From Aureispira sp. CCB-E (GTDB taxonomy: Bacteria; Bacteroidota; Bacteroidia; Chitinophagales; Saprospiraceae), in contig NZ_CP133671.1 of assembly GCF_031326345.1 (NCBI RefSeq), positions 1,054,001-1,118,000 on the forward strand: a DNA stretch of 64,000 bases, written 5' to 3'. Positions 1-64,000 of this stretch are shown in pieces. Under the pieces are notes generated by a model. It saw nothing but the letters and a program-made list of their open reading frames with translations, was not told the DNA's origin and did no database searches. Each line of letters opens with the position of its first letter. Positions within the stretch are counted from its first letter, which is position 1. A program made the translations under genes and the position numbers.

Positions 1-735
1 AATGTAAAAGCATTGCAAAATGGTTCTGTAGATGCTTTGGGAACAGCTGATTTAGATGCCAAGGCATACAGTAATATTACCTTAGTATTAGATTTAGATA
101 CTGATGCTCAAGGAAATGCAATGGGCTGCTATATTGAGCGCGCCAATGGAACCAAAGAGTCTTTAGCAGGTTCAGCTACAGGGACAATTGAGGTAACTTC
201 TCAGGGCGCTATTGATTTGGCGACAGAAACACGTTCTTCTGTAGAGGTTGTATTAGACTTTGATCTGCGTAAAGCAATTAAGAATGGTGCTAACAACAAC
301 GATTATGATTTTGTAAGTTCTGCTGAATTGTCTTCTTCTGTTAGAACGGTTGTTAAACATGAAACAGGAACTGTAAAAGGATCAACAACCAATAATTCAG
401 GTTCTAACAATGATAAAGTAGTTGCCTACATATATACTAAGGGATCGTACAGTAGTTCTGAGAAAAACCCACAGGGAACTAGCAATATTCGATTTAAAAA
501 TGCAGTCAGTAGTTCTGTTGTCGATGCCAATGGTGATTTCCAATTATCTTACTTAAAAGATGGGGAGTATGATGTCGTATTTGCTTCTTATGAGTACGAT
601 GCACAGAACAAAGCTGTTTTTAAAGGAACACTCGAAATAGGCGGTTTGTTAAGCGGAACTGTGTTAGGAGCTGTAACTGTTAATGCACAGGCACAAGCCA
701 GTTTAAACTTTGATTTTACTGCATTAATTCTGTAA
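1..735 (+). CDS. DUF4382-like protein, C-terminal part
   Basis: The reading frame is open to the left edge, so the N-terminus lies outside the window; about 244 residues are visible. The segment has a region resembling DUF4382 (short beta strands such as ITLVLDLD and VEVVLDFDLR), then a Ser/Asn-rich linker, then a carboxypeptidase-regulatory or SpaA-like beta domain near the end (GDFQLSYLKDGEYDVVF). Such proteins are usually lipoproteins on the Bacteroidota cell surface, but the signal peptide cannot be seen here. Biochemical function is unknown. No terminator is evident before the next gene, 180 bases downstream. The family call is from sequence feel only and is moderately sure. Confidence 0.6.
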   Translation, partial: NVKALQNGSVDALGTADLDAKAYSNITLVLDLDTDAQGNAMGCYIERANGTKESLAGSATGTIEVTSQGAIDLATETRSSVEVVLDFDLRKAIKNGANNNDYDFVSSAELSSSVRTVVKHETGTVKGSTTNNSGSNNDKVVAYIYTKGSYSSSEKNPQGTSNIRFKNAVSSSVVDANGDFQLSYLKDGEYDVVFASYEYDAQNKAVFKGTLEIGGLLSGTVLGAVTVNAQAQASLNFDFTALIL

Positions 736-916
736 GCATAAAATCATCAGAAAAGAAATAATTAACTTGCTGCTCAATAGCAGCAAGTGCTTTATAAAGA
801 AAATAGTATAGTTCTCTAATTTATTAGTACTCATAAATCACAATTAACAGATATATGCCCAGTTACTCAAAAAAAGAACTATCTAATTTAATCAATACAA
901 AAAAAATACACCAAAA

Positions 917-1165
917 ATGAAAAAGTTATTAGGTTTAGCACTATGTGCTTCGTTTGCAATCGGAATGTCTTCTTGTACAAAAACAGAAAATGTATTCTGT
1001 TATGAATGTACACATCCTTCTAAATGTGATGTGGAAATTTGTGACGAAACAGCTACACCAGAAGGCGGAGGAGTTTGTAATTTAATACCAGTAAGTAGTG
1101 GTTCTACCAATGCAGAGTACAAAAATGCTTATGAAGCAGAAGGGTATACTTGTAGAATTAAGTAA
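917..1165 (+). CDS. small Cys-rich lipoprotein
   Basis: An 82-residue protein of unknown function. It starts with a classic lipoprotein signal (MKKLLGLALCASFAIGMSSC), so Cys20 is the likely lipidated residue. The mature part is only about 60 residues and has six further cysteines (FCYEC, KCDVEIC, VCN, YTCR), which suggests a small disulfide-stabilised or metal-binding fold. The FCYEC and CDVEIC pairs are spaced like those of many short orphan Bacteroidota lipoproteins. An A-rich tract precedes the ATG in place of a clear Shine-Dalgarno. It ends before a strong bidirectional terminator. No named family is recognised. Confidence 0.75.
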   Translation: MKKLLGLALCASFAIGMSSCTKTENVFCYECTHPSKCDVEICDETATPEGGGVCNLIPVSSGSTNAEYKNAYEAEGYTCRIK

Positions 1166-1250
1166 TTCTGAAAGTATCGCTAGAAATCAAGTAAATATTC
1201 AAAGGTTTTCGAATGAATAAAAATCGATTGCTTTTGTCTTTGACTATAAA

Positions 1251-1287
1251 AAAAATCCTATTGAGTTTTAAACTCAATAGGATTTTT
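1251..1287. terminator. bidirectional intrinsic terminator
   Basis: A perfect 18-bp inverted repeat (1251-1268 with 1270-1287) has A-runs on its left and T-runs on its right, so it can end transcripts from both sides. It lies between the convergent small lipoprotein gene and the CHAT gene. Confidence 0.85.
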
Positions 1288-1308
1288 AATTTTATGGGAG
1301 AGATAGAA

Positions 1309-4300
1309 TTATTGCTTTTCTTTGCGTAGAAATGAAAAAAGGAGTCCTCCTAATAGTAGGAGTACAACGATACCACCACCAATCCACATCCAAGCATTCT
1401 GTTTTTGAAGTGCAGGAACCTCGTCCGTGTCTCCAATGAGAATGTACGGACTCCACAAGAAGGGGTGTGCTGTAAAATGCGATGCTTTTTGAATATAATC
1501 AATTTTAGAAAGACGCAATGCTTCGTCTTTATCTTTTCCTTGTTGTAGGTAGGTATAATAACTTTTAATAATGTTATAAGTAGATTGATCGTTAACACTC
1601 CATAATGTTGTAAAAATACTTTTGGTACCTGCATACGAAAAACCTCTAGCCAAACTCATAATCCCTTCTCCTCTAAAATTTTTTCCCAAGGCAGTTTCGC
1701 AGGCACTTAAAACAACCATTTCTGCATTGAGCTCTAAATTGTACAAGTCACTTACATATAAAAACTCGTTTTCTTCCTCATCTTCTACCTCTGTAAATGC
1801 CAATAAAGAATAATCAGGATCATTACTATTGGCCATACCATGTGTGGCAAAATGAATAATTTTATAATCCGAAGCAATTGCTTTAAATTGATTTTCGGTA
1901 GCATCTTGATCTTTGAAAATAGTTCCTGTTCCCAATAGGTGGTTGATGTTTTCTATTTCAGGCTTGTTATAAGCCAACGGAGATAAAGCAAAACGTTTAC
2001 CTCGAATAATACTAACCGCACTTTCTCCAAAAGAAGGAGCAAAACCAACATAGGTATAGTCTGTTGGTAGATGCTGTTTGTGCATCATTTCTTTGAGAAG
2101 CGTAGCCGAATAACAGTAGCTAATCAAATGGTCGTGCAACAAATAAGGATGCGCTTGATAGTTTTCAGGTTCGTCAACTTTTTGAGTCAAGAGAGGCTCG
2201 AATGGCATGTCGCACATTGGCCCTGCAGGAATAATTATCAAGCGATGTGGCAATGTGCCTAGAGGCGCAACTAAGTTTTGATATAGTTGGTATGCTTGAT
2301 CGGCATATAGATTGGCATATTTAGATTTCATCTGTTCGCTACGATCCTTGCTAGACAAAAAGTACCCATAAATGCTTTTTCTAAAATCGCCAACTTGATG
2401 GAGCATATTTTCTTGAACATCTAAGGTGAAAACTTCAAATTCTGTTTTGGTAATTTTAAAGGCAAAAAGACTTGAATCTCCGACAAAATACTCTACAAAA
2501 CCTTGGTCTTCTTTTAATAATTCACGCATTTGGGTCAAATTAAGAATTTCAAGTTTGTATTTGGTATTATAATACTGTGGGTGATTGCGTTCTAACTCTT
2601 TTAAGAAATCTTGATAAATTTCTTTTTTTAGGAAAATACGCTTTTTTAATGCTGCTATTTGGTCTGCTAATTTAGGATTGTTCTGTTGTGTTAGCAAAAA
2701 GACTTCTTGTTGCAAATCAGCAATATCCAATTTAAGTTCTCGCTCCTTTATCAAATCAGCTTCGGGGAGTCCTGCGACTTCTTTGGCTTTCGTATTTTGA
2801 AAAGATTCTAATAAAGTCAAGCCTTTGCTTTTCTCAGAGTAATACAGCGCCAACTCTTTGTGCATAGGGTCTCCTTTCTCCTTGAAAAGTGCTAGACAAA
2901 TCTCAATACCATTTTCGTACGCATCCAAGGTTAAGTCCGACCAAGCTATATTAGAGCCACTAGTAGAGAAATCAGCGCGAATGTGATTGACCATTTCATC
3001 AAACAGGCGGATTGTTTTTAGCGCCGCATCTAGTTTTTTGGAGTCGCCATGACCATATTTATAATATAAAAACCAAGTACGTGCCTTGGCAGCCAAAACA
3101 TCTGTTATGGCATCATAACTCAAACTACTTTTGCTTTGTTCTAAATTGGGCAAGTGCCAGTAATCTGTATTGTCATAATCTTGAATGATACTAATCAATT
3201 GTTTCTGGTGAAAATTAAGAGCCGTTTCAAAGTCTCTTTTAGAACGATAAAAGGATGCTGTGCTGGCTAGAGCCTTAAAGTTTTCAAGGCTTTTAGAATC
3301 AAATGCATGGATGCTCATTTTAGTGCCTTGGTTTAGGGCTGCTTCTGCCTCTGTAAATTGTTTCTTAGCAACCAGTACAGAGCTTAAATCAAATAAGATT
3401 TGAGTACTATAAGCATTCTTTTCTGGCAATTCAGAGGTTGCAATTTTTAATGCTTTCTCATAATAAAATTGAGCAGAATCTAAGTAAGCAGCATCATAGG
3501 TTTTTCCTTGCCCAGATCGCAAGTAGGAATAGGCAATGTTTCGGTAACAATTAACTTGGTTAGTATAATCAAAGGCAGCTCCTTTGAATAAAGCCAATGC
3601 TTGTTGGAGGGCAATAATATCTTCCCCTTCTTGTTTTAATTCCGTCAATGTAACACCTTTTTCAAGATAAGCCAGTCCAATGGCAAAGTAGTCTTTTGAT
3701 GTATCTGACTCCAAGAGTCGAAGGGCTTGGTTTTGATAATCTAGGCTTTTGCGAAAATTACCAATATTCTTGTAATTGATTCCCATTTCAGTATATAAGC
3801 GAGCCAATACATTATCATTGTCTTGCAAGGCGATAGCCTTTTCTAAAAATTCAGTGGCTCTACTATTCCGATTGGATAAACGTCCGACAATACCTAAGTT
3901 GCCATAGTCACGAGCCAAATTAGGATCTTCTGCATTGATTTTTTCTCTAATTAGTAGAGCTTGTTCTAATGCAGGCAATGCAGCTTTGTAATCATCTTGA
4001 GCATAGTAGATTCTACCAATATTCTTATAGATCAAAGACAGTGATAAACCTTCATAGTTAACCGATTCTGCCTTGCTAATATAGTCATTGGCTGAACTTA
4101 AGCCCTCTTCATAGCTGCCTAATTGTATCCAATTAGAAATAATATTAACACCGCAATCAAAATATGCATCCCAATTTCCATCTGTAGCATAGCGTTTTGC
4201 AGCATCTGAAAAAAGCGTATTAGCTTGTTCAAAACGTTCTGCATCTACAGCTTCGTTGGCTTGTTGAACTAAAGCACTAGCATCCTGTCCAAAAGAGAAC

Positions 4301-4344
4301 AAAGGAAGGATTAGGAAAGGCAAGAGATATAATAAATTCTTCAT
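1309..4344 (-). CDS. exported TPR-CHAT domain protein
   Basis: A 1011-residue protein with an N-terminal signal peptide (MKNLLYLLPFLILPLFSFGQ), a long array of TPR-like helical pairs (about residues 25-430), a helical linker, and a C-terminal CHAT domain. CHAT domains are caspase-like cysteine peptidases of clan CD. The expected catalytic pair is visible as His835 (FATHG) and Cys882 (LSACETA). One transmembrane helix (about 985-1004) followed by basic residues closes the protein, so the peptidase probably faces the periplasm on a membrane anchor. CHAT proteins of this architecture are common in filamentous and gliding bacteria. Substrates are unknown here. It stands alone, convergent with the gene to its left. 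Confidence 0.88.
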   Translation of the reverse strand: MKNLLYLLPFLILPLFSFGQDASALVQQANEAVDAERFEQANTLFSDAAKRYATDGNWDAYFDCGVNIISNWIQLGSYEEGLSSANDYISKAESVNYEGLSLSLIYKNIGRIYYAQDDYKAALPALEQALLIREKINAEDPNLARDYGNLGIVGRLSNRNSRATEFLEKAIALQDNDNVLARLYTEMGINYKNIGNFRKSLDYQNQALRLLESDTSKDYFAIGLAYLEKGVTLTELKQEGEDIIALQQALALFKGAAFDYTNQVNCYRNIAYSYLRSGQGKTYDAAYLDSAQFYYEKALKIATSELPEKNAYSTQILFDLSSVLVAKKQFTEAEAALNQGTKMSIHAFDSKSLENFKALASTASFYRSKRDFETALNFHQKQLISIIQDYDNTDYWHLPNLEQSKSSLSYDAITDVLAAKARTWFLYYKYGHGDSKKLDAALKTIRLFDEMVNHIRADFSTSGSNIAWSDLTLDAYENGIEICLALFKEKGDPMHKELALYYSEKSKGLTLLESFQNTKAKEVAGLPEADLIKERELKLDIADLQQEVFLLTQQNNPKLADQIAALKKRIFLKKEIYQDFLKELERNHPQYYNTKYKLEILNLTQMRELLKEDQGFVEYFVGDSSLFAFKITKTEFEVFTLDVQENMLHQVGDFRKSIYGYFLSSKDRSEQMKSKYANLYADQAYQLYQNLVAPLGTLPHRLIIIPAGPMCDMPFEPLLTQKVDEPENYQAHPYLLHDHLISYCYSATLLKEMMHKQHLPTDYTYVGFAPSFGESAVSIIRGKRFALSPLAYNKPEIENINHLLGTGTIFKDQDATENQFKAIASDYKIIHFATHGMANSNDPDYSLLAFTEVEDEEENEFLYVSDLYNLELNAEMVVLSACETALGKNFRGEGIMSLARGFSYAGTKSIFTTLWSVNDQSTYNIIKSYYTYLQQGKDKDEALRLSKIDYIQKASHFTAHPFLWSPYILIGDTDEVPALQKQNAWMWIGGGIVVLLLLGGLLFSFLRKEKQ

Positions 4345-4400
4345 AATGAAATTAAATTAACACTTGTTGGGAAATGGTCTACAATGTTTCGATGAACAAT

Positions 4401-7400
4401 CTATTCTTTGATGACTTTCTGGCTAAATTGTTTACCGTCAACGTGTAGTTGTATAAAATAAATTCCAGCAGCTAACGTCTGCATTGGCAATTGAGTGCTA
4501 TAGCTTCCCCCTACGATCGTTTTTGTCGTAATTGTTTGACCATGAGCATTGAATAAACGGATTTCAATCGTCGTAGCATCGATAAATTGATCAAACTCTA
4601 CGGTTAATGTATGATTTGTAGGATTCGGATAAATAGAAAAAGCAGCATTAGCATCTATAATTTTAGTAATAGAGTTGGGAGTTGTATATTCTTCGCAAAT
4701 TGTTCGATCTGGCATGTTACTCAAAATAGAATCTGCTTTTTGATAATTTAGTCGTCCTCCAGATACCAATTTTAAGCTATCGTTGCTTTGCAACACATCT
4801 ACCCCGTTTAGCAAGGCATATTTAACGGCAAAATAAGTAGCATCAGGATATTTGTCGAACAATAAAGCAGCAGCCCTAGAGACTTGTGCCGTTGCAAAAG
4901 AAGTTCCAGAAACACTAACATACCCATTCACACTTCCTGCTTGGGTCGTGTTGTCGGTTGCTTGGGCAGCCAAATCAATAAATGTATTATCATAATTAGA
5001 ATAAGAAGCTAAGGTGTTGCTATTAGCATAGTTAACAGCGGCAACAGATAAGATATTATCAGTATGAATGGTATCTAATGGGTCATGAATAGAGTTGGAA
5101 GGCCAGTGCATTAATGAATCGGCTCCACTTACTTGAGTATTATCATTTCCAGCCGACGTAACGACTAAGATATCACAATCATTACCAACATAGTCAATCG
5201 TATATTCTAAAATATTAGAAGGCTCTCCATAATAGCCCCAGCTGTTATTAATGACTTTAACGCGAGCCGTTTCTCCATTAGAGGTTGTTCGTTCGTAATC
5301 CGCAGCATAATACATAGCACAAGCGGCATGAAAAACCGTTCCTTCGCCATTTTTGTCAGTATATTTTAGTGGTAAAATACCTATGCTACCTGCAATGCTA
5401 CCTGTATCGGGTAGTTGATTTTGTTGACTTAACCCTGTGACAACTCCTGCAATGGCGGTACCATGACCATGATCATCACTAGCATTATTGGTAGAATCTA
5501 AGAAATTGTACCCCCAGACCGCATCTTGCATACAACTACTATTTTGAGAAGCGCCTTCTGACACATAAGGTACCAAACTACTATATTCATAATCTAATCC
5601 AGAATCAATAATAGCAACCAATGTTTTGGAAGTTGTATTTCCTGAACCACTAGGTAAGTCTACCGTATCGGGCAAGGGACCACTGTTAGCTGCCATTAAC
5701 GAATAGTTGGGTTCTGCGCTCAACAACTCAGGTTTGCCACTTGCCGCAGAAGCAGAACGTTTGGTGCCTTTTCCGTTTGCCTCGGTCATTGTAGAGGCAG
5801 TATCTGATATTTCCCAGAGTTCCAAATTACCACAAACACAAGAAGCAACAGGCTTAGCACCAATAGAATTTCTGCTTTCTTCTTTGATAGAATCTTGCTG
5901 CTCAGGACTGTATTGCGCTAAGGTGTCAGGGTGAAATTGTACCACCATTGTTTGACATTGAATTGGTCTCCCCGTAGAATCTGTACAAGGACCTACCTCT
6001 ATCTTTTTCTTTTTCATACAAAGGTTTAACAAAGGGAAGGAGTCGTTGCTAACGCAAGCTGTAAATAAGCGGTTGTGGTGTACGGTATCGGTGTTATCCA
6101 AATTATAAATAGCTAGTTTGTGGCTGTGGGTAGAATCGTTGAGCAAGCCTAAAGCACCTGCATAAGAATTATGTGCCCCCAAACCTGCGGTGAACGTACC
6201 ATTGGGGTTGACCGTACCAATATGTAGAGGAATGCCTATGGCTGGGTTGATTCGTTCCCAAGTGTATTTATTTCTAAGAACGTGTACCTTTGCTTGTTCG
6301 GACTCTATCACATTGCGTCCTGCTTCTATAATAACACTATCACCTTGATTTCTCCTTTTTACCCCACCAATACCGATGGAATCTTGGTTAGAATATCTAA
6401 AGTTGATAGGTGCTGTACCTGATTGAGGAGCATAATGATCTTGCGAGGCAATGGTTGTTTGTTTGAACCTAAAGAAACGCTTCAAACGAAACAAATCTTT
6501 AAAGTCGAATCTGTTTTGAGCAACATCAATGTCAATAAAGTTGCGAAAACGGTTCGGGTAGTTTAATATTTGTGTAATATGCCCTCTAATAAGCTTGGGT
6601 TTTATTTCTGAGAAATTGTTGTCTCGTACACGAAAAACTTCTAGTGGAATATTATAACCTCCATTGGCACTATAATTCTCAATTTGACTCAAGAAAAACC
6701 AATCTAGGTTGAGTGATTTTTGCAAATCATTGCTGCTTAAATCCAAAAAACGCAGCTCGGGAAGCCCTTGATAAGCGTATATTCCCATGAATGCTCCAGT
6801 AGAAAAGCTGTCTCTTGGCAACGGAAGGGTGCCTATAAGATTGTTATTTGCCAAATTAAGATGCTTGAGTGTCGGAATTTCCTCAAAAAGGGAGAGCGGC
6901 AAGGTTCCTGATAGTTTGTTGTGAGATAAGTTGATTACCTCTAAGTTGTTTGGAAAACTTGTTGTGGTCAAGGCAAAAGGGTTAACCGTATTGGTATCCA
7001 TTGCTGCGATGGCATGAAGCTCGTTTAGGTTATTGACAAACTCTAAGCAGTTGGAGATGTCTTGAAAGTTTTGGATACTGTTGTTGTTCATATTCAAAAT
7101 CGTGAGGTTTCCAACAGTGTTTGACGTGATGTTTATGGCTGTGAAATCGTTGTCACCTACATAAAAATACTGTAAGCCTTCCCATATACTATTGGTGATC
7201 GTAAACAGTTCAAGGGTGCCTGTAAAATTGTTATTCTCTAAATGTAATTTATTTAAAGTAAAAGAAGTTGGCAACGAAAATGTGCTCAATGCTGCACTAC
7301 CTGATCCCATTGTACCAGACATATAAACTCGAGAAAGGCTACCAAAAAAGCTAAATAAATAAGTAAATGTATTGGTATTGCTGTGGGAGAAGTTATTGTT

Positions 7401-7895
7401 GTTTAGTGCTAAATACTTCAACTGGTGTGCTGAAAATGGAATTTGTGCTTTTAAGTATCCTTGAATTCCTGTTAAACTATTATTACTTAGAATTAGAGAA
7501 TCTACTTTTTGCAATCCGTCGCCAACAAAGAGCGAGTCAGGCAGGTCATTCTCTAAGTAATTGGGATTGGCACCAACAAAATTATTACCATCTAAATTAA
7601 TCGTACGAATTCGATAATAAGTAGGAAAGCTTGCGTCGTGCATGGTATCAATTCCATGCCATTCATAAACATTAGAACCAATCCAACGACTGGTAATTCC
7701 ATTGGGTAAATTGGAGGCAATATTCCACGAACCAACTCCACCTCCACCATTGGTTGCATCTCGTAGGCGAATTAGAGCTGCACGATCATCGGGATGACAA
7801 ACTTGTGCCAAGCTTATGGTTCTCCCAAGTGCAAGTAATACTACTACTAGTAATGAATTGAGAAGGTAAGAACGTGTTTTTTTTGTGATAGACAT
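4401..7895 (-). CDS. secreted LRR-subtilisin (S8) protease with T9SS sorting domain
   Basis: A 1164-residue exported protein. The start at 7895 is chosen because it gives a good signal peptide (MSITKKTRSYLLNSLLVV...); ATG 7898 is one codon earlier, and a longer frame to 7925 would add an unlikely leader. Order: signal peptide, leucine-rich-type repeats over about the first 450 residues, a linker and propeptide-like region, an S8 catalytic domain, and a C-terminal T9SS type A sorting domain (IYPNPTNHTLTVEF ... GIYFIQL). Catalytic residues are Asp764 (IIDSG), His809 (DDHGHGT), Asn917 (SAGND) and Ser999 (SGTSFA). It should be an extracellular or surface protease. The next gene upstream is a full-length paralogue. 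Confidence 0.9.
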   Translation of the reverse strand: MSITKKTRSYLLNSLLVVVLLALGRTISLAQVCHPDDRAALIRLRDATNGGGGVGSWNIASNLPNGITSRWIGSNVYEWHGIDTMHDASFPTYYRIRTINLDGNNFVGANPNYLENDLPDSLFVGDGLQKVDSLILSNNSLTGIQGYLKAQIPFSAHQLKYLALNNNNFSHSNTNTFTYLFSFFGSLSRVYMSGTMGSGSAALSTFSLPTSFTLNKLHLENNNFTGTLELFTITNSIWEGLQYFYVGDNDFTAINITSNTVGNLTILNMNNNSIQNFQDISNCLEFVNNLNELHAIAAMDTNTVNPFALTTTSFPNNLEVINLSHNKLSGTLPLSLFEEIPTLKHLNLANNNLIGTLPLPRDSFSTGAFMGIYAYQGLPELRFLDLSSNDLQKSLNLDWFFLSQIENYSANGGYNIPLEVFRVRDNNFSEIKPKLIRGHITQILNYPNRFRNFIDIDVAQNRFDFKDLFRLKRFFRFKQTTIASQDHYAPQSGTAPINFRYSNQDSIGIGGVKRRNQGDSVIIEAGRNVIESEQAKVHVLRNKYTWERINPAIGIPLHIGTVNPNGTFTAGLGAHNSYAGALGLLNDSTHSHKLAIYNLDNTDTVHHNRLFTACVSNDSFPLLNLCMKKKKIEVGPCTDSTGRPIQCQTMVVQFHPDTLAQYSPEQQDSIKEESRNSIGAKPVASCVCGNLELWEISDTASTMTEANGKGTKRSASAASGKPELLSAEPNYSLMAANSGPLPDTVDLPSGSGNTTSKTLVAIIDSGLDYEYSSLVPYVSEGASQNSSCMQDAVWGYNFLDSTNNASDDHGHGTAIAGVVTGLSQQNQLPDTGSIAGSIGILPLKYTDKNGEGTVFHAACAMYYAADYERTTSNGETARVKVINNSWGYYGEPSNILEYTIDYVGNDCDILVVTSAGNDNTQVSGADSLMHWPSNSIHDPLDTIHTDNILSVAAVNYANSNTLASYSNYDNTFIDLAAQATDNTTQAGSVNGYVSVSGTSFATAQVSRAAALLFDKYPDATYFAVKYALLNGVDVLQSNDSLKLVSGGRLNYQKADSILSNMPDRTICEEYTTPNSITKIIDANAAFSIYPNPTNHTLTVEFDQFIDATTIEIRLFNAHGQTITTKTIVGGSYSTQLPMQTLAAGIYFIQLHVDGKQFSQKVIKE

Positions 7896-8240
7896 CATAA
7901 ATTTTAAACGAATGGCGAAGCACAAATAATTACAATATTTGCAACAATAGCCGTTAAAAAATAATCATGGTTACTATAGAAATTTGAAATAGTATTGAGG
8001 GGAACCGCTTATTTTTAGTCTACTCCAATACAACTGAGTAATACTCATGATTTTCTATTGTGTATTGATTCTAAATTTGTTATCAAGACGCAATAATCCA
8101 CCAACAAAGTTAATTAAACCCTGATAGGTGTCTAAATAAATTGTCAAAAATGTGTGTGCAGTTAAAAGGAGTCCGCTATTTTGCCTTAGAAAAATGCCAT
8201 TATAGAAGACAAAAAGTGAAGCTTAGGGTTGTTATACTAC

Positions 8241-8343
8241 CTCATACACTATTTTAAGAATTAGTCCGCTTAATCTACGTAGTAGTCGTGCAGTAGAACT
8301 ACTATTTAATTGTATTGCGGTTTAATTAAAAGTAGTGTATGAG
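8241..8343. repeat. imperfect inverted repeat
   Basis: CTCATACACT followed by ATTTTAA at 8241-8257 is mirrored by TTAAAAGTAGTGTATGAG at 8326-8343, with about 68 bases between. No T-run follows, so it does not look like a terminator. Its outer flank (AAGCTTAG) touches the shared repeat that follows. Confidence 0.55.
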
Positions 8344-8345
8344 AT

Positions 8346-8393
8346 CGCAAGCTTAGTTACCAAAAAGATAAAAAATCACATTTATATTAGTTT
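8346..8393. repeat. dispersed repeat, copy 1
   Basis: This stretch is almost identical to the reverse complement of 52888-52949. The two differ by one substitution and one insertion of about 12 bases at an A/T-rich spot. Shared landmarks are CGCAAGCTTAGTT, ACCAAAAAGATAAAAAA and CACATTTATATTAGTTT. Neither copy can code. Confidence 0.8.
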
Positions 8394-8507
8394 ACTTCGT
8401 GAGCGCTGCGCTTTTAGTTAGCTTTGTTACTCCCTACTGTCGTGAACTCGCATAGCTCGGTTCGCTGCTATACGTGGTACTTCGTGAGCGCAGCTAACTA
8501 TTGTTGA
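8394..8507. repeat. ACGAAGTAG/GCTAACTA repeat, divergent copy
   Basis: CTTCGTGAGCG occurs twice (8396-8406 and 8480-8490) around a core with CGTGAACTCGCATAGCTCG. The right end, GAGCGCAGCTAACTATT, matches the end of the repeat at 50026-50062. It is a diverged member of the family described under the other copies. Confidence 0.55.
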
Positions 8508-8513
8508 GTACAA

Positions 8514-11500
8514 TTAAAATTTAATAATTTTTTGGCTGTATTGTTTGTTATTAATAGTGACTTGCATAAAATAAATACCAGCAGCTAAGTTTTCTGTAGT
8601 AACATTGGTATTGGTGGTACCTGTCGTTAGTCTTTGATAGTGAATTTCTTGACCACTAATATTGAATAACTTGAGTTCAATAGGGTGCGTACTCAATTCA
8701 TAATCAAATTCAAGTGTTAAGTTGTTGGAGAATGGATTAGGGTAGATTTTGATGGAATGACTTAGTTCCGTTATTTTGTCAACATTTACAGTTATGTTAG
8801 GAGTACAAGTTGCTCTGTTGGTAATAATATTGAGAATAGAATCTGCTTTTGCATAATTAATTCGTCCACCAGAAACTAGTTTTGCGCTATCGGCACTAGG
8901 TAAAATGTCAACCCCCTCCATCAAGGCATGCTTAACAGCAAAATAAGTAGCATCAGGATATTTGTCAAATAATAAAGCAGCTGCTCGGGTTACTTGAGGG
9001 GCAGCAAATGAAGTTCCTCCAACCGTATGGAAGCTATTGTTGCTCCCCGCCAATGCGGTTACATCATTCCAAGGAGCTGCCAAATCAATATGAATGTTGC
9101 TATAATTAGAATTAGGGTTCAAAACAGCACCATTAGGGGTTACACCTGCTACAGATAAGATATTGTCGGCAACAATGCTATTCGTGGGATCAAAAATAGA
9201 ATTAGAGGGCCAGTGGCGTCTTTCTTTGCTACCATGAACCTGAGTGGCATCATTTCCTGCAGAAGCGACAATTAAAATATCGCACTCTTCAGCAGCGTAT
9301 TCAATGACGTTTTCTAAAACAATACAGGGATCCCCATAATATCCCCAACTTGTATTGATCACACGCACTTTTGCGGTACCTCCTGTTGTTGTTGGACGTT
9401 CATAATCTGCTGCATAACGTAAGGCACAAGCAGCATGGAACAATGAGCCAGCGCCATTTTTATCCGTATATTTTAAAGGTAAGATACCTATATCTGTTTT
9501 TAGATTTCCAGTATCAGGAAGGATATTTTGTTGGCTAATACCTGCTACAATCCCTGCAACAGAGGTGCCGTGCCCATGATCATCTGTGGCGTTATTGTTG
9601 TCATCAACAAAATTATAACCAAAGGTAGCATTGGGTAAACAACTTGTAGTCGTAGAAGCACCTTCCGATAAATAAGGAGTGAGCGGAGTGTAGTCATAAT
9701 CCACTCCTGAGTCGATAATAGCTACTAAGGTGCTAGCGGTTGAATTGCCCGCACCAGTAGGTAAGTTAGCATTGTTGGAATTAGGTGAAGAAGAACTTTC
9801 TAGCAGAGGATAATTGGGGTCTGCACTTAACAACTCTGGTTTTCCTGAAGCGGCAGAAGCGGCTCGTTTGGTTCCTTTTCCATTGGATTCTAACATCGCC
9901 TTAGCAGTGTCAGAAAGTGCCCAAAGCTCTATATTCCCACACAAACATTCTTCAATCAATTCCACTCCCAAACTTTCACGAAGTGCTGTCCTAAATGAAT
10001 CTTGTTCTTGCTGTGTCGAAAACTGTGCTAAACTATCTGGATCAAATTGTACAATAATAGATTGGCAAAAAATATTTGCCCCAGAACTATCGGTACAAAA
10101 GCCTACCTCTACTTTTTTGGGTTTGCTATACAAAGTCAAGCTAGGGAAAGAATCATTGTTGATTTGTGCCCTATACAACCAATTACTATGAGTGGCAGAA
10201 TCCAAAGGCAAAATTGCCAAGCGATGAATATTGACAGCCGTTGTGTCCACGCCAAAAACAAAAGAAGGATCTCCAACAATATTATTAGAGGTTAAATTGG
10301 GATTAATTGTACCACCTTGTTGGGCTGCCAAACCTAAGGTTTGAACAACAGGGTTGCCAGTACTACCCCCTACAATATTAGCTGTATCTATGCGTTCCCA
10401 AGTATATTGGTTGGTGATGTAATTGGTTTGAGTCTGCTCTTGTGCAATAATACCTGCTCCAGCAGTAAATAAAATACTACTACCAGGTGTGCGACGACGT
10501 ATTCCTCCGATTCCTATCTCTTTTTGAGGAGCATAAACGAAGGAGGTTGAATCAATCCCTTCTTGAGGAATGTAGTGGTTAAAAGAAACTCCTGATATTT
10601 GTTTTAAATTAAATATTCGTTTGATTTTGAATAAATCGCTAAAACCTAAAATATTATTTCCTACTTCGAGTTGTTCTAAATTGTCAAAGCGACCACCAAA
10701 TGAATTGTTCAAAATAGTGTTGGCTAAAGGATGGTTTAAACTAGGTTTTACAGTATTAAATTTATTGCCATTGGCATAGAATGCCTCAATAGGCATTGTT
10801 GAGTTGGATGTATAGTTAAACAATTGATTGCCAAATAACCAATCTATGCGAAGCTCTCCTTTTAATAAATTGTTGCTAATATCTAACTCTTTCAAGTTGT
10901 CAAAACCTTCATAGCCGCTGTTGTTTATTGGGGCAGGAATAGTACCTATAGGTTGCGGCAAATTGCCTCTAATTTGGTTGTTATTAATATACAATACCTC
11001 TATATTAGGAATACGTTCCACCATATCCGCAGGAAGAACTCCTCTAAGAAGATTGTAAGAAATGTCTAAAATTTTGAGATTTAAAAGAGGTGTTGTAATC
11101 GAAAATTCCAGTGAATCTTGAATCGAGACCGTATCTAAAGCATTGTGAGCATAGAGCCACTTTAGAGTTGTCACGTTATTAAGTAAATCTTCAAAAGGCT
11201 TGAAATCTTGTAATAGATTGTTGTTGACGCTTAGTTTTTCTAAAATAACCGTTGAAGAAAAGGTGGTAGGAGTTATTAAAGTAGAAAAATCGTTGTCATT
11301 GGCATATAAAAAAAGCAATCCAGGAAACCTATTGGTAACGAGCCCTGTTACGTCAAGTGTTCCTGTAAAGTCGTTGTCACTAATATCCAAATGTTCTAAA
11401 ACCGCTGAGTTAGGTATCGTATAATTGGTCAGAGGAGAAGCATTGGACAGCAAGCTGTTTTTTACATTGAGCACTTCCAAATTGGTCAATCCTTGGAGTA

Positions 11501-11957
11501 GAAAGACAAAGAAGTCCGTAGTATTGGCGATTGTATTGTTATTAAGGTTGATTTCGGTAAGACTAGGAGGGATTAAGCCAACATATAAATTCCCTTCCAT
11601 ATCGTCAATTCCATTATTTTTTAAGGATAAGGACTCCAAAAAGTTTAGTTGTATATCGGTAATAATAGAATCGGGCAAAATCGTTGTTGTTGTAGCAGGA
11701 GCAGCCACTAAACCATCAAAATTAATGCTTTTTACTTTATAAGAAACAGTTGTTGGATCGTATATGGTATCTATATAAGTTGGAATCCAAGTGGATACAT
11801 TAGGGGAAGCTATACCTGCAACACTACTAAGACCTAAGTTATCTCGCAACTCGATAACCGCAATAGAGTCATTGGTATTAATATTAATTTGAGAAAAGCT
11901 AGTTGCAGAGGACAATAGAATCAGTACAACAGGCAAAAGCCATTTGAGAAGTTTCAT
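8514..11957 (-). CDS. secreted LRR-subtilisin (S8) protease with T9SS sorting domain, paralogue
   Basis: A 1147-residue paralogue of the protease next to it, with the same domain order: signal peptide (MKLLKWLLPVVLILLSSATSFS), LRR-type repeats (about 60-460), linker/propeptide, S8 domain, T9SS sorting domain (IYPNPFSNNLTLEF). The catalytic set is complete: Asp749 (IIDSG), His794 (DDHGHGT), Asn902 (SAGND) and Ser983 (GGTSFA). The segment just before the catalytic domain (NGKGTKRAASAASGKPELLS) is almost the same in both proteins and may be the propeptide junction; this is inference. The LRR halves are much less alike, which fits a duplication followed by change in binding specificity. Confidence 0.9.
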   Translation of the reverse strand: MKLLKWLLPVVLILLSSATSFSQININTNDSIAVIELRDNLGLSSVAGIASPNVSTWIPTYIDTIYDPTTVSYKVKSINFDGLVAAPATTTTILPDSIITDIQLNFLESLSLKNNGIDDMEGNLYVGLIPPSLTEINLNNNTIANTTDFFVFLLQGLTNLEVLNVKNSLLSNASPLTNYTIPNSAVLEHLDISDNDFTGTLDVTGLVTNRFPGLLFLYANDNDFSTLITPTTFSSTVILEKLSVNNNLLQDFKPFEDLLNNVTTLKWLYAHNALDTVSIQDSLEFSITTPLLNLKILDISYNLLRGVLPADMVERIPNIEVLYINNNQIRGNLPQPIGTIPAPINNSGYEGFDNLKELDISNNLLKGELRIDWLFGNQLFNYTSNSTMPIEAFYANGNKFNTVKPSLNHPLANTILNNSFGGRFDNLEQLEVGNNILGFSDLFKIKRIFNLKQISGVSFNHYIPQEGIDSTSFVYAPQKEIGIGGIRRRTPGSSILFTAGAGIIAQEQTQTNYITNQYTWERIDTANIVGGSTGNPVVQTLGLAAQQGGTINPNLTSNNIVGDPSFVFGVDTTAVNIHRLAILPLDSATHSNWLYRAQINNDSFPSLTLYSKPKKVEVGFCTDSSGANIFCQSIIVQFDPDSLAQFSTQQEQDSFRTALRESLGVELIEECLCGNIELWALSDTAKAMLESNGKGTKRAASAASGKPELLSADPNYPLLESSSSPNSNNANLPTGAGNSTASTLVAIIDSGVDYDYTPLTPYLSEGASTTTSCLPNATFGYNFVDDNNNATDDHGHGTSVAGIVAGISQQNILPDTGNLKTDIGILPLKYTDKNGAGSLFHAACALRYAADYERPTTTGGTAKVRVINTSWGYYGDPCIVLENVIEYAAEECDILIVASAGNDATQVHGSKERRHWPSNSIFDPTNSIVADNILSVAGVTPNGAVLNPNSNYSNIHIDLAAPWNDVTALAGSNNSFHTVGGTSFAAPQVTRAAALLFDKYPDATYFAVKHALMEGVDILPSADSAKLVSGGRINYAKADSILNIITNRATCTPNITVNVDKITELSHSIKIYPNPFSNNLTLEFDYELSTHPIELKLFNISGQEIHYQRLTTGTTNTNVTTENLAAGIYFMQVTINNKQYSQKIIKF

Positions 11958-12702
11958 ACGTAAATGGTTTTTATAACCTTTTGTGCGGTGAAAGGTTCGA
12001 ATTGTGTTTACAATTAAAAAAAGAAGTATCTATAAACTTCTTTTATTTGGGGATAAATAATTTAGAGACTTTTACTCAACCAACTATCCGTATTAAATGT
12101 TGTTGCAATAGATGTTTTATGTATAAATATTGCTTATTGTGAATGAGTGGCGTACTAATTTTTGTTTTTGAAAAAAATGAAAAAAGCACTACTACATTAT
12201 TTTGATAATCATTTTTTCTAGATTAAAACTATTTTTATTTTGATTTAGTGGTTTGGTTATCAATTGGGTTTGTTTTAGTGTGTGGCGGTTTGTTTGTGCG
12301 AAAAGTTAATAAAAAGGTTGTTTTTAATAATGTCCCTTTATTAAAAGGACAATTCAGAATGAGAAAGGTTGCTTTGGAAGTTGGTTTAAATAGAAATTTA
12401 ATAGCAAAAATTTAGCCGAATTGTCCAAAACAAAATTTAACTTCACGGCAATAAGTGTTTTATTGAACTGAACTTATTTTTTGAACGATTACTTAATTAG
12501 TAGAATTAGCATTATGAATTAAGCAAAACGAGGCGTAATTACGTCTACTAATGCTTCCAATTGTGCGTCAAAAAAGCGGTTTCGTAATACTACAAAAGTT
12601 ATCAAAAGGTAGATTTTTTTGATAGACAAGGAAAGACTCTTAAAAAGACATCTATAAAAAATAACTCAATTAACTACTTCATTTTCTAAATACTGTTTCG
12701 CA
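11958..12702. other. long intergenic region between divergent genes
   Basis: 745 AT-rich bases separate the protease gene (leftward) and gcvT (rightward). Both promoters should be here, but I found no convincing TTTG/TAnnTTTG pair. A TGAACGATTA motif lies at 12482-12491. No ORF, tRNA or strong stem-loop is visible. Confidence 0.5.
12482..12491 (+). promoter_or_regulatory. TGAACGATTA motif
   Basis: One of six intergenic copies of TGAACGATTA in the window (others at 17860, 27047, 27083, and in reverse orientation at 48416 and 52085). This copy continues as TGAACGATTACTTA. It lies about 210 bases before gcvT. Function unknown. Confidence 0.4.
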
Positions 12703-13794
12703 ATGAAAAAAACAGCCTTATACGATAGACACATTAGCTTAGATGCTAAGATGGTACCATTTGCAGGTTATGATATGCCTGTTTCTTATAGTGGAATAAT
12801 TGAAGAACATCATACGGTACGAGAGCAAGTTGGAATGTTTGATGTTTCTCACATGGGAGAATTTATTATTAGAGGAGAAGGTGCGTTGGACTTGATTCAA
12901 AGAGTTACATCTAATGATGCTTCTAAATTAGGAAAAGGCGATGCGCAATACTCTTGTTTTCCCAATGGCAAGGGAGGAATTGTAGATGATTTATTGGTCT
13001 ATAACCTTGGGGAGGAAGAATATATGTTGGTTGTAAACGCATCTAACATTCAGAAAGACTGGGATTGGTTGACAATTCACAATACTGCAGCTGTTGATAT
13101 GAAAAACATCTCAGATGCTACTTCATTGATGGCAGTACAAGGACCTAATGCGATAAAAGCATTACAATCTTTGACAGACATTGACCTAGAAGGGATGAAG
13201 TACTATACTTTTGTTAGAGGAACTTTTGCAGGTGTCGATAACGTGATTGTTTCTGCGACAGGATATACGGGCTCTGGAGGTTTTGAAATTTATGTTGCCA
13301 ATGAAGATGCTACCCGAATTTGGGATGCAATTATGGAGGCTGGAGGAGAATACGGTCTCAAACCAATTGGTTTGGGAGCACGAGATACATTGCGCCTAGA
13401 GATGGGATATTGTTTGTATGGAAATGACATAGATGATACTACATCGCCTTTAGAAGCAGGGTTAGGGTGGATAACTAAACTGAAAAAGGATGTTGACTTT
13501 GTTGATAAGGATTTCTTGATTGAACAAAAGGCTACAGGTGTTCAACGTAAGTTGGTAGGTTTTGAGGTGTTGGGAAAACGTCCTCCTCGTCATGCTTACC
13601 CTATTCTAGATGCCAATGGAAATGAGATTGGAGTTGTAACATCTGGAACCAAAGGACCTTCTGTTAATATTTCTATTGGAATGGGCTATGTTGCCAAGGA
13701 GCATTCTAAGAAAGGAAGTTCGATTTTTATTGACGCTAGAGGCAAAAGGATGGAAGCCAAAATAGTTGGTTTGCCATTTCACAAACTAAAATAA
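12703..13794 (+). CDS. gcvT: glycine cleavage system aminomethyltransferase (T protein)
   Basis: A 363-residue cytoplasmic enzyme that transfers the methylene group from the lipoyl arm of H protein to tetrahydrofolate and releases ammonia during glycine breakdown. Family features are clear: the N-terminal LYDRHISLDAKMVPFAGYDMP segment, the GMFDVSHMGE motif, the folate-site region with NASN, YTGSGGFEIY, and GLGARDTLRLEMGYCLYGND, then the C-terminal GCV_T_C barrel (KRPPRHAYPI). Length is normal. No gcvH or gcvP is next to it. It is followed by its own terminator, so it is likely a single-gene unit. Confidence 0.97.
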   Translation: MKKTALYDRHISLDAKMVPFAGYDMPVSYSGIIEEHHTVREQVGMFDVSHMGEFIIRGEGALDLIQRVTSNDASKLGKGDAQYSCFPNGKGGIVDDLLVYNLGEEEYMLVVNASNIQKDWDWLTIHNTAAVDMKNISDATSLMAVQGPNAIKALQSLTDIDLEGMKYYTFVRGTFAGVDNVIVSATGYTGSGGFEIYVANEDATRIWDAIMEAGGEYGLKPIGLGARDTLRLEMGYCLYGNDIDDTTSPLEAGLGWITKLKKDVDFVDKDFLIEQKATGVQRKLVGFEVLGKRPPRHAYPILDANGNEIGVVTSGTKGPSVNISIGMGYVAKEHSKKGSSIFIDARGKRMEAKIVGLPFHKLK

Positions 13795-13824
13795 AAAAAT
13801 CTATTTTTAGAAGAATATATTTTG

Positions 13825-13866
13825 ACACAGCTGTAAATCTAAAGATTATAGCTGTGTTTTTTTTTA
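13825..13866 (+). terminator. gcvT terminator
   Basis: ACACAGCT...AGCTGTGT with nearly matching inner arms (13825-13840 with 13843-13857) is followed by a run of about eleven Ts. It lies 30 bases after the gcvT stop. Confidence 0.85.
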
Positions 13867-14053
13867 TTTTTTAAGAGTGAAAGTTGATTTTTTTATTGGT
13901 TAATAGGTTGCTAGTTAGGTGGTTGTGATTTTTGAAAGGTTCTGAAAAGTTATATAACATCAAAGAATTGGCTTGCAAAACTAAATTAGTTGATGCACCT
14001 TGTTAAGGATTTATCTCCATTCTAAGCATCAAGCTTTTTATAAAAACAATACT

Positions 14054-15820
14054 ATGAAAAAAGATCACTCTTCTACGTTAACACTTTTTAGAAGCGTTGC
14101 TCCACAAAAGCCAATTGTTATTCATTTAAAAAATAATAATTGGGTGACAGGTTTTGAGCAATGTAGGGATTATTCAACCAATAAGACAGCTGTTATTATT
14201 GAACCTTTAGGTGATTTGGAATTGGAATATGCTATTGAAAAAACGCGCCAATTGTCTTCTAGAAGAATTCGTATTTATTGTAAAGACATTGTTTCTTGCG
14301 ATTTGTACGACCCTACAAAACATACTGCTTATCATTCAGATCCTAGCGACCTTGTAAAACGAGTTGCTTGGCCGCAGTGGATTGAGCCTAAAATCAAGCC
14401 TAGTAGGCGTAAAAAACTATTGCAAGAATTAAAAGAAAACCAATACAGTAAAAAGTATTATTTGGTAAAGGCGATAGAGGATGGTTTTCAAGATATTTTT
14501 GAAAATTTATTGGACGAAGAAATGCTTAAAGATGCTTTTAATGAACAATATGTTACTAGCAGTTTGTTGTATTATGCTGTAAAGCATGGTCGTCCTCTTG
14601 TTGCTAAGTTGTTGATAGATAAAGGTTATCCCTTGCCTAATAAGAAGGGGCAAAGCGATATTTTTTATGAATTACAGAAAACAGGAAATCTAAAATTATT
14701 AGAATTATTGTTGGGAATGGGGTTTGACCCTAATGTAGATCAGTCTAAGTTGTTGCTGAGTATGCTAAAAATGGGCAATAGTGAGGCGGTTGCTTTATTG
14801 ATTCAAGCAGGAGCAAGAGTGAATACCAACTTGTTAGATGCTGCTATTGCAGGCGGGAATGCAGCTTGTTTGGCTCTTTTGTTAGAAGCAGGAATGTCTA
14901 TTTCGGTTTCGACAATGTTTAAAGTATTAAAATATGCCGATCCTCAATTCAAATTTAGAAATGTGCTGTTTCAACAAGAATTAGATGTTAATGCTTGTTT
15001 CTCGGATGGCATGCCTTTGTTGATTAAGTTGATTCGTGAGAAATTTATAAAGGTAGAACCCCTCCAATTTTTGATAGATCAAGGAGCTGATCTTAATGTT
15101 ACTTTTGAAGGAAAAAATGCTTTGGCGCATGCTAAAGAACGAGAATATCCCGAATCTATAGTTGCATTTTTCGAAGATATAGGGATGCAAGTTATAGTTG
15201 ATGAAGAAGAAGTTGCAGCTGTTGCAGCCGTTAAAGATGTAGAGGATGAAAAAGCAAGGATAGCAGCAAAAGAGTTAGAAGCTAAACGATTGGCTGCAAT
15301 ACCAAAGTTTCTAAAACCTGATGGGAAAATCAAATTTGCTGAAGAATACCAACAGAATGAATTTTTTATTCGAAAAGCCAAAGGCAAATTACCGATTCAG
15401 AAAAAACGATTGGATGGATTAAAATTAATTGGCGAAGATATTAAAACATATTTTGGATTGTCGTCTCATAGTTTTAATCACATTGCAGAAGTTCGAGCAA
15501 AATTGCAATTTTTATTTGGAAGTCCAACAGGCAAGGGGGATGGGTACAAAACTTCTTTTGAATACCAGATAGAGATAGAGGGCAAAAATGGTGTAAAGTA
15601 TTACTTTACGATTTTCGATTGGAAAGCTCGTACGGTATATGGTTCTTTTATATTTGAAGGACAAGACGAGCAGCAAATTGCAAATGCTGATATAGCCTTA
15701 TGGGGATTGATTGAAAAAGCTAGTTTTGGCGATTTTAAGGATAAATACGCTTATGATGAATGGAATAAAGTTCGGTATGAGTGTGTTGCTGGCAAACCTT
15801 GGGGCGATTTTCCTGATTAA
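14054..15820 (+). CDS. ankyrin repeat protein
   Basis: 588 residues from the ATG at 14054; an upstream in-frame start at 14000 would add 18 residues unlike a normal N-terminus. The N-terminal ~120 residues are an unrecognised globular domain. Ankyrin-type helices occupy about 140-390 (SLLYYAVKHGRPLVAKLLIDKG, NSEAVALLIQAGA, GNAACLALLLEAG). A charged Ala/Glu-rich helix (about 395-430) follows, then a C-terminal alpha/beta domain of unknown type. There is no signal peptide, so it is probably cytoplasmic and acts in protein binding. It is monocistronic, ended by the stem-loop downstream. No catalytic motif is seen. Confidence 0.75.
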   Translation: MKKDHSSTLTLFRSVAPQKPIVIHLKNNNWVTGFEQCRDYSTNKTAVIIEPLGDLELEYAIEKTRQLSSRRIRIYCKDIVSCDLYDPTKHTAYHSDPSDLVKRVAWPQWIEPKIKPSRRKKLLQELKENQYSKKYYLVKAIEDGFQDIFENLLDEEMLKDAFNEQYVTSSLLYYAVKHGRPLVAKLLIDKGYPLPNKKGQSDIFYELQKTGNLKLLELLLGMGFDPNVDQSKLLLSMLKMGNSEAVALLIQAGARVNTNLLDAAIAGGNAACLALLLEAGMSISVSTMFKVLKYADPQFKFRNVLFQQELDVNACFSDGMPLLIKLIREKFIKVEPLQFLIDQGADLNVTFEGKNALAHAKEREYPESIVAFFEDIGMQVIVDEEEVAAVAAVKDVEDEKARIAAKELEAKRLAAIPKFLKPDGKIKFAEEYQQNEFFIRKAKGKLPIQKKRLDGLKLIGEDIKTYFGLSSHSFNHIAEVRAKLQFLFGSPTGKGDGYKTSFEYQIEIEGKNGVKYYFTIFDWKARTVYGSFIFEGQDEQQIANADIALWGLIEKASFGDFKDKYAYDEWNKVRYECVAGKPWGDFPD

Positions 15821-15870
15821 TGGCTTAAATTTGTTCTCATTTGCCAATAAAGCAGCCAAAGGTAATCCGA

Positions 15871-15926
15871 AGCTGCCATTAAGTCACTTATTTTTGTTTG
15901 AAAATGGACTTAATGGCAGCTTTTTA
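15871..15926 (+). terminator. terminator after ankyrin gene
   Basis: A perfect 15-bp stem, AGCTGCCATTAAGTC (15871-15885) with its complement (15907-15921), closes a 21-base loop and runs into TTTTT. Confidence 0.85.
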
Positions 15927-16149
15927 GTTTTGGTACAAGGATTGACCTAAGTAGAGCAACAACACAATCATTAATAGAAATAGTTTTTTAGAATATTAGG
16001 ACTAGCATTTTGATTTAATAAGTTTTTCATTTGACGCACCGGTTTTCAAGTCTAGCTCCTAATATTCTTCAATAAATAGCAAACAATTCTTACTTCAACA
16101 ACTAGAAAGGAGCCATTTATTGATAATCTTACAACAACAACAACAAGTT
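15927..16149. other. intergenic region before hsp20
   Basis: Between the ankyrin terminator and hsp20 the sequence is AT-rich, and I could not fix promoter boxes. AGAAAGGAG at 16105-16113 is Shine-Dalgarno-like but lies too far (over 30 bases) from the chosen ATG. Confidence 0.4.
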
Positions 16150-16593
16150 ATGAGTAATTACAAGTTTAATTCATTTGGTTTTAATTTTGACGAATTAGGA
16201 AAAGCTGTAGATGATTTTGTCAACAACATCAAGGTAAATGATATTTTTGGAACAGATTCAACCAAAACAATTCCACCCGTTAATTCACTAGAGTACCCTG
16301 ATTATCTAGAGTTGCAAGTAGCAGCACCTGGACTTGCGAAAGAAGATTTTGACTTGCATATCGAAGAGGATATCTTGACTATTTCTGCCAACGCTATTGT
16401 CAAAAATGCGTCAGAAGAAATAAAAATTAAAAGAAAAGAGTTCAATTACTCAACTTTTAAAAGAACCTTTTGTTTAACTGATAAATTCGATTATCAAAAC
16501 ATTACAGCAAAGTACGAGGCAGGAGTGTTATTGGTAACCATTCCTAAAAAAACAGAGGAAGAGAAAAGTAAAATAAAAGTACAAGTATTGTAA
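16150..16593 (+). CDS. Hsp20/alpha-crystallin family small heat shock protein
   Basis: 147 residues from the ATG at 16150 (MSNYKFNSFG). A start at 16120 would add a glutamine-rich leader (QQQQQ) read from a CAA repeat and is less likely. The alpha-crystallin domain covers about residues 45-145: PDYLELQVAAPGLAKEDFDLHIEEDILTI..., with the usual strand pattern and the YEAGVLLVTIPK motif before a C-terminal KIKVQVL tail that serves as the IxI/V-type anchor. Such proteins hold unfolding proteins in the cytoplasm as oligomeric chaperones. Heat control would be expected, but no operator is obvious. Confidence 0.93.
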   Translation: MSNYKFNSFGFNFDELGKAVDDFVNNIKVNDIFGTDSTKTIPPVNSLEYPDYLELQVAAPGLAKEDFDLHIEEDILTISANAIVKNASEEIKIKRKEFNYSTFKRTFCLTDKFDYQNITAKYEAGVLLVTIPKKTEEEKSKIKVQVL

Positions 16594-16654
16594 GCATCTA
16601 ATTAGATAGAAATACAAGAAAAAAGTGCGATAAAATATATAAAGGGTTTATAAG

Positions 16655-16673
16655 GTTGTATATGGTATACAAC
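16655..16673 (+). other. short hairpin in hsp20 downstream region
   Basis: GTTGTATA-TGG-TATACAAC is a perfect 8-bp hairpin about 60 bases after hsp20. It has no T-tail. It may be a 3' UTR structure or part of a small transcript ending at 16757. Confidence 0.4.
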
Positions 16674-16725
16674 AAGTTTTGGTTATCCCAGTGGTTCGGG
16701 AAAGGTTTTAGGGTTATTAAATTAG

Positions 16726-16757
16726 TCGAAGTTACTGCTCAGTAACTTCGATTTTTT
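16726..16757 (+). terminator. intrinsic terminator
   Basis: TCGAAGTTACT-GCTC-AGTAACTTCGA (16726-16751) is a perfect stem with a four-base loop, followed by TTTTTT. It lies about 130 bases past the hsp20 stop, an unusually long 3' region. Confidence 0.9.
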
Positions 16758-16855
16758 TATTTTTGTAGCCTATCAAAAATACCACTAACAAAAATTAGTA
16801 GTTAACTCATACAACTTGCTATGTGGTTTTAGCAAACTATTGAAAAATAAAAATA

Positions 16856-17065
16856 ATGAACAAAATACATTTTAAAACGAATATTAATTGTAGCAACTGT
16901 GTTCAAAAAATTACACCTGTCTTAGATGAAATAGAAGGAGTACACGATTGGTCTGTAGATACAAGCAATGAACAAAAAATATTGACAGTAGAAACGAATA
17001 CGGTTACAGCGGAAGAAATTATAACAAGGGTTTATAATGCTGGATTTGAAATTGCACTGCTATAA
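16856..17065 (+). CDS. heavy-metal-associated (HMA) domain protein
   Basis: A 69-residue single HMA domain, the ferredoxin-like fold of copper chaperones and P-type ATPase N-termini. The metal site is seen as NCSNC (Cys13 and Cys16 of a CxxC). The usual Met-x-Cys lead is replaced by INCSNC. Secondary structure fits beta-alpha-beta-beta-alpha-beta. No copper ATPase or regulator is nearby. truA follows after 34 bases and may share its transcript. It may carry copper or another soft metal, but the partner cannot be told from this window. Confidence 0.8.
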   Translation: MNKIHFKTNINCSNCVQKITPVLDEIEGVHDWSVDTSNEQKILTVETNTVTAEEIITRVYNAGFEIALL

Positions 17066-17099
17066 TTTGAACTATTAACCCTATCATAATAATAATAGC

Positions 17100-17846
17100 A
17101 TGCGATATTTTTTAGAACTAGCTTATAATGGAACTCGGTTTTGTGGTTATCAAGAGCAGCCCGATCAAGTTACTATTCAATCTCAAATAGAACAAGCATT
17201 GGCTATCCTTTTGAGGGAACCCACTAAAATCGTGGGTTGTGGTCGAACGGATTCGGGAGTACATGCACTTCAATATTTTGCACATTTTGATGGTCCCGAA
17301 GGTCTGCAAAAGGATTTTGTCTATCGCTTGAATAGTTTATTGGGAAAAGATATTGTGTGTTACCGTTTGATCGAGGTGACAAATGATGCTCATGCTCGAT
17401 TTGATGCGACTTCTCGAAGTTATCAATATGTGCTTGATTTAGTGCAGAATCCATTTCGACAAGAAACGGCTTATTATTGCCGTTTTGGAAAACACTTAGA
17501 TGTTGATAAAATGCAAGCTGCAGCTCAACTGCTTTTAGCATATAACGATTTTACAACTTTTTGTAAAAGTAAAACCGATAATAAAACGAATTTATGTGAT
17601 TTGCGCCAGTCTGAATGGGGAATCGAAGAAGATGGAAAACAGTTGATCTATCGAGTGACTGCCAATCGTTTTTTGCGTGGAATGATTCGTCTGATTGTTG
17701 GAATGTGCCTTAATGTAGGAAAAGGAAATATGTCTCTGGATGTAGTAAAGTCAGCTTTGGACGAAAAAAAGACCCTCAAAAATGCCCTTTCTGCTCCTGC
17801 CGAAGGTTTGTTTTTAATGGATATCAAATACGATTATATTGATTGA
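17100..17846 (+). CDS. truA: tRNA pseudouridine(38-40) synthase
   Basis: A 248-residue enzyme that isomerises uridines 38-40 in the tRNA anticodon stem-loop. The catalytic aspartate is Asp51 in GCGRTDSGVHA. Other family marks are the N-terminal YNGTRFCGYQEQP, the RFDATSRSYQY segment and the C-terminal NRFLRGMIRLIVGMCLNVGKG. Length is normal. The ATG at 17100 is only 34 bases after the HMA gene. No terminator is apparent immediately after. Confidence 0.96.
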   Translation: MRYFLELAYNGTRFCGYQEQPDQVTIQSQIEQALAILLREPTKIVGCGRTDSGVHALQYFAHFDGPEGLQKDFVYRLNSLLGKDIVCYRLIEVTNDAHARFDATSRSYQYVLDLVQNPFRQETAYYCRFGKHLDVDKMQAAAQLLLAYNDFTTFCKSKTDNKTNLCDLRQSEWGIEEDGKQLIYRVTANRFLRGMIRLIVGMCLNVGKGNMSLDVVKSALDEKKTLKNALSAPAEGLFLMDIKYDYID

Positions 17847-17859
17847 AAATAGGTGTAGT

Positions 17860-17869
17860 TGAACGATTA
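17860..17869 (+). promoter_or_regulatory. TGAACGATTA motif
   Basis: A copy of the recurring TGAACGATTA motif, 13 bases after the truA stop and about 130 before the next gene. Function unknown. Confidence 0.35.
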
Positions 17870-17988
17870 TTTTAAAATCTAAGTTGTATATAGTACAGAT
17901 TTCTTTAGCTAATAATAGTTGCTAACAATATAAGAGCTATTAGGATGCTAGGAATAGTTGTATAATGATTATTAAAATTAAATGTACT

Positions 17989-18306
17989 ATGCTAAGAATA
18001 GAAAATTGTCCAGAAGCTGCGGCTAGTTACTCGGCAGAACGCATGGTTCTAAATAGAAATAGAGGCATTGCCATAGGACTAGAAGCTCCCATCGAAAATA
18101 GTCAAATAGAGAGTTATATTGATCATCGATTTTTTGTAGAAGGAACAGGAAGGAAGCATTTGTTTTTGTTTGCAAGTTACATTCCCTTGTTGTTGGCTAC
18201 GAATACTACAGAAACAGATAATAGTGGTCTTTGGGTACTATTAGCTTGTTGTGTATTGGCTTTCTTTTTGTTTGGAGGTCGAAGAAGTGATAAGATAAAA
18301 GAATAG
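17989..18306 (+). CDS. small membrane protein of unknown function
   Basis: 105 residues from the ATG at 17989 (MLRIENCPEAAASYS); an earlier in-frame ATG at 17965 would add eight residues. The N-terminal half is polar. Two hydrophobic helices follow (about 56-70, HLFLFASYIPLLLA, and 81-96, LWVLLACCVLAFFLF), ending in a basic tail (GGRRSDKIKE) that suggests cytoplasmic C-terminal placement. No family is recognised. It ends before a bidirectional terminator. Confidence 0.55.
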   Translation: MLRIENCPEAAASYSAERMVLNRNRGIAIGLEAPIENSQIESYIDHRFFVEGTGRKHLFLFASYIPLLLATNTTETDNSGLWVLLACCVLAFFLFGGRRSDKIKE

Positions 18307-18345
18307 GAGCTAGTTTCAACCATTTTGTACCTATTTATAAGATAC

Positions 18346-18382
18346 TAGTAGTTAGCCGTACTATTACTTTGTGGTTGATTGT
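18346..18382 (-). repeat. CAACGACCACGAAGTAG/GCTAACTACT repeat copy
   Basis: Read on the minus strand this gives ACAATCAACCACAAAGTAATAGTACGGCTAACTACTA in short pieces: ATCAACCACAAAGTA, then GGCTAACTACTA. This matches the copies at 50026 and 58888 with several changes. It lies in the 3' region of the small membrane protein gene. Confidence 0.6.
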
Positions 18383-18437
18383 AATTTTTTTGACTATTAA
18401 GCTGGTAGAATTTTCGGTGAATTATTGAAATATAAAA

Positions 18438-18472
18438 AAGCTCATCAGGTTGTATACTGATGAGCTTCTTTA
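18438..18472. terminator. bidirectional intrinsic terminator
   Basis: AAGCTCATCAG (18438-18448) pairs with CTGATGAGCTT (18457-18467). A-rich sequence lies on the left and a T-rich tail on the right, so it serves both convergent genes. Confidence 0.8.
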
Positions 18473-18515
18473 TTTACAAGAGTCTTAACTTTATTTTTTG
18501 ATAACCAAGTTCGTA

Positions 18516-19604
18516 TTAGAGATAATTTTCGCCAAAACGAGCTGCTAGTTCTTTAGAAACCTGCTTGATTTCCTGTTCTTTATCCTTAGGGTAAATTAAT
18601 AAAACATTATCTTCTTCTATAACAATATAGTTCTCCAAATCCTTCACTACAACCAGCTTATCTTTAGTAGCTCGAAGCATGCAATTAGATGTATTTAGGG
18701 TTTGAACAAGTTCAGGGGTTGGGCTACTGATGGCATTGTCGTGCTCATCCTTATCAAATTGCTCATGTAAAGAGCCCCAAGTTCCCAAGTCTGACCAACC
18801 AATATCTGCAGGCAAGGTGTAGATATTGGTTGCTTTTTCCATGATTGCATAGTCAATTGATATGCTTGGCGTTGTAGGATAATATTCATTTAAGAAATTT
18901 TGTTCTTGCGACGTACACCAATGAGCTTCACCTTGATTTAGTATATTATAAACTTCTGGGGCATATTTCTTTATTGCGTCCAAAACTGTAGTAACGTTCC
19001 AAACAAAAATACCTGCATTCCATAGATAGTCACCACTAGCAACAAATTTCTTTGCGTTTTCTAAGTCGGGTTTTTCGGTAAATTGGTGGACTTTGTAAAT
19101 AGGTGCAGGGCTTTCCTTATCAAAGTGAATATAGCCATATCCTGTATTGGGATGATGAGGTTGAATACCTAAGGTAAGCAATGCGTTGTTTTTTTCTACA
19201 AAATCTAATCCTTCTTTAATTCTATTAACAAATTGTTCCTCTTTCAAAATAATATGATCTGAAGGAGCTACGACAAAGTTAGCCTTAGGATTGATTTTTT
19301 GAATTTTTAGAGCAGCATACGTAATACAAGGTGCGGTATCATTTCTAGAGGGTTCGGTTAGGATTTGATGATCCGTTAATTGGGGGAGCTGTTCATTGAT
19401 AAGGTGTTTGTATTCCAAGTTGGTAACAACAAAGATATTTTCAGCAGGGCAAACATTGGTAAAACGCTCGAATGTCAATTGCAAAAGCGTTTTTCCTAGT
19501 CCGAGAATATCTAAGAATTGTTTGGGTTTTTTTTTGCGGCTACTAGGCCAAAAGCGGCTACCAATTCCGCCAGCCATAATAACAACATAGTTATTATTGT
19601 TCAT
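18516..19604 (-). CDS. mannose-1-phosphate guanylyltransferase
   Basis: A 362-residue nucleotidyltransferase that makes GDP-mannose from GTP and mannose 1-phosphate for polysaccharide or glycan building. The signature is at the N-terminus: MAGGIGSRFWPSSRKKKPKQF, with the GGxGxR loop and PKQ lysine. Further marks are EPSRNDTAPCITYAAL, APSDHIIL, NTGYGYIHF, FTEKPD, YLWNAGIFVW and DIGWSDLGTWGSL. The isomerase half of bifunctional ManC proteins is absent, so it is the short single-function form. No other sugar gene adjoins it. The start is preceded by a long AT-rich gap. Confidence 0.94.
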   Translation of the reverse strand: MNNNNYVVIMAGGIGSRFWPSSRKKKPKQFLDILGLGKTLLQLTFERFTNVCPAENIFVVTNLEYKHLINEQLPQLTDHQILTEPSRNDTAPCITYAALKIQKINPKANFVVAPSDHIILKEEQFVNRIKEGLDFVEKNNALLTLGIQPHHPNTGYGYIHFDKESPAPIYKVHQFTEKPDLENAKKFVASGDYLWNAGIFVWNVTTVLDAIKKYAPEVYNILNQGEAHWCTSQEQNFLNEYYPTTPSISIDYAIMEKATNIYTLPADIGWSDLGTWGSLHEQFDKDEHDNAISSPTPELVQTLNTSNCMLRATKDKLVVVKDLENYIVIEEDNVLLIYPKDKEQEIKQVSKELAARFGENYL

Positions 19605-20023
19605 AAGATAAAAGAATGGTTACTCTTTGCAGCTTAATTCTTGAACAAAGACAAGTAAATCAAACACTTTGGTGGATAAGCTAAACCTGCAAAGAATGTT
19701 ATTTATTATAATGTATATCTAACAACAGTTAGCTAAAATGTATGAAATGAATTATTTAAGGTTTTCTGAATTAAATGTCGTATTAACAATCAATTATATA
19801 CAAAATGCTTTGTTGTATTTTTTAGATCATAGGTTCATGGCTGCAAACTATACACATGAGTAACAAGAATGCATTATACCAAGAGAGTTGCTTATTTGTG
19901 AGTACAGCCTCAAGTAATTAGTTGGCTAATGATAGTGTAAGATCGCTACACTTAAGTTAATTTACTACTACTAACATAGTTTTAACAAACTATTATATAT
20001 ATAGGACAAACCAAGCTATCTAA
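19605..20023. other. intergenic region
   Basis: 419 AT-rich bases with no gene visible. The right part has GTTTTAACAAACTATTA (19979-19995), similar to 16826-16842 and 23812-23828. Promoter boxes for the guanylyltransferase gene could not be fixed. Confidence 0.45.
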
Positions 20024-20629
20024 TTATACGTCCGAAGCATCATCTGTTGTATTAAACATAGATGCCATAGATGCCAAATTTGCTTCAATAGTCGTATCAA
20101 AATAATTTTTTAAAAAATATGCTTGATAGCGTCGAATGGGGTTGTTGTCGGTTAACTCCTTTAGTTGACAACGCCAAGCAATTTGTGTATAGTTAGTATC
20201 AGCAGGTGCCAAAACGATAGTGCCCAATAAGGTTAGATTGCCTTCTTGAATATCAAATTGGTACTTTATTTCTTTGTTTGCAACACTTTCCGTAATGGTT
20301 AGAACTCCATTGATTCGATTGTTTCTCCATATTTGAACAGCACCCAAGCCTTCTTTTTGATCAGGGTATTCAAAGGTCAAATTAGAGTCTTTATCCTCTG
20401 AAGACCAAACCGTCCAGTTAGACCATTCTTCTAAAGAGTTGACTAAAGAGAATAAGTCGGAAGGAGTGGCATGGATGAGTTCGGCTTTTTCTATAATCCA
20501 AGTAGAAGGCAAAAACAAGCCCGCCAAAACAATGGTTAGAAAAAAGAAACCTAAAAGTGTAAATAAAATAAAAAGTGTCGGCATTCGTCTTACTAATTCT
20601 GTGAGTTTTGCACTGCTTGAAAGAAGCAA
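20024..20629 (-). CDS. membrane-anchored SRPBCC (START-like) family protein
   Basis: 201 residues if started at 20629; a second ATG at 20584 (MPTLFILFTLLG) would give 186 residues and is quite possible, because the terminator of the upstream gene overlaps the region just before 20629. One transmembrane helix (about 18-38) is followed by an SRPBCC or polyketide-cyclase-like domain: the helix PSDLFSLVNSLEEWSNWTVW is the typical opening, then antiparallel strands (GLGAVQIWRN, GVLTITESV, YTQIAWRCQL) and a long C-terminal helix. These domains bind hydrophobic ligands. Ligand and role here are unknown. Confidence 0.75.
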   Translation of the reverse strand: MLLSSSAKLTELVRRMPTLFILFTLLGFFFLTIVLAGLFLPSTWIIEKAELIHATPSDLFSLVNSLEEWSNWTVWSSEDKDSNLTFEYPDQKEGLGAVQIWRNNRINGVLTITESVANKEIKYQFDIQEGNLTLLGTIVLAPADTNYTQIAWRCQLKELTDNNPIRRYQAYFLKNYFDTTIEANLASMASMFNTTDDASDV

Positions 20630-20631
20630 TA

Positions 20632-20660
20632 AAGTCGTCTAGACTAAAGCTAGACGACTT
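20632..20660 (-). terminator. odhA terminator
   Basis: AAGTCGTCTAG (20632-20642) pairs perfectly with CTAGACGACTT (20650-20660) around a seven-base loop, downstream of the leftward odhA gene. It nearly abuts the start codon at 20629, so the next gene must have its own promoter, start further in, or rely on read-through. The T-tail on the minus strand is weak. Confidence 0.65.
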
Positions 20661-20707
20661 ATTTATATTGTTGAGTCACAAAACTACTGTCTTTGAAATA
20701 ACTAATT

Positions 20708-23700
20708 TTAGTTCAGCACTTGTGCTTGTGTTTTCCAATCGTAACGTTTGTATTTGGCACCAAATCCAGGGATTTGATCATTTAGATTATGAATTTCCTT
20801 GTTAGATAATTTAGCCAATTGCTTGAATGTTGTAATTCCTGCTGTTTCCAATTGTTTAGCAACTACTTTCCCAAGTCCTTTTAAAGCTGTTAAGTCATCT
20901 GGTTTGTTTCCATTCGTTGGAGGACTGTTGGTTGGGGAGTGCATGACATTAGCTTCTCTAGAAGAGGTACTCGTATTTTCCAATTCACCAAAAGCGCGCA
21001 ACAAAATATTTTCTTGTTGAGCCTCGTGTACTTTTTTGAAACCAGTAGCAGGCGATGCACTTGATTTTCTAGCGACTAGCTGAATGTCATAATGACGATA
21101 AAAGGCTAAAATGTATTGCCATGCTCCCATGTTAGAAGGTTCTTCTTGTACCCAGAACCATTCAGCATTACTATATTTTTCAATAGCCGCTTTTACTTGA
21201 TTTTTAGGGAACGGATACAATTGCTCCAAGCGAACAATAGCAATATCGTCTCTCTTATCAGCTACTTTTTTATCTAGTAATTCGTAGTAGATTTTTCCGC
21301 TACAACAAAGTACGCGTTTTATCTTTTGAGCTTGTTTGGTAGTCGTAATTTTAGGATCGTCATAAACTTCTTTGAAAGAACCTTGCGTTAGGTCTTCAAA
21401 AGAAGAAACACATTCTCTATATAACACCTCTTCATCAGGACGATTCATATCCTTCGGACGTAAGAGTTTTTTGGGACTCATCACAACCAATGGTTTTCTG
21501 AATGGTCGAGCTTGTTGACGACGCAACAGGTGGAAGAAGTTGGCTGGTGTAGTGACATTGGCAACAGTCATGTTAAATTCGGCACAACTCTGCAAATAGC
21601 GTTCTAATCTAGCACTAGAATGCTCTGGACCTTGCCCTTCGTAACCATGAGGAAGTAACATAACCAAACCTGACATACGTTGCCACTTGCTTTCAGACGA
21701 AGAAATAAACTGATCAAACATAGTTTGAGCACCATTCGCAAAATCACCAAACTGAGCTTCCCACAAAACAAGTGGATCTGGACTAGCCAATGAGTAGCCA
21801 AACTCAAAACCCAATACAGCAAACTCAGAAAGTAGAGAATTGTGTATTCTAAATTGACCTTGTTTTTTCTCTAAATCATTAAAGCGATTGTATTGCTTGT
21901 TTGTTTTTGCATCGTACAATACTGCATTTCGGTGAGAGAAAGTTCCTCGTTTAACATCTTGACCACTAATACGAATGTCGTACCCTTCTAAAAGTAAAGA
22001 ACCATACGCAAGGTGTTCTCCCATTGCCCAATCAATCAATCCTCTATCTATAAAATCCTGTGTACGGTTTAATAAACGCTTGAATTTAGGCAGAGGTGTA
22101 AAGTTTTCAGGAATCGTTTGCAAAGAATTCAATACTGATGTAATGACTTCTTTTTTGATGCTTGTATCTGGAGAAAGAACATAGTCTTCTGGAATAGTAT
22201 GTTTCTTTAACTTACGCCAAGCTTGTTCTGGCGTTTGGTATTCATAAGTAGGAGCCTCTTCTTTCGCTTGCGAAAATTTTGCTTGTAGCAAAGCGTCAAA
22301 CTCCTTGTCCATTTGTTTGGCTAGAGCTGCCTCAATTTCCCCATTAGCAATCAATTTCTGACTGTAAATGGTTCTGGTATTTTTATGCTTTTTGATTTTT
22401 TCATAAAACTGTGGCTGTGTAAACTTTGGGTCATCTCCTTCGTTATGACCATGCTTGCGATAACACACCATGTCTATGAAAACATCAGTATTAAATTCTT
22501 GGCGATATTCAGCGGCTAGTTGAGCAACAAATAGGACTGCCTCAGGATCGTCTCCATTGACATGAAATACAGGTGCTTGAACCAAAGCTGCTGCTGCTGT
22601 AGAATAAGTAGACGAGCGAGCATCTTCAAAATCTGTTGTAAAACCAATTTGATTGTTGATAACAAAATGAATGGTTCCTCCAGTGTAGTAACCCTCCAAT
22701 TCACTCATTTGAACCAATTCGTAAACAACCCCTTGACCAGCAACAGCCGCATCACCATGGATTAGGATTGGTAGAATTTTATCAAAATTAGAATTATAAA
22801 GCAAATCTGCTTTTGCTCTCGAAAAACCTTGTACAACAGGACCTACAGCCTCTAAGTGAGAAGGGTTGGGTACAAGTTTGAGATGTACATCAAAGCCTTC
22901 TGGAGTTTTGATTTGAGAAGAATAACCCAAATGGTATTTTACATCACCATCTCCAAAAATGGTATCTTTAGGCATATTTCCTTCGAACTCACTAAAAATG
23001 TATTCATAGGTTTTGCCCATGATATTGGCCAAAACATTCAAACGCCCACGATGCGCCATACCAATTACCACCTCTTCTACTTCTAAAGCAGCGGCTGTGT
23101 TGATGATTCCGTCCAAAGCAGGAATTGCAGATTCACCACCTTCTAATCCAAAACGTTTTTGAGCAACATATTTTTTGCCTAAGAAATTTTCAAAGCCAGT
23201 TGCACCATTTAATTTTTCTAAAATTCGCTTCTTTTTATCCAAGCTATGACCGTAATCTCCTGCTTTGATTTTTTCAATGCGATTTTTTAGCCAATGGTAT
23301 TTATCTTGATTGTCAATATGGGCAAATTCGAAGCCAATATTACTACAATAAATGGTTTTTAGTTTGTCTAAAATTTCATTTAAGGTGCCATTTGGCAAAC
23401 CAATCTCACTACCTGCAATAAATTGGGCGTTCAAATCATCGTTTGACAACCCATAATATGCCAAATCCAAGCTAGGGAATCGAAATTTGCGTTCTCTAAT
23501 TGGGTTGGTTGTTGAAACTAAATGACCACGCATTCTATATGCTTGAATCAAATTAAGAACTGCTAACTCCTTGGGAGAAGAAAACGATGCTCGATTGGTA
23601 GGAGCACTGTCTGTTGTTTCTAAGCCATTCTCGTGTTGAGTCGCATAGTCAAAGCCTGCAAAAAATTCTTTCCATCCATCGGCAACAGATTCAGGATTGT

Positions 23701-23767
23701 TTTTGTATTGTTGATACAAGCCTTCTATATAGGCTGGATGAGCATTGGAAATAAATGAATAATCCAT
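20708..23767 (-). CDS. odhA: 2-oxoglutarate dehydrogenase E1 with C-terminal HhH-like extension
   Basis: A 1019-residue thiamine-diphosphate enzyme, the E1 part of the 2-oxoglutarate dehydrogenase complex of the TCA cycle. The N-terminal peptide (SFISNAHPAYIEGLYQQY) binds E2 in this family. Core motifs are HRGRLNVLANIMGK, HGDAAVAGQG, NNQIGFTT, the TDP site with NGDDPEAV, KHGHNEGDDP, and the transketolase-type half with HGYEGQGPEHSSAR. The usual protein ends near residue 930. Here about 89 residues follow: a Ser/Pro/Asn linker, then from about 957 a compact helical domain (LTALKGLGKVVAKQLETAGI, FKQLAKLSNKEI) like the helix-hairpin-helix tails seen on some ribosomal and respiratory proteins. 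No E2 gene adjoins it. Confidence 0.95.
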   Translation of the reverse strand: MDYSFISNAHPAYIEGLYQQYKNNPESVADGWKEFFAGFDYATQHENGLETTDSAPTNRASFSSPKELAVLNLIQAYRMRGHLVSTTNPIRERKFRFPSLDLAYYGLSNDDLNAQFIAGSEIGLPNGTLNEILDKLKTIYCSNIGFEFAHIDNQDKYHWLKNRIEKIKAGDYGHSLDKKKRILEKLNGATGFENFLGKKYVAQKRFGLEGGESAIPALDGIINTAAALEVEEVVIGMAHRGRLNVLANIMGKTYEYIFSEFEGNMPKDTIFGDGDVKYHLGYSSQIKTPEGFDVHLKLVPNPSHLEAVGPVVQGFSRAKADLLYNSNFDKILPILIHGDAAVAGQGVVYELVQMSELEGYYTGGTIHFVINNQIGFTTDFEDARSSTYSTAAAALVQAPVFHVNGDDPEAVLFVAQLAAEYRQEFNTDVFIDMVCYRKHGHNEGDDPKFTQPQFYEKIKKHKNTRTIYSQKLIANGEIEAALAKQMDKEFDALLQAKFSQAKEEAPTYEYQTPEQAWRKLKKHTIPEDYVLSPDTSIKKEVITSVLNSLQTIPENFTPLPKFKRLLNRTQDFIDRGLIDWAMGEHLAYGSLLLEGYDIRISGQDVKRGTFSHRNAVLYDAKTNKQYNRFNDLEKKQGQFRIHNSLLSEFAVLGFEFGYSLASPDPLVLWEAQFGDFANGAQTMFDQFISSSESKWQRMSGLVMLLPHGYEGQGPEHSSARLERYLQSCAEFNMTVANVTTPANFFHLLRRQQARPFRKPLVVMSPKKLLRPKDMNRPDEEVLYRECVSSFEDLTQGSFKEVYDDPKITTTKQAQKIKRVLCCSGKIYYELLDKKVADKRDDIAIVRLEQLYPFPKNQVKAAIEKYSNAEWFWVQEEPSNMGAWQYILAFYRHYDIQLVARKSSASPATGFKKVHEAQQENILLRAFGELENTSTSSREANVMHSPTNSPPTNGNKPDDLTALKGLGKVVAKQLETAGITTFKQLAKLSNKEIHNLNDQIPGFGAKYKRYDWKTQAQVLN

Positions 23768-24327
23768 TTTGTTTTTACGATTACATTTTACATTAGTAGT
23801 TTGTCAATAGATTTTTAACAAACTATTGTTATATGATATTTAAGCAGTGGATTTATGTTATTTAACATTCAATTACTTATTATTGTAAATAATCAAGTCC
23901 ATCAACTTAACATTTTTCTTCTTTTTTAGGTCTTTAATCAACGGTTAATAATTGATTGGATACGTCTTTAAAAAAAGGATTCATTACAGCCGCTAAAACC
24001 TATCATTATATTAAAAAATAAAGGTACAAAAGTTATAATTACTTCCCAAGCTTATTTCCCTAAAATCATTGAATAGAAAGCGATGGCTAGGGTTTATAGA
24101 AGTTTGTTAGAGGTTGTACCTTTTATTCTGTATTTATTTATTGATAAAGTTTAGAGAACGAGCTACTTGAAAAATGAGTGATAATAGGTCATAAAGGAAG
24201 AAAAAATGATTATTTTTTGATAAAACATTGAATTTTTTGAAACTATTATTATCTTTGCATGCCCTTAGAGGAATTATTTAAGGCATTTGTAAAGAAAAAT
24301 TGAAAGAATCATAACTTATAGATAATT
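23768..24327. other. intergenic region between divergent genes
   Basis: 560 AT-rich bases between odhA (leftward) and rpsT (rightward). Only the rpsT promoter can be placed with confidence. TTTTTAACAAACTATTG at 23812-23828 resembles stretches at 16826 and 19979. Confidence 0.5.
24227..24257 (+). promoter_or_regulatory. rpsT promoter, Bacteroidota type
   Basis: A -7 box TATCTTTG (24250-24257) fits TAnnTTTG exactly. A -33 box ATTG (24227-24230) lies 19 bases before it. The start site would be near 24263, leaving a leader of about 65 bases. Confidence 0.65.
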
Positions 24328-24585
24328 ATGGCAAACCATAAATCAGCAAAAAAACGCATGCGTCAAGACGCAAAAAAAAGATTACACAATCGTTTTTACA
24401 AAAAAACTGCTCGTACTGCTATTAGTAGATTACGTGGTATGGAAGATCACAAAGAAGCAGAAGCTTTCTTACCAAAAGTTGTTTCTATGATTGATCGTTT
24501 GGCTAAGAAAAATCAAATCCACAAAAACAAAGCGGCTAACCTTAAAGGAAAATTAGCTAAACACGTTGGTGGATTGGCAAAATAA
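24328..24585 (+). CDS. rpsT: 30S ribosomal protein S20
   Basis: An 85-residue basic protein that binds 16S rRNA early in 30S assembly. The start MANHKSAKKRMRQDAKKRLHN is the S20 signature, and the rest is the usual three-helix bundle with many Lys, Arg and Ala residues. Length is normal. It has its own promoter and a strong terminator, so it is a single-gene unit. Confidence 0.98.
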   Translation: MANHKSAKKRMRQDAKKRLHNRFYKKTARTAISRLRGMEDHKEAEAFLPKVVSMIDRLAKKNQIHKNKAANLKGKLAKHVGGLAK

Positions 24586-24611
24586 TTAAAAGAACTAAGG
24601 TTCTTTTAAGG

Positions 24612-24648
24612 AAGTACACTTACTATTTAAAGTAAGTGTACTTTTTTG
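24612..24648 (+). terminator. rpsT terminator
   Basis: A perfect 13-bp stem, AAGTACACTTACT (24612-24624) with AGTAAGTGTACTT (24631-24643), runs into a T-tract. Confidence 0.92.
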
Positions 24649-24699
24649 TGTTTGTATACGAGTATACGCAGGTTGTAATTTTGAGGTAGCTAGTTATTG

Positions 24700-25788
24700 T
24701 TAATCGAAATATTGTAAATCAACCTCTAGCAAATCTAATTCTGCCTGAAGTTCTTGATGCGTCGTATAGATGCCTTGATAGGGGCGATATTTTTTTGTTA
24801 ACTCTTGCAGCTCCTTTTGCTGTGCTTGTTCTGTTTTTTTGTAGAGTAGAACATTCTCTGTTGTTTTCTTATACAAATCTAAAGTCGATTTTAATTCGGG
24901 GTACAGCGATAGTTGTTTGAGCAAATCCTCTTTTTGTCGAATTTTTTGATTTTTATTGCGCCCATCTGCCATTTCTACAATAGCAACATCTAATAAAAAT
25001 AAAGCGTGTAGCTCCCGTTTTAAGTAAGGCGAAATAGAGTTTGGAATGGCTTCTGTTACAATTTTTAAATTTTCGACTACCTTAAACAAGTCCAAATCTG
25101 TTGCCGCTAAATTAGTTTTTAAACCAGTCGCTTTGGCTGCCCATTTACTAATTTCATTAAATGTATAGGGGCGGCATTGTTGCACAAGTTTGGCTTGTTG
25201 TTGTTCGATACTTTCCTTTTTTTTGAGCAGCGTTTGATAGTAATCCAATTTGACCCAAAGTGCTTCAAAAATACCTTGTTGTTGACTAAAATCAATGGTA
25301 CATACATTCGATTCGTATTTGCCAGAAATATGGTAAGTTAGAGTTACTGGTTTATTATTTTTTGCAATTTGATGAATAGCACCCAAAAATGCTACGCCAT
25401 TATAAGCATCGGTTACCGAAGGCTTGGGAGTTATCTCAAAATAATACCAATTCTTATTGCTCAAGATGGCTTTTTGTAAACGTTTGACTTCTGCATTCCA
25501 ACGCAATTTGCTGGGATCAAATCGAACTAATCTAAAGGTCGTTGTAATAGGCTTGCCAGACTGATTGTCAATTACAATGCTCAGTTCAGGATTTTGAGCA
25601 TCAGCATGGGGTAAATTTACAAAACCCATTATCAATGCTTCTGGACTAAAGACTACTGTATCTTGACTATACCGCCACGCAGATATTTGAGCATCATGAA
25701 AAGGTCGATGTGCAAAAATTAATTGTTGACTATAATTTAAAAAGGGAATAAAAATAAGAAGGGCAACTAGAATTGCTTTGTAACTCAT
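24700..25788 (-). CDS. exported protein of unknown function
   Basis: 362 residues from the ATG at 25788 (MSYKAILVALLIFIPFLNYSQ), a good Sec signal peptide; an ATG at 25803 would add five residues. The first 150 mature residues look like beta sandwich strands. The rest is mostly long charged helices rich in Lys, Gln and Glu (KLVQQCRPYTFNEISKWA; EQAQQKELQELTKKYRPY), probably coiled coil. It is likely periplasmic or outer-membrane associated. No named family is recognised. It is the last gene of a leftward run after arginase, but a strong hairpin separates the two. Confidence 0.6.
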   Translation of the reverse strand: MSYKAILVALLIFIPFLNYSQQLIFAHRPFHDAQISAWRYSQDTVVFSPEALIMGFVNLPHADAQNPELSIVIDNQSGKPITTTFRLVRFDPSKLRWNAEVKRLQKAILSNKNWYYFEITPKPSVTDAYNGVAFLGAIHQIAKNNKPVTLTYHISGKYESNVCTIDFSQQQGIFEALWVKLDYYQTLLKKKESIEQQQAKLVQQCRPYTFNEISKWAAKATGLKTNLAATDLDLFKVVENLKIVTEAIPNSISPYLKRELHALFLLDVAIVEMADGRNKNQKIRQKEDLLKQLSLYPELKSTLDLYKKTTENVLLYKKTEQAQQKELQELTKKYRPYQGIYTTHQELQAELDLLEVDLQYFD

Positions 25789-25818
25789 AATGTATGTTAT
25801 CAATAGGTGTTTGGTGTT

Positions 25819-25856
25819 TTTTGAGGCTTTGAATTGTTCATTTCAAAGCCTCAAAA
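25819..25856. repeat. 15-bp perfect hairpin without T-tail
   Basis: TTTTGAGGCTTTGAA (25819-25833) and TTCAAAGCCTCAAAA (25842-25856) form a perfect stem with an eight-base loop, between the arginase stop and the next start. Neither strand has a T-run after the stem. It could be a factor-dependent terminator, an attenuator or a transcript-stabilising element. Confidence 0.7.
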
Positions 25857-25886
25857 GTGTCAAGGTTTTAGTAGAAAAATGTATTA

Positions 25887-26855
25887 TTATCTGTTTTTCA
25901 CAATATTGGTGGCTCGATCTAAAACACGAAATGCTGTTTCAGCCATGGTATTTTGTTTGTTGTCTAAGGTAGGGTTGACTTCTGTGACTTCCAAGCAACA
26001 AGTTTTGGGATCTGCTACCAATCCACAAACAATATCCGTTGCTTCTTCTTCTGATAAACCGTTGGGAACAGGTGTTCCAGTACCTTTAGAGACCAATTCA
26101 CAATCCATACTATCGACATCAAAAGAAACATAGATCATGTCACAATTGTTGAGGTAAGCCAAGACTTCTTTTACCGTTTGTTGTGTTCCTTTTTCTCGTA
26201 CTTCTTTAACCGCAAAATTGCGAATGCCTAAACGTTCGGTCAAAAAATCTTCCTCCTCTTCGGTGTCTCGTAGAGCAATAAAAACCAAATCATTGGCTTC
26301 TATTTTGGGATAAACCCCGCCCATATGTTTTAATTGATGCCAATGTTCGGCAATTTCTTTGGGAATGTCATTGCGTTGGTGCTCTATATTATCAATTCCT
26401 AAACAGACCGCCAAAGGCATGCCGTGTACATTGCCAGAAGGAGTTGTGTATGGTGTATGTAAATCAGCGTGCGCATCAATCCAAATAACTCCTAGACGTT
26501 TGTCAGGATTTGATTTTTTGATTCCTGTAATCGTTGCTCCTGCTGTAGAGTGATCGCCTGCCAAAACAATTGGAAAGCGTTTGTTGTAAGTTACCTCTTC
26601 CGAAACATAATGCGAGACATAATTATAAACCTTGACAATACCATCTATATAATTGGCATATTGAGTAGGGCTATCCTCAAAGAGTAACTCATTTTCATTC
26701 GGGATGATTGTAGAGGTATATTTTGAAAAATATTTATTTTGAGCATTCAAAGCAGCTACCTTTATGGCGCCAATTCCTAGACTGGCTCCACGAGTTCCAG
26801 CACCTAATTCAGAAGGAACTTCTAGTATTCTGATTTTATCATTTTTATTTGTCAT
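25887..26855 (-). CDS. rocF: arginase
   Basis: A 322-residue cytoplasmic ureohydrolase. The two-manganese site is complete: His102 (AGDHSTAGA), Asp127/His129/Asp131 (WIDAHAD) and Asp246/Asp248 (SFDVDSMD). GNVHGMP (His144) is the pattern seen in true arginases, so arginine to ornithine plus urea is the best reading; formiminoglutamase is a less likely option. Length is close to the family norm. No arginine transport or ornithine gene is next to it. Confidence 0.88.
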   Translation of the reverse strand: MTNKNDKIRILEVPSELGAGTRGASLGIGAIKVAALNAQNKYFSKYTSTIIPNENELLFEDSPTQYANYIDGIVKVYNYVSHYVSEEVTYNKRFPIVLAGDHSTAGATITGIKKSNPDKRLGVIWIDAHADLHTPYTTPSGNVHGMPLAVCLGIDNIEHQRNDIPKEIAEHWHQLKHMGGVYPKIEANDLVFIALRDTEEEEDFLTERLGIRNFAVKEVREKGTQQTVKEVLAYLNNCDMIYVSFDVDSMDCELVSKGTGTPVPNGLSEEEATDIVCGLVADPKTCCLEVTEVNPTLDNKQNTMAETAFRVLDRATNIVKNR

Positions 26856-27410
26856 GACAGTTCTTTTTTCTTTTCAACGATAAGTTTTGAGGAAAACCTA
26901 AGTTGTTTAGTTTCAGTAACCAGAGATAAGATTGTCTTCTTTTTGACGTTAATCTACGATGCTTGTATTTTTTAGCGCATAGAGCGGAAGCAAATTTTGA
27001 TGTAGAATAGTACAAAAAGAAGGTTGTTTTTTATAATAGTTTTTTCTGAACGATTACTTATAAATAAGTATTAAATCTTTTCTGAACGATTACATAATGA
27101 ATTGTGAATATAAAGTTCATCGCATTCATTCTAAATAAACACCTTTAAAAAAGGCACATTAGGGAATTCCATTGATTTTAACAAGTAAACAACGATATTA
27201 GCTAAATTTGGTTTAAAATACAAACACTGCTAATAAAGTTTTTTAAGTTCTTGGATAAATGAAGAAGCCATTATAAATACAGAGAACAAGAAGCAAGGAA
27301 TAAAAACCTAAGGTCTTAAAATTGAAGGCTTGTATAAATCATTAAAATAGTTTATATTAGTGCTTGTGTGCATCAATTTATGCAGTTCGATTCTTTATAA
27401 AAAGAACCTT
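26856..27410. other. intergenic region between divergent genes
   Basis: About 555 AT-rich bases between arginase (leftward) and the SMI1-like gene. Two copies of the TGAACGATTA motif lie 36 bases apart at 27047 and 27083. I see no ORF or RNA gene. Confidence 0.5.
27047..27092 (+). promoter_or_regulatory. two TGAACGATTA motifs in tandem
   Basis: TTTTCTGAACGATTAC occurs at both 27042-27057 (with a C inserted in the T-run) and 27078-27093. The cores are 27047-27056 and 27083-27092, an exact 36-base period. They may be paired binding sites. Confidence 0.45.
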
Positions 27411-28703
27411 TTGGCAACAAAAAACTATATAGAAGCTTTCAATAATTTAGCTAAGGAATTGGCCCGACATTCAAACATTGAATTGTTAGGTTACCATACT
27501 TTTGCCCCGCTAACAGAACGAGAGCTGGAAGCCTTGGAAGCAAAGTACAATTGTCAATTTGATGAGGCTATACGTCGATTCTATAGCCAAACCAATGGTC
27601 TACAGTTGCGTTGGATGTTTAAGAACAATCCTGCCTATCACACCGATAAATACCCGCCATTTCACCGATCTATTGCTCCCGTTGGATGGGATTATACAGA
27701 GGAAAGTTTTGAAAAAGAAGATGGTTGTGTCTTGTTACTGCCATTAGAGGATGTTTTGCGAAATGTAGTATCTCCTAATGTTTACCAAGATGATATCGTA
27801 TTAGAAAGTACAATATATTCTACCGTTGATTTCCATGCTTGTATTCGTCCTTTTGATAAGTTCTCTTATTATTGTAATATGGCTTTCTTCTTTAGAAAAG
27901 GGCAATCGCCACTAGTTCTTTTGGGAGATGAGGCAGGCACTTGCTTTGAGGATTCTAGATGGACAAATTTTGCTACGTACTTAGACTTTGTCTTGGCTTC
28001 TAAAGCATTTGGGCGTCGTCGCAAAGAATTTTTTGGAATACCAGAAGGTTACAAGCAGACACCAATTCAGAAGTTGCCCCCTAAAATTCAGCAGTATTGG
28101 TCATTGGATATATTGGTTCTGACACAACATTTTCCTTTAGCAGATCAACTAGCTCGAAAAATGCCTATCAAAACTCAAAAAATGCAAGAGAAAGCCTATC
28201 AAGCAGGAGCGTTCAGTGCGGAGGAATTGGCAGAAGTCGTTGCAGCGCACCAAGACTTTCTAAATTCAGGTGGAGTAGGCGGAAAATGGCAATTGATAGC
28301 GATACAAGGGCAGGCATTGGGCATTTATAAAGGGAACGAAAACAAACGGGGGAAACAGGCTATCTTGGATATGAAAAAAATGGAGCATCATCTAGAATTG
28401 CAAGAATTGTTTTTACCCTACTCTAGTTGGTGTGGCGTTTATGCCAAAGCACAAGATTTTAGTGATGTAGATTTTACTGGAAGTTTGTTAACGGATGCCA
28501 ATTTGGAGCAGGCTATCTTTGCAGATGCTAACTTAGAAAATGTTGATTTTTCTCGCTCTAATCTCAAAAAAGCGAGTTTTGTAAATGCAAACCTTAGAGG
28601 AGCTGATTTTGAAAATTGCAATCTGACAGGAGCCGATTTTAGAGGAGCTGTTTTAGAGGGAAGCCGCTTTAGGGGAGCTGTGTTGAAGGATGTCGTTTGG
28701 TGA
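27411..28703 (+). CDS. SMI1/KNR4-like domain protein with pentapeptide repeats
   Basis: No ATG is available near the N-terminus. A TTG at 27411 gives MATKNYIEAFNNLAKELAR (430 residues); a GTG at 27360 gives 447. Residues 30-180 look like an SMI1/KNR4 (SUKH-type) domain: LTERELEALEAKYNCQFDEA, FYSQTNGLQL, then LLPLEDVL. Many SUKH proteins are immunity factors against toxins, but others are regulatory. A middle region has no clear match. The last ~85 residues are pentapeptide repeats (ANLENVDFSRSNLKKASF...), a right-handed beta helix. Cytoplasmic. The fusion is unusual. The YARHG gene starts 32 bases after its stop. Confidence 0.65.
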   Translation: MATKNYIEAFNNLAKELARHSNIELLGYHTFAPLTERELEALEAKYNCQFDEAIRRFYSQTNGLQLRWMFKNNPAYHTDKYPPFHRSIAPVGWDYTEESFEKEDGCVLLLPLEDVLRNVVSPNVYQDDIVLESTIYSTVDFHACIRPFDKFSYYCNMAFFFRKGQSPLVLLGDEAGTCFEDSRWTNFATYLDFVLASKAFGRRRKEFFGIPEGYKQTPIQKLPPKIQQYWSLDILVLTQHFPLADQLARKMPIKTQKMQEKAYQAGAFSAEELAEVVAAHQDFLNSGGVGGKWQLIAIQGQALGIYKGNENKRGKQAILDMKKMEHHLELQELFLPYSSWCGVYAKAQDFSDVDFTGSLLTDANLEQAIFADANLENVDFSRSNLKKASFVNANLRGADFENCNLTGADFRGAVLEGSRFRGAVLKDVVW

Positions 28704-28735
28704 TTTTGCCAGCTTTAAATGTATCAATAGTTCGA

Positions 28736-29458
28736 ATGAAAAAATTACTTGTACTGATAATAGTAGTGTTTGTTTCTAATGCCATTTGGGGGCAATACCT
28801 TGGGGCTTCACCAATTGATGCGGCTAATGTTACTAAATGGAGTCCTAAATTTAAAATGGAATACTTTGGAGTGTATCATTTTGGGGATTCGGAAGGAGAG
28901 TCTACTTTGGTATTATTCAATACGGGTAATGAAATAATTGCCCAAATAAAAAGTGGACTATGGGACGTTGATGCTAAAACAGCCGAGAGGATTTGTGTCT
29001 ATAAAAATTTAACTAATGTTACAATTGATAAAAATGGGCGCTTCGAATCAGATAAGTATCAAGGGGAATTTGTTATTTATACAAATAATGGAAAACGAAT
29101 AAAGTGTTTGAAAATTTATGATTCTTGGAGTAATCTATCGGAGAAAGAAGAAGAATACGAGCTTGGGCGTAGGGTAAATAGTAAGATATCAGAAGAGTTT
29201 TATGGAGAGTATGCAAATGCTTCGTTTGAAAATCTAATTCCTGAAAACCTTGAAAAGATGTCTTCTAAAGCACTTCAAATTATGAGAAACGAAATCTTTG
29301 CTCGATACGGATATCAATTTATCGAGGGGGGGAAAATGGATACTTATTTTAGGCAGCAAGATTGGTATAGACCTCAACATTCAGATGTTACCAAGTTTTT
29401 AACCTCCTTGGAGAAACGAAATATTAAGCTTATTAAGGAAATAGAAGGAAGGCGTTAA
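28736..29458 (+). CDS. exported YARHG domain protein
   Basis: 240 residues from the ATG at 28736, which gives a clean signal peptide (MKKLLVLIIVVFVSNAIWGQ). The middle part is unrecognised beta-rich sequence. The C-terminal ~70 residues are a YARHG domain, seen as LQIMRNEIFARYGYQF and the Trp/Tyr-rich DTYFRQQDWYRP. YARHG is an extracellular domain of unknown ligand. It lies 32 bases after the SMI1-like gene and could be co-transcribed with it. Confidence 0.75.
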   Translation: MKKLLVLIIVVFVSNAIWGQYLGASPIDAANVTKWSPKFKMEYFGVYHFGDSEGESTLVLFNTGNEIIAQIKSGLWDVDAKTAERICVYKNLTNVTIDKNGRFESDKYQGEFVIYTNNGKRIKCLKIYDSWSNLSEKEEEYELGRRVNSKISEEFYGEYANASFENLIPENLEKMSSKALQIMRNEIFARYGYQFIEGGKMDTYFRQQDWYRPQHSDVTKFLTSLEKRNIKLIKEIEGRR

Positions 29459-29724
29459 AGCATATATAGGTTAATTTTTATGTTATGTTTATGCGCTTTT
29501 ATGCTTCAATTTGATTTTTAATTGTTTATCTACAATGCCCTGCATAGATGAATTATAGGTTAATTTATCTATAATAAAACATTAGACTCTTGATCAAAAG
29601 ATATTTTTGTTTGTTTTTTTGGTAAAAAAATACTAGATTTAATAGTTGTATATTGTTTTTTTGAGATTATAAATCTCTTGAATTCATTGCTATAAAACCA
29701 TTACACCTAATAAAACACACTATT

Positions 29725-31431
29725 ATGTCTAAGTTATTAAAACAACTAAAAACGTTAAGAGGTCAAGTTCGAAAATACAAAGATACACTGGCTTATTATG
29801 AAAAACTATTTAATGAAGATGGCGTTATTGACGATCAAGAACGTTCTAAATTGGATCGGTTGAACGCTGCTATTCAAAAAATAGAAGATAATGTTATTCA
29901 AAGGCAGCAAAAATTGAAACTTGGTGGAAAGATTGTCAATAAGGTTAATGAAACGACAGAAAATATTGGTGATTCGCTGAGCAAAAGAGATGATATAGTA
30001 GATCATTCTCTTGTCAACCAAGACGAAAATCCTACCCCACGAGTTGATGATCAACCTAGTCCAAATGATAATTCTTCAATACAAGAAGGTCAGGATAAAT
30101 ATGCTGCAATTGCCGAAACCCCCGCTGTAAAAGAGTTTTTAACTGGTATTCATAAATCAGAAGGTGGTTATGTGGATGATCCTAATGATCCAGGAGGAAA
30201 AACCAAATATGGAATTGCTGAAAAAAGAGAATGGCCTGCTTTTGCAAAAATGTTTGGTTTAGATGTTAATAATCCTTCCTTGATTAAGGATATTACGAAA
30301 CAACAGGTAGACGAATATTATATCAAGACTAGATTTGAGCAAAATGGCTTGGATAAAATTAAGAGTACCAAGGTTATCAATGCTATTTTTGACCAAAGTA
30401 TTTTGACGCCAGGAATTGTTAAAAAGAACATCAAAAGAGCCTTAAATGCATTAGATTCTAACAATAAATTCCCTGTGAATAATTCCGAATTTACAACAGC
30501 TGAAATTGCTGCAATCAATGCTAGTAATGCTAATCAATTGGTTGAAAAATTTGTAGTGTACCAAAATGAGTACTACGATGGATTGGTCAAAAAGAATCCT
30601 ACCAAGTTTGGTAAGTATATCAAAGGGTGGAAAAATAGAACAGCTCGATTGACTGGATTTAAAGGTGGTGAGCAAGAAACTAAGAATACAGAATCTAATA
30701 CTGAGTCTAATTCAGGAAATACCTTTGAGGTGCCTTCGGGTTGGGGCTTGTTGCGAATTGCAAAGGAGCATGGGGTGACAGTAGAGCAGTTGAAGGAATG
30801 GAATGCGGACAAATTAAAAACTTATGGCAATGGAGAGCAAGGCTTTAATGCTGGGGAGACGATTATGATAAAAGGAGGTAGTTCCTCTGGTGGTAATGTT
30901 TCAGATGATGGCAAAACCAGTGAAGGGGAAGAGACCGAATTGGCAGAAGGTGGCTACATTAAACCATCGTGGATTAGAGAGGCAGAAAAGCATTTGGGAA
31001 AAAAAGAAACTGCTAGAATGGTAAAAGATGATCCATGGGTTAAAATGTTGTTTGAAAGCTTAGGGGCGTATGATTGGGCAAAAACTCAAACAGTGCGCGA
31101 TGCCAATTGGTGTGCTGCTTTTGTCTCTTATTGTTTTAAACAAACAGGACAATCTCCTTTATCTGGATTTGATGGCATGAGAGCCAAAACATATGCCGCC
31201 AAATATGGAAAAGAAGTCTCCAGACCTGTTTATGGAGCCTTGGCAATTGTTAAAAGAGGTGGTGCAGGGCATATTGGTTTTGTTGTAGGATACAACAAGA
31301 AAACTAAGGTAATTACAATGTTGGGAGGTAACCAGAACAATTCTGTTAATATCAAAAAGGAGAGAAGGCAAGTAATTGCTTATAAAGTACCTTCTAGTTG
31401 GAATATTCCTGAACAAAACTACTTAGATTAA
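29725..31431 (+). CDS. GH108-LysM-TIGR02594 multidomain peptidoglycan hydrolase
   Basis: A 568-residue protein with no signal peptide. Order: a charged helical N-terminus (1-70) containing an EF-hand-like NEDGVIDDQERSKL; a Ser/Asn/Pro linker; a GH108-type lysozyme domain (about 130-310) with catalytic Glu146 in KSEGGYVDDPNDPGG; a LysM-like segment (334-383); and a C-terminal TIGR02594-like NlpC/CHAP-type domain (about 415-560) with Cys463 (NWCAAFVSY), His516 (GHIGFVVG) and a following NQNNSV. It could cut both glycan and peptide bonds. Lack of a Sec signal points to release by lysis, a phage-type route or a contractile injection system. It is monocistronic. Confidence 0.85.
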   Translation: MSKLLKQLKTLRGQVRKYKDTLAYYEKLFNEDGVIDDQERSKLDRLNAAIQKIEDNVIQRQQKLKLGGKIVNKVNETTENIGDSLSKRDDIVDHSLVNQDENPTPRVDDQPSPNDNSSIQEGQDKYAAIAETPAVKEFLTGIHKSEGGYVDDPNDPGGKTKYGIAEKREWPAFAKMFGLDVNNPSLIKDITKQQVDEYYIKTRFEQNGLDKIKSTKVINAIFDQSILTPGIVKKNIKRALNALDSNNKFPVNNSEFTTAEIAAINASNANQLVEKFVVYQNEYYDGLVKKNPTKFGKYIKGWKNRTARLTGFKGGEQETKNTESNTESNSGNTFEVPSGWGLLRIAKEHGVTVEQLKEWNADKLKTYGNGEQGFNAGETIMIKGGSSSGGNVSDDGKTSEGEETELAEGGYIKPSWIREAEKHLGKKETARMVKDDPWVKMLFESLGAYDWAKTQTVRDANWCAAFVSYCFKQTGQSPLSGFDGMRAKTYAAKYGKEVSRPVYGALAIVKRGGAGHIGFVVGYNKKTKVITMLGGNQNNSVNIKKERRQVIAYKVPSSWNIPEQNYLD

Positions 31432-31459
31432 GGTTCTTTTATTAAGGCTTGGTCGGCAG

Positions 31460-31488
31460 CGTACTATTTGTCTAAAACAAATAGTACG
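31460..31488. terminator. terminator between convergent genes
   Basis: CGTACTATTTGT (31460-31471) pairs with ACAAATAGTACG (31477-31488) around a five-base loop. The T-tail is short on both strands. Confidence 0.65.
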
Positions 31489-31506
31489 TTGTACTTTAGA
31501 GTAAAG

Positions 31507-32298
31507 TCATTTTTCTAACATCAATTGAGTGTCTTTAAGAACCAAATCAAGAAACTGCTTCGCTTGTAGTGTTGTCGTTTTATTTTTTAGTTGTTCGAGT
31601 ATGGCTGCTTTCCATTCTAGATGATTTTTATAAAACGAAGTTGCGTTAACAAATTTTCCATCTTGGTATGTGAGAATTTGGATGGGCATTCGAAAAAACA
31701 ACCTAGAGTTTTGGAAGTAGTTTGCTTTTTGATCTTGATCATTAATAATTTTTGAGAATTCATGCTCTGCTTTTTGATGGATTGCCTGTACATCAGAATA
31801 GGAGGAAGGACTTGTACTAAAAATCGTCTCGATATAGTCTTGAATGGAAGCATTTTCTGGGGATAACGGACTGTCAAACTGAGCTAAAAATTGGGGGGTA
31901 ACTGCTGGTTCCAATAATTCAGGAATGCCATCTTTATCCAAGTCAAGAATTAAAGAATAGGCATCATTACACTGATGAATTTTTTTTAATTGTATATTCC
32001 CATTTTCTAAAAAAACAAGATTAAAAACTCTAGTAATTTTATAATGTTCATCTCCAGAAAAAGTAATTAGTTCAACTTGTTTATTGCCATCTAAATCTAC
32101 AAAACTAAATGTGAAATTTTCTTCATTAGAGAGCTCGTTTTCTTGTAGCCTCTTTTCTATTTGATTAAACCAGTATTCCTTTGTTTGGTCATGCAAAATT
32201 TCAAAAGGAGGTTTTTGAGAACCTGTGTTTTGGAGTTGAGCTTGAGCATAAAGTGCTAAAAAGCAACTAAAAAAGAGGCTTAAAATGGACTGATGCAT
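31507..32298 (-). CDS. exported protein of unknown function
   Basis: 263 residues with an N-terminal signal (MHQSILSLFFSCFLALYAQA). The centre carries short DxDxD-type segments typical of VCBS/FG-GAP-like calcium loops (FVDLDGNKQVELI; LILDLDKDGIPELL). The C-terminal half is helical. It is probably periplasmic or surface-linked, but no specific role can be drawn. It is convergent with the hydrolase gene and divergent from the next lipoprotein. Confidence 0.6.
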   Translation of the reverse strand: MHQSILSLFFSCFLALYAQAQLQNTGSQKPPFEILHDQTKEYWFNQIEKRLQENELSNEENFTFSFVDLDGNKQVELITFSGDEHYKITRVFNLVFLENGNIQLKKIHQCNDAYSLILDLDKDGIPELLEPAVTPQFLAQFDSPLSPENASIQDYIETIFSTSPSSYSDVQAIHQKAEHEFSKIINDQDQKANYFQNSRLFFRMPIQILTYQDGKFVNATSFYKNHLEWKAAILEQLKNKTTTLQAKQFLDLVLKDTQLMLEK

Positions 32299-32457
32299 AA
32301 TATTGGATTTTGTATTTAATAATGATAGTTAATCGTACATTAATAGTGCCATTTTAATTGGAGATTTACCTCTGTTTGCTACTAAAAGAGGTGGTTACAA
32401 TGCTTAAAAATTGTATTCGTAGCGATATTAAATAACTTTTTTACACAAAACTAAGTC

Positions 32458-33048
32458 ATGAAATTTTACTATCTAATTTTCTTATTTTTATTAACTGCTT
32501 GCGCTAATGAAACAAGCCCATCGACTAATGTAGAGACAGTAACGGATACTTTAGCAACCAATACAGAAGTGTTGCGAGAGGTGGAAGAAAATACAACAGT
32601 GTCTGATGAGAACCAAGCAACTCCGAATCCTCCAGATAGCATTCCTGTGCCATCTTTTGCCATTCATTTTGATTTTTCAGAAGGTGTACAAAAGATATTG
32701 GATAGTGGTAAAGAGCGTTTGGTTGTTGATATTGCTTTAAGCGGATTGCCCAAAGATGTGTCAAATGTTGCTGGTAAAGATTATTATAATGAAGAGGATG
32801 AACAAATATACCTTAAAAGTATCGCATTGTTATATGAACAGAATGAGACCCAAACCATGCACATTGAAAACTTAAACATTAGTAAGGAAGCTTTGGACGC
32901 CTTGCAGAATCCTAATTATATGATTACAATTAATTTTTATAGTAGTAGAACGTCTTCGGATAATAATATATTTAGTGCCAATGCTTTGATAGAAGAAGTC
33001 AATTCAATGAAAAACAAAACACACACTATAAAGGTTAAGATGTTGTAA
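32458..33048 (+). CDS. lipoprotein of unknown function
   Basis: 196 residues with a lipobox at MKFYYLIFLFLLTAC, so Cys15 is the lipid site. A Thr/Glu/Asn/Ser-rich linker (about 16-65) leads to a beta-rich domain of some 130 residues (SFAIHFDFSEG... MITINFYSSRT). No family is recognised. Another small lipoprotein gene follows after 94 bases, with which it may form a pair. Confidence 0.65.
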   Translation: MKFYYLIFLFLLTACANETSPSTNVETVTDTLATNTEVLREVEENTTVSDENQATPNPPDSIPVPSFAIHFDFSEGVQKILDSGKERLVVDIALSGLPKDVSNVAGKDYYNEEDEQIYLKSIALLYEQNETQTMHIENLNISKEALDALQNPNYMITINFYSSRTSSDNNIFSANALIEEVNSMKNKTHTIKVKML

Positions 33049-33142
33049 TGAAATTTGTTAATCGTTGTATTACAACTGAAGATTTCGTAGATGTTTGATT
33101 TTTCTATGAAAATAAACCGACTTAATTTATAAATAACGTAAC

Positions 33143-33703
33143 ATGCAAGTATACAAACTACTATTCGGCACAGGGCTTTTTATTTTAATTGGTTGTGGAA
33201 CCAAGAAAACGAAGGACAGAACAACCAATCCGCAGGAGGTGAATGTCAAGGTAGAAGTTGCCCCTTCAAAGCCTACTGTTGCTACTACAACATTAAATGT
33301 AGATCAACTAATTCAAAAAATTGATCAAGAAACAGCGGAATTTAAACCGATTGAGCGCAATATTACTATTCAAGAAATACATGAGTGTGCAGTTAAAGAT
33401 TATAAGGATCTAAAAAAATATGTGTTCTGTTTTGCAGGAGGAATGAAAGCACAAGAAGCTGTTTTTTATTACCATGAAGGAAAACCAATAGCAGCACTCT
33501 ACACTTTGGAAGAGTACAATGCTTCCCCTGCAAACTTAGCGGCTTACGAGGCAGACAAAACAAAAAAGCGTCAGGTGAAGTTGTATTTTAAAGATGGCGA
33601 TTTAAGAAGTTTTGATAAGGCGGTTGATTTAGAGAACAAAGCCGTTGTTTTGGATAAGGCACAGACAGATGAATGGGAAATATTGATAGCAGCCATTCAG
33701 TAA
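33143..33703 (+). CDS. lipoprotein of unknown function
   Basis: 186 residues; the lipobox LIGC places the lipid on Cys18. A basic and Thr-rich linker is followed by a domain of about 130 residues with strands and helices (YKDLKKYVFCFAGGMKAQEAVFYYHEG). It ends four bases before the convergent helicase stop, with no room for a terminator. No family recognised. Confidence 0.65.
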   Translation: MQVYKLLFGTGLFILIGCGTKKTKDRTTNPQEVNVKVEVAPSKPTVATTTLNVDQLIQKIDQETAEFKPIERNITIQEIHECAVKDYKDLKKYVFCFAGGMKAQEAVFYYHEGKPIAALYTLEEYNASPANLAAYEADKTKKRQVKLYFKDGDLRSFDKAVDLENKAVVLDKAQTDEWEILIAAIQ

Positions 33704-33707
33704 TTGG

Positions 33708-36218
33708 TCATAATTGTAGCAAAAGTTCTTTTAGCATGGTCTTTCGTTGACGATTGTCAATATTCCGAACCGCAATACCCAATGCTTTTCGAGTACCTAC
33801 AAAAATAGCCATTTTTTTAGCTCGGGTCAATGCTGTATAAATCAAGTTGCGATACAACATGCTAAAGTGTTGTAAAACCAATGGAATGATAACAATATCA
33901 AATTCACTTCCTTGAGATTTGTGAATGGTAATGGCATAGGCTAACTCTAGGTCAATAATGTCTTGTTTTTGATATTCAACAATTCTAGTTTCAGAGCCAT
34001 TTTGATATTGAACAGCTAATACCATATCTAAAGAATTGATGGACGTAATAATTCCAATATCACCATTAAAAACTTCTAAATCGTAATTGTTTCGGCGTTG
34101 AATAACTCGATCGCCTATTCTAAAGACACGGCTCCCCATCTCGATGGACGCTTTGCCTTGTTGAGCGGGGTTTGCCATTGCTTGAATCAACTGATTGAGA
34201 TTGTTGGTTCCCATGCTGCCTACTTTCATGGGAGCTAAAATCTGTGTTTCTAATAGAGTAGAGAATTTGTTAGGAATTGTTTTGGTGTATAAACGAACGA
34301 TCATTTCTGCTGCGGTCAAACCATAATGAAGCGAGGACCACGGATGAATATTTTGCAAAACTTGTTTTAAAGCTGTTGCTTCACTTGACGATTTTAAAAG
34401 CGCATTCAAATCAGCATTTAAATATTTATCAGGAATATTAAAAACATAAGAACGAACTCCTTTGCGTCGAATCGCATCTATTTCTTTTTCTGAAGTTTCT
34501 TGGATGTAGAAATCTTTTTTCATTTGAACAGATTTGTAGGTTTCATCCGATTCCTTGACAAAGGCAATATTATTGTTTTCAAGCACCTCTTTCATCGTTT
34601 TGTTGATTTTCTGGATGAATTTCAATTGATCTTTGGTCGCTTCGTCCGAATCAATGAATAGGCAATCAATACCTTGTTCCCATGCATTAGTTTGGTGAAT
34701 AGGCGACTCAATTTTAGGTACTTGTCCTTTATTAATTTGGTGTGCGTATTGAATGATGCGACTTTCTTGTGCTTGGCGAAAAATTTTCAAGAGCTGGTAC
34801 GTAGGAATAACTTGACTATCTATCAAGTCTTTTAGAACATTTCCTGCGCCTACCGAAGGTAATTGGTCGGCATCTCCAATCAACAAGACTTGGGCTTTAG
34901 TTGGAATGGCTTTGAGTAAGGAAGCAGCCAGAGAAATATCTAACATAGACGATTCGTCAATAATAATGAAATCACATTCCAAAGGCTCTTCTTCGTTTTT
35001 TTGAAACTGCCCAGAGCCAGGTTGCCAAACCAATAAACGATGGATGGTTTGAGCTTCCATACCAATAACTTCAGCCATGCGTTGTGCAGCTCGACCAGTT
35101 GGTGCGGCTAATAAAATACGCTTTTTCATAGCACGAAGGAGTTGAACCAAGGCTTTTGTGGTGGTGGTCTTTCCACAACCAGGACCTCCTGTTAAGATAG
35201 AAAAAGGCTGCGCTACAGCACCTAGTACAGCGTGATATTGCTCTTGGCTAAGCGGAAATTTTTGACGCTGATTATAACGTCCTAGCCAATTGTTTACTCT
35301 TTTTAGATCAATTTGGATTTTTTGTTGGCGTAGTTGTTTGGTTAAATGAGCGGTATTGAGTTCGTCATAGTATAAGCTCTTGGAGTAGTAGCACGTTAAG
35401 GTATCTTGTTGTCTTGTTTTTAGCTCGTTATCAGCCTCCATACCTACAATTTCTTGAAGAACCAATGTTGTAAAATCCTGTTGTAATAATTTTTTTACTT
35501 CTAATTGAATATTTGCTAACTCCAAATAACAATGTCCTTGCTCTCTACTAGCCGCCAAAACGTGACTAATTGCTGCTCGTATTCGTTGAGGGCTGTCTTT
35601 TTCCAAACCAATATTCAAGGCAATTTTATCAGCAGAAAAGAAACCAATGCCATAAATATCTTTGGATAATTGATAAGGATTTTCTTGAACAATACGGATC
35701 GCATCGTTGCCATATTGCTTAAAAATCTTCACTGCAAATAGGGTGCTAATGCCATAACTTTGAAGAAATAGCATCACATTTCGAATTTCTCGATGCTCGA
35801 CCCATGAATTGGTAATTTGCTGCAATTTTGTACTGGCAATTCCAGGAACTTCCGTTAACCGTTCAATTTTATATTCAAAAATATCTAAGGTATCTGCTCC
35901 AAAATAGTTGACAATGCGCTTTGCAATTTTGGGACCTACTCCACGAATCATTCCTGAACCTAAGTACTTTTCTAAAGCAGAGGCAGTAGCGGGCTTTCGT
36001 TCAATAATTTTATGAGCTTTGAACTGCTCGCCAAATTTAGGGTGTTGTACCCATTCTCCTTCAAATTCCATCGTTGCCCCCGCAAAAACATTGGCTTGAT
36101 GGACTGTAACCGTTCTTAACTCGTGCAAACTTTGCATTGGATTAACTTTTAAAACAGTCCACCCCGTTTCTGTATTGTGATAAGTTACTCGGTGTATAAT
36201 TCCAATAAAAGTTTCCAT
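33708..36218 (-). CDS. recD2: RecD2-type superfamily 1 DNA helicase
   Basis: An 836-residue 5'-3' helicase of the RecD2/TraA group, which acts in DNA repair without RecBC. The N-terminal OB-like region (1-75) is followed by helix-hairpin-helix segments (GSGMIRGVGPKIAKRI, EVPGIASTK). Walker A is GGPGCGKT (344-351), Walker B DESS (421-424), motif III GDADQLPSVG (448-457), and motif VI AITIHKSQGSEFD (762-774), with LTRAKK near the end. A charged stretch of about 120 residues (527-650) lies between motif III and the LAPMKVGSMGTNNLN region, longer than I expect for the family. It appears to be transcribed alone. Confidence 0.93.
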   Translation of the reverse strand: METFIGIIHRVTYHNTETGWTVLKVNPMQSLHELRTVTVHQANVFAGATMEFEGEWVQHPKFGEQFKAHKIIERKPATASALEKYLGSGMIRGVGPKIAKRIVNYFGADTLDIFEYKIERLTEVPGIASTKLQQITNSWVEHREIRNVMLFLQSYGISTLFAVKIFKQYGNDAIRIVQENPYQLSKDIYGIGFFSADKIALNIGLEKDSPQRIRAAISHVLAASREQGHCYLELANIQLEVKKLLQQDFTTLVLQEIVGMEADNELKTRQQDTLTCYYSKSLYYDELNTAHLTKQLRQQKIQIDLKRVNNWLGRYNQRQKFPLSQEQYHAVLGAVAQPFSILTGGPGCGKTTTTKALVQLLRAMKKRILLAAPTGRAAQRMAEVIGMEAQTIHRLLVWQPGSGQFQKNEEEPLECDFIIIDESSMLDISLAASLLKAIPTKAQVLLIGDADQLPSVGAGNVLKDLIDSQVIPTYQLLKIFRQAQESRIIQYAHQINKGQVPKIESPIHQTNAWEQGIDCLFIDSDEATKDQLKFIQKINKTMKEVLENNNIAFVKESDETYKSVQMKKDFYIQETSEKEIDAIRRKGVRSYVFNIPDKYLNADLNALLKSSSEATALKQVLQNIHPWSSLHYGLTAAEMIVRLYTKTIPNKFSTLLETQILAPMKVGSMGTNNLNQLIQAMANPAQQGKASIEMGSRVFRIGDRVIQRRNNYDLEVFNGDIGIITSINSLDMVLAVQYQNGSETRIVEYQKQDIIDLELAYAITIHKSQGSEFDIVIIPLVLQHFSMLYRNLIYTALTRAKKMAIFVGTRKALGIAVRNIDNRQRKTMLKELLLQL

Positions 36219-36611
36219 GAATATATTGGTTTTTTGTAGTTGATTCGTATTAGTGGTTTATTAAGGAATGTGTATTGGGCGATATTTTATTTTGTTAATG
36301 TCGATTTACGAGAAATAAGATTGTTATAAATTTTATAGAAGGAAAATTGCGTAATAATGTTATATTTGTTAGGATTCTCTTAATACAATAGTTAGTTAAC
36401 TGCACGACTACTTTGTGGTCGTTGAAATTATCTATTAGCACCATTAGGATGACAAAATATTAATCTGATTGAAGGTGTATTTTGTTGATAGTTAGTGGTT
36501 TTGTGAGGGCGTGGAGTGCGAATGACTAACTAATAACAACTCCTTCAAAAACTAGAGCGTATTAAAACCCGAGCTATTGATAATCTCTACTAAATTAATA
36601 CAAAAAAGTCT
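36219..36611. other. intergenic region between divergent genes
   Basis: 393 AT-rich bases between the helicase gene (leftward) and the TPR lipoprotein gene. It holds one reverse copy of the CAACGACCACGAAGTAG repeat at 36390-36426. No promoter boxes could be fixed. Confidence 0.5.
36390..36426 (-). repeat. CAACGACCACGAAGTAG/GCTAACTACT repeat copy
   Basis: On the minus strand: TTCAACGACCACAAAGTAG, then TCGTGCAGTTAACTAACT. This matches the copy at 50026-50062 along its whole length with a few substitutions. Confidence 0.7.
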
Positions 36612-37322
36612 ATGAACCTCAAAATAACCTTATACAGCATTCTGTTTGGTCTCTTTGTTTCGTGTACCAACAATAATACTACATCTACAGAACAGTTGCA
36701 AGTACAATTGGACAAAGCAATTGGTTATAATGATTATTACACGGCTATTTACTATGCCCACGAGCTATTAGCAATCAACCCCAATCTTGATTCTACAGCG
36801 ATACAATTAGCAGAATTATACAAGGTAACTAAAAACTATGCTGGTGCAATCAAAGTTGCAGAGGAGTTAATACCTAAAGTAACTCTAGAAGAACAGCTAG
36901 TTTTATGGACATTAAAAGCAGAATCATTGACAGCATCTCGAAACTATCCAGAAGCAATAGCTGCCTACAATGTACTCAAAGGGCTAGATAAAACGAAGGC
37001 GTTGGAATATTTGTATGAAATTGGTGTCCTGTATTTTCAAGCAAGAGATATTCAGAATGGTATTCAAACAATGGAACAGGTGCGGGATTTGCCAACGAGT
37101 AAAACAACTTTAACTAAAATTCATTCGGATTGGGGAGAAGATAATGTCTCTTATTATTTAGCGGCTCTCAATTATATCGGATATATAAAAATTGAAACCA
37201 ATGATTTTGATGCTGCCACCGCTATTTATGATGAAATTACTCGTTTGGGGGTTCCCTTTAAGTTGGCCGCAGGAAACAAAAAATTGTTGGAACAATTAAA
37301 AGCAAGTACTGCCAAGAAATAA
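36612..37322 (+). CDS. TPR lipoprotein, first paralogue
   Basis: 236 residues; the lipobox is at LFVSC, so Cys18 is the lipid site. The mature protein is about five TPR-like helical pairs (DYYTAIYYAHELLAINPNL; NYAGAIKVAEELI; NYPEAIAAYNVLKGLD; YEIGVLYFQARDIQNGI; NFIGY-like segment). It aligns end to end with the lipoprotein at 38878-39582, including D/YTAI, the KALEYxYEI stretch, LNYIGYIKI and a closing Leu-rich helix. It is nine bases upstream of the gamma-carboxylase gene, hence almost surely co-transcribed. TPRs suggest a docking role in the envelope. Confidence 0.8.
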   Translation: MNLKITLYSILFGLFVSCTNNNTTSTEQLQVQLDKAIGYNDYYTAIYYAHELLAINPNLDSTAIQLAELYKVTKNYAGAIKVAEELIPKVTLEEQLVLWTLKAESLTASRNYPEAIAAYNVLKGLDKTKALEYLYEIGVLYFQARDIQNGIQTMEQVRDLPTSKTTLTKIHSDWGEDNVSYYLAALNYIGYIKIETNDFDAATAIYDEITRLGVPFKLAAGNKKLLEQLKASTAKK

Positions 37323-37331
37323 AACTTGTAT

Positions 37332-38741
37332 ATGACAGAAGTAGCTAACATCGATAAAAAAGTTGGTTTAAGAGTACACCTTTTTGAGTCTGTTCCTGCT
37401 GAGTCTTTAGCTCTTTTTAGAATGGCTTGGGGCGTGATTATGTTTTACTTTTTTGGGAAGCTCATTTTGTGGACGAATCTTGGCAAACTGCGCTATATTG
37501 ATCCTATTTTTCATTTTAGATACCCTGGTTTTGAATGGCTAGAAATTCTTCCGCCAGGACTCATGAATTTTACCTTGTATCTTGGCTGTATTTTGGCTGT
37601 TATGTTACTGTTAGGAGTTTATTATCGGTTTGCTAGTATTGCAATGGCAGTTGTCTACATCTATGTATTTTTAATTGACGTTTCTTATTGGAACAATCAT
37701 TATTATGCCTACGCACTAGTAGCTATTTTTTTTGCTACAACCGATGCACATCAGGCATTTTCAATTGATAAGTGGCGTTTGGGCTTGAGTGGAAAAATTC
37801 CTAGGTGGCAGTTGTATTTGTTTCGATTCCAGTTTCTGGTGATCTACTTTTATGGAGGACTTTCTAAGTTGCAAAATAAAGATTGGATTGATAATATGGC
37901 AGGTTATTCTTTGGTAGAGAATAGTTTTGCGTTAAAAGGTTGGTCGGTCAAACATCACATTATTTATCCTTGCTCGATGTTAATTACTTGGGGAGGAATA
38001 TTTTTTGACCTATTCATAGGAGGACTTTTATTATGTCGAAGAACATTGTGGCTGGCGTTTATTCTTGTCGTTAGTTTTAATATGACGAATGCTTTGTTTT
38101 TGAGAATAGGAACGTTTCCTTATACCATGTTGCTGTCATTTGTTTTATTTATTCCTCCTGTTGAATTAGCTGCATTTATTAACAAACGTTTTAGAAACAA
38201 ACAGCTCGAAGGACAAGCCGAAGTTGTAGAGAAACAAACAGCGTCACTGGTATATCAATCAGTCGTAATGATAAGCTTGGGAGTATTTGTTGTTTTTCAG
38301 TTGTTATTCCCTTTTAGAAGTTGGGCAATAGATGGAAGTGTTTTTTGGACGAAGGAAGGAAAATTATACAGCTGGCATATGATGTCTGGTAGTAGTGATG
38401 TTTATGCTAAAATGAGTGTTGTCGAAATGGACGATACAAAAACAGTAGAGTTGGGTTATTCTGAATTAGTACCTGAGAATTTTTTATCCCCTAGACAGGT
38501 TAAGAGTTTAGGAATCTGGCCGACTTTAGTGCCTCAGTTTGCTCGATTTCTAAAAAAAGAAGCTGAGTTGGCAGGTTTTAAGAATGTTGAAATTAGAGGT
38601 GAAATACTTGTCTCAAGAAATAAGCGCCCTTTTGTGCCCATTGTTCATCCCGATGTTGATTTAGCAAGTGTCGAGACGCATTACTGGAAACACAACGATT
38701 GGATTTTACGCTATTCAGATGAAGATGGTTATTTTAAGTAA
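37332..38741 (+). CDS. vitamin K-dependent gamma-carboxylase homologue (HTTM family)
   Basis: 469 residues from the ATG at 37332. Several transmembrane helices (about 30-280 and one near 310-327) form an HTTM domain, then a soluble C-terminal domain. It matches animal GGCX over its full length from memory: WNNH with His123 (GGCX His160 region), GLSKLQNKDW with Lys179 (GGCX catalytic Lys218 region), MAGYSL, LFLRIGTFPYTML, then LYSWHMM and HPDVD in the C-terminal domain. One oddity is FNMTN where related proteins carry FHxxN. GGCX turns Glu into gamma-carboxyglutamate using reduced vitamin K; bacterial activity is not assured. It lies in an operon with the TPR lipoprotein before it. Confidence 0.85.
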   Translation: MTEVANIDKKVGLRVHLFESVPAESLALFRMAWGVIMFYFFGKLILWTNLGKLRYIDPIFHFRYPGFEWLEILPPGLMNFTLYLGCILAVMLLLGVYYRFASIAMAVVYIYVFLIDVSYWNNHYYAYALVAIFFATTDAHQAFSIDKWRLGLSGKIPRWQLYLFRFQFLVIYFYGGLSKLQNKDWIDNMAGYSLVENSFALKGWSVKHHIIYPCSMLITWGGIFFDLFIGGLLLCRRTLWLAFILVVSFNMTNALFLRIGTFPYTMLLSFVLFIPPVELAAFINKRFRNKQLEGQAEVVEKQTASLVYQSVVMISLGVFVVFQLLFPFRSWAIDGSVFWTKEGKLYSWHMMSGSSDVYAKMSVVEMDDTKTVELGYSELVPENFLSPRQVKSLGIWPTLVPQFARFLKKEAELAGFKNVEIRGEILVSRNKRPFVPIVHPDVDLASVETHYWKHNDWILRYSDEDGYFK

Positions 38742-38764
38742 TCTGATAATTTAAGGCTGTCCTA

Positions 38765-38790
38765 GGAAGTAGCACCTTAGCTAACTACTA
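38765..38790 (+). repeat. partial GAAGTAG/GCTAACTACTA repeat copy
   Basis: GGAAGTAGCACCTTAGCTAACTACTA matches the right two thirds of the repeat at 50026-50062; the CAACGACCAC half is missing. It lies between the carboxylase and the second TPR lipoprotein. Confidence 0.55.
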
Positions 38791-38877
38791 AGGAAGAATA
38801 AAGAAGAATAAACGGTTCGTTACATTATAGGAATAATGTATTGGACAAGCATGATTATATACCCCCAAAATAGAGTT

Positions 38878-39582
38878 ATGAAATACTTGATATATTGTTC
38901 ATTTTTTTTGCTGTTATGGGCTTGTGTGGCACCAGAAACAGTTTCTCATATTGAGAACAAATACAATAGAGCACTCAGTTTAGACGATTATCATACCGCT
39001 ATTGTGTACTTGCATGAAATCGAAGATTTAGATCCTAACAACAACAGCGTGTACAAAAGGTTAGCCGATTGTTACTTCAAAGTAGGAGCTTACGACTCCG
39101 CTATAAAAGCCGTAGATATAGCTCTAAAAGAGGCTAATGAATTAGAACAACGAAAACTATTGTTGTTAAAAGCAAAATCATTGGTTGAACAAACAAATTA
39201 TGTTGATGCTGTGGCTGCTTATATGGCTTTGATTGAGGTAGAACCTAAAAGAGCCTTAGAGTATCGTTATGAGATGGCAGTTTTATATAAAGCACATGGT
39301 GATTTGGGGAATGCCGTCTTGCAAATGGAGAAGAACCTTGATGATCCTTTGGCTAAATTGTTACAACGAGAAATCATTTTAGAAAATGGAGAAAGCGAAC
39401 TCGTTACTTATTATCATGCTAGCTTAAATTTTATAGGGGCAATACAAATACAAGCAAACGATTTGGAAGCGGCTCAAAGAACGTATAAAAAATTATTTCA
39501 GGATAATACTTCGTTTATTCTAGCTCAACAAAACTATCAAATATTATTACAATTGATGCAGCAAAAAACAACCATTCAGTAA
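38878..39582 (+). CDS. TPR lipoprotein, second paralogue
   Basis: 234 residues from the ATG at 38878, which gives MKYLIYCSFFLLLWAC and a lipid site at Cys16; an in-frame ATG at 38836 would bury this signal. Five TPR-like units follow (DYHTAIVYLHEIEDLDP, AYDSAIKAVDIAL, NYVDAVAAYMALIEVEP, YEMAVLYKAHGDLGNAV, LEAAQRTYKKL). It is a paralogue of 36612-37322 with the same repeat layout. 136 bases separate it from the carboxylase, and a terminator follows it. Like its paralogue it probably faces the periplasm or cell surface. Confidence 0.8.
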   Translation: MKYLIYCSFFLLLWACVAPETVSHIENKYNRALSLDDYHTAIVYLHEIEDLDPNNNSVYKRLADCYFKVGAYDSAIKAVDIALKEANELEQRKLLLLKAKSLVEQTNYVDAVAAYMALIEVEPKRALEYRYEMAVLYKAHGDLGNAVLQMEKNLDDPLAKLLQREIILENGESELVTYYHASLNFIGAIQIQANDLEAAQRTYKKLFQDNTSFILAQQNYQILLQLMQQKTTIQ

Positions 39583-39592
39583 CAAATAAAAA

Positions 39593-39627
39593 ATGCGCCT
39601 AAAACGTAATGTTTCATCTAGGCGCAT
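39593..39627. terminator. terminator between convergent genes
   Basis: ATGCGCCTA (39593-39601) pairs with TAGGCGCAT (39619-39627). An A-run lies on the left; the right side has only a short T-rich tail, so it should work best for the leftward gene. Confidence 0.65.
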
Positions 39628-39689
39628 CTTAAAAGTTGGTGTTAGAATTAATATTAGGCTACGAACACATGATATAGAGTGAGAGCTGC

Positions 39690-41228
39690 TTATTTAATTC
39701 GCATAATCCAACGAACACTCATATTCGTTACTCGGTTTTCAATACCTGCTACTCTAAACCGCAAAGGATCTCTATCGCCACCATCTCTAGACGTTGCCAT
39801 ATAACTACCCCAGTTTCCATCATCATCTATTGTGCTAACACCATTGATTATCCCTTGATCCGAGTCATCGGCTTGTACCTGTTCAAAATTATTGGCATCA
39901 TCATTTTGAAATTGTCCACTGACAGTACTTCCTCTTAAAAAACGACCCCTAGATACATCACCAGAGACTGAAGTTGTATTGTTGTTTAGGTTTGGAATAG
40001 GACGACCATTGATAGGACTAGCTGCATCTACAACAGTTCCCCCGACACATTCCACCCAACCAGCAGGTAAACCAGGAAGTCCCCCACCGATATTTCCGTG
40101 CCAAGCAACAATGGATCCGATTGGAACCATTCCATAACCTGCATTAGACCAAATAGCATTACCTGCATTATCTTGACATAGTAGGACATCACCAGCAGTG
40201 GCACCACCACCACGAATACGAACTGTACCATTAACATCCAGTGTTCTACTAGGAGCACCTGTTCCAATACCGACTCGATTGGTACTAGCATCTACCATCA
40301 GACTATTGCCATCTACAATTAAGTCTCCACCATTATCACTTTGCAAATAGAGAGGTGTGTTGGCATTGGTAATCATTTCATTGCCATCAATTCTTAAGGT
40401 GTTCCCAATTTCTAAAACACCAGAGCCAGCAGTACCTGTTGCATCAGTTGTTGCGGTAAATTCTACTCGGCCACCAGCTACTTCCAAACGATCAACAGGC
40501 GTGCCTGTACCAATACCAACTCGGTTGGTGCCTGCATCGACAAAAAACATATTCGCAATCCCGTCAGATTCTATTCTAAAGTTACGATCTAGTCCTTGTT
40601 CATTGAAAATAACTTGTGTGTTGGCATCCAAATCAATAGATGTAGCACCGTTTTCTCTAATAATGAAGCGACCATCATCGCCATCGTCAAATAAGTTAGC
40701 TAACAAGGTACCTCCTGTGTTTTCGTCTCGCCACTCTACATCGCCCCCAAATCGAGAGGTGCCGTTATCTAGAACTGTAAATTTATTGATTCCATTATCT
40801 TGAACGACAAAATCACCCGTTCCAGAAAGGTTGTATGTTAAATTAAAATTGCCTTGTGTAATAGTAGTATTTTCAACTAAAGCACCCCCCATACGAATGC
40901 GGTCAGCACCAGCATTGACATACAATCCATTGTCGGCACTAGCTGTTAAGGTAACTGCTCCCGTAGTTCCTCCACCGACGAGACCTGCGCCTGCTGTAAC
41001 GCTTGTAATATCTCCTCCTGCTGGGATTGCCTGAGTTGCAAGAACGCCATTGGGGTCGGCAACAACCATGCGAGTTCCTGTGCCTCCAAGCACCGTAATT
41101 CTAGCATTTCCTACAACGTGCAGTTTTTCGGTGGGGGCATTGGTTCCAATCCCTACATTTTGTGCTTGTAGGTTGGTTTGAACAGCCCAGAAGCCTAGTG
41201 TAGAAAAAAGTAATAGTTTTTTTATCAT
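39690..41228 (-). CDS. secreted fibre/collar-like protein
   Basis: 512 residues from the ATG at 41228 (MIKKLLLFSTLGFWAVQTNLQAQ signal peptide); six more residues are possible from 41246. The body is a Gly/Asn/Asp-rich beta array with repeated VGIGT...P..LxV motifs (NVGIGTNAPTEKLHV; RVGIGTGTPVDRLEV; RVGIGTGAPSRTLDV), the kind found in phage tail-fibre shafts and Bacteroidota surface proteins. The last ~140 residues resemble a tail-collar domain: GSIVAWHG, LPAGWVEC, GRPIPNLN, GRFLRG, then a closing RWIMRIK. There is no T9SS sorting domain, so the export route past the outer membrane is unclear. It could be an adhesive fibre. No phage genes are around. Confidence 0.75.
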   Translation of the reverse strand: MIKKLLLFSTLGFWAVQTNLQAQNVGIGTNAPTEKLHVVGNARITVLGGTGTRMVVADPNGVLATQAIPAGGDITSVTAGAGLVGGGTTGAVTLTASADNGLYVNAGADRIRMGGALVENTTITQGNFNLTYNLSGTGDFVVQDNGINKFTVLDNGTSRFGGDVEWRDENTGGTLLANLFDDGDDGRFIIRENGATSIDLDANTQVIFNEQGLDRNFRIESDGIANMFFVDAGTNRVGIGTGTPVDRLEVAGGRVEFTATTDATGTAGSGVLEIGNTLRIDGNEMITNANTPLYLQSDNGGDLIVDGNSLMVDASTNRVGIGTGAPSRTLDVNGTVRIRGGGATAGDVLLCQDNAGNAIWSNAGYGMVPIGSIVAWHGNIGGGLPGLPAGWVECVGGTVVDAASPINGRPIPNLNNNTTSVSGDVSRGRFLRGSTVSGQFQNDDANNFEQVQADDSDQGIINGVSTIDDDGNWGSYMATSRDGGDRDPLRFRVAGIENRVTNMSVRWIMRIK

Positions 41229-41300
41229 AACTTGAGGTTTATTCAATTTGATACTTTATAGATTTACTAAAAAAGCACAAATCAAGGTGTATTAAATAGT

Positions 41301-43367
41301 TTATAAATCGGTATTCGTTTCTGGTAACCATTGGTGGATTTTTTCGATGGTCACAGTTGAAGTGTCTAAGGGATTGCCCATTAGGTAGAGCATCTTTAAT
41401 GTTTTTAACTGGGCCAAACTTTCAGGTATTTGCGTTAACCTATTGTTGTTGATATAGAGTGCTGTTAAATGCGTTAGGTTTTTGAAACTTTCAGGAATTG
41501 TTGTCAACTGATTGTTGGTCACTTCAATAATTTCTAATCGTTTTAGTTGATCAAAACCTATCGGCCAATCACTCAATTCATTGCGTTCAAGATTGATTTC
41601 CCTTAAATATTCTAAGGGGCTAAGGTCTGTGGAAATTTTATTGATATTATTCGCATGCAAATCTAATTTTTCTAACTTTTTCCAATTGGCAAGATTTCCA
41701 TGAATACTTAAAATTGTATTTCTACTTAAATCCAATTCAACCAAGTTGCTTAAATGAAACAACACAGTAGGAAAGGATGCGAATTGATTTTTGCTAAGAT
41801 CTAAGCTTTGCAAGGTTTTTAAGTGCTTAAATTCTTGTGGTAGTTCGGATAAAAGATTTTTACTAAGGTCAAGTAGTTGTAGTTGTTTTAGCTGCCCAAT
41901 GGTGGCGGGGATATTTTGAAGTTGGTTGTTTCTCGCCATTAAGTGAGTTAAGCTGCTTGCGGTACCAATTTCATTAGGAAGGTGACTTAGTTGATTATTT
42001 TCAAGGGTTAATACTTGAAGTTGGGGTAATTTTCCAATGCTTGAAGGAAGATGAGTTAACTTATTTTCAGCTAAATTCAAATTTTGTAACTGATTGAAGT
42101 AAGCTATATTTTGTGGTAATAAAGTGAGTTGATTACCCCTCAAATTGAGTGTCTTTAACGATTTTAAAGCTAGGATTTTATCAGAAATAATTTCGATTTT
42201 ATTAAAGGAGAGGTCTAAGCTTGCTAGTTTTTGTAAGGCAACTAAGACTTCAGGAAAGGTGTTTATGGAGTTATTGCTTATTTTTAAGCTCGTGAGTGAG
42301 GTTAGTTGAGCTACTGTTGAGGGCAGCTCTTGAAGTTGATTATTCGTCAAATTCAAATTTTGGAGCAAGGTCAACCGACCAATAGAAGCAGGAAGATTTT
42401 GTAGCCGATTGCTTTTTAATCCTAAGTGTTCAAGTTGTTGTAAGTTCCCAATCGTCAACGGAAGTTCTTTTAATCGGTTGCGTTCGACATACAAGTGCTT
42501 TAATGTTTGCAGTTGATGAAGTGTTTCGGGGAGGCTTAGAATTTGATTGGAAGAAACATCCAAAATTTGTAATTGTTCTAAACTCAAAATCTGTTTAGGA
42601 AAAGAATTGAGGCGATTGTTGGATAAATTGAGTGTGTGCAATTGCTGAAGATTGTTAATAACATCAGAAAGCGTATCTAGCCTATTGTAGCTTATATCCA
42701 ATATTTTTAAGGCAGGCAAATGTAGTAGAGGAATAGCTTGTAGTTGGTTAGAACTCAAATTAAGTACCTCTAAAGTCTCGATTTGACCAATTTCTTTGGG
42801 GATAGAGTGCAATCGATTGCGTTTTAGGTTGAGTGTTTGCAACTGTTTTAGTGTGCCAATTTCTGAAGGCAAGGATTCTAATTCATTATCTTTTAATAGT
42901 AATACTTGTAAATGCTCAAGCTGCCCTATAGCAGTTGGTAGTTTTTGTAAACCATTTTTTTCTAAATGGAGTTTTTGTAAATTTTTTAAAGGTTTTAGAT
43001 CTTTTGGAAAACCTTGTACGCCATTATTAGATAAGTTTAAATATTGGAGATGGCTTAAGTTTGTTAGCTCGTTAGGCAGTATAGAGATATAATTTCCCTC
43101 CAAATTGAGTGCTTGCAAGTGTTGAAGCGTAAAGATAATGGTTGGAATGCTTGTTAATTTAGGGGTTTGATTACTCAGATTGACGCGATAGATGTTTTTA
43201 CCTTTCGACAATGCAGCTTCTATTTGGGCAATAGAAGTATACTCTAGTTGTGAAGCTAGAAGATTTTGGGGTAATAATGTTTGAGATATTATTAAGGAGG
43301 TGGTAGATCTTAAAAGCAAACAAACAATAATTAACCATTTTACACAGCAATATAAATAATCACGCAT
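41301..43367 (-). CDS. exported leucine-rich repeat protein
   Basis: 688 residues. After a signal-like N-terminus (MRDYLYCCVKWLIIVCLLLRS) the whole chain is about 25 leucine-rich repeats with a period of 23 residues (LNLSNNxLxxxPxxIxxLxxLQx). No catalytic domain, sorting signal or anchor follows. It should be a curved solenoid for protein or glycan binding. The repeats are more regular than those of the LRR-proteases. It starts 72 bases before the fibre-like gene in the same direction, so they may share a transcript. Repeat regularity at the DNA level is low, so it is not a recent expansion. Confidence 0.88.
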   Translation of the reverse strand: MRDYLYCCVKWLIIVCLLLRSTTSLIISQTLLPQNLLASQLEYTSIAQIEAALSKGKNIYRVNLSNQTPKLTSIPTIIFTLQHLQALNLEGNYISILPNELTNLSHLQYLNLSNNGVQGFPKDLKPLKNLQKLHLEKNGLQKLPTAIGQLEHLQVLLLKDNELESLPSEIGTLKQLQTLNLKRNRLHSIPKEIGQIETLEVLNLSSNQLQAIPLLHLPALKILDISYNRLDTLSDVINNLQQLHTLNLSNNRLNSFPKQILSLEQLQILDVSSNQILSLPETLHQLQTLKHLYVERNRLKELPLTIGNLQQLEHLGLKSNRLQNLPASIGRLTLLQNLNLTNNQLQELPSTVAQLTSLTSLKISNNSINTFPEVLVALQKLASLDLSFNKIEIISDKILALKSLKTLNLRGNQLTLLPQNIAYFNQLQNLNLAENKLTHLPSSIGKLPQLQVLTLENNQLSHLPNEIGTASSLTHLMARNNQLQNIPATIGQLKQLQLLDLSKNLLSELPQEFKHLKTLQSLDLSKNQFASFPTVLFHLSNLVELDLSRNTILSIHGNLANWKKLEKLDLHANNINKISTDLSPLEYLREINLERNELSDWPIGFDQLKRLEIIEVTNNQLTTIPESFKNLTHLTALYINNNRLTQIPESLAQLKTLKMLYLMGNPLDTSTVTIEKIHQWLPETNTDL

Positions 43368-43688
43368 ACCTTATGTGTGTTAATTTTCCAGTGAAGCTAT
43401 TAGGGGGAATCCTACACCTTCATTGATGGTAAATGGAACTCTTGCTAGAAGAATTATTATACAATATAATTAAAAAAATAACAAAGTAGGTTATAAAACA
43501 ACATTAATATCTTGGTAAGTCATTTATTTTTAGTTGTTTAAGTGTCTTTTTGTGCCTTAGTAATTATTTTTTATAAAAAAAATGAGAGAATAGCTGTAAA
43601 AGAAAAAAATATTACTATATTTGTAGCTCATGGGTTTTAGGGTTTAGTTTTCTAAGGTTAGAGTACTGCAAGGTACTCTAGCCTTTTT
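43368..43688. other. intergenic region with possible small RNA
   Basis: 320 AT-rich bases between two leftward genes. A -7-like box TATATTTG (43616-43623) and a stem-loop with a T-tail at the far right both point rightward, although no annotated gene runs rightward here. Confidence 0.5.
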
Positions 43689-43691
43689 TTA
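43629..43691 (+). ncRNA. candidate small RNA ending in an intrinsic terminator
   Basis: TATATTTG at 43616-43623 fits the Bacteroidota -7 consensus, though the -33 region (GCTG at 43593) is poor. About 60 bases later a stem (43655-43666 with 43673-43684, one G-T pair) runs into seven Ts on the plus strand. No ORF fits in between. The T-run overlaps the stop codon of the convergent membrane gene, so the structure might instead be a terminator against read-through. GGTTTTAGGGTT occurs here and again before the 16726 terminator. Confidence 0.35.
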
Positions 43692-44954
43692 TTGAATGGC
43701 ATCAATTGTCCAACTAAAATTAGGAGCTAAAAGGGGCATTTTTCTCCAATTTAACTCTTTTAACCGTATTTCTATAGATTGTCCTTCTTGGTTTCCAATC
43801 AATATTAAATCCCCCGTATTGGTCACTTGATATCTGAAAGGATATTCAACTAAAGTGCCTGTATGAGTCAAATAGAATAGTTGTTCTTCTGGATTGTATT
43901 GAAATTTGTAATCTTGCATCTTATCATCCATGGTTTGAACAATAAAATAATTGCGACGATGTACAAATACCCTTTTCCAGCGTTTGGTGAAGTTAGATAG
44001 GGCAGGTATAGGAACATCATTTTCTAAAAAAGAGTTGACTTCATAAGCACCATGAAAAAGAGGACGAGCTTGCATGTCGTCGTTGAAGTTATTCGCTTCA
44101 AAATAAGGAATAAGACATTCAAATAAGATAAGCCAAATTGAAAGGGTTTTGACCGTAGCATATACAAGTCGTTTGGGATGCTGTTCAAATGCAGGCCACC
44201 AAATCTTAGGAGGGACTAATTTTTGATGAATAAAAAAAGCATATAGTGAAGGGAGGTAAGGTAGAATCAAAATAAACGAGAGGAAGAGAAAAAAACTAGC
44301 ATAGAGTTTTACAGAAATATTAAATCCTATATTGATAGCAAGAACATTGCTCAAAATTCCTAGGGCAAATAAACTACCAATCAAATAGGTTTTTCTAAAT
44401 AACAGCAGGCTGGCTGCAAGAACTTCCAACGCGCCTCCCCAAAATGTATAAATATAGGAACTCCCCATAGTAGACCAAAACAACAAGTCTTTAGGAGTGT
44501 CCCCAACAAATGTGTATAATGTATTCGGTTCTGGTAGGAAAAATTGGCATTTGAATACTTTGTTAAATCCATATAAAAATAACTGCAATGCCAAGTAGTA
44601 CCGAACATATGTATAGAATGCATAGGCTAATTTAGCCTCATTAAGTTTGGGTTGTCGTTGTTTCCAGCAATAAGCTATAACAACCGAAATAATCAATAAG
44701 TTAAAGGTATGAAGATATGCTCCTGTCGAATCTGATGTTAATTGATAAATAAATGGTTCTTGGAGATTAAAAATAAAATGCCCTGTCCATAAGACAAGCT
44801 GCTCAAAAAAAGGGTCAGAGTACGTTCGAAAGGTAGGAATATAATTAGTAGGGGTGGAAAAACTAATGGTAAATAATAAAACAAATAAGATGGTGCTTCT
44901 CCATGTGTATTGTTTTATTGAGGACTTATTACCAAGCGCAGATTTAATAGACAT
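43689..44954 (-). CDS. polytopic membrane protein, HTTM/DoxX-like
   Basis: 421 residues from the ATG at 44954 (MSIKSALGNK); a start at 45017 would add 21 residues. About seven or eight hydrophobic helices are seen (FVLLFTISFS, LLIISVVIAYCW, YYLALQLFLYGFNKVF, IYTFWGGALEVLAASLLL, LYASFFLFLSFILILPYL, LSIWLILFECLIPYF), followed by a ~120-residue soluble C-terminal domain. The LFLYGFNKVFKCQF helix resembles the quinone-family helix of DoxX-like and HTTM proteins. The WNNH and K-L motifs of the carboxylase homologue are absent, so I do not call it a carboxylase. Function unknown. Confidence 0.6.
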   Translation of the reverse strand: MSIKSALGNKSSIKQYTWRSTILFVLLFTISFSTPTNYIPTFRTYSDPFFEQLVLWTGHFIFNLQEPFIYQLTSDSTGAYLHTFNLLIISVVIAYCWKQRQPKLNEAKLAYAFYTYVRYYLALQLFLYGFNKVFKCQFFLPEPNTLYTFVGDTPKDLLFWSTMGSSYIYTFWGGALEVLAASLLLFRKTYLIGSLFALGILSNVLAINIGFNISVKLYASFFLFLSFILILPYLPSLYAFFIHQKLVPPKIWWPAFEQHPKRLVYATVKTLSIWLILFECLIPYFEANNFNDDMQARPLFHGAYEVNSFLENDVPIPALSNFTKRWKRVFVHRRNYFIVQTMDDKMQDYKFQYNPEEQLFYLTHTGTLVEYPFRYQVTNTGDLILIGNQEGQSIEIRLKELNWRKMPLLAPNFSWTIDAIQ

Positions 44955-45127
44955 AGTATGTTTTTTGATAAGTAGTAGCCATTCAGAAAAAATGACAGAA
45001 ACCGCAAAGCAGTACAATGAATAAAGTGCTATTTTAATCTTAGATTAATACATGATTTTTAGATTACCTGCTTATAATCCGTAGTGCAAGGGGGGCTTTG
45101 TAATGGTCTGAATGGCTACCGATAAAG

Positions 45128-45670
45128 CTAGTGAGTCGTATTAGAAACTGTCGGTTTCATCAGAATAGAAAAGAAACCTATCAGTGAAATTGTAGATAAG
45201 AGGAGGATTAAAATAAGAGCCCTAGATTTTTGAGGGGGAACAGTAGTTAGTTTTATAGAAGTGGTGTCGTTGGAGGAAGAGACAGTTTCTGTTTTATCTA
45301 CTGTTGAATCTTTTTGTAGGGTTTGATGTGATTTTTTGGGGAGGAGGTTTGGTTTAGGTTTGGAATGAATAGGACGTTGTTGGGATTTTTTGTTAAATTT
45401 TGGAGGATTACAAGGTTGAATTTTCTCCAAAGAATCCTCTAAAGGAATCTTATTGGATGTAATTGGTTTGATGTTAATCGGACATTTTTTCTTTTTAACT
45501 TGGGACGGAATCCGATAGTCAATAGGTCCTAAACCAAATTCATCTGGAACATAAATTGTAAAACTTGAGTTGGCGCCACTGTGGCTGCGCAAAGCAATTT
45601 TTTTGGTTTGAGCAGAACATAAACTGAAGCCAATAAATAGAAGCCCAAAACTTAAGAAAACTGATTTCAT
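45128..45670 (-). CDS. exported, C-terminally anchored protein of unknown function
   Basis: 180 residues with a signal peptide (MKSVFLSFGLLFIGFSLCSAQ), a Lys/Pro/Ser/Thr-rich low-complexity middle (about 75-145), and a transmembrane helix near the end (ALILILLLSTISLIGFFSILM). The mature N-terminus has a short beta-like block (FTIYVPDEFGLGPIDYRIP). The middle is probably an extended spacer. No family recognised. It is divergent from the next pair of genes. Confidence 0.55.
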   Translation of the reverse strand: MKSVFLSFGLLFIGFSLCSAQTKKIALRSHSGANSSFTIYVPDEFGLGPIDYRIPSQVKKKKCPINIKPITSNKIPLEDSLEKIQPCNPPKFNKKSQQRPIHSKPKPNLLPKKSHQTLQKDSTVDKTETVSSSNDTTSIKLTTVPPQKSRALILILLLSTISLIGFFSILMKPTVSNTTH

Positions 45671-45842
45671 GGAATAATTATTTATTTTGTAAAAGAATAA
45701 ACCAAAAGTAGTATTCGCACCCCAAAACGGCTAAAAAATGCTTTGTAAACGCTTTGTAAACTATTTTACAAGGGTTTTGCAAAGAAAAAATGGTGTAGAG
45801 TTGAAGAAAACAGGCGATTATGAGATTAGAAATTTATACAAC

Positions 45843-46793
45843 ATGACCGAAAAACAATTAAGAGGCTTTGAGTTGCTAAAGCAAGAGGTAGAAGCAACGT
45901 TTCGGCAGCAAGTGATTTCTTGTCAAGAATCCATTCACGAGTGGAAAGGAAAGCAAATTAAATTGTTCCAAGATACTTTAAGTGAAACAGTAGGTGGCTA
46001 TGTTAGTGAGAAGTGGTTTTATACCCATTTGAAAGTAAAGAAAAATGAAAAGCTTCCTCGAATAGATATGCTCAATTTATTATCTCGTTATGTTGGTGTT
46101 GCAGATTGGCAAGCTTTTTTGAGTAATCTAGAACTAGAGCCTGTTGTGAAGGAAGAGTGGCTTGATGATACTCCAAGACCTTCCTCTAAATTAACAACTA
46201 TTTTACTACCATTGCTTGCATTAGTAATAGGAGGAGTATTTTTATTGGGCTCATTTTTTTATAAAGAAACAACTTATCAGTTCTGCATTGTTGATCAGGA
46301 TGACGGAATGCCAATTGCAGCTAAGAATATTGAGGCTTTCTTGTTAAAGAAAGGGGAATCACCGCTTGCTTTAACCGTAGATAGTTTGAGCTGCTTGCGG
46401 GTAGAAAATGTAGAAGGGGAGGTAATAAAATTAAAGATCGAAGCACTTTATTACCAGCCGTTGTTGATTCATCGTTCTATTAGTAGTGCCAAGAAGCAAG
46501 AGAGAATTGCGCTAAAAAAAGACGATTATGCTTTGATGATTCATTATTTCTCGATGAATAAAATGAAAGATTGGAAGGAAAGACGGGCGCAATTGGATGT
46601 AATGTTGAGTGACGAAGCGCAAATTATTCAAATCCACAGTCAAACAGGCGGAGGCATGGCTTTGTATAATAAAGAGGAATTTATCAATAAAATGACCATG
46701 CCAATTAAAAGCTTGCAAAATATCAATATTCTAGAAACCAAATACAAAGGCAAGAAAATCATTGAAATCCGATTTGTACAAAATGAAAAATAA
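45843..46793 (+). CDS. single-pass membrane protein of unknown function
   Basis: 316 residues from the ATG at 45843 (MTEKQLRGFELLKQEVE); the frame is open further upstream without a plausible start signal. A cytoplasmic N-terminal domain of about 120 residues contains SEKWFYTHLK...LPRIDMLNLLSRYVG, which recalls a DNA-binding or Toll-like helix set but cannot be assigned. A transmembrane helix (about 120-140: ILLPLLALVIGGVFLLGSFF) leads to an extracytoplasmic domain of about 170 residues. The topology would suit a sensor. It is directly followed by an exported protein gene. Confidence 0.6.
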   Translation: MTEKQLRGFELLKQEVEATFRQQVISCQESIHEWKGKQIKLFQDTLSETVGGYVSEKWFYTHLKVKKNEKLPRIDMLNLLSRYVGVADWQAFLSNLELEPVVKEEWLDDTPRPSSKLTTILLPLLALVIGGVFLLGSFFYKETTYQFCIVDQDDGMPIAAKNIEAFLLKKGESPLALTVDSLSCLRVENVEGEVIKLKIEALYYQPLLIHRSISSAKKQERIALKKDDYALMIHYFSMNKMKDWKERRAQLDVMLSDEAQIIQIHSQTGGGMALYNKEEFINKMTMPIKSLQNINILETKYKGKKIIEIRFVQNEK

Positions 46794-46794
46794 G

Positions 46795-47400
46795 ATGAAA
46801 AAGATATTGGTAACTATCGTGTTGATTGGGGCAACAGTATTTTCTTTTGGGCAGTCGGTTGCTGTACCTGACCATGCTTTGTCTGATTTGAAATCTGTAC
46901 AATTGGAACGGGAAAATTTAGCCGTTTATGAAGAACAAGCGGTCTTAAAACTTCAGGATGTATTGGATTATATAGAGATTATAAGCAGCTCTCAATACAA
47001 CTTAGAATTACGTAAAGCAGCGATGGAAGCTGCCCTGTCTAATTTTGATGCCAATGCTAGTTTGTCTTGTAACTGGTTGTCTAATGCCACTTCTATTGAG
47101 CCGCAAAAGTGTGTGCCCCAACGTCTATTAAGCGACTTATTAAAACAAGCTCCTTATGAGTTGAAAGTAGGAAGTAGGAAAGTGAAAATACAGCAAAAAC
47201 TACATCCATTATCAAGAGAAACTTATCAAGGAGAATTAGCTTATTACCAACAAATTCAAATAAAAAAGAAAGGCGCAACACAGTTTAAAAAAGAGAAAGA
47301 AGTACTTGTTCGAATCAAGTTTTTACTCAAGAGAGTAACCAAGCAATTTGGACGGACGAATGAAACAGTATGGGAAGTAAAGTTCTTAGAAATATCTTGA
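46795..47400 (+). CDS. exported protein of unknown function
   Basis: 201 residues from the ATG at 46795 (MKKILVTIVLIGATVFSFGQ signal peptide), one base after the stop of the previous gene; an ATG at 46783 would overlap that gene by 11 bases. The mature protein is helical at first (LSDLKSVQLERENLAVYEEQAVLKLQDVLDYIEII) and then beta-rich. Two cysteines (SCNWL, KCVP) may pair. Tight spacing indicates translational coupling with the membrane protein before it, so the two probably act together. Confidence 0.65.
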   Translation: MKKILVTIVLIGATVFSFGQSVAVPDHALSDLKSVQLERENLAVYEEQAVLKLQDVLDYIEIISSSQYNLELRKAAMEAALSNFDANASLSCNWLSNATSIEPQKCVPQRLLSDLLKQAPYELKVGSRKVKIQQKLHPLSRETYQGELAYYQQIQIKKKGATQFKKEKEVLVRIKFLLKRVTKQFGRTNETVWEVKFLEIS

Positions 47401-47457
47401 TGATAAAGAATAACTTACTATCCAATACTAGTTAGGCATCAACTCTTTGTACCCATA

Positions 47458-48390
47458 TTAGCCCGTTACCAAAATCGCTTTCTCTTTAGCAATGCCAATT
47501 TGCACAATGGCACCAGAATTGAATTCTATAAAATCATCCATCACACCATCACTAAAAATAACACCTTCTTTAGGCATACTTGATTCTAGTTGTAACTGAT
47601 GTTGATGGGTGATAAAACCAGTCGTTAATTGGATATTAGAAGCACGGCTCAAAAACGGTTCTCGAACAATAAAAACAAGCTGATCGGTTTCCCATGATAG
47701 TCGTTGTTGCTGTATCGAGGTGCTATTTCCAAATTGGGCAGAAATGCAGTTGGCCATATTAATCAAAGAACTCAGCCAACCCGTTGACCCTGCACCAGTG
47801 GAAATTATGATGCCACTAGAAGACTGATTTTCCTCTTTATTTTGAAAATGGACTTTGTATCGTGCCGATTTATGAGACTGGTGCCCAATAAAAAAATCAT
47901 TAAACGCTAGTAGCCTTTGCCCATCGTTGAGTTTTGCTTCTGCCATGGTCACTTTTTTGGACAGGTAGTTGTTTTTTTTGACATTTTCAACCGCTTTTTG
48001 ATAGTTGTTTAATGTGAAAGGCAGCAAAATGCCATCGTATAATTCGGGATCAGGATTGACCCCCAAGATTGGTTTGTTGTGCACATACTTGGCGGTATTG
48101 GCAACTAATCCATCGTGCCCAATAACAACAACAACATCATCCTCTCCAAATGAGAAATTAGGCAAAAAGTTTTGCTCGACCACTTGCGTCCGCATCATGT
48201 TGGTGGATATTTTTTGAGCTGCTTCGACCGAACGCTCTATGGCCTCATCTTCACTTTCTACCTGATCTATATTGATACCTTTGCTACTCATATAGAACTT
48301 AGCCTGCTTCTTGGTATTGAAGCGTTTTTTGAGTTGCTTCATTCTAGATTCGCCCTTAATAATGATTAAGTTATCTTTTTGTAACCCCAT
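47458..48390 (-). CDS. divergent NAD kinase-like protein
   Basis: A 310-residue cytoplasmic protein with the layout of NAD kinases but changed motifs. The GGDGT loop is GHDGL (91-95), the NE/D motif is FNDFFIG (163-169), and the last glycine-rich loop is STGAGSTGW (197-205) where TGSTAY is usual. The aspartate of the first loop (Asp93) is kept, so it may still bind NAD or a related nucleotide and phosphorylate it or another substrate. The cell presumably has a standard NAD kinase elsewhere; that cannot be seen here. It lies downstream of an SPFH gene in the same direction with a 180-base gap holding a TGAACGATTA motif. Confidence 0.7.
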   Translation of the reverse strand: MGLQKDNLIIIKGESRMKQLKKRFNTKKQAKFYMSSKGINIDQVESEDEAIERSVEAAQKISTNMMRTQVVEQNFLPNFSFGEDDVVVVIGHDGLVANTAKYVHNKPILGVNPDPELYDGILLPFTLNNYQKAVENVKKNNYLSKKVTMAEAKLNDGQRLLAFNDFFIGHQSHKSARYKVHFQNKEENQSSSGIIISTGAGSTGWLSSLINMANCISAQFGNSTSIQQQRLSWETDQLVFIVREPFLSRASNIQLTTGFITHQHQLQLESSMPKEGVIFSDGVMDDFIEFNSGAIVQIGIAKEKAILVTG

Positions 48391-48415
48391 GATTTGTTGT
48401 TTAATTTATATTAAG

Positions 48416-48425
48416 TAATCGTTCA
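48416..48425 (-). promoter_or_regulatory. TGAACGATTA motif
   Basis: On the minus strand this reads TGAACGATTACTTA, 26 bases before the start of the NAD-kinase-like gene and pointing into it. It is the copy closest to a start codon. Confidence 0.45.
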
Positions 48426-48570
48426 TAAAAATTTATAGGCAAAATAGAATTCTTTTTGCACTGTTCTTCATCAAAAAATCTCGTTTTAGCCCGCTAAAAC
48501 TTCAATTCTTTTCTTTGAACAGCACTAAAAACAATTACATTTTTAACTATACTTTTTTCTGTCCACTTAC

Positions 48571-49572
48571 TTACTTGATTAGATCGCTGAGTAAATCAGG
48601 GCTGATGTTGAGATTCTGTATATTGCCTGAGTTTTCGGCTAGTTCTCTAAAGGCAAGTGCCACATTTAATTTGGGATCACTTTTGCCATTCAAAGCCATG
48701 ATGGTTTTCCAATCCATACCTTTGTATAGAGCAAGCATTTTTTCTAGTCGGTAAGCTTCTGCATCAGCTGCTTTTCGTTTGTTTTCTGATTGTAATTCAA
48801 TAAGCTGTTTGCGACTTTCCTCTACGGCAATATCTGCATTGAGTTTCATTTCTCGGAGTGCTCTATCATTTTCTGCCTTTTTGATTTCTGCCTCCATTTT
48901 TTTGTCGGCAATTTGCTTCTTCTTTTCCTCTACGGCAATTTCTGTATTCAGCTCTGATTCTTTGATGGCACGTTCTTGTTCTACAGCAAAATTGCGACGT
49001 TTATAAATTGCTTCATCCGATTCAATTTGCAGCGCTTCACGAGTTTCAGCCTCTAATGCACGAGCCATTTCAGGAGTAGGTTTTACAGATAGTACAATGA
49101 TACTTAGTGGCTGAATACCTATTGATTGGATGGCTTCTGAGTTTTGAAGTTGTGTTAGAATGGCTTTTTCTAGAACTTTAGAACCTGCCATCGCATCTTT
49201 TAAGGTGTTATTACCTAGAAAAACACTAGCTGCGGCTTGTGCTTCATTAATAATACGTTGTGATAATTTTTGATAATCGTCGGATATTCTTTTCCCTTTG
49301 GAATTGACTGTGAAATCGAGTAAATCCGCCAATCGTTTGGGATCTGTGATTTGATAAGTGATTTCCCCTTGCACGGTAACCGTTTGAAAATCCTTGGTAG
49401 AGTCTTCAAAAATGAAGGGAGCATCATCACTACCCATTGGAATCGCAGCAATGGAAGTTGTTGGCTGATAATACCAAAATGAAAGCCCTCTGCCTTCTTG
49501 CTTAATACCTCCATTTTTATACTGAAGGACATAAGTCATTGCATCGAATTTGATAAATTTAAATCCAAACAT
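48571..49572 (-). CDS. SPFH/band 7 domain protein
   Basis: 333 residues. The SPFH domain covers about residues 10-200 (FIKFDAMTYVLQYKNG; VTVQGEITYQITDPKRLADLLDF; VLEKAILTQLQ). A long charged coiled coil follows (about 205-285: EQERAIKESELNTEIAVEEKKKQIADKK...), with two copies of an EL/KLNxxIAVEE motif, then a short tail. There is no signal peptide or clear transmembrane helix, so membrane contact would be peripheral or by oligomer. SPFH proteins build ring-like scaffolds in membranes. The NAD-kinase-like gene follows it. Confidence 0.87.
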   Translation of the reverse strand: MFGFKFIKFDAMTYVLQYKNGGIKQEGRGLSFWYYQPTTSIAAIPMGSDDAPFIFEDSTKDFQTVTVQGEITYQITDPKRLADLLDFTVNSKGKRISDDYQKLSQRIINEAQAAASVFLGNNTLKDAMAGSKVLEKAILTQLQNSEAIQSIGIQPLSIIVLSVKPTPEMARALEAETREALQIESDEAIYKRRNFAVEQERAIKESELNTEIAVEEKKKQIADKKMEAEIKKAENDRALREMKLNADIAVEESRKQLIELQSENKRKAADAEAYRLEKMLALYKGMDWKTIMALNGKSDPKLNVALAFRELAENSGNIQNLNISPDLLSDLIK

Positions 49573-49927
49573 AATGTGTTGATTTTGTTGTCTATTTAAA
49601 AGTTATTTTTTACTTAGTTTGTTTTTTAAACTAAGAATAAGTTTATTTAGTTCCCTATCTTATTTGTTTTTTTATTTTGACCTCATATTACTTTTTGTGA
49701 AAGTTTCATAGTATTGATTATCAGTAATGTAGACTTAGTGTCTTTGCTGTTGTAAAAGTCTGATCATTAGAAAAATAAGAATTTATTTTCATAGAATATA
49801 AAAAGATCTAAATTATGGTAATATACTGAAAATTAATTGTTTGTTAGTGCTGTAATAACCTAATACTATGCATGAGTTTTATTTAGAGGTTGGGGACTTT
49901 TTTTTAGTTGAAATGTTATTTTTTAGC

Positions 49928-49941
49928 TCTACACTTGTAGA
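49928..49941 (+). promoter_or_regulatory. BlaI-type operator 1
   Basis: TCTACACTTGTAGA is a perfect palindrome around a two-base centre, fitting the TACAnnTGTA sites of BlaI/MecI repressors. It covers the -33 element (CTTG, 49934-49937). Confidence 0.8.
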
Positions 49942-49965
49942 ATTAAATTTTTTATTCTACATTTG
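49934..49965 (+). promoter_or_regulatory. blaI promoter, Bacteroidota type
   Basis: A -33 box CTTG (49934-49937) and a -7 box TACATTTG (49958-49965) are 20 bases apart, fitting TTTG-N19/20-TAnnTTTG. The start would lie near 49971, giving a leader of about 115 bases. Each box sits inside one operator, so repressor binding would directly block both. Confidence 0.65.
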
Positions 49966-49969
49966 TAGA
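49956..49969 (+). promoter_or_regulatory. BlaI-type operator 2
   Basis: TCTACATTTGTAGA is a second palindrome of the same type, 28 bases (about 2.7 helical turns) from operator 1 centre to centre. It contains the -7 box TACATTTG. Confidence 0.8.
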
Positions 49970-50025
49970 GTAAGTTTTGAAATGAGAAGGAACAATTACG
50001 ATACTTAATCAATACTTCGTGAAAA

Positions 50026-50062
50026 ATCAACGACCACGAAGTAGCAGCGCAGCTAACTACTA
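50026..50062 (+). repeat. CAACGACCACGAAGTAG/GCTAACTACT repeat, best copy
   Basis: The reference copy of the dispersed family: ATCAACGACCACGAAGTAG, then CAGCGCAGCTAACTACTA. It lies in the presumed leader of blaI, 26 bases before the start codon. A TACTTCGTG stretch at 50013-50021 before it makes a short inverted pair with CACGAAGTA (50035-50043). Confidence 0.75.
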
Positions 50063-50087
50063 AATTATAGAATAAGAACAACTAGTT

Positions 50088-50459
50088 ATGAAATTATCAA
50101 AGACAGAAGAAGAACTAATGCAGCATATTTGGCGATTGGAAAATGTGTTTATGAAAGACATTCTAGAAGCCTATGAGGAGCCTAAGCCAGCAACAACAAC
50201 TATAGCTACTTTGCTAAAGAGAATTCGAGACAAAGGATTTATAGATTATAAAACGTTTGGAAAGTCTAGGAAGTACTATCCTCTAGTTAGTAAGTCGGAT
50301 TATTTTGGAAAGCACTTTAGAGGCTTGCTTCAAAATTTTTTTGGAAACTCTGCCAGTCGATTTGCTTCTTTTTTTACACAATCAACAGATTTGACAAAAG
50401 ACGAATTGGAAGCCTTAAGAGCAGTCATTGATGAAGAGATTAAAAAGAAAGACGAATGA
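50088..50459 (+). CDS. BlaI/MecI/CopY family transcriptional repressor
   Basis: A 123-residue dimeric winged-helix repressor. The N-terminal domain has the family start LSKTEEELMQHIWRLENVFMKDIL, recognition helix region PATTTIATLLKRIRDKGFIDYK, and the wing FGKSRKYYPLVSKSDY. The C-terminal helices serve for dimerisation. It overlaps the next gene by four bases (ATGA), so the two are translationally coupled. It most likely binds the two TCTACAnnTGTAGA palindromes upstream and controls its own operon, being inactivated by proteolysis started by the M56 partner. Confidence 0.93.
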   Translation: MKLSKTEEELMQHIWRLENVFMKDILEAYEEPKPATTTIATLLKRIRDKGFIDYKTFGKSRKYYPLVSKSDYFGKHFRGLLQNFFGNSASRFASFFTQSTDLTKDELEALRAVIDEEIKKKDE

Positions 50460-51934
50460 TGCTTTATATTTTAAAATCAGGATTGTGCCTAGGACTTATT
50501 TTAGGGGGCTATCGATTGTTTTTAGAACGAGAAAAAATGGCTGTATTTAATCGGTGGTTTTTGTTATTTGGATTGCTGTATTCTTTTATTGTACCACTTA
50601 TTAGTATTGAATACACTGTAATTGTTTCAGAAATAGAGTCTATACCTGTGTACTTGTTCGATGAAAATATAATGACAGCGAATCATGTACCTCAAGAAAA
50701 AAGTTGGAATTGGATGTATTATCTGACAATGGGGTATGGCATAGTTGTATTTATTTTGATGATTCGGTTGAGCTATCACTTGAATAATTTGTGGCAAACA
50801 ATTAAAAAGCACCAGCAGGTAAATTTTAGAGGTGCCCAATTAGTTTTGTTGCATGGGGATAATCTGCCATATACGTTTGGTCGATACATCTTTGTTTCTG
50901 AAGAGTTATATCGGATGGGAAAGATAGAAGAAGAGTTGTACTTACACGAACTCGCTCATGTGCGTCAATGGCATTCCATAGATGTACTAGTGGTAGAAGT
51001 GCTTCAAGTATTCTTTTGGTTTAATCCTATTTTAATACTGTATAAAAAAGTAATTCAACTCAATCACGAATTTTTAGCAGACAGCCAAGTGATTCAAGAG
51101 TTCCCCACAATAGCCTCCTACCAACATCTTTTACTAGATAAAATAGCACAAAAACAATCTGTATCACTAACCAGTAATTTTAATTTTTTATCAACTAAAA
51201 AACGTTTAACAATGATGACAAAAAACACTTCATGGTTAAAGGCGTATTCCCTTGCTTCAATGACCATACCGCTATTTTGTGGGTTACTAGTTTTGTTTAG
51301 CAACAAAGTAGAAGCCCAAATAACTCCAAGTAAAACGGAGATAAAAAAAGAACTAGAGTTGAAAGAGATGTATTTTCAACATGCAACCTTTGTAATTTCT
51401 AGAAACAAGGATCAGAAGGTATATAAATCTTATAATACCTTAACTGAGGAAAAGAAGCGTATGTTGCCACCACCGCCACCAATGCAAGATCAATCGAAGG
51501 AACTAAAACCTCTTCCTGAAGGAACATTGGTGTATTTAGATCAAGACAATAAAGTACGAATTAGTATGGCTGCTAATGGAGACATTCCACCGCCACCACC
51601 ACCACCTTGCCCTCCAACTCCGCTAGCGCCACCACCACCAAGTCCAAAGCCATTCCCAGAGGCTTATCCATCACCTAAAGCTCAACCTAAAAAGTTTCCT
51701 AAAAGGGAGGCAACCGTAGGAATGATGGAAGAATTTAATGCTATTATAAGACATTATAATGCTCAGCCGAACGAAGAAAAAAGACTTGAAGAAAAAGATT
51801 TAGCACGTTTAGTGGCCACTCGTGCATTGATGTCAAAAGAACAGGCTGATAAGATAGATGCTTCCTATGTTTCAATTGCCAATAAGGAGGTAGAGAGACT
51901 CAAAAAAGAAGGTCGTTTTAGAGCGGATAGATAA
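50456..51934 (+). CDS. M56 family (BlaR1-like) membrane metallopeptidase
   Basis: 492 residues. Three N-terminal transmembrane helices precede the M56 zinc peptidase domain, with HELAH at 164-168 and a third ligand region HEFLADS (204-210). A further helix lies at about 261-283 (AYSLASMTIPLFCGLLVLF). The extracytoplasmic C-terminus has two proline blocks (PPPPPM, and a longer one at about 377-400) and a charged helix. It has no penicillin-binding sensor domain, so it should sense something other than beta-lactams in the classical way, perhaps wall stress. It should trigger cleavage of the repressor encoded just upstream. Confidence 0.92.
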   Translation: MMLYILKSGLCLGLILGGYRLFLEREKMAVFNRWFLLFGLLYSFIVPLISIEYTVIVSEIESIPVYLFDENIMTANHVPQEKSWNWMYYLTMGYGIVVFILMIRLSYHLNNLWQTIKKHQQVNFRGAQLVLLHGDNLPYTFGRYIFVSEELYRMGKIEEELYLHELAHVRQWHSIDVLVVEVLQVFFWFNPILILYKKVIQLNHEFLADSQVIQEFPTIASYQHLLLDKIAQKQSVSLTSNFNFLSTKKRLTMMTKNTSWLKAYSLASMTIPLFCGLLVLFSNKVEAQITPSKTEIKKELELKEMYFQHATFVISRNKDQKVYKSYNTLTEEKKRMLPPPPPMQDQSKELKPLPEGTLVYLDQDNKVRISMAANGDIPPPPPPPCPPTPLAPPPPSPKPFPEAYPSPKAQPKKFPKREATVGMMEEFNAIIRHYNAQPNEEKRLEEKDLARLVATRALMSKEQADKIDASYVSIANKEVERLKKEGRFRADR

Positions 51935-52084
51935 CTGCTGTCATTAAAAAAAACTTTTGATTTTAAACAAAAAGACTAAAAAAGTGTTTTATTTACAGGT
52001 CTAATCAGATACTCAGTGATGATTGTTATCAGTATAATTTTTAATGATAAAATTATACATCCAAACACACGAATTTATAGATAA

Positions 52085-52094
52085 TAATCGTTCA
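52085..52094 (-). promoter_or_regulatory. TGAACGATTA motif
   Basis: A reverse-strand copy (TAATCGTTCA on the plus strand), 25 bases before the start of the barrel protein gene. Unlike the copy at 48416, it points away from that gene. Confidence 0.4.
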
Positions 52095-52118
52095 TAGAAC
52101 AAAACAAATTTTTAGTTT

Positions 52119-52670
52119 ATGAAATATGCAATTAGTACATTGCTTGCTACCATTTTATTGTTAGTGAGTACAGAACAGGCGCATGCCCAAAAAAATTACA
52201 ATACGTCAATAGGTGGTCGATTAGGACCTAGCTATGGATTTTCTTTAAAGCATTTTTTTGCAGAGCGTGTCGCATTTGAAGGCTTAGTAACCAGCCGCTA
52301 TTTTGGGCCTTATAGAAGAGGTCCTGTCCCAAGAGGATATGCTTATGGACATTGGAATACTACACCAGGCGTTAACCTTACCGCTTTATTCGAATGGCAT
52401 TTTCCCATAGGAAGGGTAAGAGGGTTTAATTGGTTTATTGGTGGTGGTGGACATGTCGGTGTATGGGGAGGATATGTAGATCATCCTTATTTTGATGATG
52501 ATACTCGACCCTATGTTTTAACAGGGCTTGATTTTGTTGCAGGTGTTGAGTATACTTTTGAGAAAATCCCATTAACCTTGCAAGCAGATATAAAGCCTAG
52601 TTTCCACTTTTTTGAGTACTTGGGCGTCTGGTACGACGAGGCTGCTATTACAGCACGCTATGCGTTTTAG
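52119..52670 (+). CDS. outer membrane beta-barrel protein
   Basis: 183 residues with a signal peptide (MKYAISTLLATILLLVSTEQAHAQ). The mature part alternates in the way of an eight-strand barrel (SIGGRLGPSYGFSLKHF; VAFEGLVTSRYFG; NLTALFEWHFPI; WFIGGGGHVGVWGGY; FVAGVEYTFEKIPLTLQADIKPS) and ends in Phe (ITARYAF), the usual outer-membrane signal. Gly, Tyr and Trp are common. It has its own terminator. Role unknown; small barrels of this kind are common in Bacteroidota. Confidence 0.8.
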   Translation: MKYAISTLLATILLLVSTEQAHAQKNYNTSIGGRLGPSYGFSLKHFFAERVAFEGLVTSRYFGPYRRGPVPRGYAYGHWNTTPGVNLTALFEWHFPIGRVRGFNWFIGGGGHVGVWGGYVDHPYFDDDTRPYVLTGLDFVAGVEYTFEKIPLTLQADIKPSFHFFEYLGVWYDEAAITARYAF

Positions 52671-52729
52671 ATTCTAACAGAGAATAGCATTAAACAAAGC
52701 AAACGAACCAATTATAAATAAAACTTGAT

Positions 52730-52765
52730 AGCGAAGTCTTCCAGAAAGGCTTCGCTTTTTTTTAC
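52730..52765 (+). terminator. barrel gene terminator
   Basis: AGCGAAGTCTT (52730-52740) pairs with AAGGCTTCGCT (52746-52756), with a G-T pair and a short loop, followed by eight Ts. Confidence 0.88.
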
Positions 52766-52832
52766 TAAAGTTATACACTAGTTTGTAAAAAACATAGACT
52801 AGCAACCAATAGTTCGTTGAAAAACTTTATTG

Positions 52833-52893
52833 GTTTGATAATCAATAAGTTATAGTTTTATTGTGTTTTGCGTTAAAAATTTGATTATCAAAC
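52833..52893. repeat. 13-bp perfect inverted repeat
   Basis: GTTTGATAATCAA (52833-52845) is mirrored by TTGATTATCAAAC (52881-52893) across 35 bases. It borders the dispersed repeat that begins at 52888. There is no T-tail. Confidence 0.65.
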
Positions 52894-52949
52894 TAATATA
52901 AATGTGCTTTTTTATCTTTTTGGTAAAAAAGTAAAAAACTAAGCTTGCG
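52888..52949. repeat. dispersed repeat, copy 2
   Basis: The reverse complement matches 8346-8393 with one substitution and about 12 extra bases of A/T run. See copy 1. Confidence 0.8.
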
Positions 52950-53064
52950 CCCTCATGAGCGTAGCGAACTAATCAACGAACTACTAAGCAATATAACCAA
53001 CTATTAATTATTAGGAATGTAATGTTAAAATCTAATAAAGTAATGTTAGCTATTTCCGAAAAAA

Positions 53065-53095
53065 GCTGAACTTTCTTGAAAACTGTGTAATTTTG
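53065..53095 (+). promoter_or_regulatory. possible porin promoter
   Basis: TAATTTTG (53088-53095) fits TAnnTTTG. The -33 position holds GCTG (53065-53068, 19 bases away), a weak match. A start near 53101 would leave about 28 bases of leader. Confidence 0.4.
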
Positions 53096-53128
53096 GAATT
53101 TGAGTCCTAACTATAAATTTAAATTACA

Positions 53129-55069
53129 TTGGTCAATTATAACGATTATATAACCAAAGGTAGATTAATACTCGGGTTGATTTGCTTCATTGGTCTATTT
53201 GCTGAAATGTCTGATTTGCAAGCACAGCAGAGAGTTGCTTCTAGAAAGAGTAAGAAAATAAAAATCATAGGAGATACCACAAAGGTTTATTACACTTACT
53301 TATCCAATCCTACGGAAAGACTACTAGTAGATTCAAGTTTATATGAATTTGAAGAGGTAAATGCAACTTGGAACGAAAGAAAATGGTACGTAAGTTTAAC
53401 AGGGTTGTTGGCAACACCAAGTTTTGATCTAGTCTATCAGCCTGAACTAAAAGGAGGATTTAGAGTGGGCTTAGACCAATTTAAGTTATATCAATTAGGA
53501 CGCAACGATATAAAGTATTATCAAATAAAAGATAACCGCCCTTATACAGATTTGTATTATTCGCAAATAAATCAAAAGAACAACTTTGTAAAAGCAGATT
53601 TTGCCCATAAATTTAGCGAAAATTTTTATCTAGCATTACAATATAGTTTGGCGAACCAAACAGGTTTTTTTAGCCATCAACGACTACGAAATCAAAATGT
53701 AGGGGCAACCCTTCGTTTTCTTTCCAATGACTTTAAGTACCATGGTTATCTCAACTTTTTTACCAATGCCATTAAACATGAAAATAATGGAGGTGTATTG
53801 CAAGATACTGTTATTGGTTTAGGAACAGATTTTTTGGCAAATGTGAATGTTAACAGTACAACCGCTCAAACACAATATAACCTTACCGAAGTTAGTTATA
53901 CGCATTTTTTGTACAACAATAAAACAGACTCTATAAAAGCTAAGACAGCTGCTACAAATGAGTGGAGTCATCGAATAACCTACCAATTTAACCGATATAA
54001 ATTTTTTGATAAATTGCCTCCAACCAATGGCGCAATTTATGGAATCGCTTATGTCAATCCTAGAGGCATAAGGCAGTTTATAAGGCATCAATTATTAGAA
54101 AACGAATTGAGTTTTAGGCAAGCATTGGGAGGTAGTCTTACTTCAGCACCACTTTGGGTAAAAGCCTATGTCCGCCATAGTTGGAATGCTGTATATCAAG
54201 AGCCAATCACGTTTGATATTCACAATATAACAGCCGGGCTGATTGCCCAAAACAATCCTCAGTTTAAATTTAAATATAGGTTAGAAGGGCGTTTGACTTG
54301 GGCAGAAAGACAGTTGGACTTTTTTGCTAAAGGTCGTGTTGGATATGACTTGGGGGTATTGGGCTATTTAGAAGGGAGTGCCTTGTTTCAGCGCTACCAG
54401 CCTAGTTTGATAGATCGACAACTGTATGTATCTTGGGATCAAATTTGGGATAATAATTTATCATTCAAACAGGTTCAAGAAATTAATTTTGGAGGAACTT
54501 ATACTTACAAGTTAGATCGGAAAAACTGGGGATTAGATTTTAAAGGCGAGGTACTCAATCACACCTTGAGCAATTGGATTTATTATGACTCTAGTCAGGT
54601 ACATCAAGCGACAGAATCTGTCAATATTTTACAAGTAAAAGCACAGGGGAATTTTAGAATTTGGAAGTTGAACTTAGACAATCAAGTCATTTGGCAGCCT
54701 GTTTTGGCAGGGGAAGAGTATGTTCGATTGCCAGAGCTGTTGCTAAAGCATAATTTGTATTTCCAAAGTTATATATTTAAACGTGCGATGTTGGCAAAAG
54801 TTGGAGTTTTGTTTTATTATCATACGCCTTATAAGGCAGATGGATACGCTCCTCTAACAGGGGCTTTTTACAATCAAAACAGTTTTACAACAAGCATTGA
54901 TCCTCGTTTAGATTTTTATGCTAGTTTCCGAATTTGGCAATTCCGATTTTTTGCACGGGCTGAAAATTTGCTGTATTTTGTTTACGAACGAAATTATGCA
55001 ACTGCCTATCGTCATCCTGTGACAAATTTTGTGGTGCGTTTTGGCATTTCTTGGCGTTTGTTTGATTAG
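53129..55069 (+). CDS. putative porin, large outer membrane barrel
   Basis: 646 residues. A stop codon lies at 53120-53122, and no ATG occurs before the signal peptide, so the start is most likely TTG at 53129 (MVNYNDYITKGRLILGLICFIGLF...LQAQQ). The mature chain alternates as a large beta barrel (YLALQYSLANQTGFF; ATLRFLSNDFKYHGYLNF; KWAYVRHSW-like; FRIWQFRFFARAENLLYF) and closes with VVRFGISWRLFD. Its pattern fits the Bacteroidota putative porin family (Porin_10). It would let solutes across the outer membrane. It is convergent with the next gene, only 25 bases away. Confidence 0.8.
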   Translation: MVNYNDYITKGRLILGLICFIGLFAEMSDLQAQQRVASRKSKKIKIIGDTTKVYYTYLSNPTERLLVDSSLYEFEEVNATWNERKWYVSLTGLLATPSFDLVYQPELKGGFRVGLDQFKLYQLGRNDIKYYQIKDNRPYTDLYYSQINQKNNFVKADFAHKFSENFYLALQYSLANQTGFFSHQRLRNQNVGATLRFLSNDFKYHGYLNFFTNAIKHENNGGVLQDTVIGLGTDFLANVNVNSTTAQTQYNLTEVSYTHFLYNNKTDSIKAKTAATNEWSHRITYQFNRYKFFDKLPPTNGAIYGIAYVNPRGIRQFIRHQLLENELSFRQALGGSLTSAPLWVKAYVRHSWNAVYQEPITFDIHNITAGLIAQNNPQFKFKYRLEGRLTWAERQLDFFAKGRVGYDLGVLGYLEGSALFQRYQPSLIDRQLYVSWDQIWDNNLSFKQVQEINFGGTYTYKLDRKNWGLDFKGEVLNHTLSNWIYYDSSQVHQATESVNILQVKAQGNFRIWKLNLDNQVIWQPVLAGEEYVRLPELLLKHNLYFQSYIFKRAMLAKVGVLFYYHTPYKADGYAPLTGAFYNQNSFTTSIDPRLDFYASFRIWQFRFFARAENLLYFVYERNYATAYRHPVTNFVVRFGISWRLFD

Positions 55070-55094
55070 AACCCATTGTTGAACGACTTCTTAT

Positions 55095-56159
55095 TTAAAT
55101 AGCCCCTATAGCGATTAGTAATAAGACTTCCAAGTGAATCGTATCGGGGATACCTTGGGTAGCGATAATGTGATTCACGGAGATTGTAGAACCATAACGT
55201 TCGTACAAAAATTCTTCGTTCAGAAATTGTTCTAATCCCTTGTGGAGTATTGTACAAAGCTTTTTAATGTCTAACGATTGTAATGATCCCAAGGCATCGA
55301 TAAGCGAATTGTAAATATCAGCACAAATGCCAACGTGCAAATCAAAGCTATCTCGCAATTCTTGTTTGAAGGCTGTTAGTTCGGTGACAAGCGTTTCTTT
55401 AGGGTGGTTTTCATGAAAATGGTCAAGCAAAACAGTTAGTTGTTTACAACGATAAGCAACCACTTCGATCACAGGCGGTTCGTCGTATTTAAAACTATCA
55501 TCTATTTCAGGCAGTCCTTTTAATACATCTTCTTTGGTTTTGATATAATCCGCAGCTTCTTGCAACAACTTGGCATCCTCAGCTGTCAACTCTTCTTGTA
55601 GGTTAGAGTTTTCTACCAATAAAGCTTGAATATTGCGAACCTCTTCCTCCAAGCGTTGCAATTCTTTGATATCCAAATTATCAAAGTCACCTAAATCTTT
55701 AATGATTTCCAAGCTATTTTCTAAAGAATCTTTAGAGTTGCTTTGTTGTTGTTGGTTATAAATAGCTGCTAACCAGCTTCCCAAATGACGCATTTTTTCC
55801 CAGTCACCTTTATAAGTCGAATAACTAAACGTTTTGACCAAGTAGGTACAGGCGATTTTGTAACGTTGCAGGTAGTAATATGCTGTACCTCCATTAGCCA
55901 AAAAAGAAGGAACCTCTGCTTCTAGCTCATAATACTCCCTTCTAGCAGGTGTCAAGGTAGGAAAACCAGGAGCGCTTTGTTCCCCTGCTGCCATGGCTTC
56001 TAATTCAAGTTTCTGTTCGGTATGAATCTTTAATACTTTATTAATATCCAAATAGATGGATTGATAAGGCTCATTAAAATGAAGTCCTTTTTCATCAACC
56101 TGTTTTTGGTATTGTTTGCAAGAACGAACAAAAGCATCAAATGCAGAATGGAAACTCAT
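55095..56159 (-). CDS. helical protein of unknown function
   Basis: 354 residues, no signal peptide or transmembrane helix. Nearly all of it is predicted helix: an N-terminal block (HSAFDAFVRSCKQYQKQV), TPR-like stretches (GTAYYYLQRYKIACTYLVKTF), then a Glu/Leu/Gln-rich coiled coil (about 150-230: IKELQRLEEEVRNIQALLVENSNLQEEL). The C-terminus is hydrophobic (HLEVLLLIAIGAI) but short. Likely cytoplasmic and structural or regulatory. No family is recognised. It stands alone between two rightward genes. Confidence 0.6.
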   Translation of the reverse strand: MSFHSAFDAFVRSCKQYQKQVDEKGLHFNEPYQSIYLDINKVLKIHTEQKLELEAMAAGEQSAPGFPTLTPARREYYELEAEVPSFLANGGTAYYYLQRYKIACTYLVKTFSYSTYKGDWEKMRHLGSWLAAIYNQQQQSNSKDSLENSLEIIKDLGDFDNLDIKELQRLEEEVRNIQALLVENSNLQEELTAEDAKLLQEAADYIKTKEDVLKGLPEIDDSFKYDEPPVIEVVAYRCKQLTVLLDHFHENHPKETLVTELTAFKQELRDSFDLHVGICADIYNSLIDALGSLQSLDIKKLCTILHKGLEQFLNEEFLYERYGSTISVNHIIATQGIPDTIHLEVLLLIAIGAI

Positions 56160-56487
56160 ATTGGAAGGAAGTTAATTTGTTGACAACAAAACAAAGTGAA
56201 TTCTTAAAAAAATATACACTCGGAAAGGTACAAAAAATAATTGACTTTTCTCAACTAAATTTATTTTAGATATAGCAATGATTATCGCAAATAGGGTTAT
56301 ATGGTGCGCTATAGTATTTTTTTTTACATAAAATCTATGGGGGATGATCCTTAGTGCAGGAAGTTGGTTGATTAGATTGATGAAACAGTTAAAACTCTTG
56401 TGATAAACTAGATAGAATTAAAAATTGTTAAAATAAAAAAAAATAATAATAAATATCTTACCTTCTTCTAATCAAAATATACCAACG
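56160..56487. other. intergenic region
   Basis: 328 AT-rich bases between divergent genes. No ORF, repeat copy or stem-loop is evident, and no promoter pair could be placed with confidence. Confidence 0.5.
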
Positions 56488-57555
56488 ATGAAAACTAGTC
56501 TCTTAAAATTATCTATACTAATAATCAACTGCACCTTGTTAACTTCTTGCAGTCGTTTGTCGTTGATGGTGTTTATCAAACCACCAGTTAAGTTTCAGAC
56601 GGAGAAGGTTCCGCCAGCGCCCGATTATTCGGATTATAACAATTGGCACAAACCCCATCTAAGAGGAGAAGATAAAACAACAGATGTATTTTATGTGCAC
56701 CCTACCACATATATTACAGGCAAAGGATGGAATCAAGCGTTGGACGATGAGCATGTTAATTGGAGGACGAGGGTATTGCCGTTAAATTATCAAGCTGCCA
56801 CATTTTATAAAGATTGTAGAATGTTTATACCGAAGTACCGACAAGCTATTTTTTATTCTTTTGTTGATAAAAAAGAGAATGGCAAAAAAGCTTTGGAAGT
56901 AGCTTATCAAGATGTTCGAAAAGCGTTTTACTATTATATAGAACACCTGAACGAAGGTAGACCTTTTATTTTAGCTGCTCATAGTCAAGGTTCTTACCAC
57001 AGTCAACGCTTGTTAGCAGAAGTATTGCAAGATTCTTTGATAAAATCCAAATTGATCGTTGCCTATGTACTAGGTTGGCCCATCAAAGAACATTATGTAA
57101 AGGAAAGTTTACCTATTGGCGTTTGTTCTACGGCAACCCAAACGGGCTGCCTTGTTTCGTGGAACACGGAAAGTGGGAATCCCAAATTGAGTTTGGTTGA
57201 AAAAATTGGAGAAGGAGAACCGATTGTGTGTGTCAATCCTTTGTCTTGGAATCTAGATACGACATACGTTCCCAAAACAGAAAATTTAGGGGCGCTACAA
57301 CCCAACAAAAAGACAAAAATAGATGAAATTATTTTAGATTATTGTGATGCAAAAATAGAAAATGATGCTTTGAAAATTACGCCTCCAGCCAATCAGTCTA
57401 CGTTGCAAATGCCAATGGGAAAAGGAAATTATCACTTGTACGATTATAGTTTCTTTTTTCAGAATATTAGAGAAAATGCAAGAGATAGAATCCAAGCTTA
57501 TGAACAGAGCAAACGTCACTCAGAAGCTCAATCGAGACTTAATTTGCAAGAATGA
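56488..57555 (+). CDS. DUF3089 alpha/beta-hydrolase-like lipoprotein
   Basis: 355 residues. The lipobox LLTSC sets the lipid on Cys21. The DUF3089 region covers most of the chain: DVFYVHPTTYI, NYQAATFYKDCRMFIPKYRQA, VAYQDVRKAFYYYIEH, and the nucleophile elbow LAAHSQGSYHSQRL (Ser in AHSQG), with WNTES and the late NYHLYDYSFFFQNI. The family looks like an alpha/beta hydrolase; its natural substrate is not known to me. The stop overlaps the start of the next gene by four bases (ATGA), so both are made together and probably work together. Confidence 0.87.
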   Translation: MKTSLLKLSILIINCTLLTSCSRLSLMVFIKPPVKFQTEKVPPAPDYSDYNNWHKPHLRGEDKTTDVFYVHPTTYITGKGWNQALDDEHVNWRTRVLPLNYQAATFYKDCRMFIPKYRQAIFYSFVDKKENGKKALEVAYQDVRKAFYYYIEHLNEGRPFILAAHSQGSYHSQRLLAEVLQDSLIKSKLIVAYVLGWPIKEHYVKESLPIGVCSTATQTGCLVSWNTESGNPKLSLVEKIGEGEPIVCVNPLSWNLDTTYVPKTENLGALQPNKKTKIDEIILDYCDAKIENDALKITPPANQSTLQMPMGKGNYHLYDYSFFFQNIRENARDRIQAYEQSKRHSEAQSRLNLQE

Positions 57556-58826
57556 AACATCTCCGTAAAATTCAGTCATTGATGCACTTTTTTAAAGGTA
57601 TGTTAAAGCTTGTCGTTAGTTTTATACTTTACCTACTAATCTTTTTAGTATGCCTATTGTTAATTTACCTTAATGTTCGGTTGTTTTATCAGCCAACTTA
57701 TACAGAGGGGATTAATAAAGATGTGCATTATCAACTCAATTACCTTGGAACTATGTTAGAAAAGGGAGGAGGTAAGTTAGCGCAGGAAAAATATCCTGAA
57801 GGATTTATTTTTCTCAATGTGTTATATGGCTTAACGTGGGCAGATTTTATAGCAGAACTCCCTTCTACACACCCAACAAGAGTTTTGGGGCTCAAAAAAA
57901 TAAATTGGGTATTGGACGAGCTGGATAGTCAATATGCACGAATGAACTTTCCGTATGCATTAACTCCTAAACGTGGTATTTTTTACTTGGGCTGGAAAAA
58001 CTACTTGTTGGGTCAGAAGTTGTTACTTCATGCCCCTCTAGATCCTCCTTCTGAACAGTATGAACAATTCAAAGAACAATCAAAGCAGATTTATACGGCG
58101 TATAAAACAAGCGGCAAAACTTATTTGGAGTCCTACAAAGGTTTGGCTTGGCCTGCTGATAATGTTGTTGCAATAGCATCGTTGAGGTTATACAATCAAC
58201 TAGATACTCCCATTTATCAAAACTTTGTTGAAGAATGGTTGCGACAAGTAGAACAGCATTTGGATACAACAACGGGACTAATTCCTCATGAAGTTGATTT
58301 TGAAACAGGAGAAGTGATCGAAGGAGCTAAGGGGTCATCACAAAGTTTAATGCTTAATTTCTTATTGGATTTAGATACTACTTTTGCTCGCAAACAATTT
58401 GAAAAATACCAAAAGCAATTTTTAGATTATCGTTTTGGTTTGCCTGGGATTCGAGAATATCCTAAAGGAAAGAAAGGGATGGAAGATGTTGATTCAGGAC
58501 CAATTATTTTAGAGATAGGGGGAGCGGCATCATTAGTAGGGCAACGAACAATGGCACTATACAACCAAACAGAAACAGCAATAGGTTTGAGAAATTGTAT
58601 AGAGAGTTTTGGTGTTGCTTATACTTCTAATGAAGAGAAAAGATATGTACTAGGAATGGAACCCATTGCAGATGCATTTATTGCATGGGCGAATGTTGTT
58701 CCTATCCAAGCAGCAGAAAAACGAGTTGGTAATTGGCGATGGACGTTTCAATTATTATCTTTAACAATATTAGTATTCCTTGCAGTCATTTGTTATAAAA
58801 AAAAGAAACATGGTTTTGAGGAATAA
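57552..58826 (+). CDS. membrane-anchored alpha/alpha-barrel-like protein
   Basis: 424 residues. A transmembrane helix near the N-terminus (about 16-43) and another near the C-terminus (about 395-415) enclose a large extracytoplasmic domain of paired helices (FIFLNVLYGLTWADFIAEL; IFYLGWKNYLLGQKLLL; WPADNVVAIASLRLYNQ; SQSLMLNFLLDLDTTFARKQF; FIAWANVVP). WPADN and DVDSGPI are conserved-looking motifs within helices. The layout recalls alpha/alpha toroids such as the linalool dehydratase-isomerase family, but I cannot confirm that. It is translationally coupled to the DUF3089 lipoprotein gene. Confidence 0.6.
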   Translation: MKHLRKIQSLMHFFKGMLKLVVSFILYLLIFLVCLLLIYLNVRLFYQPTYTEGINKDVHYQLNYLGTMLEKGGGKLAQEKYPEGFIFLNVLYGLTWADFIAELPSTHPTRVLGLKKINWVLDELDSQYARMNFPYALTPKRGIFYLGWKNYLLGQKLLLHAPLDPPSEQYEQFKEQSKQIYTAYKTSGKTYLESYKGLAWPADNVVAIASLRLYNQLDTPIYQNFVEEWLRQVEQHLDTTTGLIPHEVDFETGEVIEGAKGSSQSLMLNFLLDLDTTFARKQFEKYQKQFLDYRFGLPGIREYPKGKKGMEDVDSGPIILEIGGAASLVGQRTMALYNQTETAIGLRNCIESFGVAYTSNEEKRYVLGMEPIADAFIAWANVVPIQAAEKRVGNWRWTFQLLSLTILVFLAVICYKKKKHGFEE

Positions 58827-58887
58827 GCCTAAAGAACGAAATGCTATTGCCATGGTTGGAGATGCCATCTTTGGTATAGCTTAAAAA

Positions 58888-58924
58888 ATCAACGACCACG
58901 AAGTAGCAGCATCGCTAACTACTT
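58888..58924 (+). repeat. CAACGACCACGAAGTAG/GCTAACTACT repeat copy
   Basis: Identical to 50026-50062 over ATCAACGACCACGAAGTAG and CAGC, then ATCGCTAACTACTT in place of GCAGCTAACTACTA. As at blaI, it ends a few bases (here 15) before a start codon. Confidence 0.75.
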
Positions 58925-58939
58925 CTTAAAATAAACAAT

Positions 58940-60313
58940 ATGAAATCAACGCGTAGAAGTTTTTTAAAAATGATGGGGGCTGTCAGTTTAGGATTTTCTG
59001 GATTGCAAACTTTTGCACATGAACTCAAACACGATTTGTTGGTAAATGGGTATGGACCTTTAGAAGATCAAGGAATATTGAAATTACCCAAAGGGTTTTC
59101 TTTTAAGATTATTGCAGAGAAAGGCTCAACCATGCACGATGGCTTATTGTTGCCAGGAAGAGGGGATGGAATGGGGACTTTTGAAGGAAAAAATGGTCGA
59201 GTCATTTTAATTCGAAATCATGAAAACTCACCAGGCTATTTGACCGATTCCCCCTTTGGATATAGCAATCAATATTTGCACCGAGCAAATTCAAAACGAA
59301 TTTATGACATGGGATATAATAAGTATCCTCATTTGGGAGGGACTACTACTAGTATTTATAATGAAAAAACACAACAAGTAGAAAAAGTGTTTATGAGTTT
59401 GGCAGGAACTGGGCGAAATTGTGCTGGAGGGGTGACACCTTGGGGATCGTGGCTGACTTGTGAGGAATACGTTTATATTAAAGATGACGTACATGAAAAA
59501 AGGCATGGCTACGTATTTGAAGTGCCTGCAACCGAAAAAATAGGATTAAAATACCCTGTGCCTCTCAAAGCTATGGGGCGTTTTAATCACGAGGCTGTTG
59601 CGGTCGATCCTCGTACAGGTATTGTTTATTTAACAGAAGATAGACACGAAGGTCTGTTTTATCGTTTTATTCCAAATGTAAAAGGAGAATTGCACAAGCG
59701 TGGTAAGTTGCAAGCATTGGCATTTGTTTGGAAATCAGGAATGGATACGCGCAATTGGGACGAAGCTCGGCTAAAACCAGGAATAAAGTATGCTGTTAAG
59801 TGGATTGATATGGAAGATGTAGATACAGACAAAGATGATCTGAGGATTCGTGGACATGCCACAGGCAGTGCTATTTTTGCACGAGGAGAGGGGATTTGGT
59901 TTGGTGAAAAAGAACTGTACTTTGCCTGTACCAATGGTGGTCAACTAAAAACAGGGCAAATTTTTAAGTATATACCAAGCCAATACGAGGGCACGTATAA
60001 GGAGGAACGAAAAGGGAATGAATGTAGATTAGAGTTGTACGCAGAACCCAACGATACTTCTGTTCTTAGGTATTGTGATAACTTAACAGTTGCCCCTTGG
60101 GGCGATGTGGTGTTTTGTGAGGATGGGATTAAGCCGAGAATTTTTGGAATTACTCCCAAAGGAAAATTTTATCAAATTGCTGAAAACATAGGTTATCAAT
60201 CCGAATTTGCAGGTGTTTGTTTTTCTCCATCGGGAAAAACGCTATTTGTAAATATTCAAGTGCCTGGCTTGACCTTAGCAATTACAGGTGATTGGAGTAA
60301 ATGGCATGAATAG
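58940..60313 (+). CDS. PhoX-like (DUF839) protein with Tat signal
   Basis: 457 residues. The N-terminus MKSTRRSFLKMMGAVSLGF has the RRxFLK motif of a Tat signal, so the protein is exported folded, usually with a cofactor. The body is a DUF839/PhoX beta propeller: GRGDGMGTF, LIRNHENSPG, GTTTSIYN, TGRNCAGGVTPWGSWLTCEEY, GRFNHEAVAVDP, YLTEDRHEGLFYRFIP, LTVAPWGDVVFCEDG. PhoX enzymes are calcium/iron alkaline phosphatases. The CAGG..PWGSWLTCEE motif is one of the most typical. Whether this one cleaves phosphate esters is not shown. The terminus matches the family length. It probably has its own promoter. Confidence 0.88.
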   Translation: MKSTRRSFLKMMGAVSLGFSGLQTFAHELKHDLLVNGYGPLEDQGILKLPKGFSFKIIAEKGSTMHDGLLLPGRGDGMGTFEGKNGRVILIRNHENSPGYLTDSPFGYSNQYLHRANSKRIYDMGYNKYPHLGGTTTSIYNEKTQQVEKVFMSLAGTGRNCAGGVTPWGSWLTCEEYVYIKDDVHEKRHGYVFEVPATEKIGLKYPVPLKAMGRFNHEAVAVDPRTGIVYLTEDRHEGLFYRFIPNVKGELHKRGKLQALAFVWKSGMDTRNWDEARLKPGIKYAVKWIDMEDVDTDKDDLRIRGHATGSAIFARGEGIWFGEKELYFACTNGGQLKTGQIFKYIPSQYEGTYKEERKGNECRLELYAEPNDTSVLRYCDNLTVAPWGDVVFCEDGIKPRIFGITPKGKFYQIAENIGYQSEFAGVCFSPSGKTLFVNIQVPGLTLAITGDWSKWHE

Positions 60314-60478
60314 TACCGTTTTTTATAACTTCTATACAAAAACAAAAGGGGACTTGACAAATCTAATAAAATAGAAGAGCTTTGTTGAAAGGTTGAGAAC
60401 AAACAATAAGAATTGAACCATGATTGTCCCAAAATTGTATAGCATATCGTTAATATCGTGACGAAGGAAGAAATACCA

Positions 60479-61432
60479 ATGAAAACTTTAAAGGATTTTT
60501 TTGAAAAATACGAGGTAGATCAAACCGCCTCACTGGACCAAAAAAACTTTGGGAGCGTTTATAAGACTATAGATAAAGAAACAAATAAGGTTTGGGCAGC
60601 CAAAATTAGTGAAGTACATCCTAACTTTGATCAAGGGATTTTTGAGGAGCGATATCACGCAGCTAAGGAGTTGGAACATCCCAACTTAATGCCTTATTCG
60701 GAAAATTATCGTTTTGCAGAGGGGATTATAACAACAATTGCCTTGATGCCATTGTTAAATTTAGGAGATTTAAACCAACAACTGTACTTAGAAAACGCAG
60801 ACAAGAAGTTGATTGCAGATCAAGTTTTAGATGGACTTTATTATCTGCATGCCCAAGGAATTGTGTGGCAAAATTTATCTGCTAGGCACATTCTATTGCA
60901 AAAAGAGTTTGGTAATTATGTTCCTGTGTTTATCAATTATGGCAACAAAAATAAAGTTCCATTAGCGTTTTTTTCAGACTACGAATACCTAGCACCTGAG
61001 CAGTTTGAGCAGACGGCAGAAGTTAGTGAGCAAACCGATATCTGGGCATATGGTGTATTGTTGTATAAATTGTGGACAGGACGTTTGCCTTTTGGTGAGA
61101 AAAGTGCCAGTTTAACCAATGCTAAAATACAAGATAGAATTGTGGGAGAGGAGGATTGGGAATTAGGTTTGTTGGATGAAATCCCGCAACCTTATCAAAA
61201 AATTGTCGAAAAGTGCCTTAAAAGAGAAAAAGAAATGCGCTGGGGCAATTGTGGAGAAATTATTGCGGTCATAAAAAACTGGGAACCACCAACTCATGTG
61301 CCTTTAGTTTTGGAAGAAGAGGAGACAATTGAGACGAGACGATTTTTGCGAAAACCCAATCGACCTGTAGTCTGGTGGCAGGTCGTTCTACTATTTATCT
61401 TAGCAGCAATACTAGGCTATTATTTGGGATAA
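60479..61432 (+). CDS. membrane-anchored pseudokinase
   Basis: 317 residues from the ATG at 60479, which has AGGAAG twelve bases before it; a GTG at 60458 would add seven. The fold is that of a Ser/Thr kinase: NFGSVYK loop, AAKI with Lys42, LEHPNLMP, a long helix (DQVLDGLYYLHAQGI), LAPEQF (APE) and DIWAYGVLLYKLWTGRLPF. The active site is lost: the HRDLKxxN loop reads WQNLSARH, so catalytic Asp is Asn and the metal-binding Asn is His; the DFG motif reads NYG. It should bind nucleotide weakly or not at all and not transfer phosphate. A C-terminal transmembrane helix (about 298-316) anchors it, kinase side inward. Confidence 0.9.
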   Translation: MKTLKDFFEKYEVDQTASLDQKNFGSVYKTIDKETNKVWAAKISEVHPNFDQGIFEERYHAAKELEHPNLMPYSENYRFAEGIITTIALMPLLNLGDLNQQLYLENADKKLIADQVLDGLYYLHAQGIVWQNLSARHILLQKEFGNYVPVFINYGNKNKVPLAFFSDYEYLAPEQFEQTAEVSEQTDIWAYGVLLYKLWTGRLPFGEKSASLTNAKIQDRIVGEEDWELGLLDEIPQPYQKIVEKCLKREKEMRWGNCGEIIAVIKNWEPPTHVPLVLEEEETIETRRFLRKPNRPVVWWQVVLLFILAAILGYYLG

Positions 61433-61603
61433 AGAGAGCTTCTTTATAAAAGGTACCTTGCTTAAAATTAGTCTTGGGAAATTGAGTCTGCTAGTATAGT
61501 TTTAGGGAATTAGTGTAACCAAACTAAAAAAAACTGTTAATTATCACTGGTTTGTTGGTGGTTTGTTAAAATAGATCAGCAAACACTTATTATAATTTTA
61601 CTT

Positions 61604-62575
61604 ATGAAAAGACTTAACTATATACTGTTTGGTTGTTTATTGTTTATCACAACAAAAAGTTGGGCGCAGCAACCGACTCAATATTCTATGTACATGCTAA
61701 ATAAGTATGCTTATAATAATGCCTATAATGGCTTAGATGAATCGCTTAGTATAACAGGCGTATTTAGAAAACAGTGGGTCGGATTTCCTGGTAGTCCTCT
61801 TAATATCAATTTTAATGCACATTTGCCAATTGAATATATCAGTAGTGGAGTTGGATTGGGATTTGAATACGATGCCATAGGAGCTTATCAAAACTTATCC
61901 ATTAGAGGCTCTTACAGTTATATTGTAGACTTAGGCAAAAGTGGAAAGCTGTCGTTGGGAGTGGCAGGGCGATTTTTGCAAAAAAGTTTGGACGGTTCTA
62001 AGTTGCTTACACCCGAAGGAAACTACGAACTAGGAATTGACCACAACGACCCTAATGTGCCAATAGCGAATGAAACAGGAATGTCTTTTAGTATGGATGC
62101 AGCGGCTTATTACAAACATCGTTTTTTTGAAATAGGAGTAGCTGCTATTAATCTGACCCAGCCTACATTAGATTTGGCAACAGATGCTTCTGTAACTTAC
62201 AATAGAGGCTATTTCTTTAGTGCTGCTGGAAATATCAAGTTGACAGACAAGTTCTATTTGCACCCTTCTTTTCTCTTAAAAACAGATTTTATAAAATTTC
62301 AACCAGAAATTGCCGTTATTTTAAAATGGAACAACAATATTTTTGGAGGAGTAGCGTTTAGAGGGTATGATAATACTTCGACAGATGCTGTTGTCTTTCT
62401 TGTAGGAATGCAAATTACCAAAAATATAATGTTAGCCTACTCCTATGATTTGTCTGTAGGAAGTCTTCAATCTTACAACAGTGGATCTCATGAAGTAGTG
62501 TTAAATTACAATCTTAATAAAAAAATTGGGAAAGAAATACCTTCAAAAATTATCTATAACCCTAGATTTTTATAA
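61604..62575 (+). CDS. PorP/SprF family type IX secretion membrane protein
   Basis: 323 residues with a signal peptide (MKRLNYILFGCLLFITTKSWAQ). The family hallmark follows at once: QPTQYSMYMLNKYAYNNAYNGLDES, GVFRKQWVGFPGSPLNINFNAHLPI. The rest is a 14-strand-type barrel pattern (GVGLGFEYDAIGAYQNLSIRGSYSYIVDL; LSLGVAGRFLQ; GGVAFRGYDNT; IMLAYSYDLSVG) with the late YNSGSHEVVLNYNL. In Bacteroidota these outer-membrane proteins bind T9SS cargo to the surface or support SprB-type adhesin export. The next gene is gldK, the usual order in gliding species. Confidence 0.92.
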   Translation: MKRLNYILFGCLLFITTKSWAQQPTQYSMYMLNKYAYNNAYNGLDESLSITGVFRKQWVGFPGSPLNINFNAHLPIEYISSGVGLGFEYDAIGAYQNLSIRGSYSYIVDLGKSGKLSLGVAGRFLQKSLDGSKLLTPEGNYELGIDHNDPNVPIANETGMSFSMDAAAYYKHRFFEIGVAAINLTQPTLDLATDASVTYNRGYFFSAAGNIKLTDKFYLHPSFLLKTDFIKFQPEIAVILKWNNNIFGGVAFRGYDNTSTDAVVFLVGMQITKNIMLAYSYDLSVGSLQSYNSGSHEVVLNYNLNKKIGKEIPSKIIYNPRFL

Positions 62576-62705
62576 TTTCACAAAAAAAACTTTGAAAGTT
62601 TACGAAAGTAGATAATAAGAAGACCATTATTACCGTTAGTAATCAAAACACGTTTCTAATATTATCATCAGATGTTGCCTTGTCTGATAAGAAACAAGCC
62701 TTTTA

Positions 62706-62737
62706 TTTGATAACTAACTTTTTTACAGCTATATTTG
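62706..62737 (+). promoter_or_regulatory. gldK promoter, Bacteroidota type
   Basis: TTTG (62706-62709) and TATATTTG (62730-62737) are 20 bases apart, an exact fit to TTTG-N19/20-TAnnTTTG. A start near 62743 would give a leader of about 64 bases. So gldK need not depend on read-through from the PorP/SprF gene. Confidence 0.75.
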
Positions 62738-62806
62738 CGGTCGCCTTTCCAATAAAATATAGTTAGTGCTTTTTTAAGAAAAACGGTTTTAAACTCGGGT
62801 GCGAAC

Positions 62807-64000
62807 ATGAAAAAACAAATTTTAGCTATTTTATTCATCACTTTACTTTTTGCTTCATGTGCAAAAGTAGAATCTGGTCAATTGACGGGGATATTAGAAC
62901 GACCAACATGGAAGCCTATCCAACCTTATGGTATGCAGTATGTTCCTTCTGGAACTTTACATATAGGACCAAGTGATCAAGATGTAAATTCTTCTTTAGT
63001 ACAACGTCCAAAACAAATCTCTATTCAAGGATTTTTTATGGATGATACCGAAATTACAAACAATGAGTATCGTCAATTTGTAGAATGGGTACGCGATTCT
63101 ATTGCTCACATTCAATTGGGTCATACTAGAGATTATCCTGGAGGAATCCAAGGAGTAGATTGGGAACAAGAGTTAGATTATTCTGCTGGTGGAGAACTAG
63201 ACGGAATGTTCTATCAAGGAGATGAACAATTTGGTAGCTCTCGTAACTTAGATATTCGTCAATTGGTATTTGATTACCAATGGTACGATTGGAAAGGAGC
63301 GGCACAAGATTTCTCTTGGTCTGATGACTATAACAGACATTCTAAAGAAAAACACAATCGTTCAGATTATATCAAAAAAGATGCAACAAGAATTTATCCA
63401 GATACCTTAGTATGGATTCGCGATTTCTCTTACTCTTATAATGAGCCAATGACGCGTAACTACTTCTGGCATCCTGCTTTTGATGATTATCCTGTTGTAG
63501 GTATTGCATGGAAACAAGCAAATGCTTTCTCTTACTGGAGAACAAACCTTTGGAACAACTTTGAAGAAGTAAATACAGAAGATTTCCGTTTGCCAACAGA
63601 GCATGAGTGGGAATACGCTGCAAGAGGTGGGCATGATATGGCACCTTACCCATGGGGAGGTTACTATGTGCGTAATGCCAAAGGATGTTTGTTAGCTAAC
63701 TTCAAACCAGGTCGTGGAGATTATCCTGCAGATGGTGGATTGTACACAGTACGTGCAGATGCTTACTTTGCAAACGATTATGGATTATACAATATGTCTG
63801 GAAACGTAGCAGAGTGGACTTCTTCTGCTTATTATGAGAATGCTTATGCTTTCTTGCACGATTTGCAACCAGATATTCGTTTTGATGCTCAAGAAGAAGA
63901 TCCTACAGCTTGGAAACGTAAAGTAATTCGCGGTGGTTCTTGGAAAGATATTATGTACTACATTCAAACAGGAACTCGTCACTGGGAATTCCAAGATACA
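62807..64000 (+). CDS. gldK: gliding motility/T9SS lipoprotein GldK, N-terminal part
   Basis: The frame starts at the ATG 62807 and is open to the right edge (398 codons visible); the gene continues beyond the window. The lipobox is MKKQILAILFITLLFASC (Cys18). The rest is an FGE-sulfatase-like fold: GMQYVPSGTLHIG, FFMDDTEITNNEYRQFVEWVRD, YPVVGIAWKQANAFSYW, FRLPTEHEWEYAARGG, YNMSGNVAEWTSSAY and RKVIRGGSWKD. GldK forms a periplasmic ring with GldN that links the T9SS motor (GldLM) to the outer-membrane translocon. Homologues act as structural parts, not as formylglycine enzymes. gldL, gldM and gldN are expected next. Confidence 0.95.
   Translation, partial: MKKQILAILFITLLFASCAKVESGQLTGILERPTWKPIQPYGMQYVPSGTLHIGPSDQDVNSSLVQRPKQISIQGFFMDDTEITNNEYRQFVEWVRDSIAHIQLGHTRDYPGGIQGVDWEQELDYSAGGELDGMFYQGDEQFGSSRNLDIRQLVFDYQWYDWKGAAQDFSWSDDYNRHSKEKHNRSDYIKKDATRIYPDTLVWIRDFSYSYNEPMTRNYFWHPAFDDYPVVGIAWKQANAFSYWRTNLWNNFEEVNTEDFRLPTEHEWEYAARGGHDMAPYPWGGYYVRNAKGCLLANFKPGRGDYPADGGLYTVRADAYFANDYGLYNMSGNVAEWTSSAYYENAYAFLHDLQPDIRFDAQEEDPTAWKRKVIRGGSWKDIMYYIQTGTRHWEFQDT

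What the first reader, a model, noticed from the sequence alone, without database searches (positions are those of the whole stretch)
36612..39582. Gamma-carboxylase homologue between two paralogous TPR lipoproteins
The 469-residue membrane protein matches animal GGCX over its whole length as I remember it: WNNH (His123), GLSKLQNKDW (Lys179), IGTFPY, LYSWHMM and a C-terminal HPDVD region. Both the membrane part and the lumen-type domain are there, not just an HTTM fragment. The flanking TPR lipoproteins are paralogues of each other, which suggests duplication of a partner protein around the enzyme. The FHxxN motif is FNMTN, so the chemistry may differ. A bacterial Glu-modifying system with lipoprotein partners would be new to me; the link between the three is inference from order and 9-base spacing.
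Basis: partly seen in the sequence, partly recalled or inferred. Interest (0 to 1): 0.75.

Follow-up and report, generated by a model that had tools for sequence, protein, structure and literature searches.

The report
Bacterial vitamin-K carboxylase relative with TPR partners
A marine Aureispira bacterium carries an intact relative of the human clotting-factor-modifying enzyme GGCX in a conserved gene trio with two TPR lipoproteins, and its altered active site marks a separate subfamily, which gives a specific testable lead on what these long-unexplained bacterial enzymes act on.

Summary
The 469-residue protein (37332-38741, Aureispira) is a vitamin K-dependent gamma-carboxylase (VKGC) homologue: Pfam HTTM and VKGC lumenal domains, phmmer E=5e-27 to human GGCX, AlphaFold pLDDT 90, and all 16 significant PDB fold matches are GGCX. 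His123 and Lys179 fall on GGCX His160 and Lys218. The flanking TPR lipoproteins are paralogues (36%). The trio is conserved, with the same 9-bp spacing, in a second Aureispira (63%), as VKGC-TPR in a third (48%), and more weakly in two Flavobacteriales MAGs.

VKGC homologues themselves are not new: 37 of 61 relatives have one and this genome has three. The new point is that active-site class tracks gene neighbours. The window's class has FNxxN plus a Lys at GGCX Tyr395 and goes with TPR lipoproteins (5 of 5 loci, 0 of 57 other VKGC loci). The common FHxxT class sits with imelysin lipoprotein and TonB receptor genes. No VKOR was found in the genome; futalosine-type menaquinone genes are present.

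Best reading: a periplasm-facing, menaquinol-driven VKGC-type enzyme whose substrates or adaptors are the TPR lipoproteins. Whether it makes Gla is unproven.

The parts
36612..37322 (+). TPR1: 236-aa TPR lipoprotein, lipobox GLFVSC; first gene of the trio
   Evidence: TPR Pfam hits; lipobox pattern matched; orthologue 57% in L102 at the same place
37332..38741 (+). VKGC homologue, 469 aa (ATG start), HTTM membrane domain + VKGC lumenal-type domain; class FNxxN / Lys344
37698..37700 (+). His123 codon = GGCX His160 (Glu pocket), within WNNH (residues 120-123)
   Evidence: alignment; invariant in 41 homologues; coordinate computed from ATG 37332
37866..37868 (+). [quoted passage not shown]
   Evidence: role from PMC12589487 and PMC9146348
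38076..38090 (+). FNMTN motif (residues 249-253) = GGCX FHCMN; His287 replaced by Asn250
38361..38363 (+). Lys344 codon = GGCX Tyr395 (Glu side-chain pocket); Lys in 4 of 4 clade members, His/Tyr/Phe in 37 other Bacteroidota homologues
38836..39582 (+). TPR2: TPR lipoprotein-like protein, likely start 38878 (234 aa, Cys16 invariant in the three TPR sequences); paralogue of TPR1
   Evidence: orthologue 51% in L102 at the same place; lipobox pattern failed because of Trp at -2
39690..41246 (-). Secreted GIGT-repeat / tail-collar-like protein, convergent; linked neighbour, function unknown, possibly not part of the system
   Evidence: homologue convergent with VKGC in L103 and L104 too; few copies in genome; weak Collar hit in the L104 homologue only

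Best explanation
The trio encodes an inner-membrane, periplasm-facing enzyme of the VKGC family working with two periplasmic TPR lipoproteins. Proposed mechanism, step by step. (1) Menaquinol, made by the futalosine route, enters the HTTM pocket (precursor genes shown; binding inferred from conserved pocket residues). (2) Lys179 deprotonates it and O2 turns it into a strong base, as in GGCX (inferred from the aligned Lys218). (3) The base removes a proton from a carboxylate-bearing side chain held by Asn122, His123 and, in place of GGCX Tyr395, Lys344; CO2 addition would give Gla or a related product (inferred, least certain). (4) The TPR lipoproteins bring the substrate, or are the substrate, taking over in trans the capture role of the GGCX propeptide-binding domain, most of which is missing here (hypothesis; conserved linkage shown, binding not). 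(5) The menaquinone epoxide is not recycled by VKOR, since none was found; de novo synthesis or another reductase would be needed.
For: HTTM + VKGC lumenal domains. GGCX homology 5e-27. AF2 pLDDT 90.2, pTM 0.90; the 16 PDB fold matches with E<=1e-3 are all GGCX, TM up to 0.81 on the query. Residues corresponding to N159, H160, K218, W223, F286, F299, W399 are kept in all 41 homologues. TPR1-VKGC-TPR2 conserved at 63% identity with the same 9-bp gap, VKGC-TPR at 48%, adjacent divergent TPR in L105, TPR about 1.2 kb off in L104. A TPR-family gene in 5 of 5 class-3 loci and 0 of 57 other VKGC loci. The own genome has only two genes of this TPR family at E<=1e-5 and both flank this VKGC. MqnA/MqnD-type genes present. 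The common FHxxT class also has a lipoprotein gene beside it (imelysin), so a lipoprotein partner is a recurrent theme.
Against: No activity data for any close relative. Two residues near the substrate and quinone differ from GGCX (H287->N, Y395->K), also F294->L and R436->S. From memory, the Leptospira homologue epoxidises vitamin K without carboxylating, so retained H160/K218 do not prove carboxylation. No VKOR. The TPR family is widespread in Bacteroidota without a VKGC neighbour, so some adjacency could be passenger. The positive-inside count was indecisive (9 vs 7), so topology rests on homology. The TPR2 lipobox is atypical.
Confidence: 0.45

Rival explanations
1. The enzyme keeps only the quinone half of the reaction: a menaquinol epoxidase/oxygenase, or one that uses the strong base on a different substrate, without making Gla. 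The TPR proteins help that unknown chemistry.
For: Catalytic Lys and quinone-pocket Phe/Trp kept while residues near the substrate change (H287->N, Y395->K, R436->S). GGCX propeptide exosite mostly missing. No VKOR. Recalled precedent: Leptospira VKGC has epoxidase but no carboxylase activity (from memory).
Against: N122 and H123, which hold the Glu side chain in GGCX, are invariant in 41 homologues; a lysine at 395 can still bind a carboxylate.
Confidence: 0.3
2. The TPR lipoproteins are unrelated passengers: a general Bacteroidota periplasmic TPR protein that happens to sit next to the VKGC gene in the Aureispira lineage.
For: The TPR family occurs in 34 of 399 genomes of the order at E<=1e-15, mostly without VKGC in the 1.5-kb flanks. 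Three of five linked loci are from one genus. L104 TPR is 1.2 kb away, divergent and only weakly similar (4.8e-8).
Against: Identical 9-bp spacing kept at 63% identity, two TPR genes flanking in two species, adjacency again in L105 from another order-level lineage; 0 of 57 other VKGC loci. Chance that both family members in the genome fall within 1.5 kb of one of three VKGC genes is about 1e-6 under random placement.
Confidence: 0.2
3. A degenerate or non-catalytic VKGC relative acting as a membrane scaffold.
For: Altered FHxxN and pocket residues.
Against: All core residues conserved across 39-63% identity, with no frameshift or stop; changes are shared by the whole clade, i.e. maintained.
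Confidence: 0.05

Closest known systems
[quoted passage not shown]
   Same: HTTM fold and lumenal-type domain, nine helices in the model that fit TM1-TM9, N159/H160/K218/W223/F286/N290/F299/S398/W399/M401/M402 positions kept
   Different: 469 vs 758 aa, aligned only to GGCX 61-502; H287->N, Y395->K, F294->L, R436->S, K217->S; no C99-C450 disulfide (F62, F406); no VKOR in the genome; substrate unknown
Bacteroidota FHxxT-class VKGC in imelysin-TonB receptor loci (e.g. Riemerella RAYM_09784, Fur-regulated; PMC5609570)
   Same: Same two-domain enzyme, same Lys/His core, lipoprotein gene beside it
   Different: FHxxT, Tyr395 and Val401 instead of FNxxN, Lys and Met; partner is imelysin (PF09375) and a TonB-dependent receptor rather than TPR lipoproteins
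Leptospira VKGC (recalled; homologue noted in PMC4555120)
   Same: Bacterial VKGC homologue
   Different: Not compared by sequence here; that genus is reported to have a VKOR-family protein (PMC4555120), whereas this genome has none detected
SdpB / HTTM-only proteins
   Same: HTTM membrane domain (TIGR04033 hit 29.6 bits)
   Different: Far below the SdpB cut-off of 178.4 bits; the lumenal domain is present here

Membership tests
VKGC superfamily (HTTM + VKGC lumenal domain) | Both Pfam domains above cut-off, full length | tested here: met
   PF05090 187 bits and PF22777 115 bits, cut-offs 27.7
VKGC superfamily (HTTM + VKGC lumenal domain) | GGCX-like fold | tested here: met
   Foldseek E 2e-21, TM up to 0.81, only GGCX entries significant; model pLDDT 90
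gamma-glutamyl carboxylase (GGCX-type enzyme) | Catalytic Lys218 and His160 | tested here: met
   K179 and H123
gamma-glutamyl carboxylase (GGCX-type enzyme) | FHxxN motif and Tyr395 in the substrate pocket | tested here: not met
   FNMTN and Lys344; shared by the clade
gamma-glutamyl carboxylase (GGCX-type enzyme) | Propeptide-binding exosite (GGCX PBD, Tyr425 and residues beyond 502) | tested here: not met
   Alignment ends at GGCX 502; Tyr425 position is Glu
gamma-glutamyl carboxylase (GGCX-type enzyme) | Coupled Glu carboxylation and vitamin K epoxidation | not testable with these tools
   Needs an enzyme assay or mass spectrometry
Vitamin K cycle | VKOR (PF07884) in the same genome | tested here: not met
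   0 matches in own genome; 3 of 61 relatives
Vitamin K cycle | Cofactor supply (menaquinone synthesis) | tested here: met
   Two PF02621 MqnA/MqnD-type genes; the rest of the pathway not tested
SdpB export protein family | TIGR04033 score above 178.4 bits | tested here: not met
   29.6 bits
TPR lipoproteins | TPR repeats and lipobox Cys | tested here: inconclusive
   TPR met for both; lipobox pattern met for TPR1, failed for TPR2 (Trp at -2), though the Cys is invariant in the three TPR sequences aligned

The most novel reading that the evidence does not exclude
A dedicated two-component bacterial modification system: a menaquinol-driven VKGC variant (FNxxN / Lys395 class) that modifies the TPR lipoproteins, or a surface protein they deliver, with the adaptor replacing the animal propeptide-binding domain; more generally, each bacterial VKGC class has its own periplasmic lipoprotein substrate (TPR here, imelysin in the iron loci).
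Probability: 0.3. Interest if true: 0.85.

Novelty: new variant of a known kind. Interest (0 to 1): 0.58.

Why it matters
Bacterial relatives of the vitamin K carboxylase have been recognised for about twenty years (from memory), but I found no paper that names a substrate for one. The match between active-site class and lipoprotein neighbour gives concrete candidates: TPR lipoproteins here, imelysin in the FHxxT class. Mass spectrometry on one cultured strain could test whether gamma-carboxyglutamate, or a new quinol-driven modification, exists in these bacteria and how it works without VKOR.

Tried and rejected
Rejected: HTTM-only fragment or SdpB (lumenal domain present, SdpB score far below cut-off). 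Rejected: chance similarity. Rejected as stated: 'new to bacteria'. Considered the convergent GIGT/collar-like surface protein as the substrate: it is kept beside VKGC in three class-3 loci and few-copy, but its alignment shows no Glu cluster, so it is left as a linked neighbour. Considered the LRR protein (41301-43367) as a partner: LRR genes also lie by two other Aureispira VKGC genes but the genome has about a dozen such LRRs, so this is weak. The positive-inside rule for topology was indecisive. Tree placement of human GGCX is unreliable (long branch). Rfam and tRNA scans of the window found nothing. Literature searches found no paper on bacterial HTTM/VKGC function beyond the Riemerella Fur table; subscription papers on Leptospira VKGC were not available.

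Full report
What is there. The window lies in a complete 7.39-Mb Aureispira genome; Aureispira sp. CCB-QB1 carries a nearly identical locus (L101). Reading + strand: TPR1 36612-37322; VKGC 37332-38741 (ATG start; a TTG at 37326 is also possible); TPR2 with likely start 38878, end 39582; then on the - strand a secreted GIGT-repeat/collar-like protein (39690-41246) and an LRR protein (41301-43367).

The enzyme. Pfam gives HTTM (5e-55) and VKGC_lumenal_dom (3.8e-33) end to end. Human GGCX is found by phmmer at 5.2e-27 over GGCX residues 61-502. AlphaFold on a 41-sequence alignment gave mean pLDDT 90.2, pTM 0.90, with nine long helices in positions that fit TM1-TM9 of GGCX. The 16 PDB matches with E<=1e-3 are all GGCX; the next match has E=0.33. 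Against the residues named in the cryo-EM paper PMC12589487, kept positions are N158, N159, H160, K218, D222, W223, G258, G259, F286, N290, F299, T391, S398, W399, M401, M402, Q446, R476; changed are K217->S, D220->N, A214->G, H287->N, F294->L, Y395->K, Y425->E, R436->S, D442->T, and both cysteines of the C99-C450 disulfide.

Three classes. Across the Bacteroidota homologues the residues at GGCX 287/290/395/401 fall into sets: H-T-Y/F-V (FHxxT), H-N-H-M (FHxxN) and N-N-K-M (FNxxN plus Lys). In the 41-sequence alignment all four window-clade members are N-N-K-M and none of 37 others is; the clade also has a one-residue insertion between Lys218 and DW (KLQNKDW, KISNPDW). It forms a supported group (100/99) that includes a Flavobacteriales MAG at 39% identity. 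GGCX itself is H-N-Y-M; its place in the tree is not reliable because of its long branch.

Gene order. In Aureispira MAG Cli_1 (L102, VKGC 63% identical) the order TPR1-VKGC-TPR2 is the same, with the same 9-bp TPR1-VKGC gap and a 20-bp VKGC-TPR2 gap. In another Aureispira MAG (L103/G004, 48%) VKGC is followed by one TPR lipoprotein, then convergent collar-like and LRR genes as in the window. In Flavobacteriales NORP307 (L105, VKGC cut by the contig end before the FN motif, assigned to this class by its sequence and its SKFNNPDW insertion) a TPR lipoprotein lies directly beside VKGC, divergent. In another Flavobacteriales MAG (L104) a weaker family member lies about 1.2 kb away and the collar-like gene is again convergent with VKGC. 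A profile made only from the Aureispira TPR proteins finds a family member in 5 of 5 class-3 loci and in 0 of 57 other distinct VKGC loci. Two limits apply: most class-3 loci had longer flanks (about 4 kb, L105 and L102 cut by contig ends) than the others (1.5 kb), and the five are one clade, so this is one association kept over time, not five independent ones. In the own genome only two genes of this TPR family reach E<=1e-5 and both flank this VKGC. The TPR family as such is common in Bacteroidota (34 of 399 genomes of the order at 1e-15), often as plain secreted proteins in other gene contexts, so it was probably recruited to the VKGC locus and then duplicated or partly lost.

Contrast that helps. 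Of 25 FHxxT-class loci, 18 have an imelysin lipoprotein (PF09375) and 22 a TonB-dependent receptor in the 1.5-kb flanks, 17 both; none of the other 20 bacterial sequences does. In Riemerella these three genes appear together in the Fur regulon table (RAYM_09779 TonB receptor, RAYM_09784 vitamin K-dependent gamma-carboxylase, RAYM_09789 lipoprotein imelysin; PMC5609570). So bacterial VKGC classes each travel with their own periplasmic lipoprotein gene. That is what an enzyme with a dedicated lipoprotein substrate or adaptor would look like; it is not proof.

Cofactor. Two MqnA/MqnD-type (PF02621) genes indicate futalosine-route menaquinone synthesis. No VKOR match in this genome, and only 3 of 61 relatives have one against 37 of 61 with VKGC. 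If an epoxide is formed it is not recycled by VKOR.

Verdict on mechanism. Shown: homology, fold, catalytic residues, class-specific changes, conserved linkage, cofactor genes, absence of VKOR. Inferred: periplasmic orientation of the second domain (by homology; positive-inside count not decisive), menaquinol as cosubstrate, superbase formation at Lys179. Hypothesis: TPR lipoproteins capture or are the substrate, in place of the missing propeptide-binding region. Open: whether the product is Gla. The recalled Leptospira case (epoxidation without carboxylation) shows that this last step cannot be assumed.

Novelty. A bacterial VKGC is a known kind. The FNxxN/Lys class with TPR lipoprotein neighbours, and the rule that active-site class follows neighbour type, were not found in the papers searched. 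Hence: new variant of a known kind.

Noticed in passing
L108, L013, L077, L075, L018, L007 and others: FHxxT-class VKGC genes lie between an imelysin lipoprotein and a TonB-dependent receptor (17 of 25 loci with both); some instead have DUF4856 or di-haem oxidoreductase genes upstream (L008, L056). Imelysin is a candidate substrate.
   Followed up: partly
window 39690-41246 (-), L103 6195-7670 (-), L104 5312-6850 (-): GIGT-repeat, collar-like secreted protein convergent with class-3 VKGC in all three loci where that side is readable; few copies in the genome.
   Followed up: partly
G000:C1:1646k (L002/L048) and 1170k (L003/L049): Two further VKGC homologues in the same genome, one FHxxT-like and one FHxxN-like; the first has a convergent LRR gene.
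   Followed up: partly
window 43689-45017 (-): 442-aa membrane protein with DoxX-like look (LQLFLYGFNKVF, NVLAINIGF) but no Pfam or NCBIfam hit; about 4 kb downstream of the trio.
   Followed up: no
L047 (G004:C260) and L081 (G284:C108): Two VKGC homologues with FN at the FH position but Gln or His at 395; possible intermediates to the FNxxN/Lys class.
   Followed up: no
window 29725-31431 (+): 568-aa protein that reads like a cell-wall hydrolase with LysM and amidase-like parts (by eye only).
   Followed up: no
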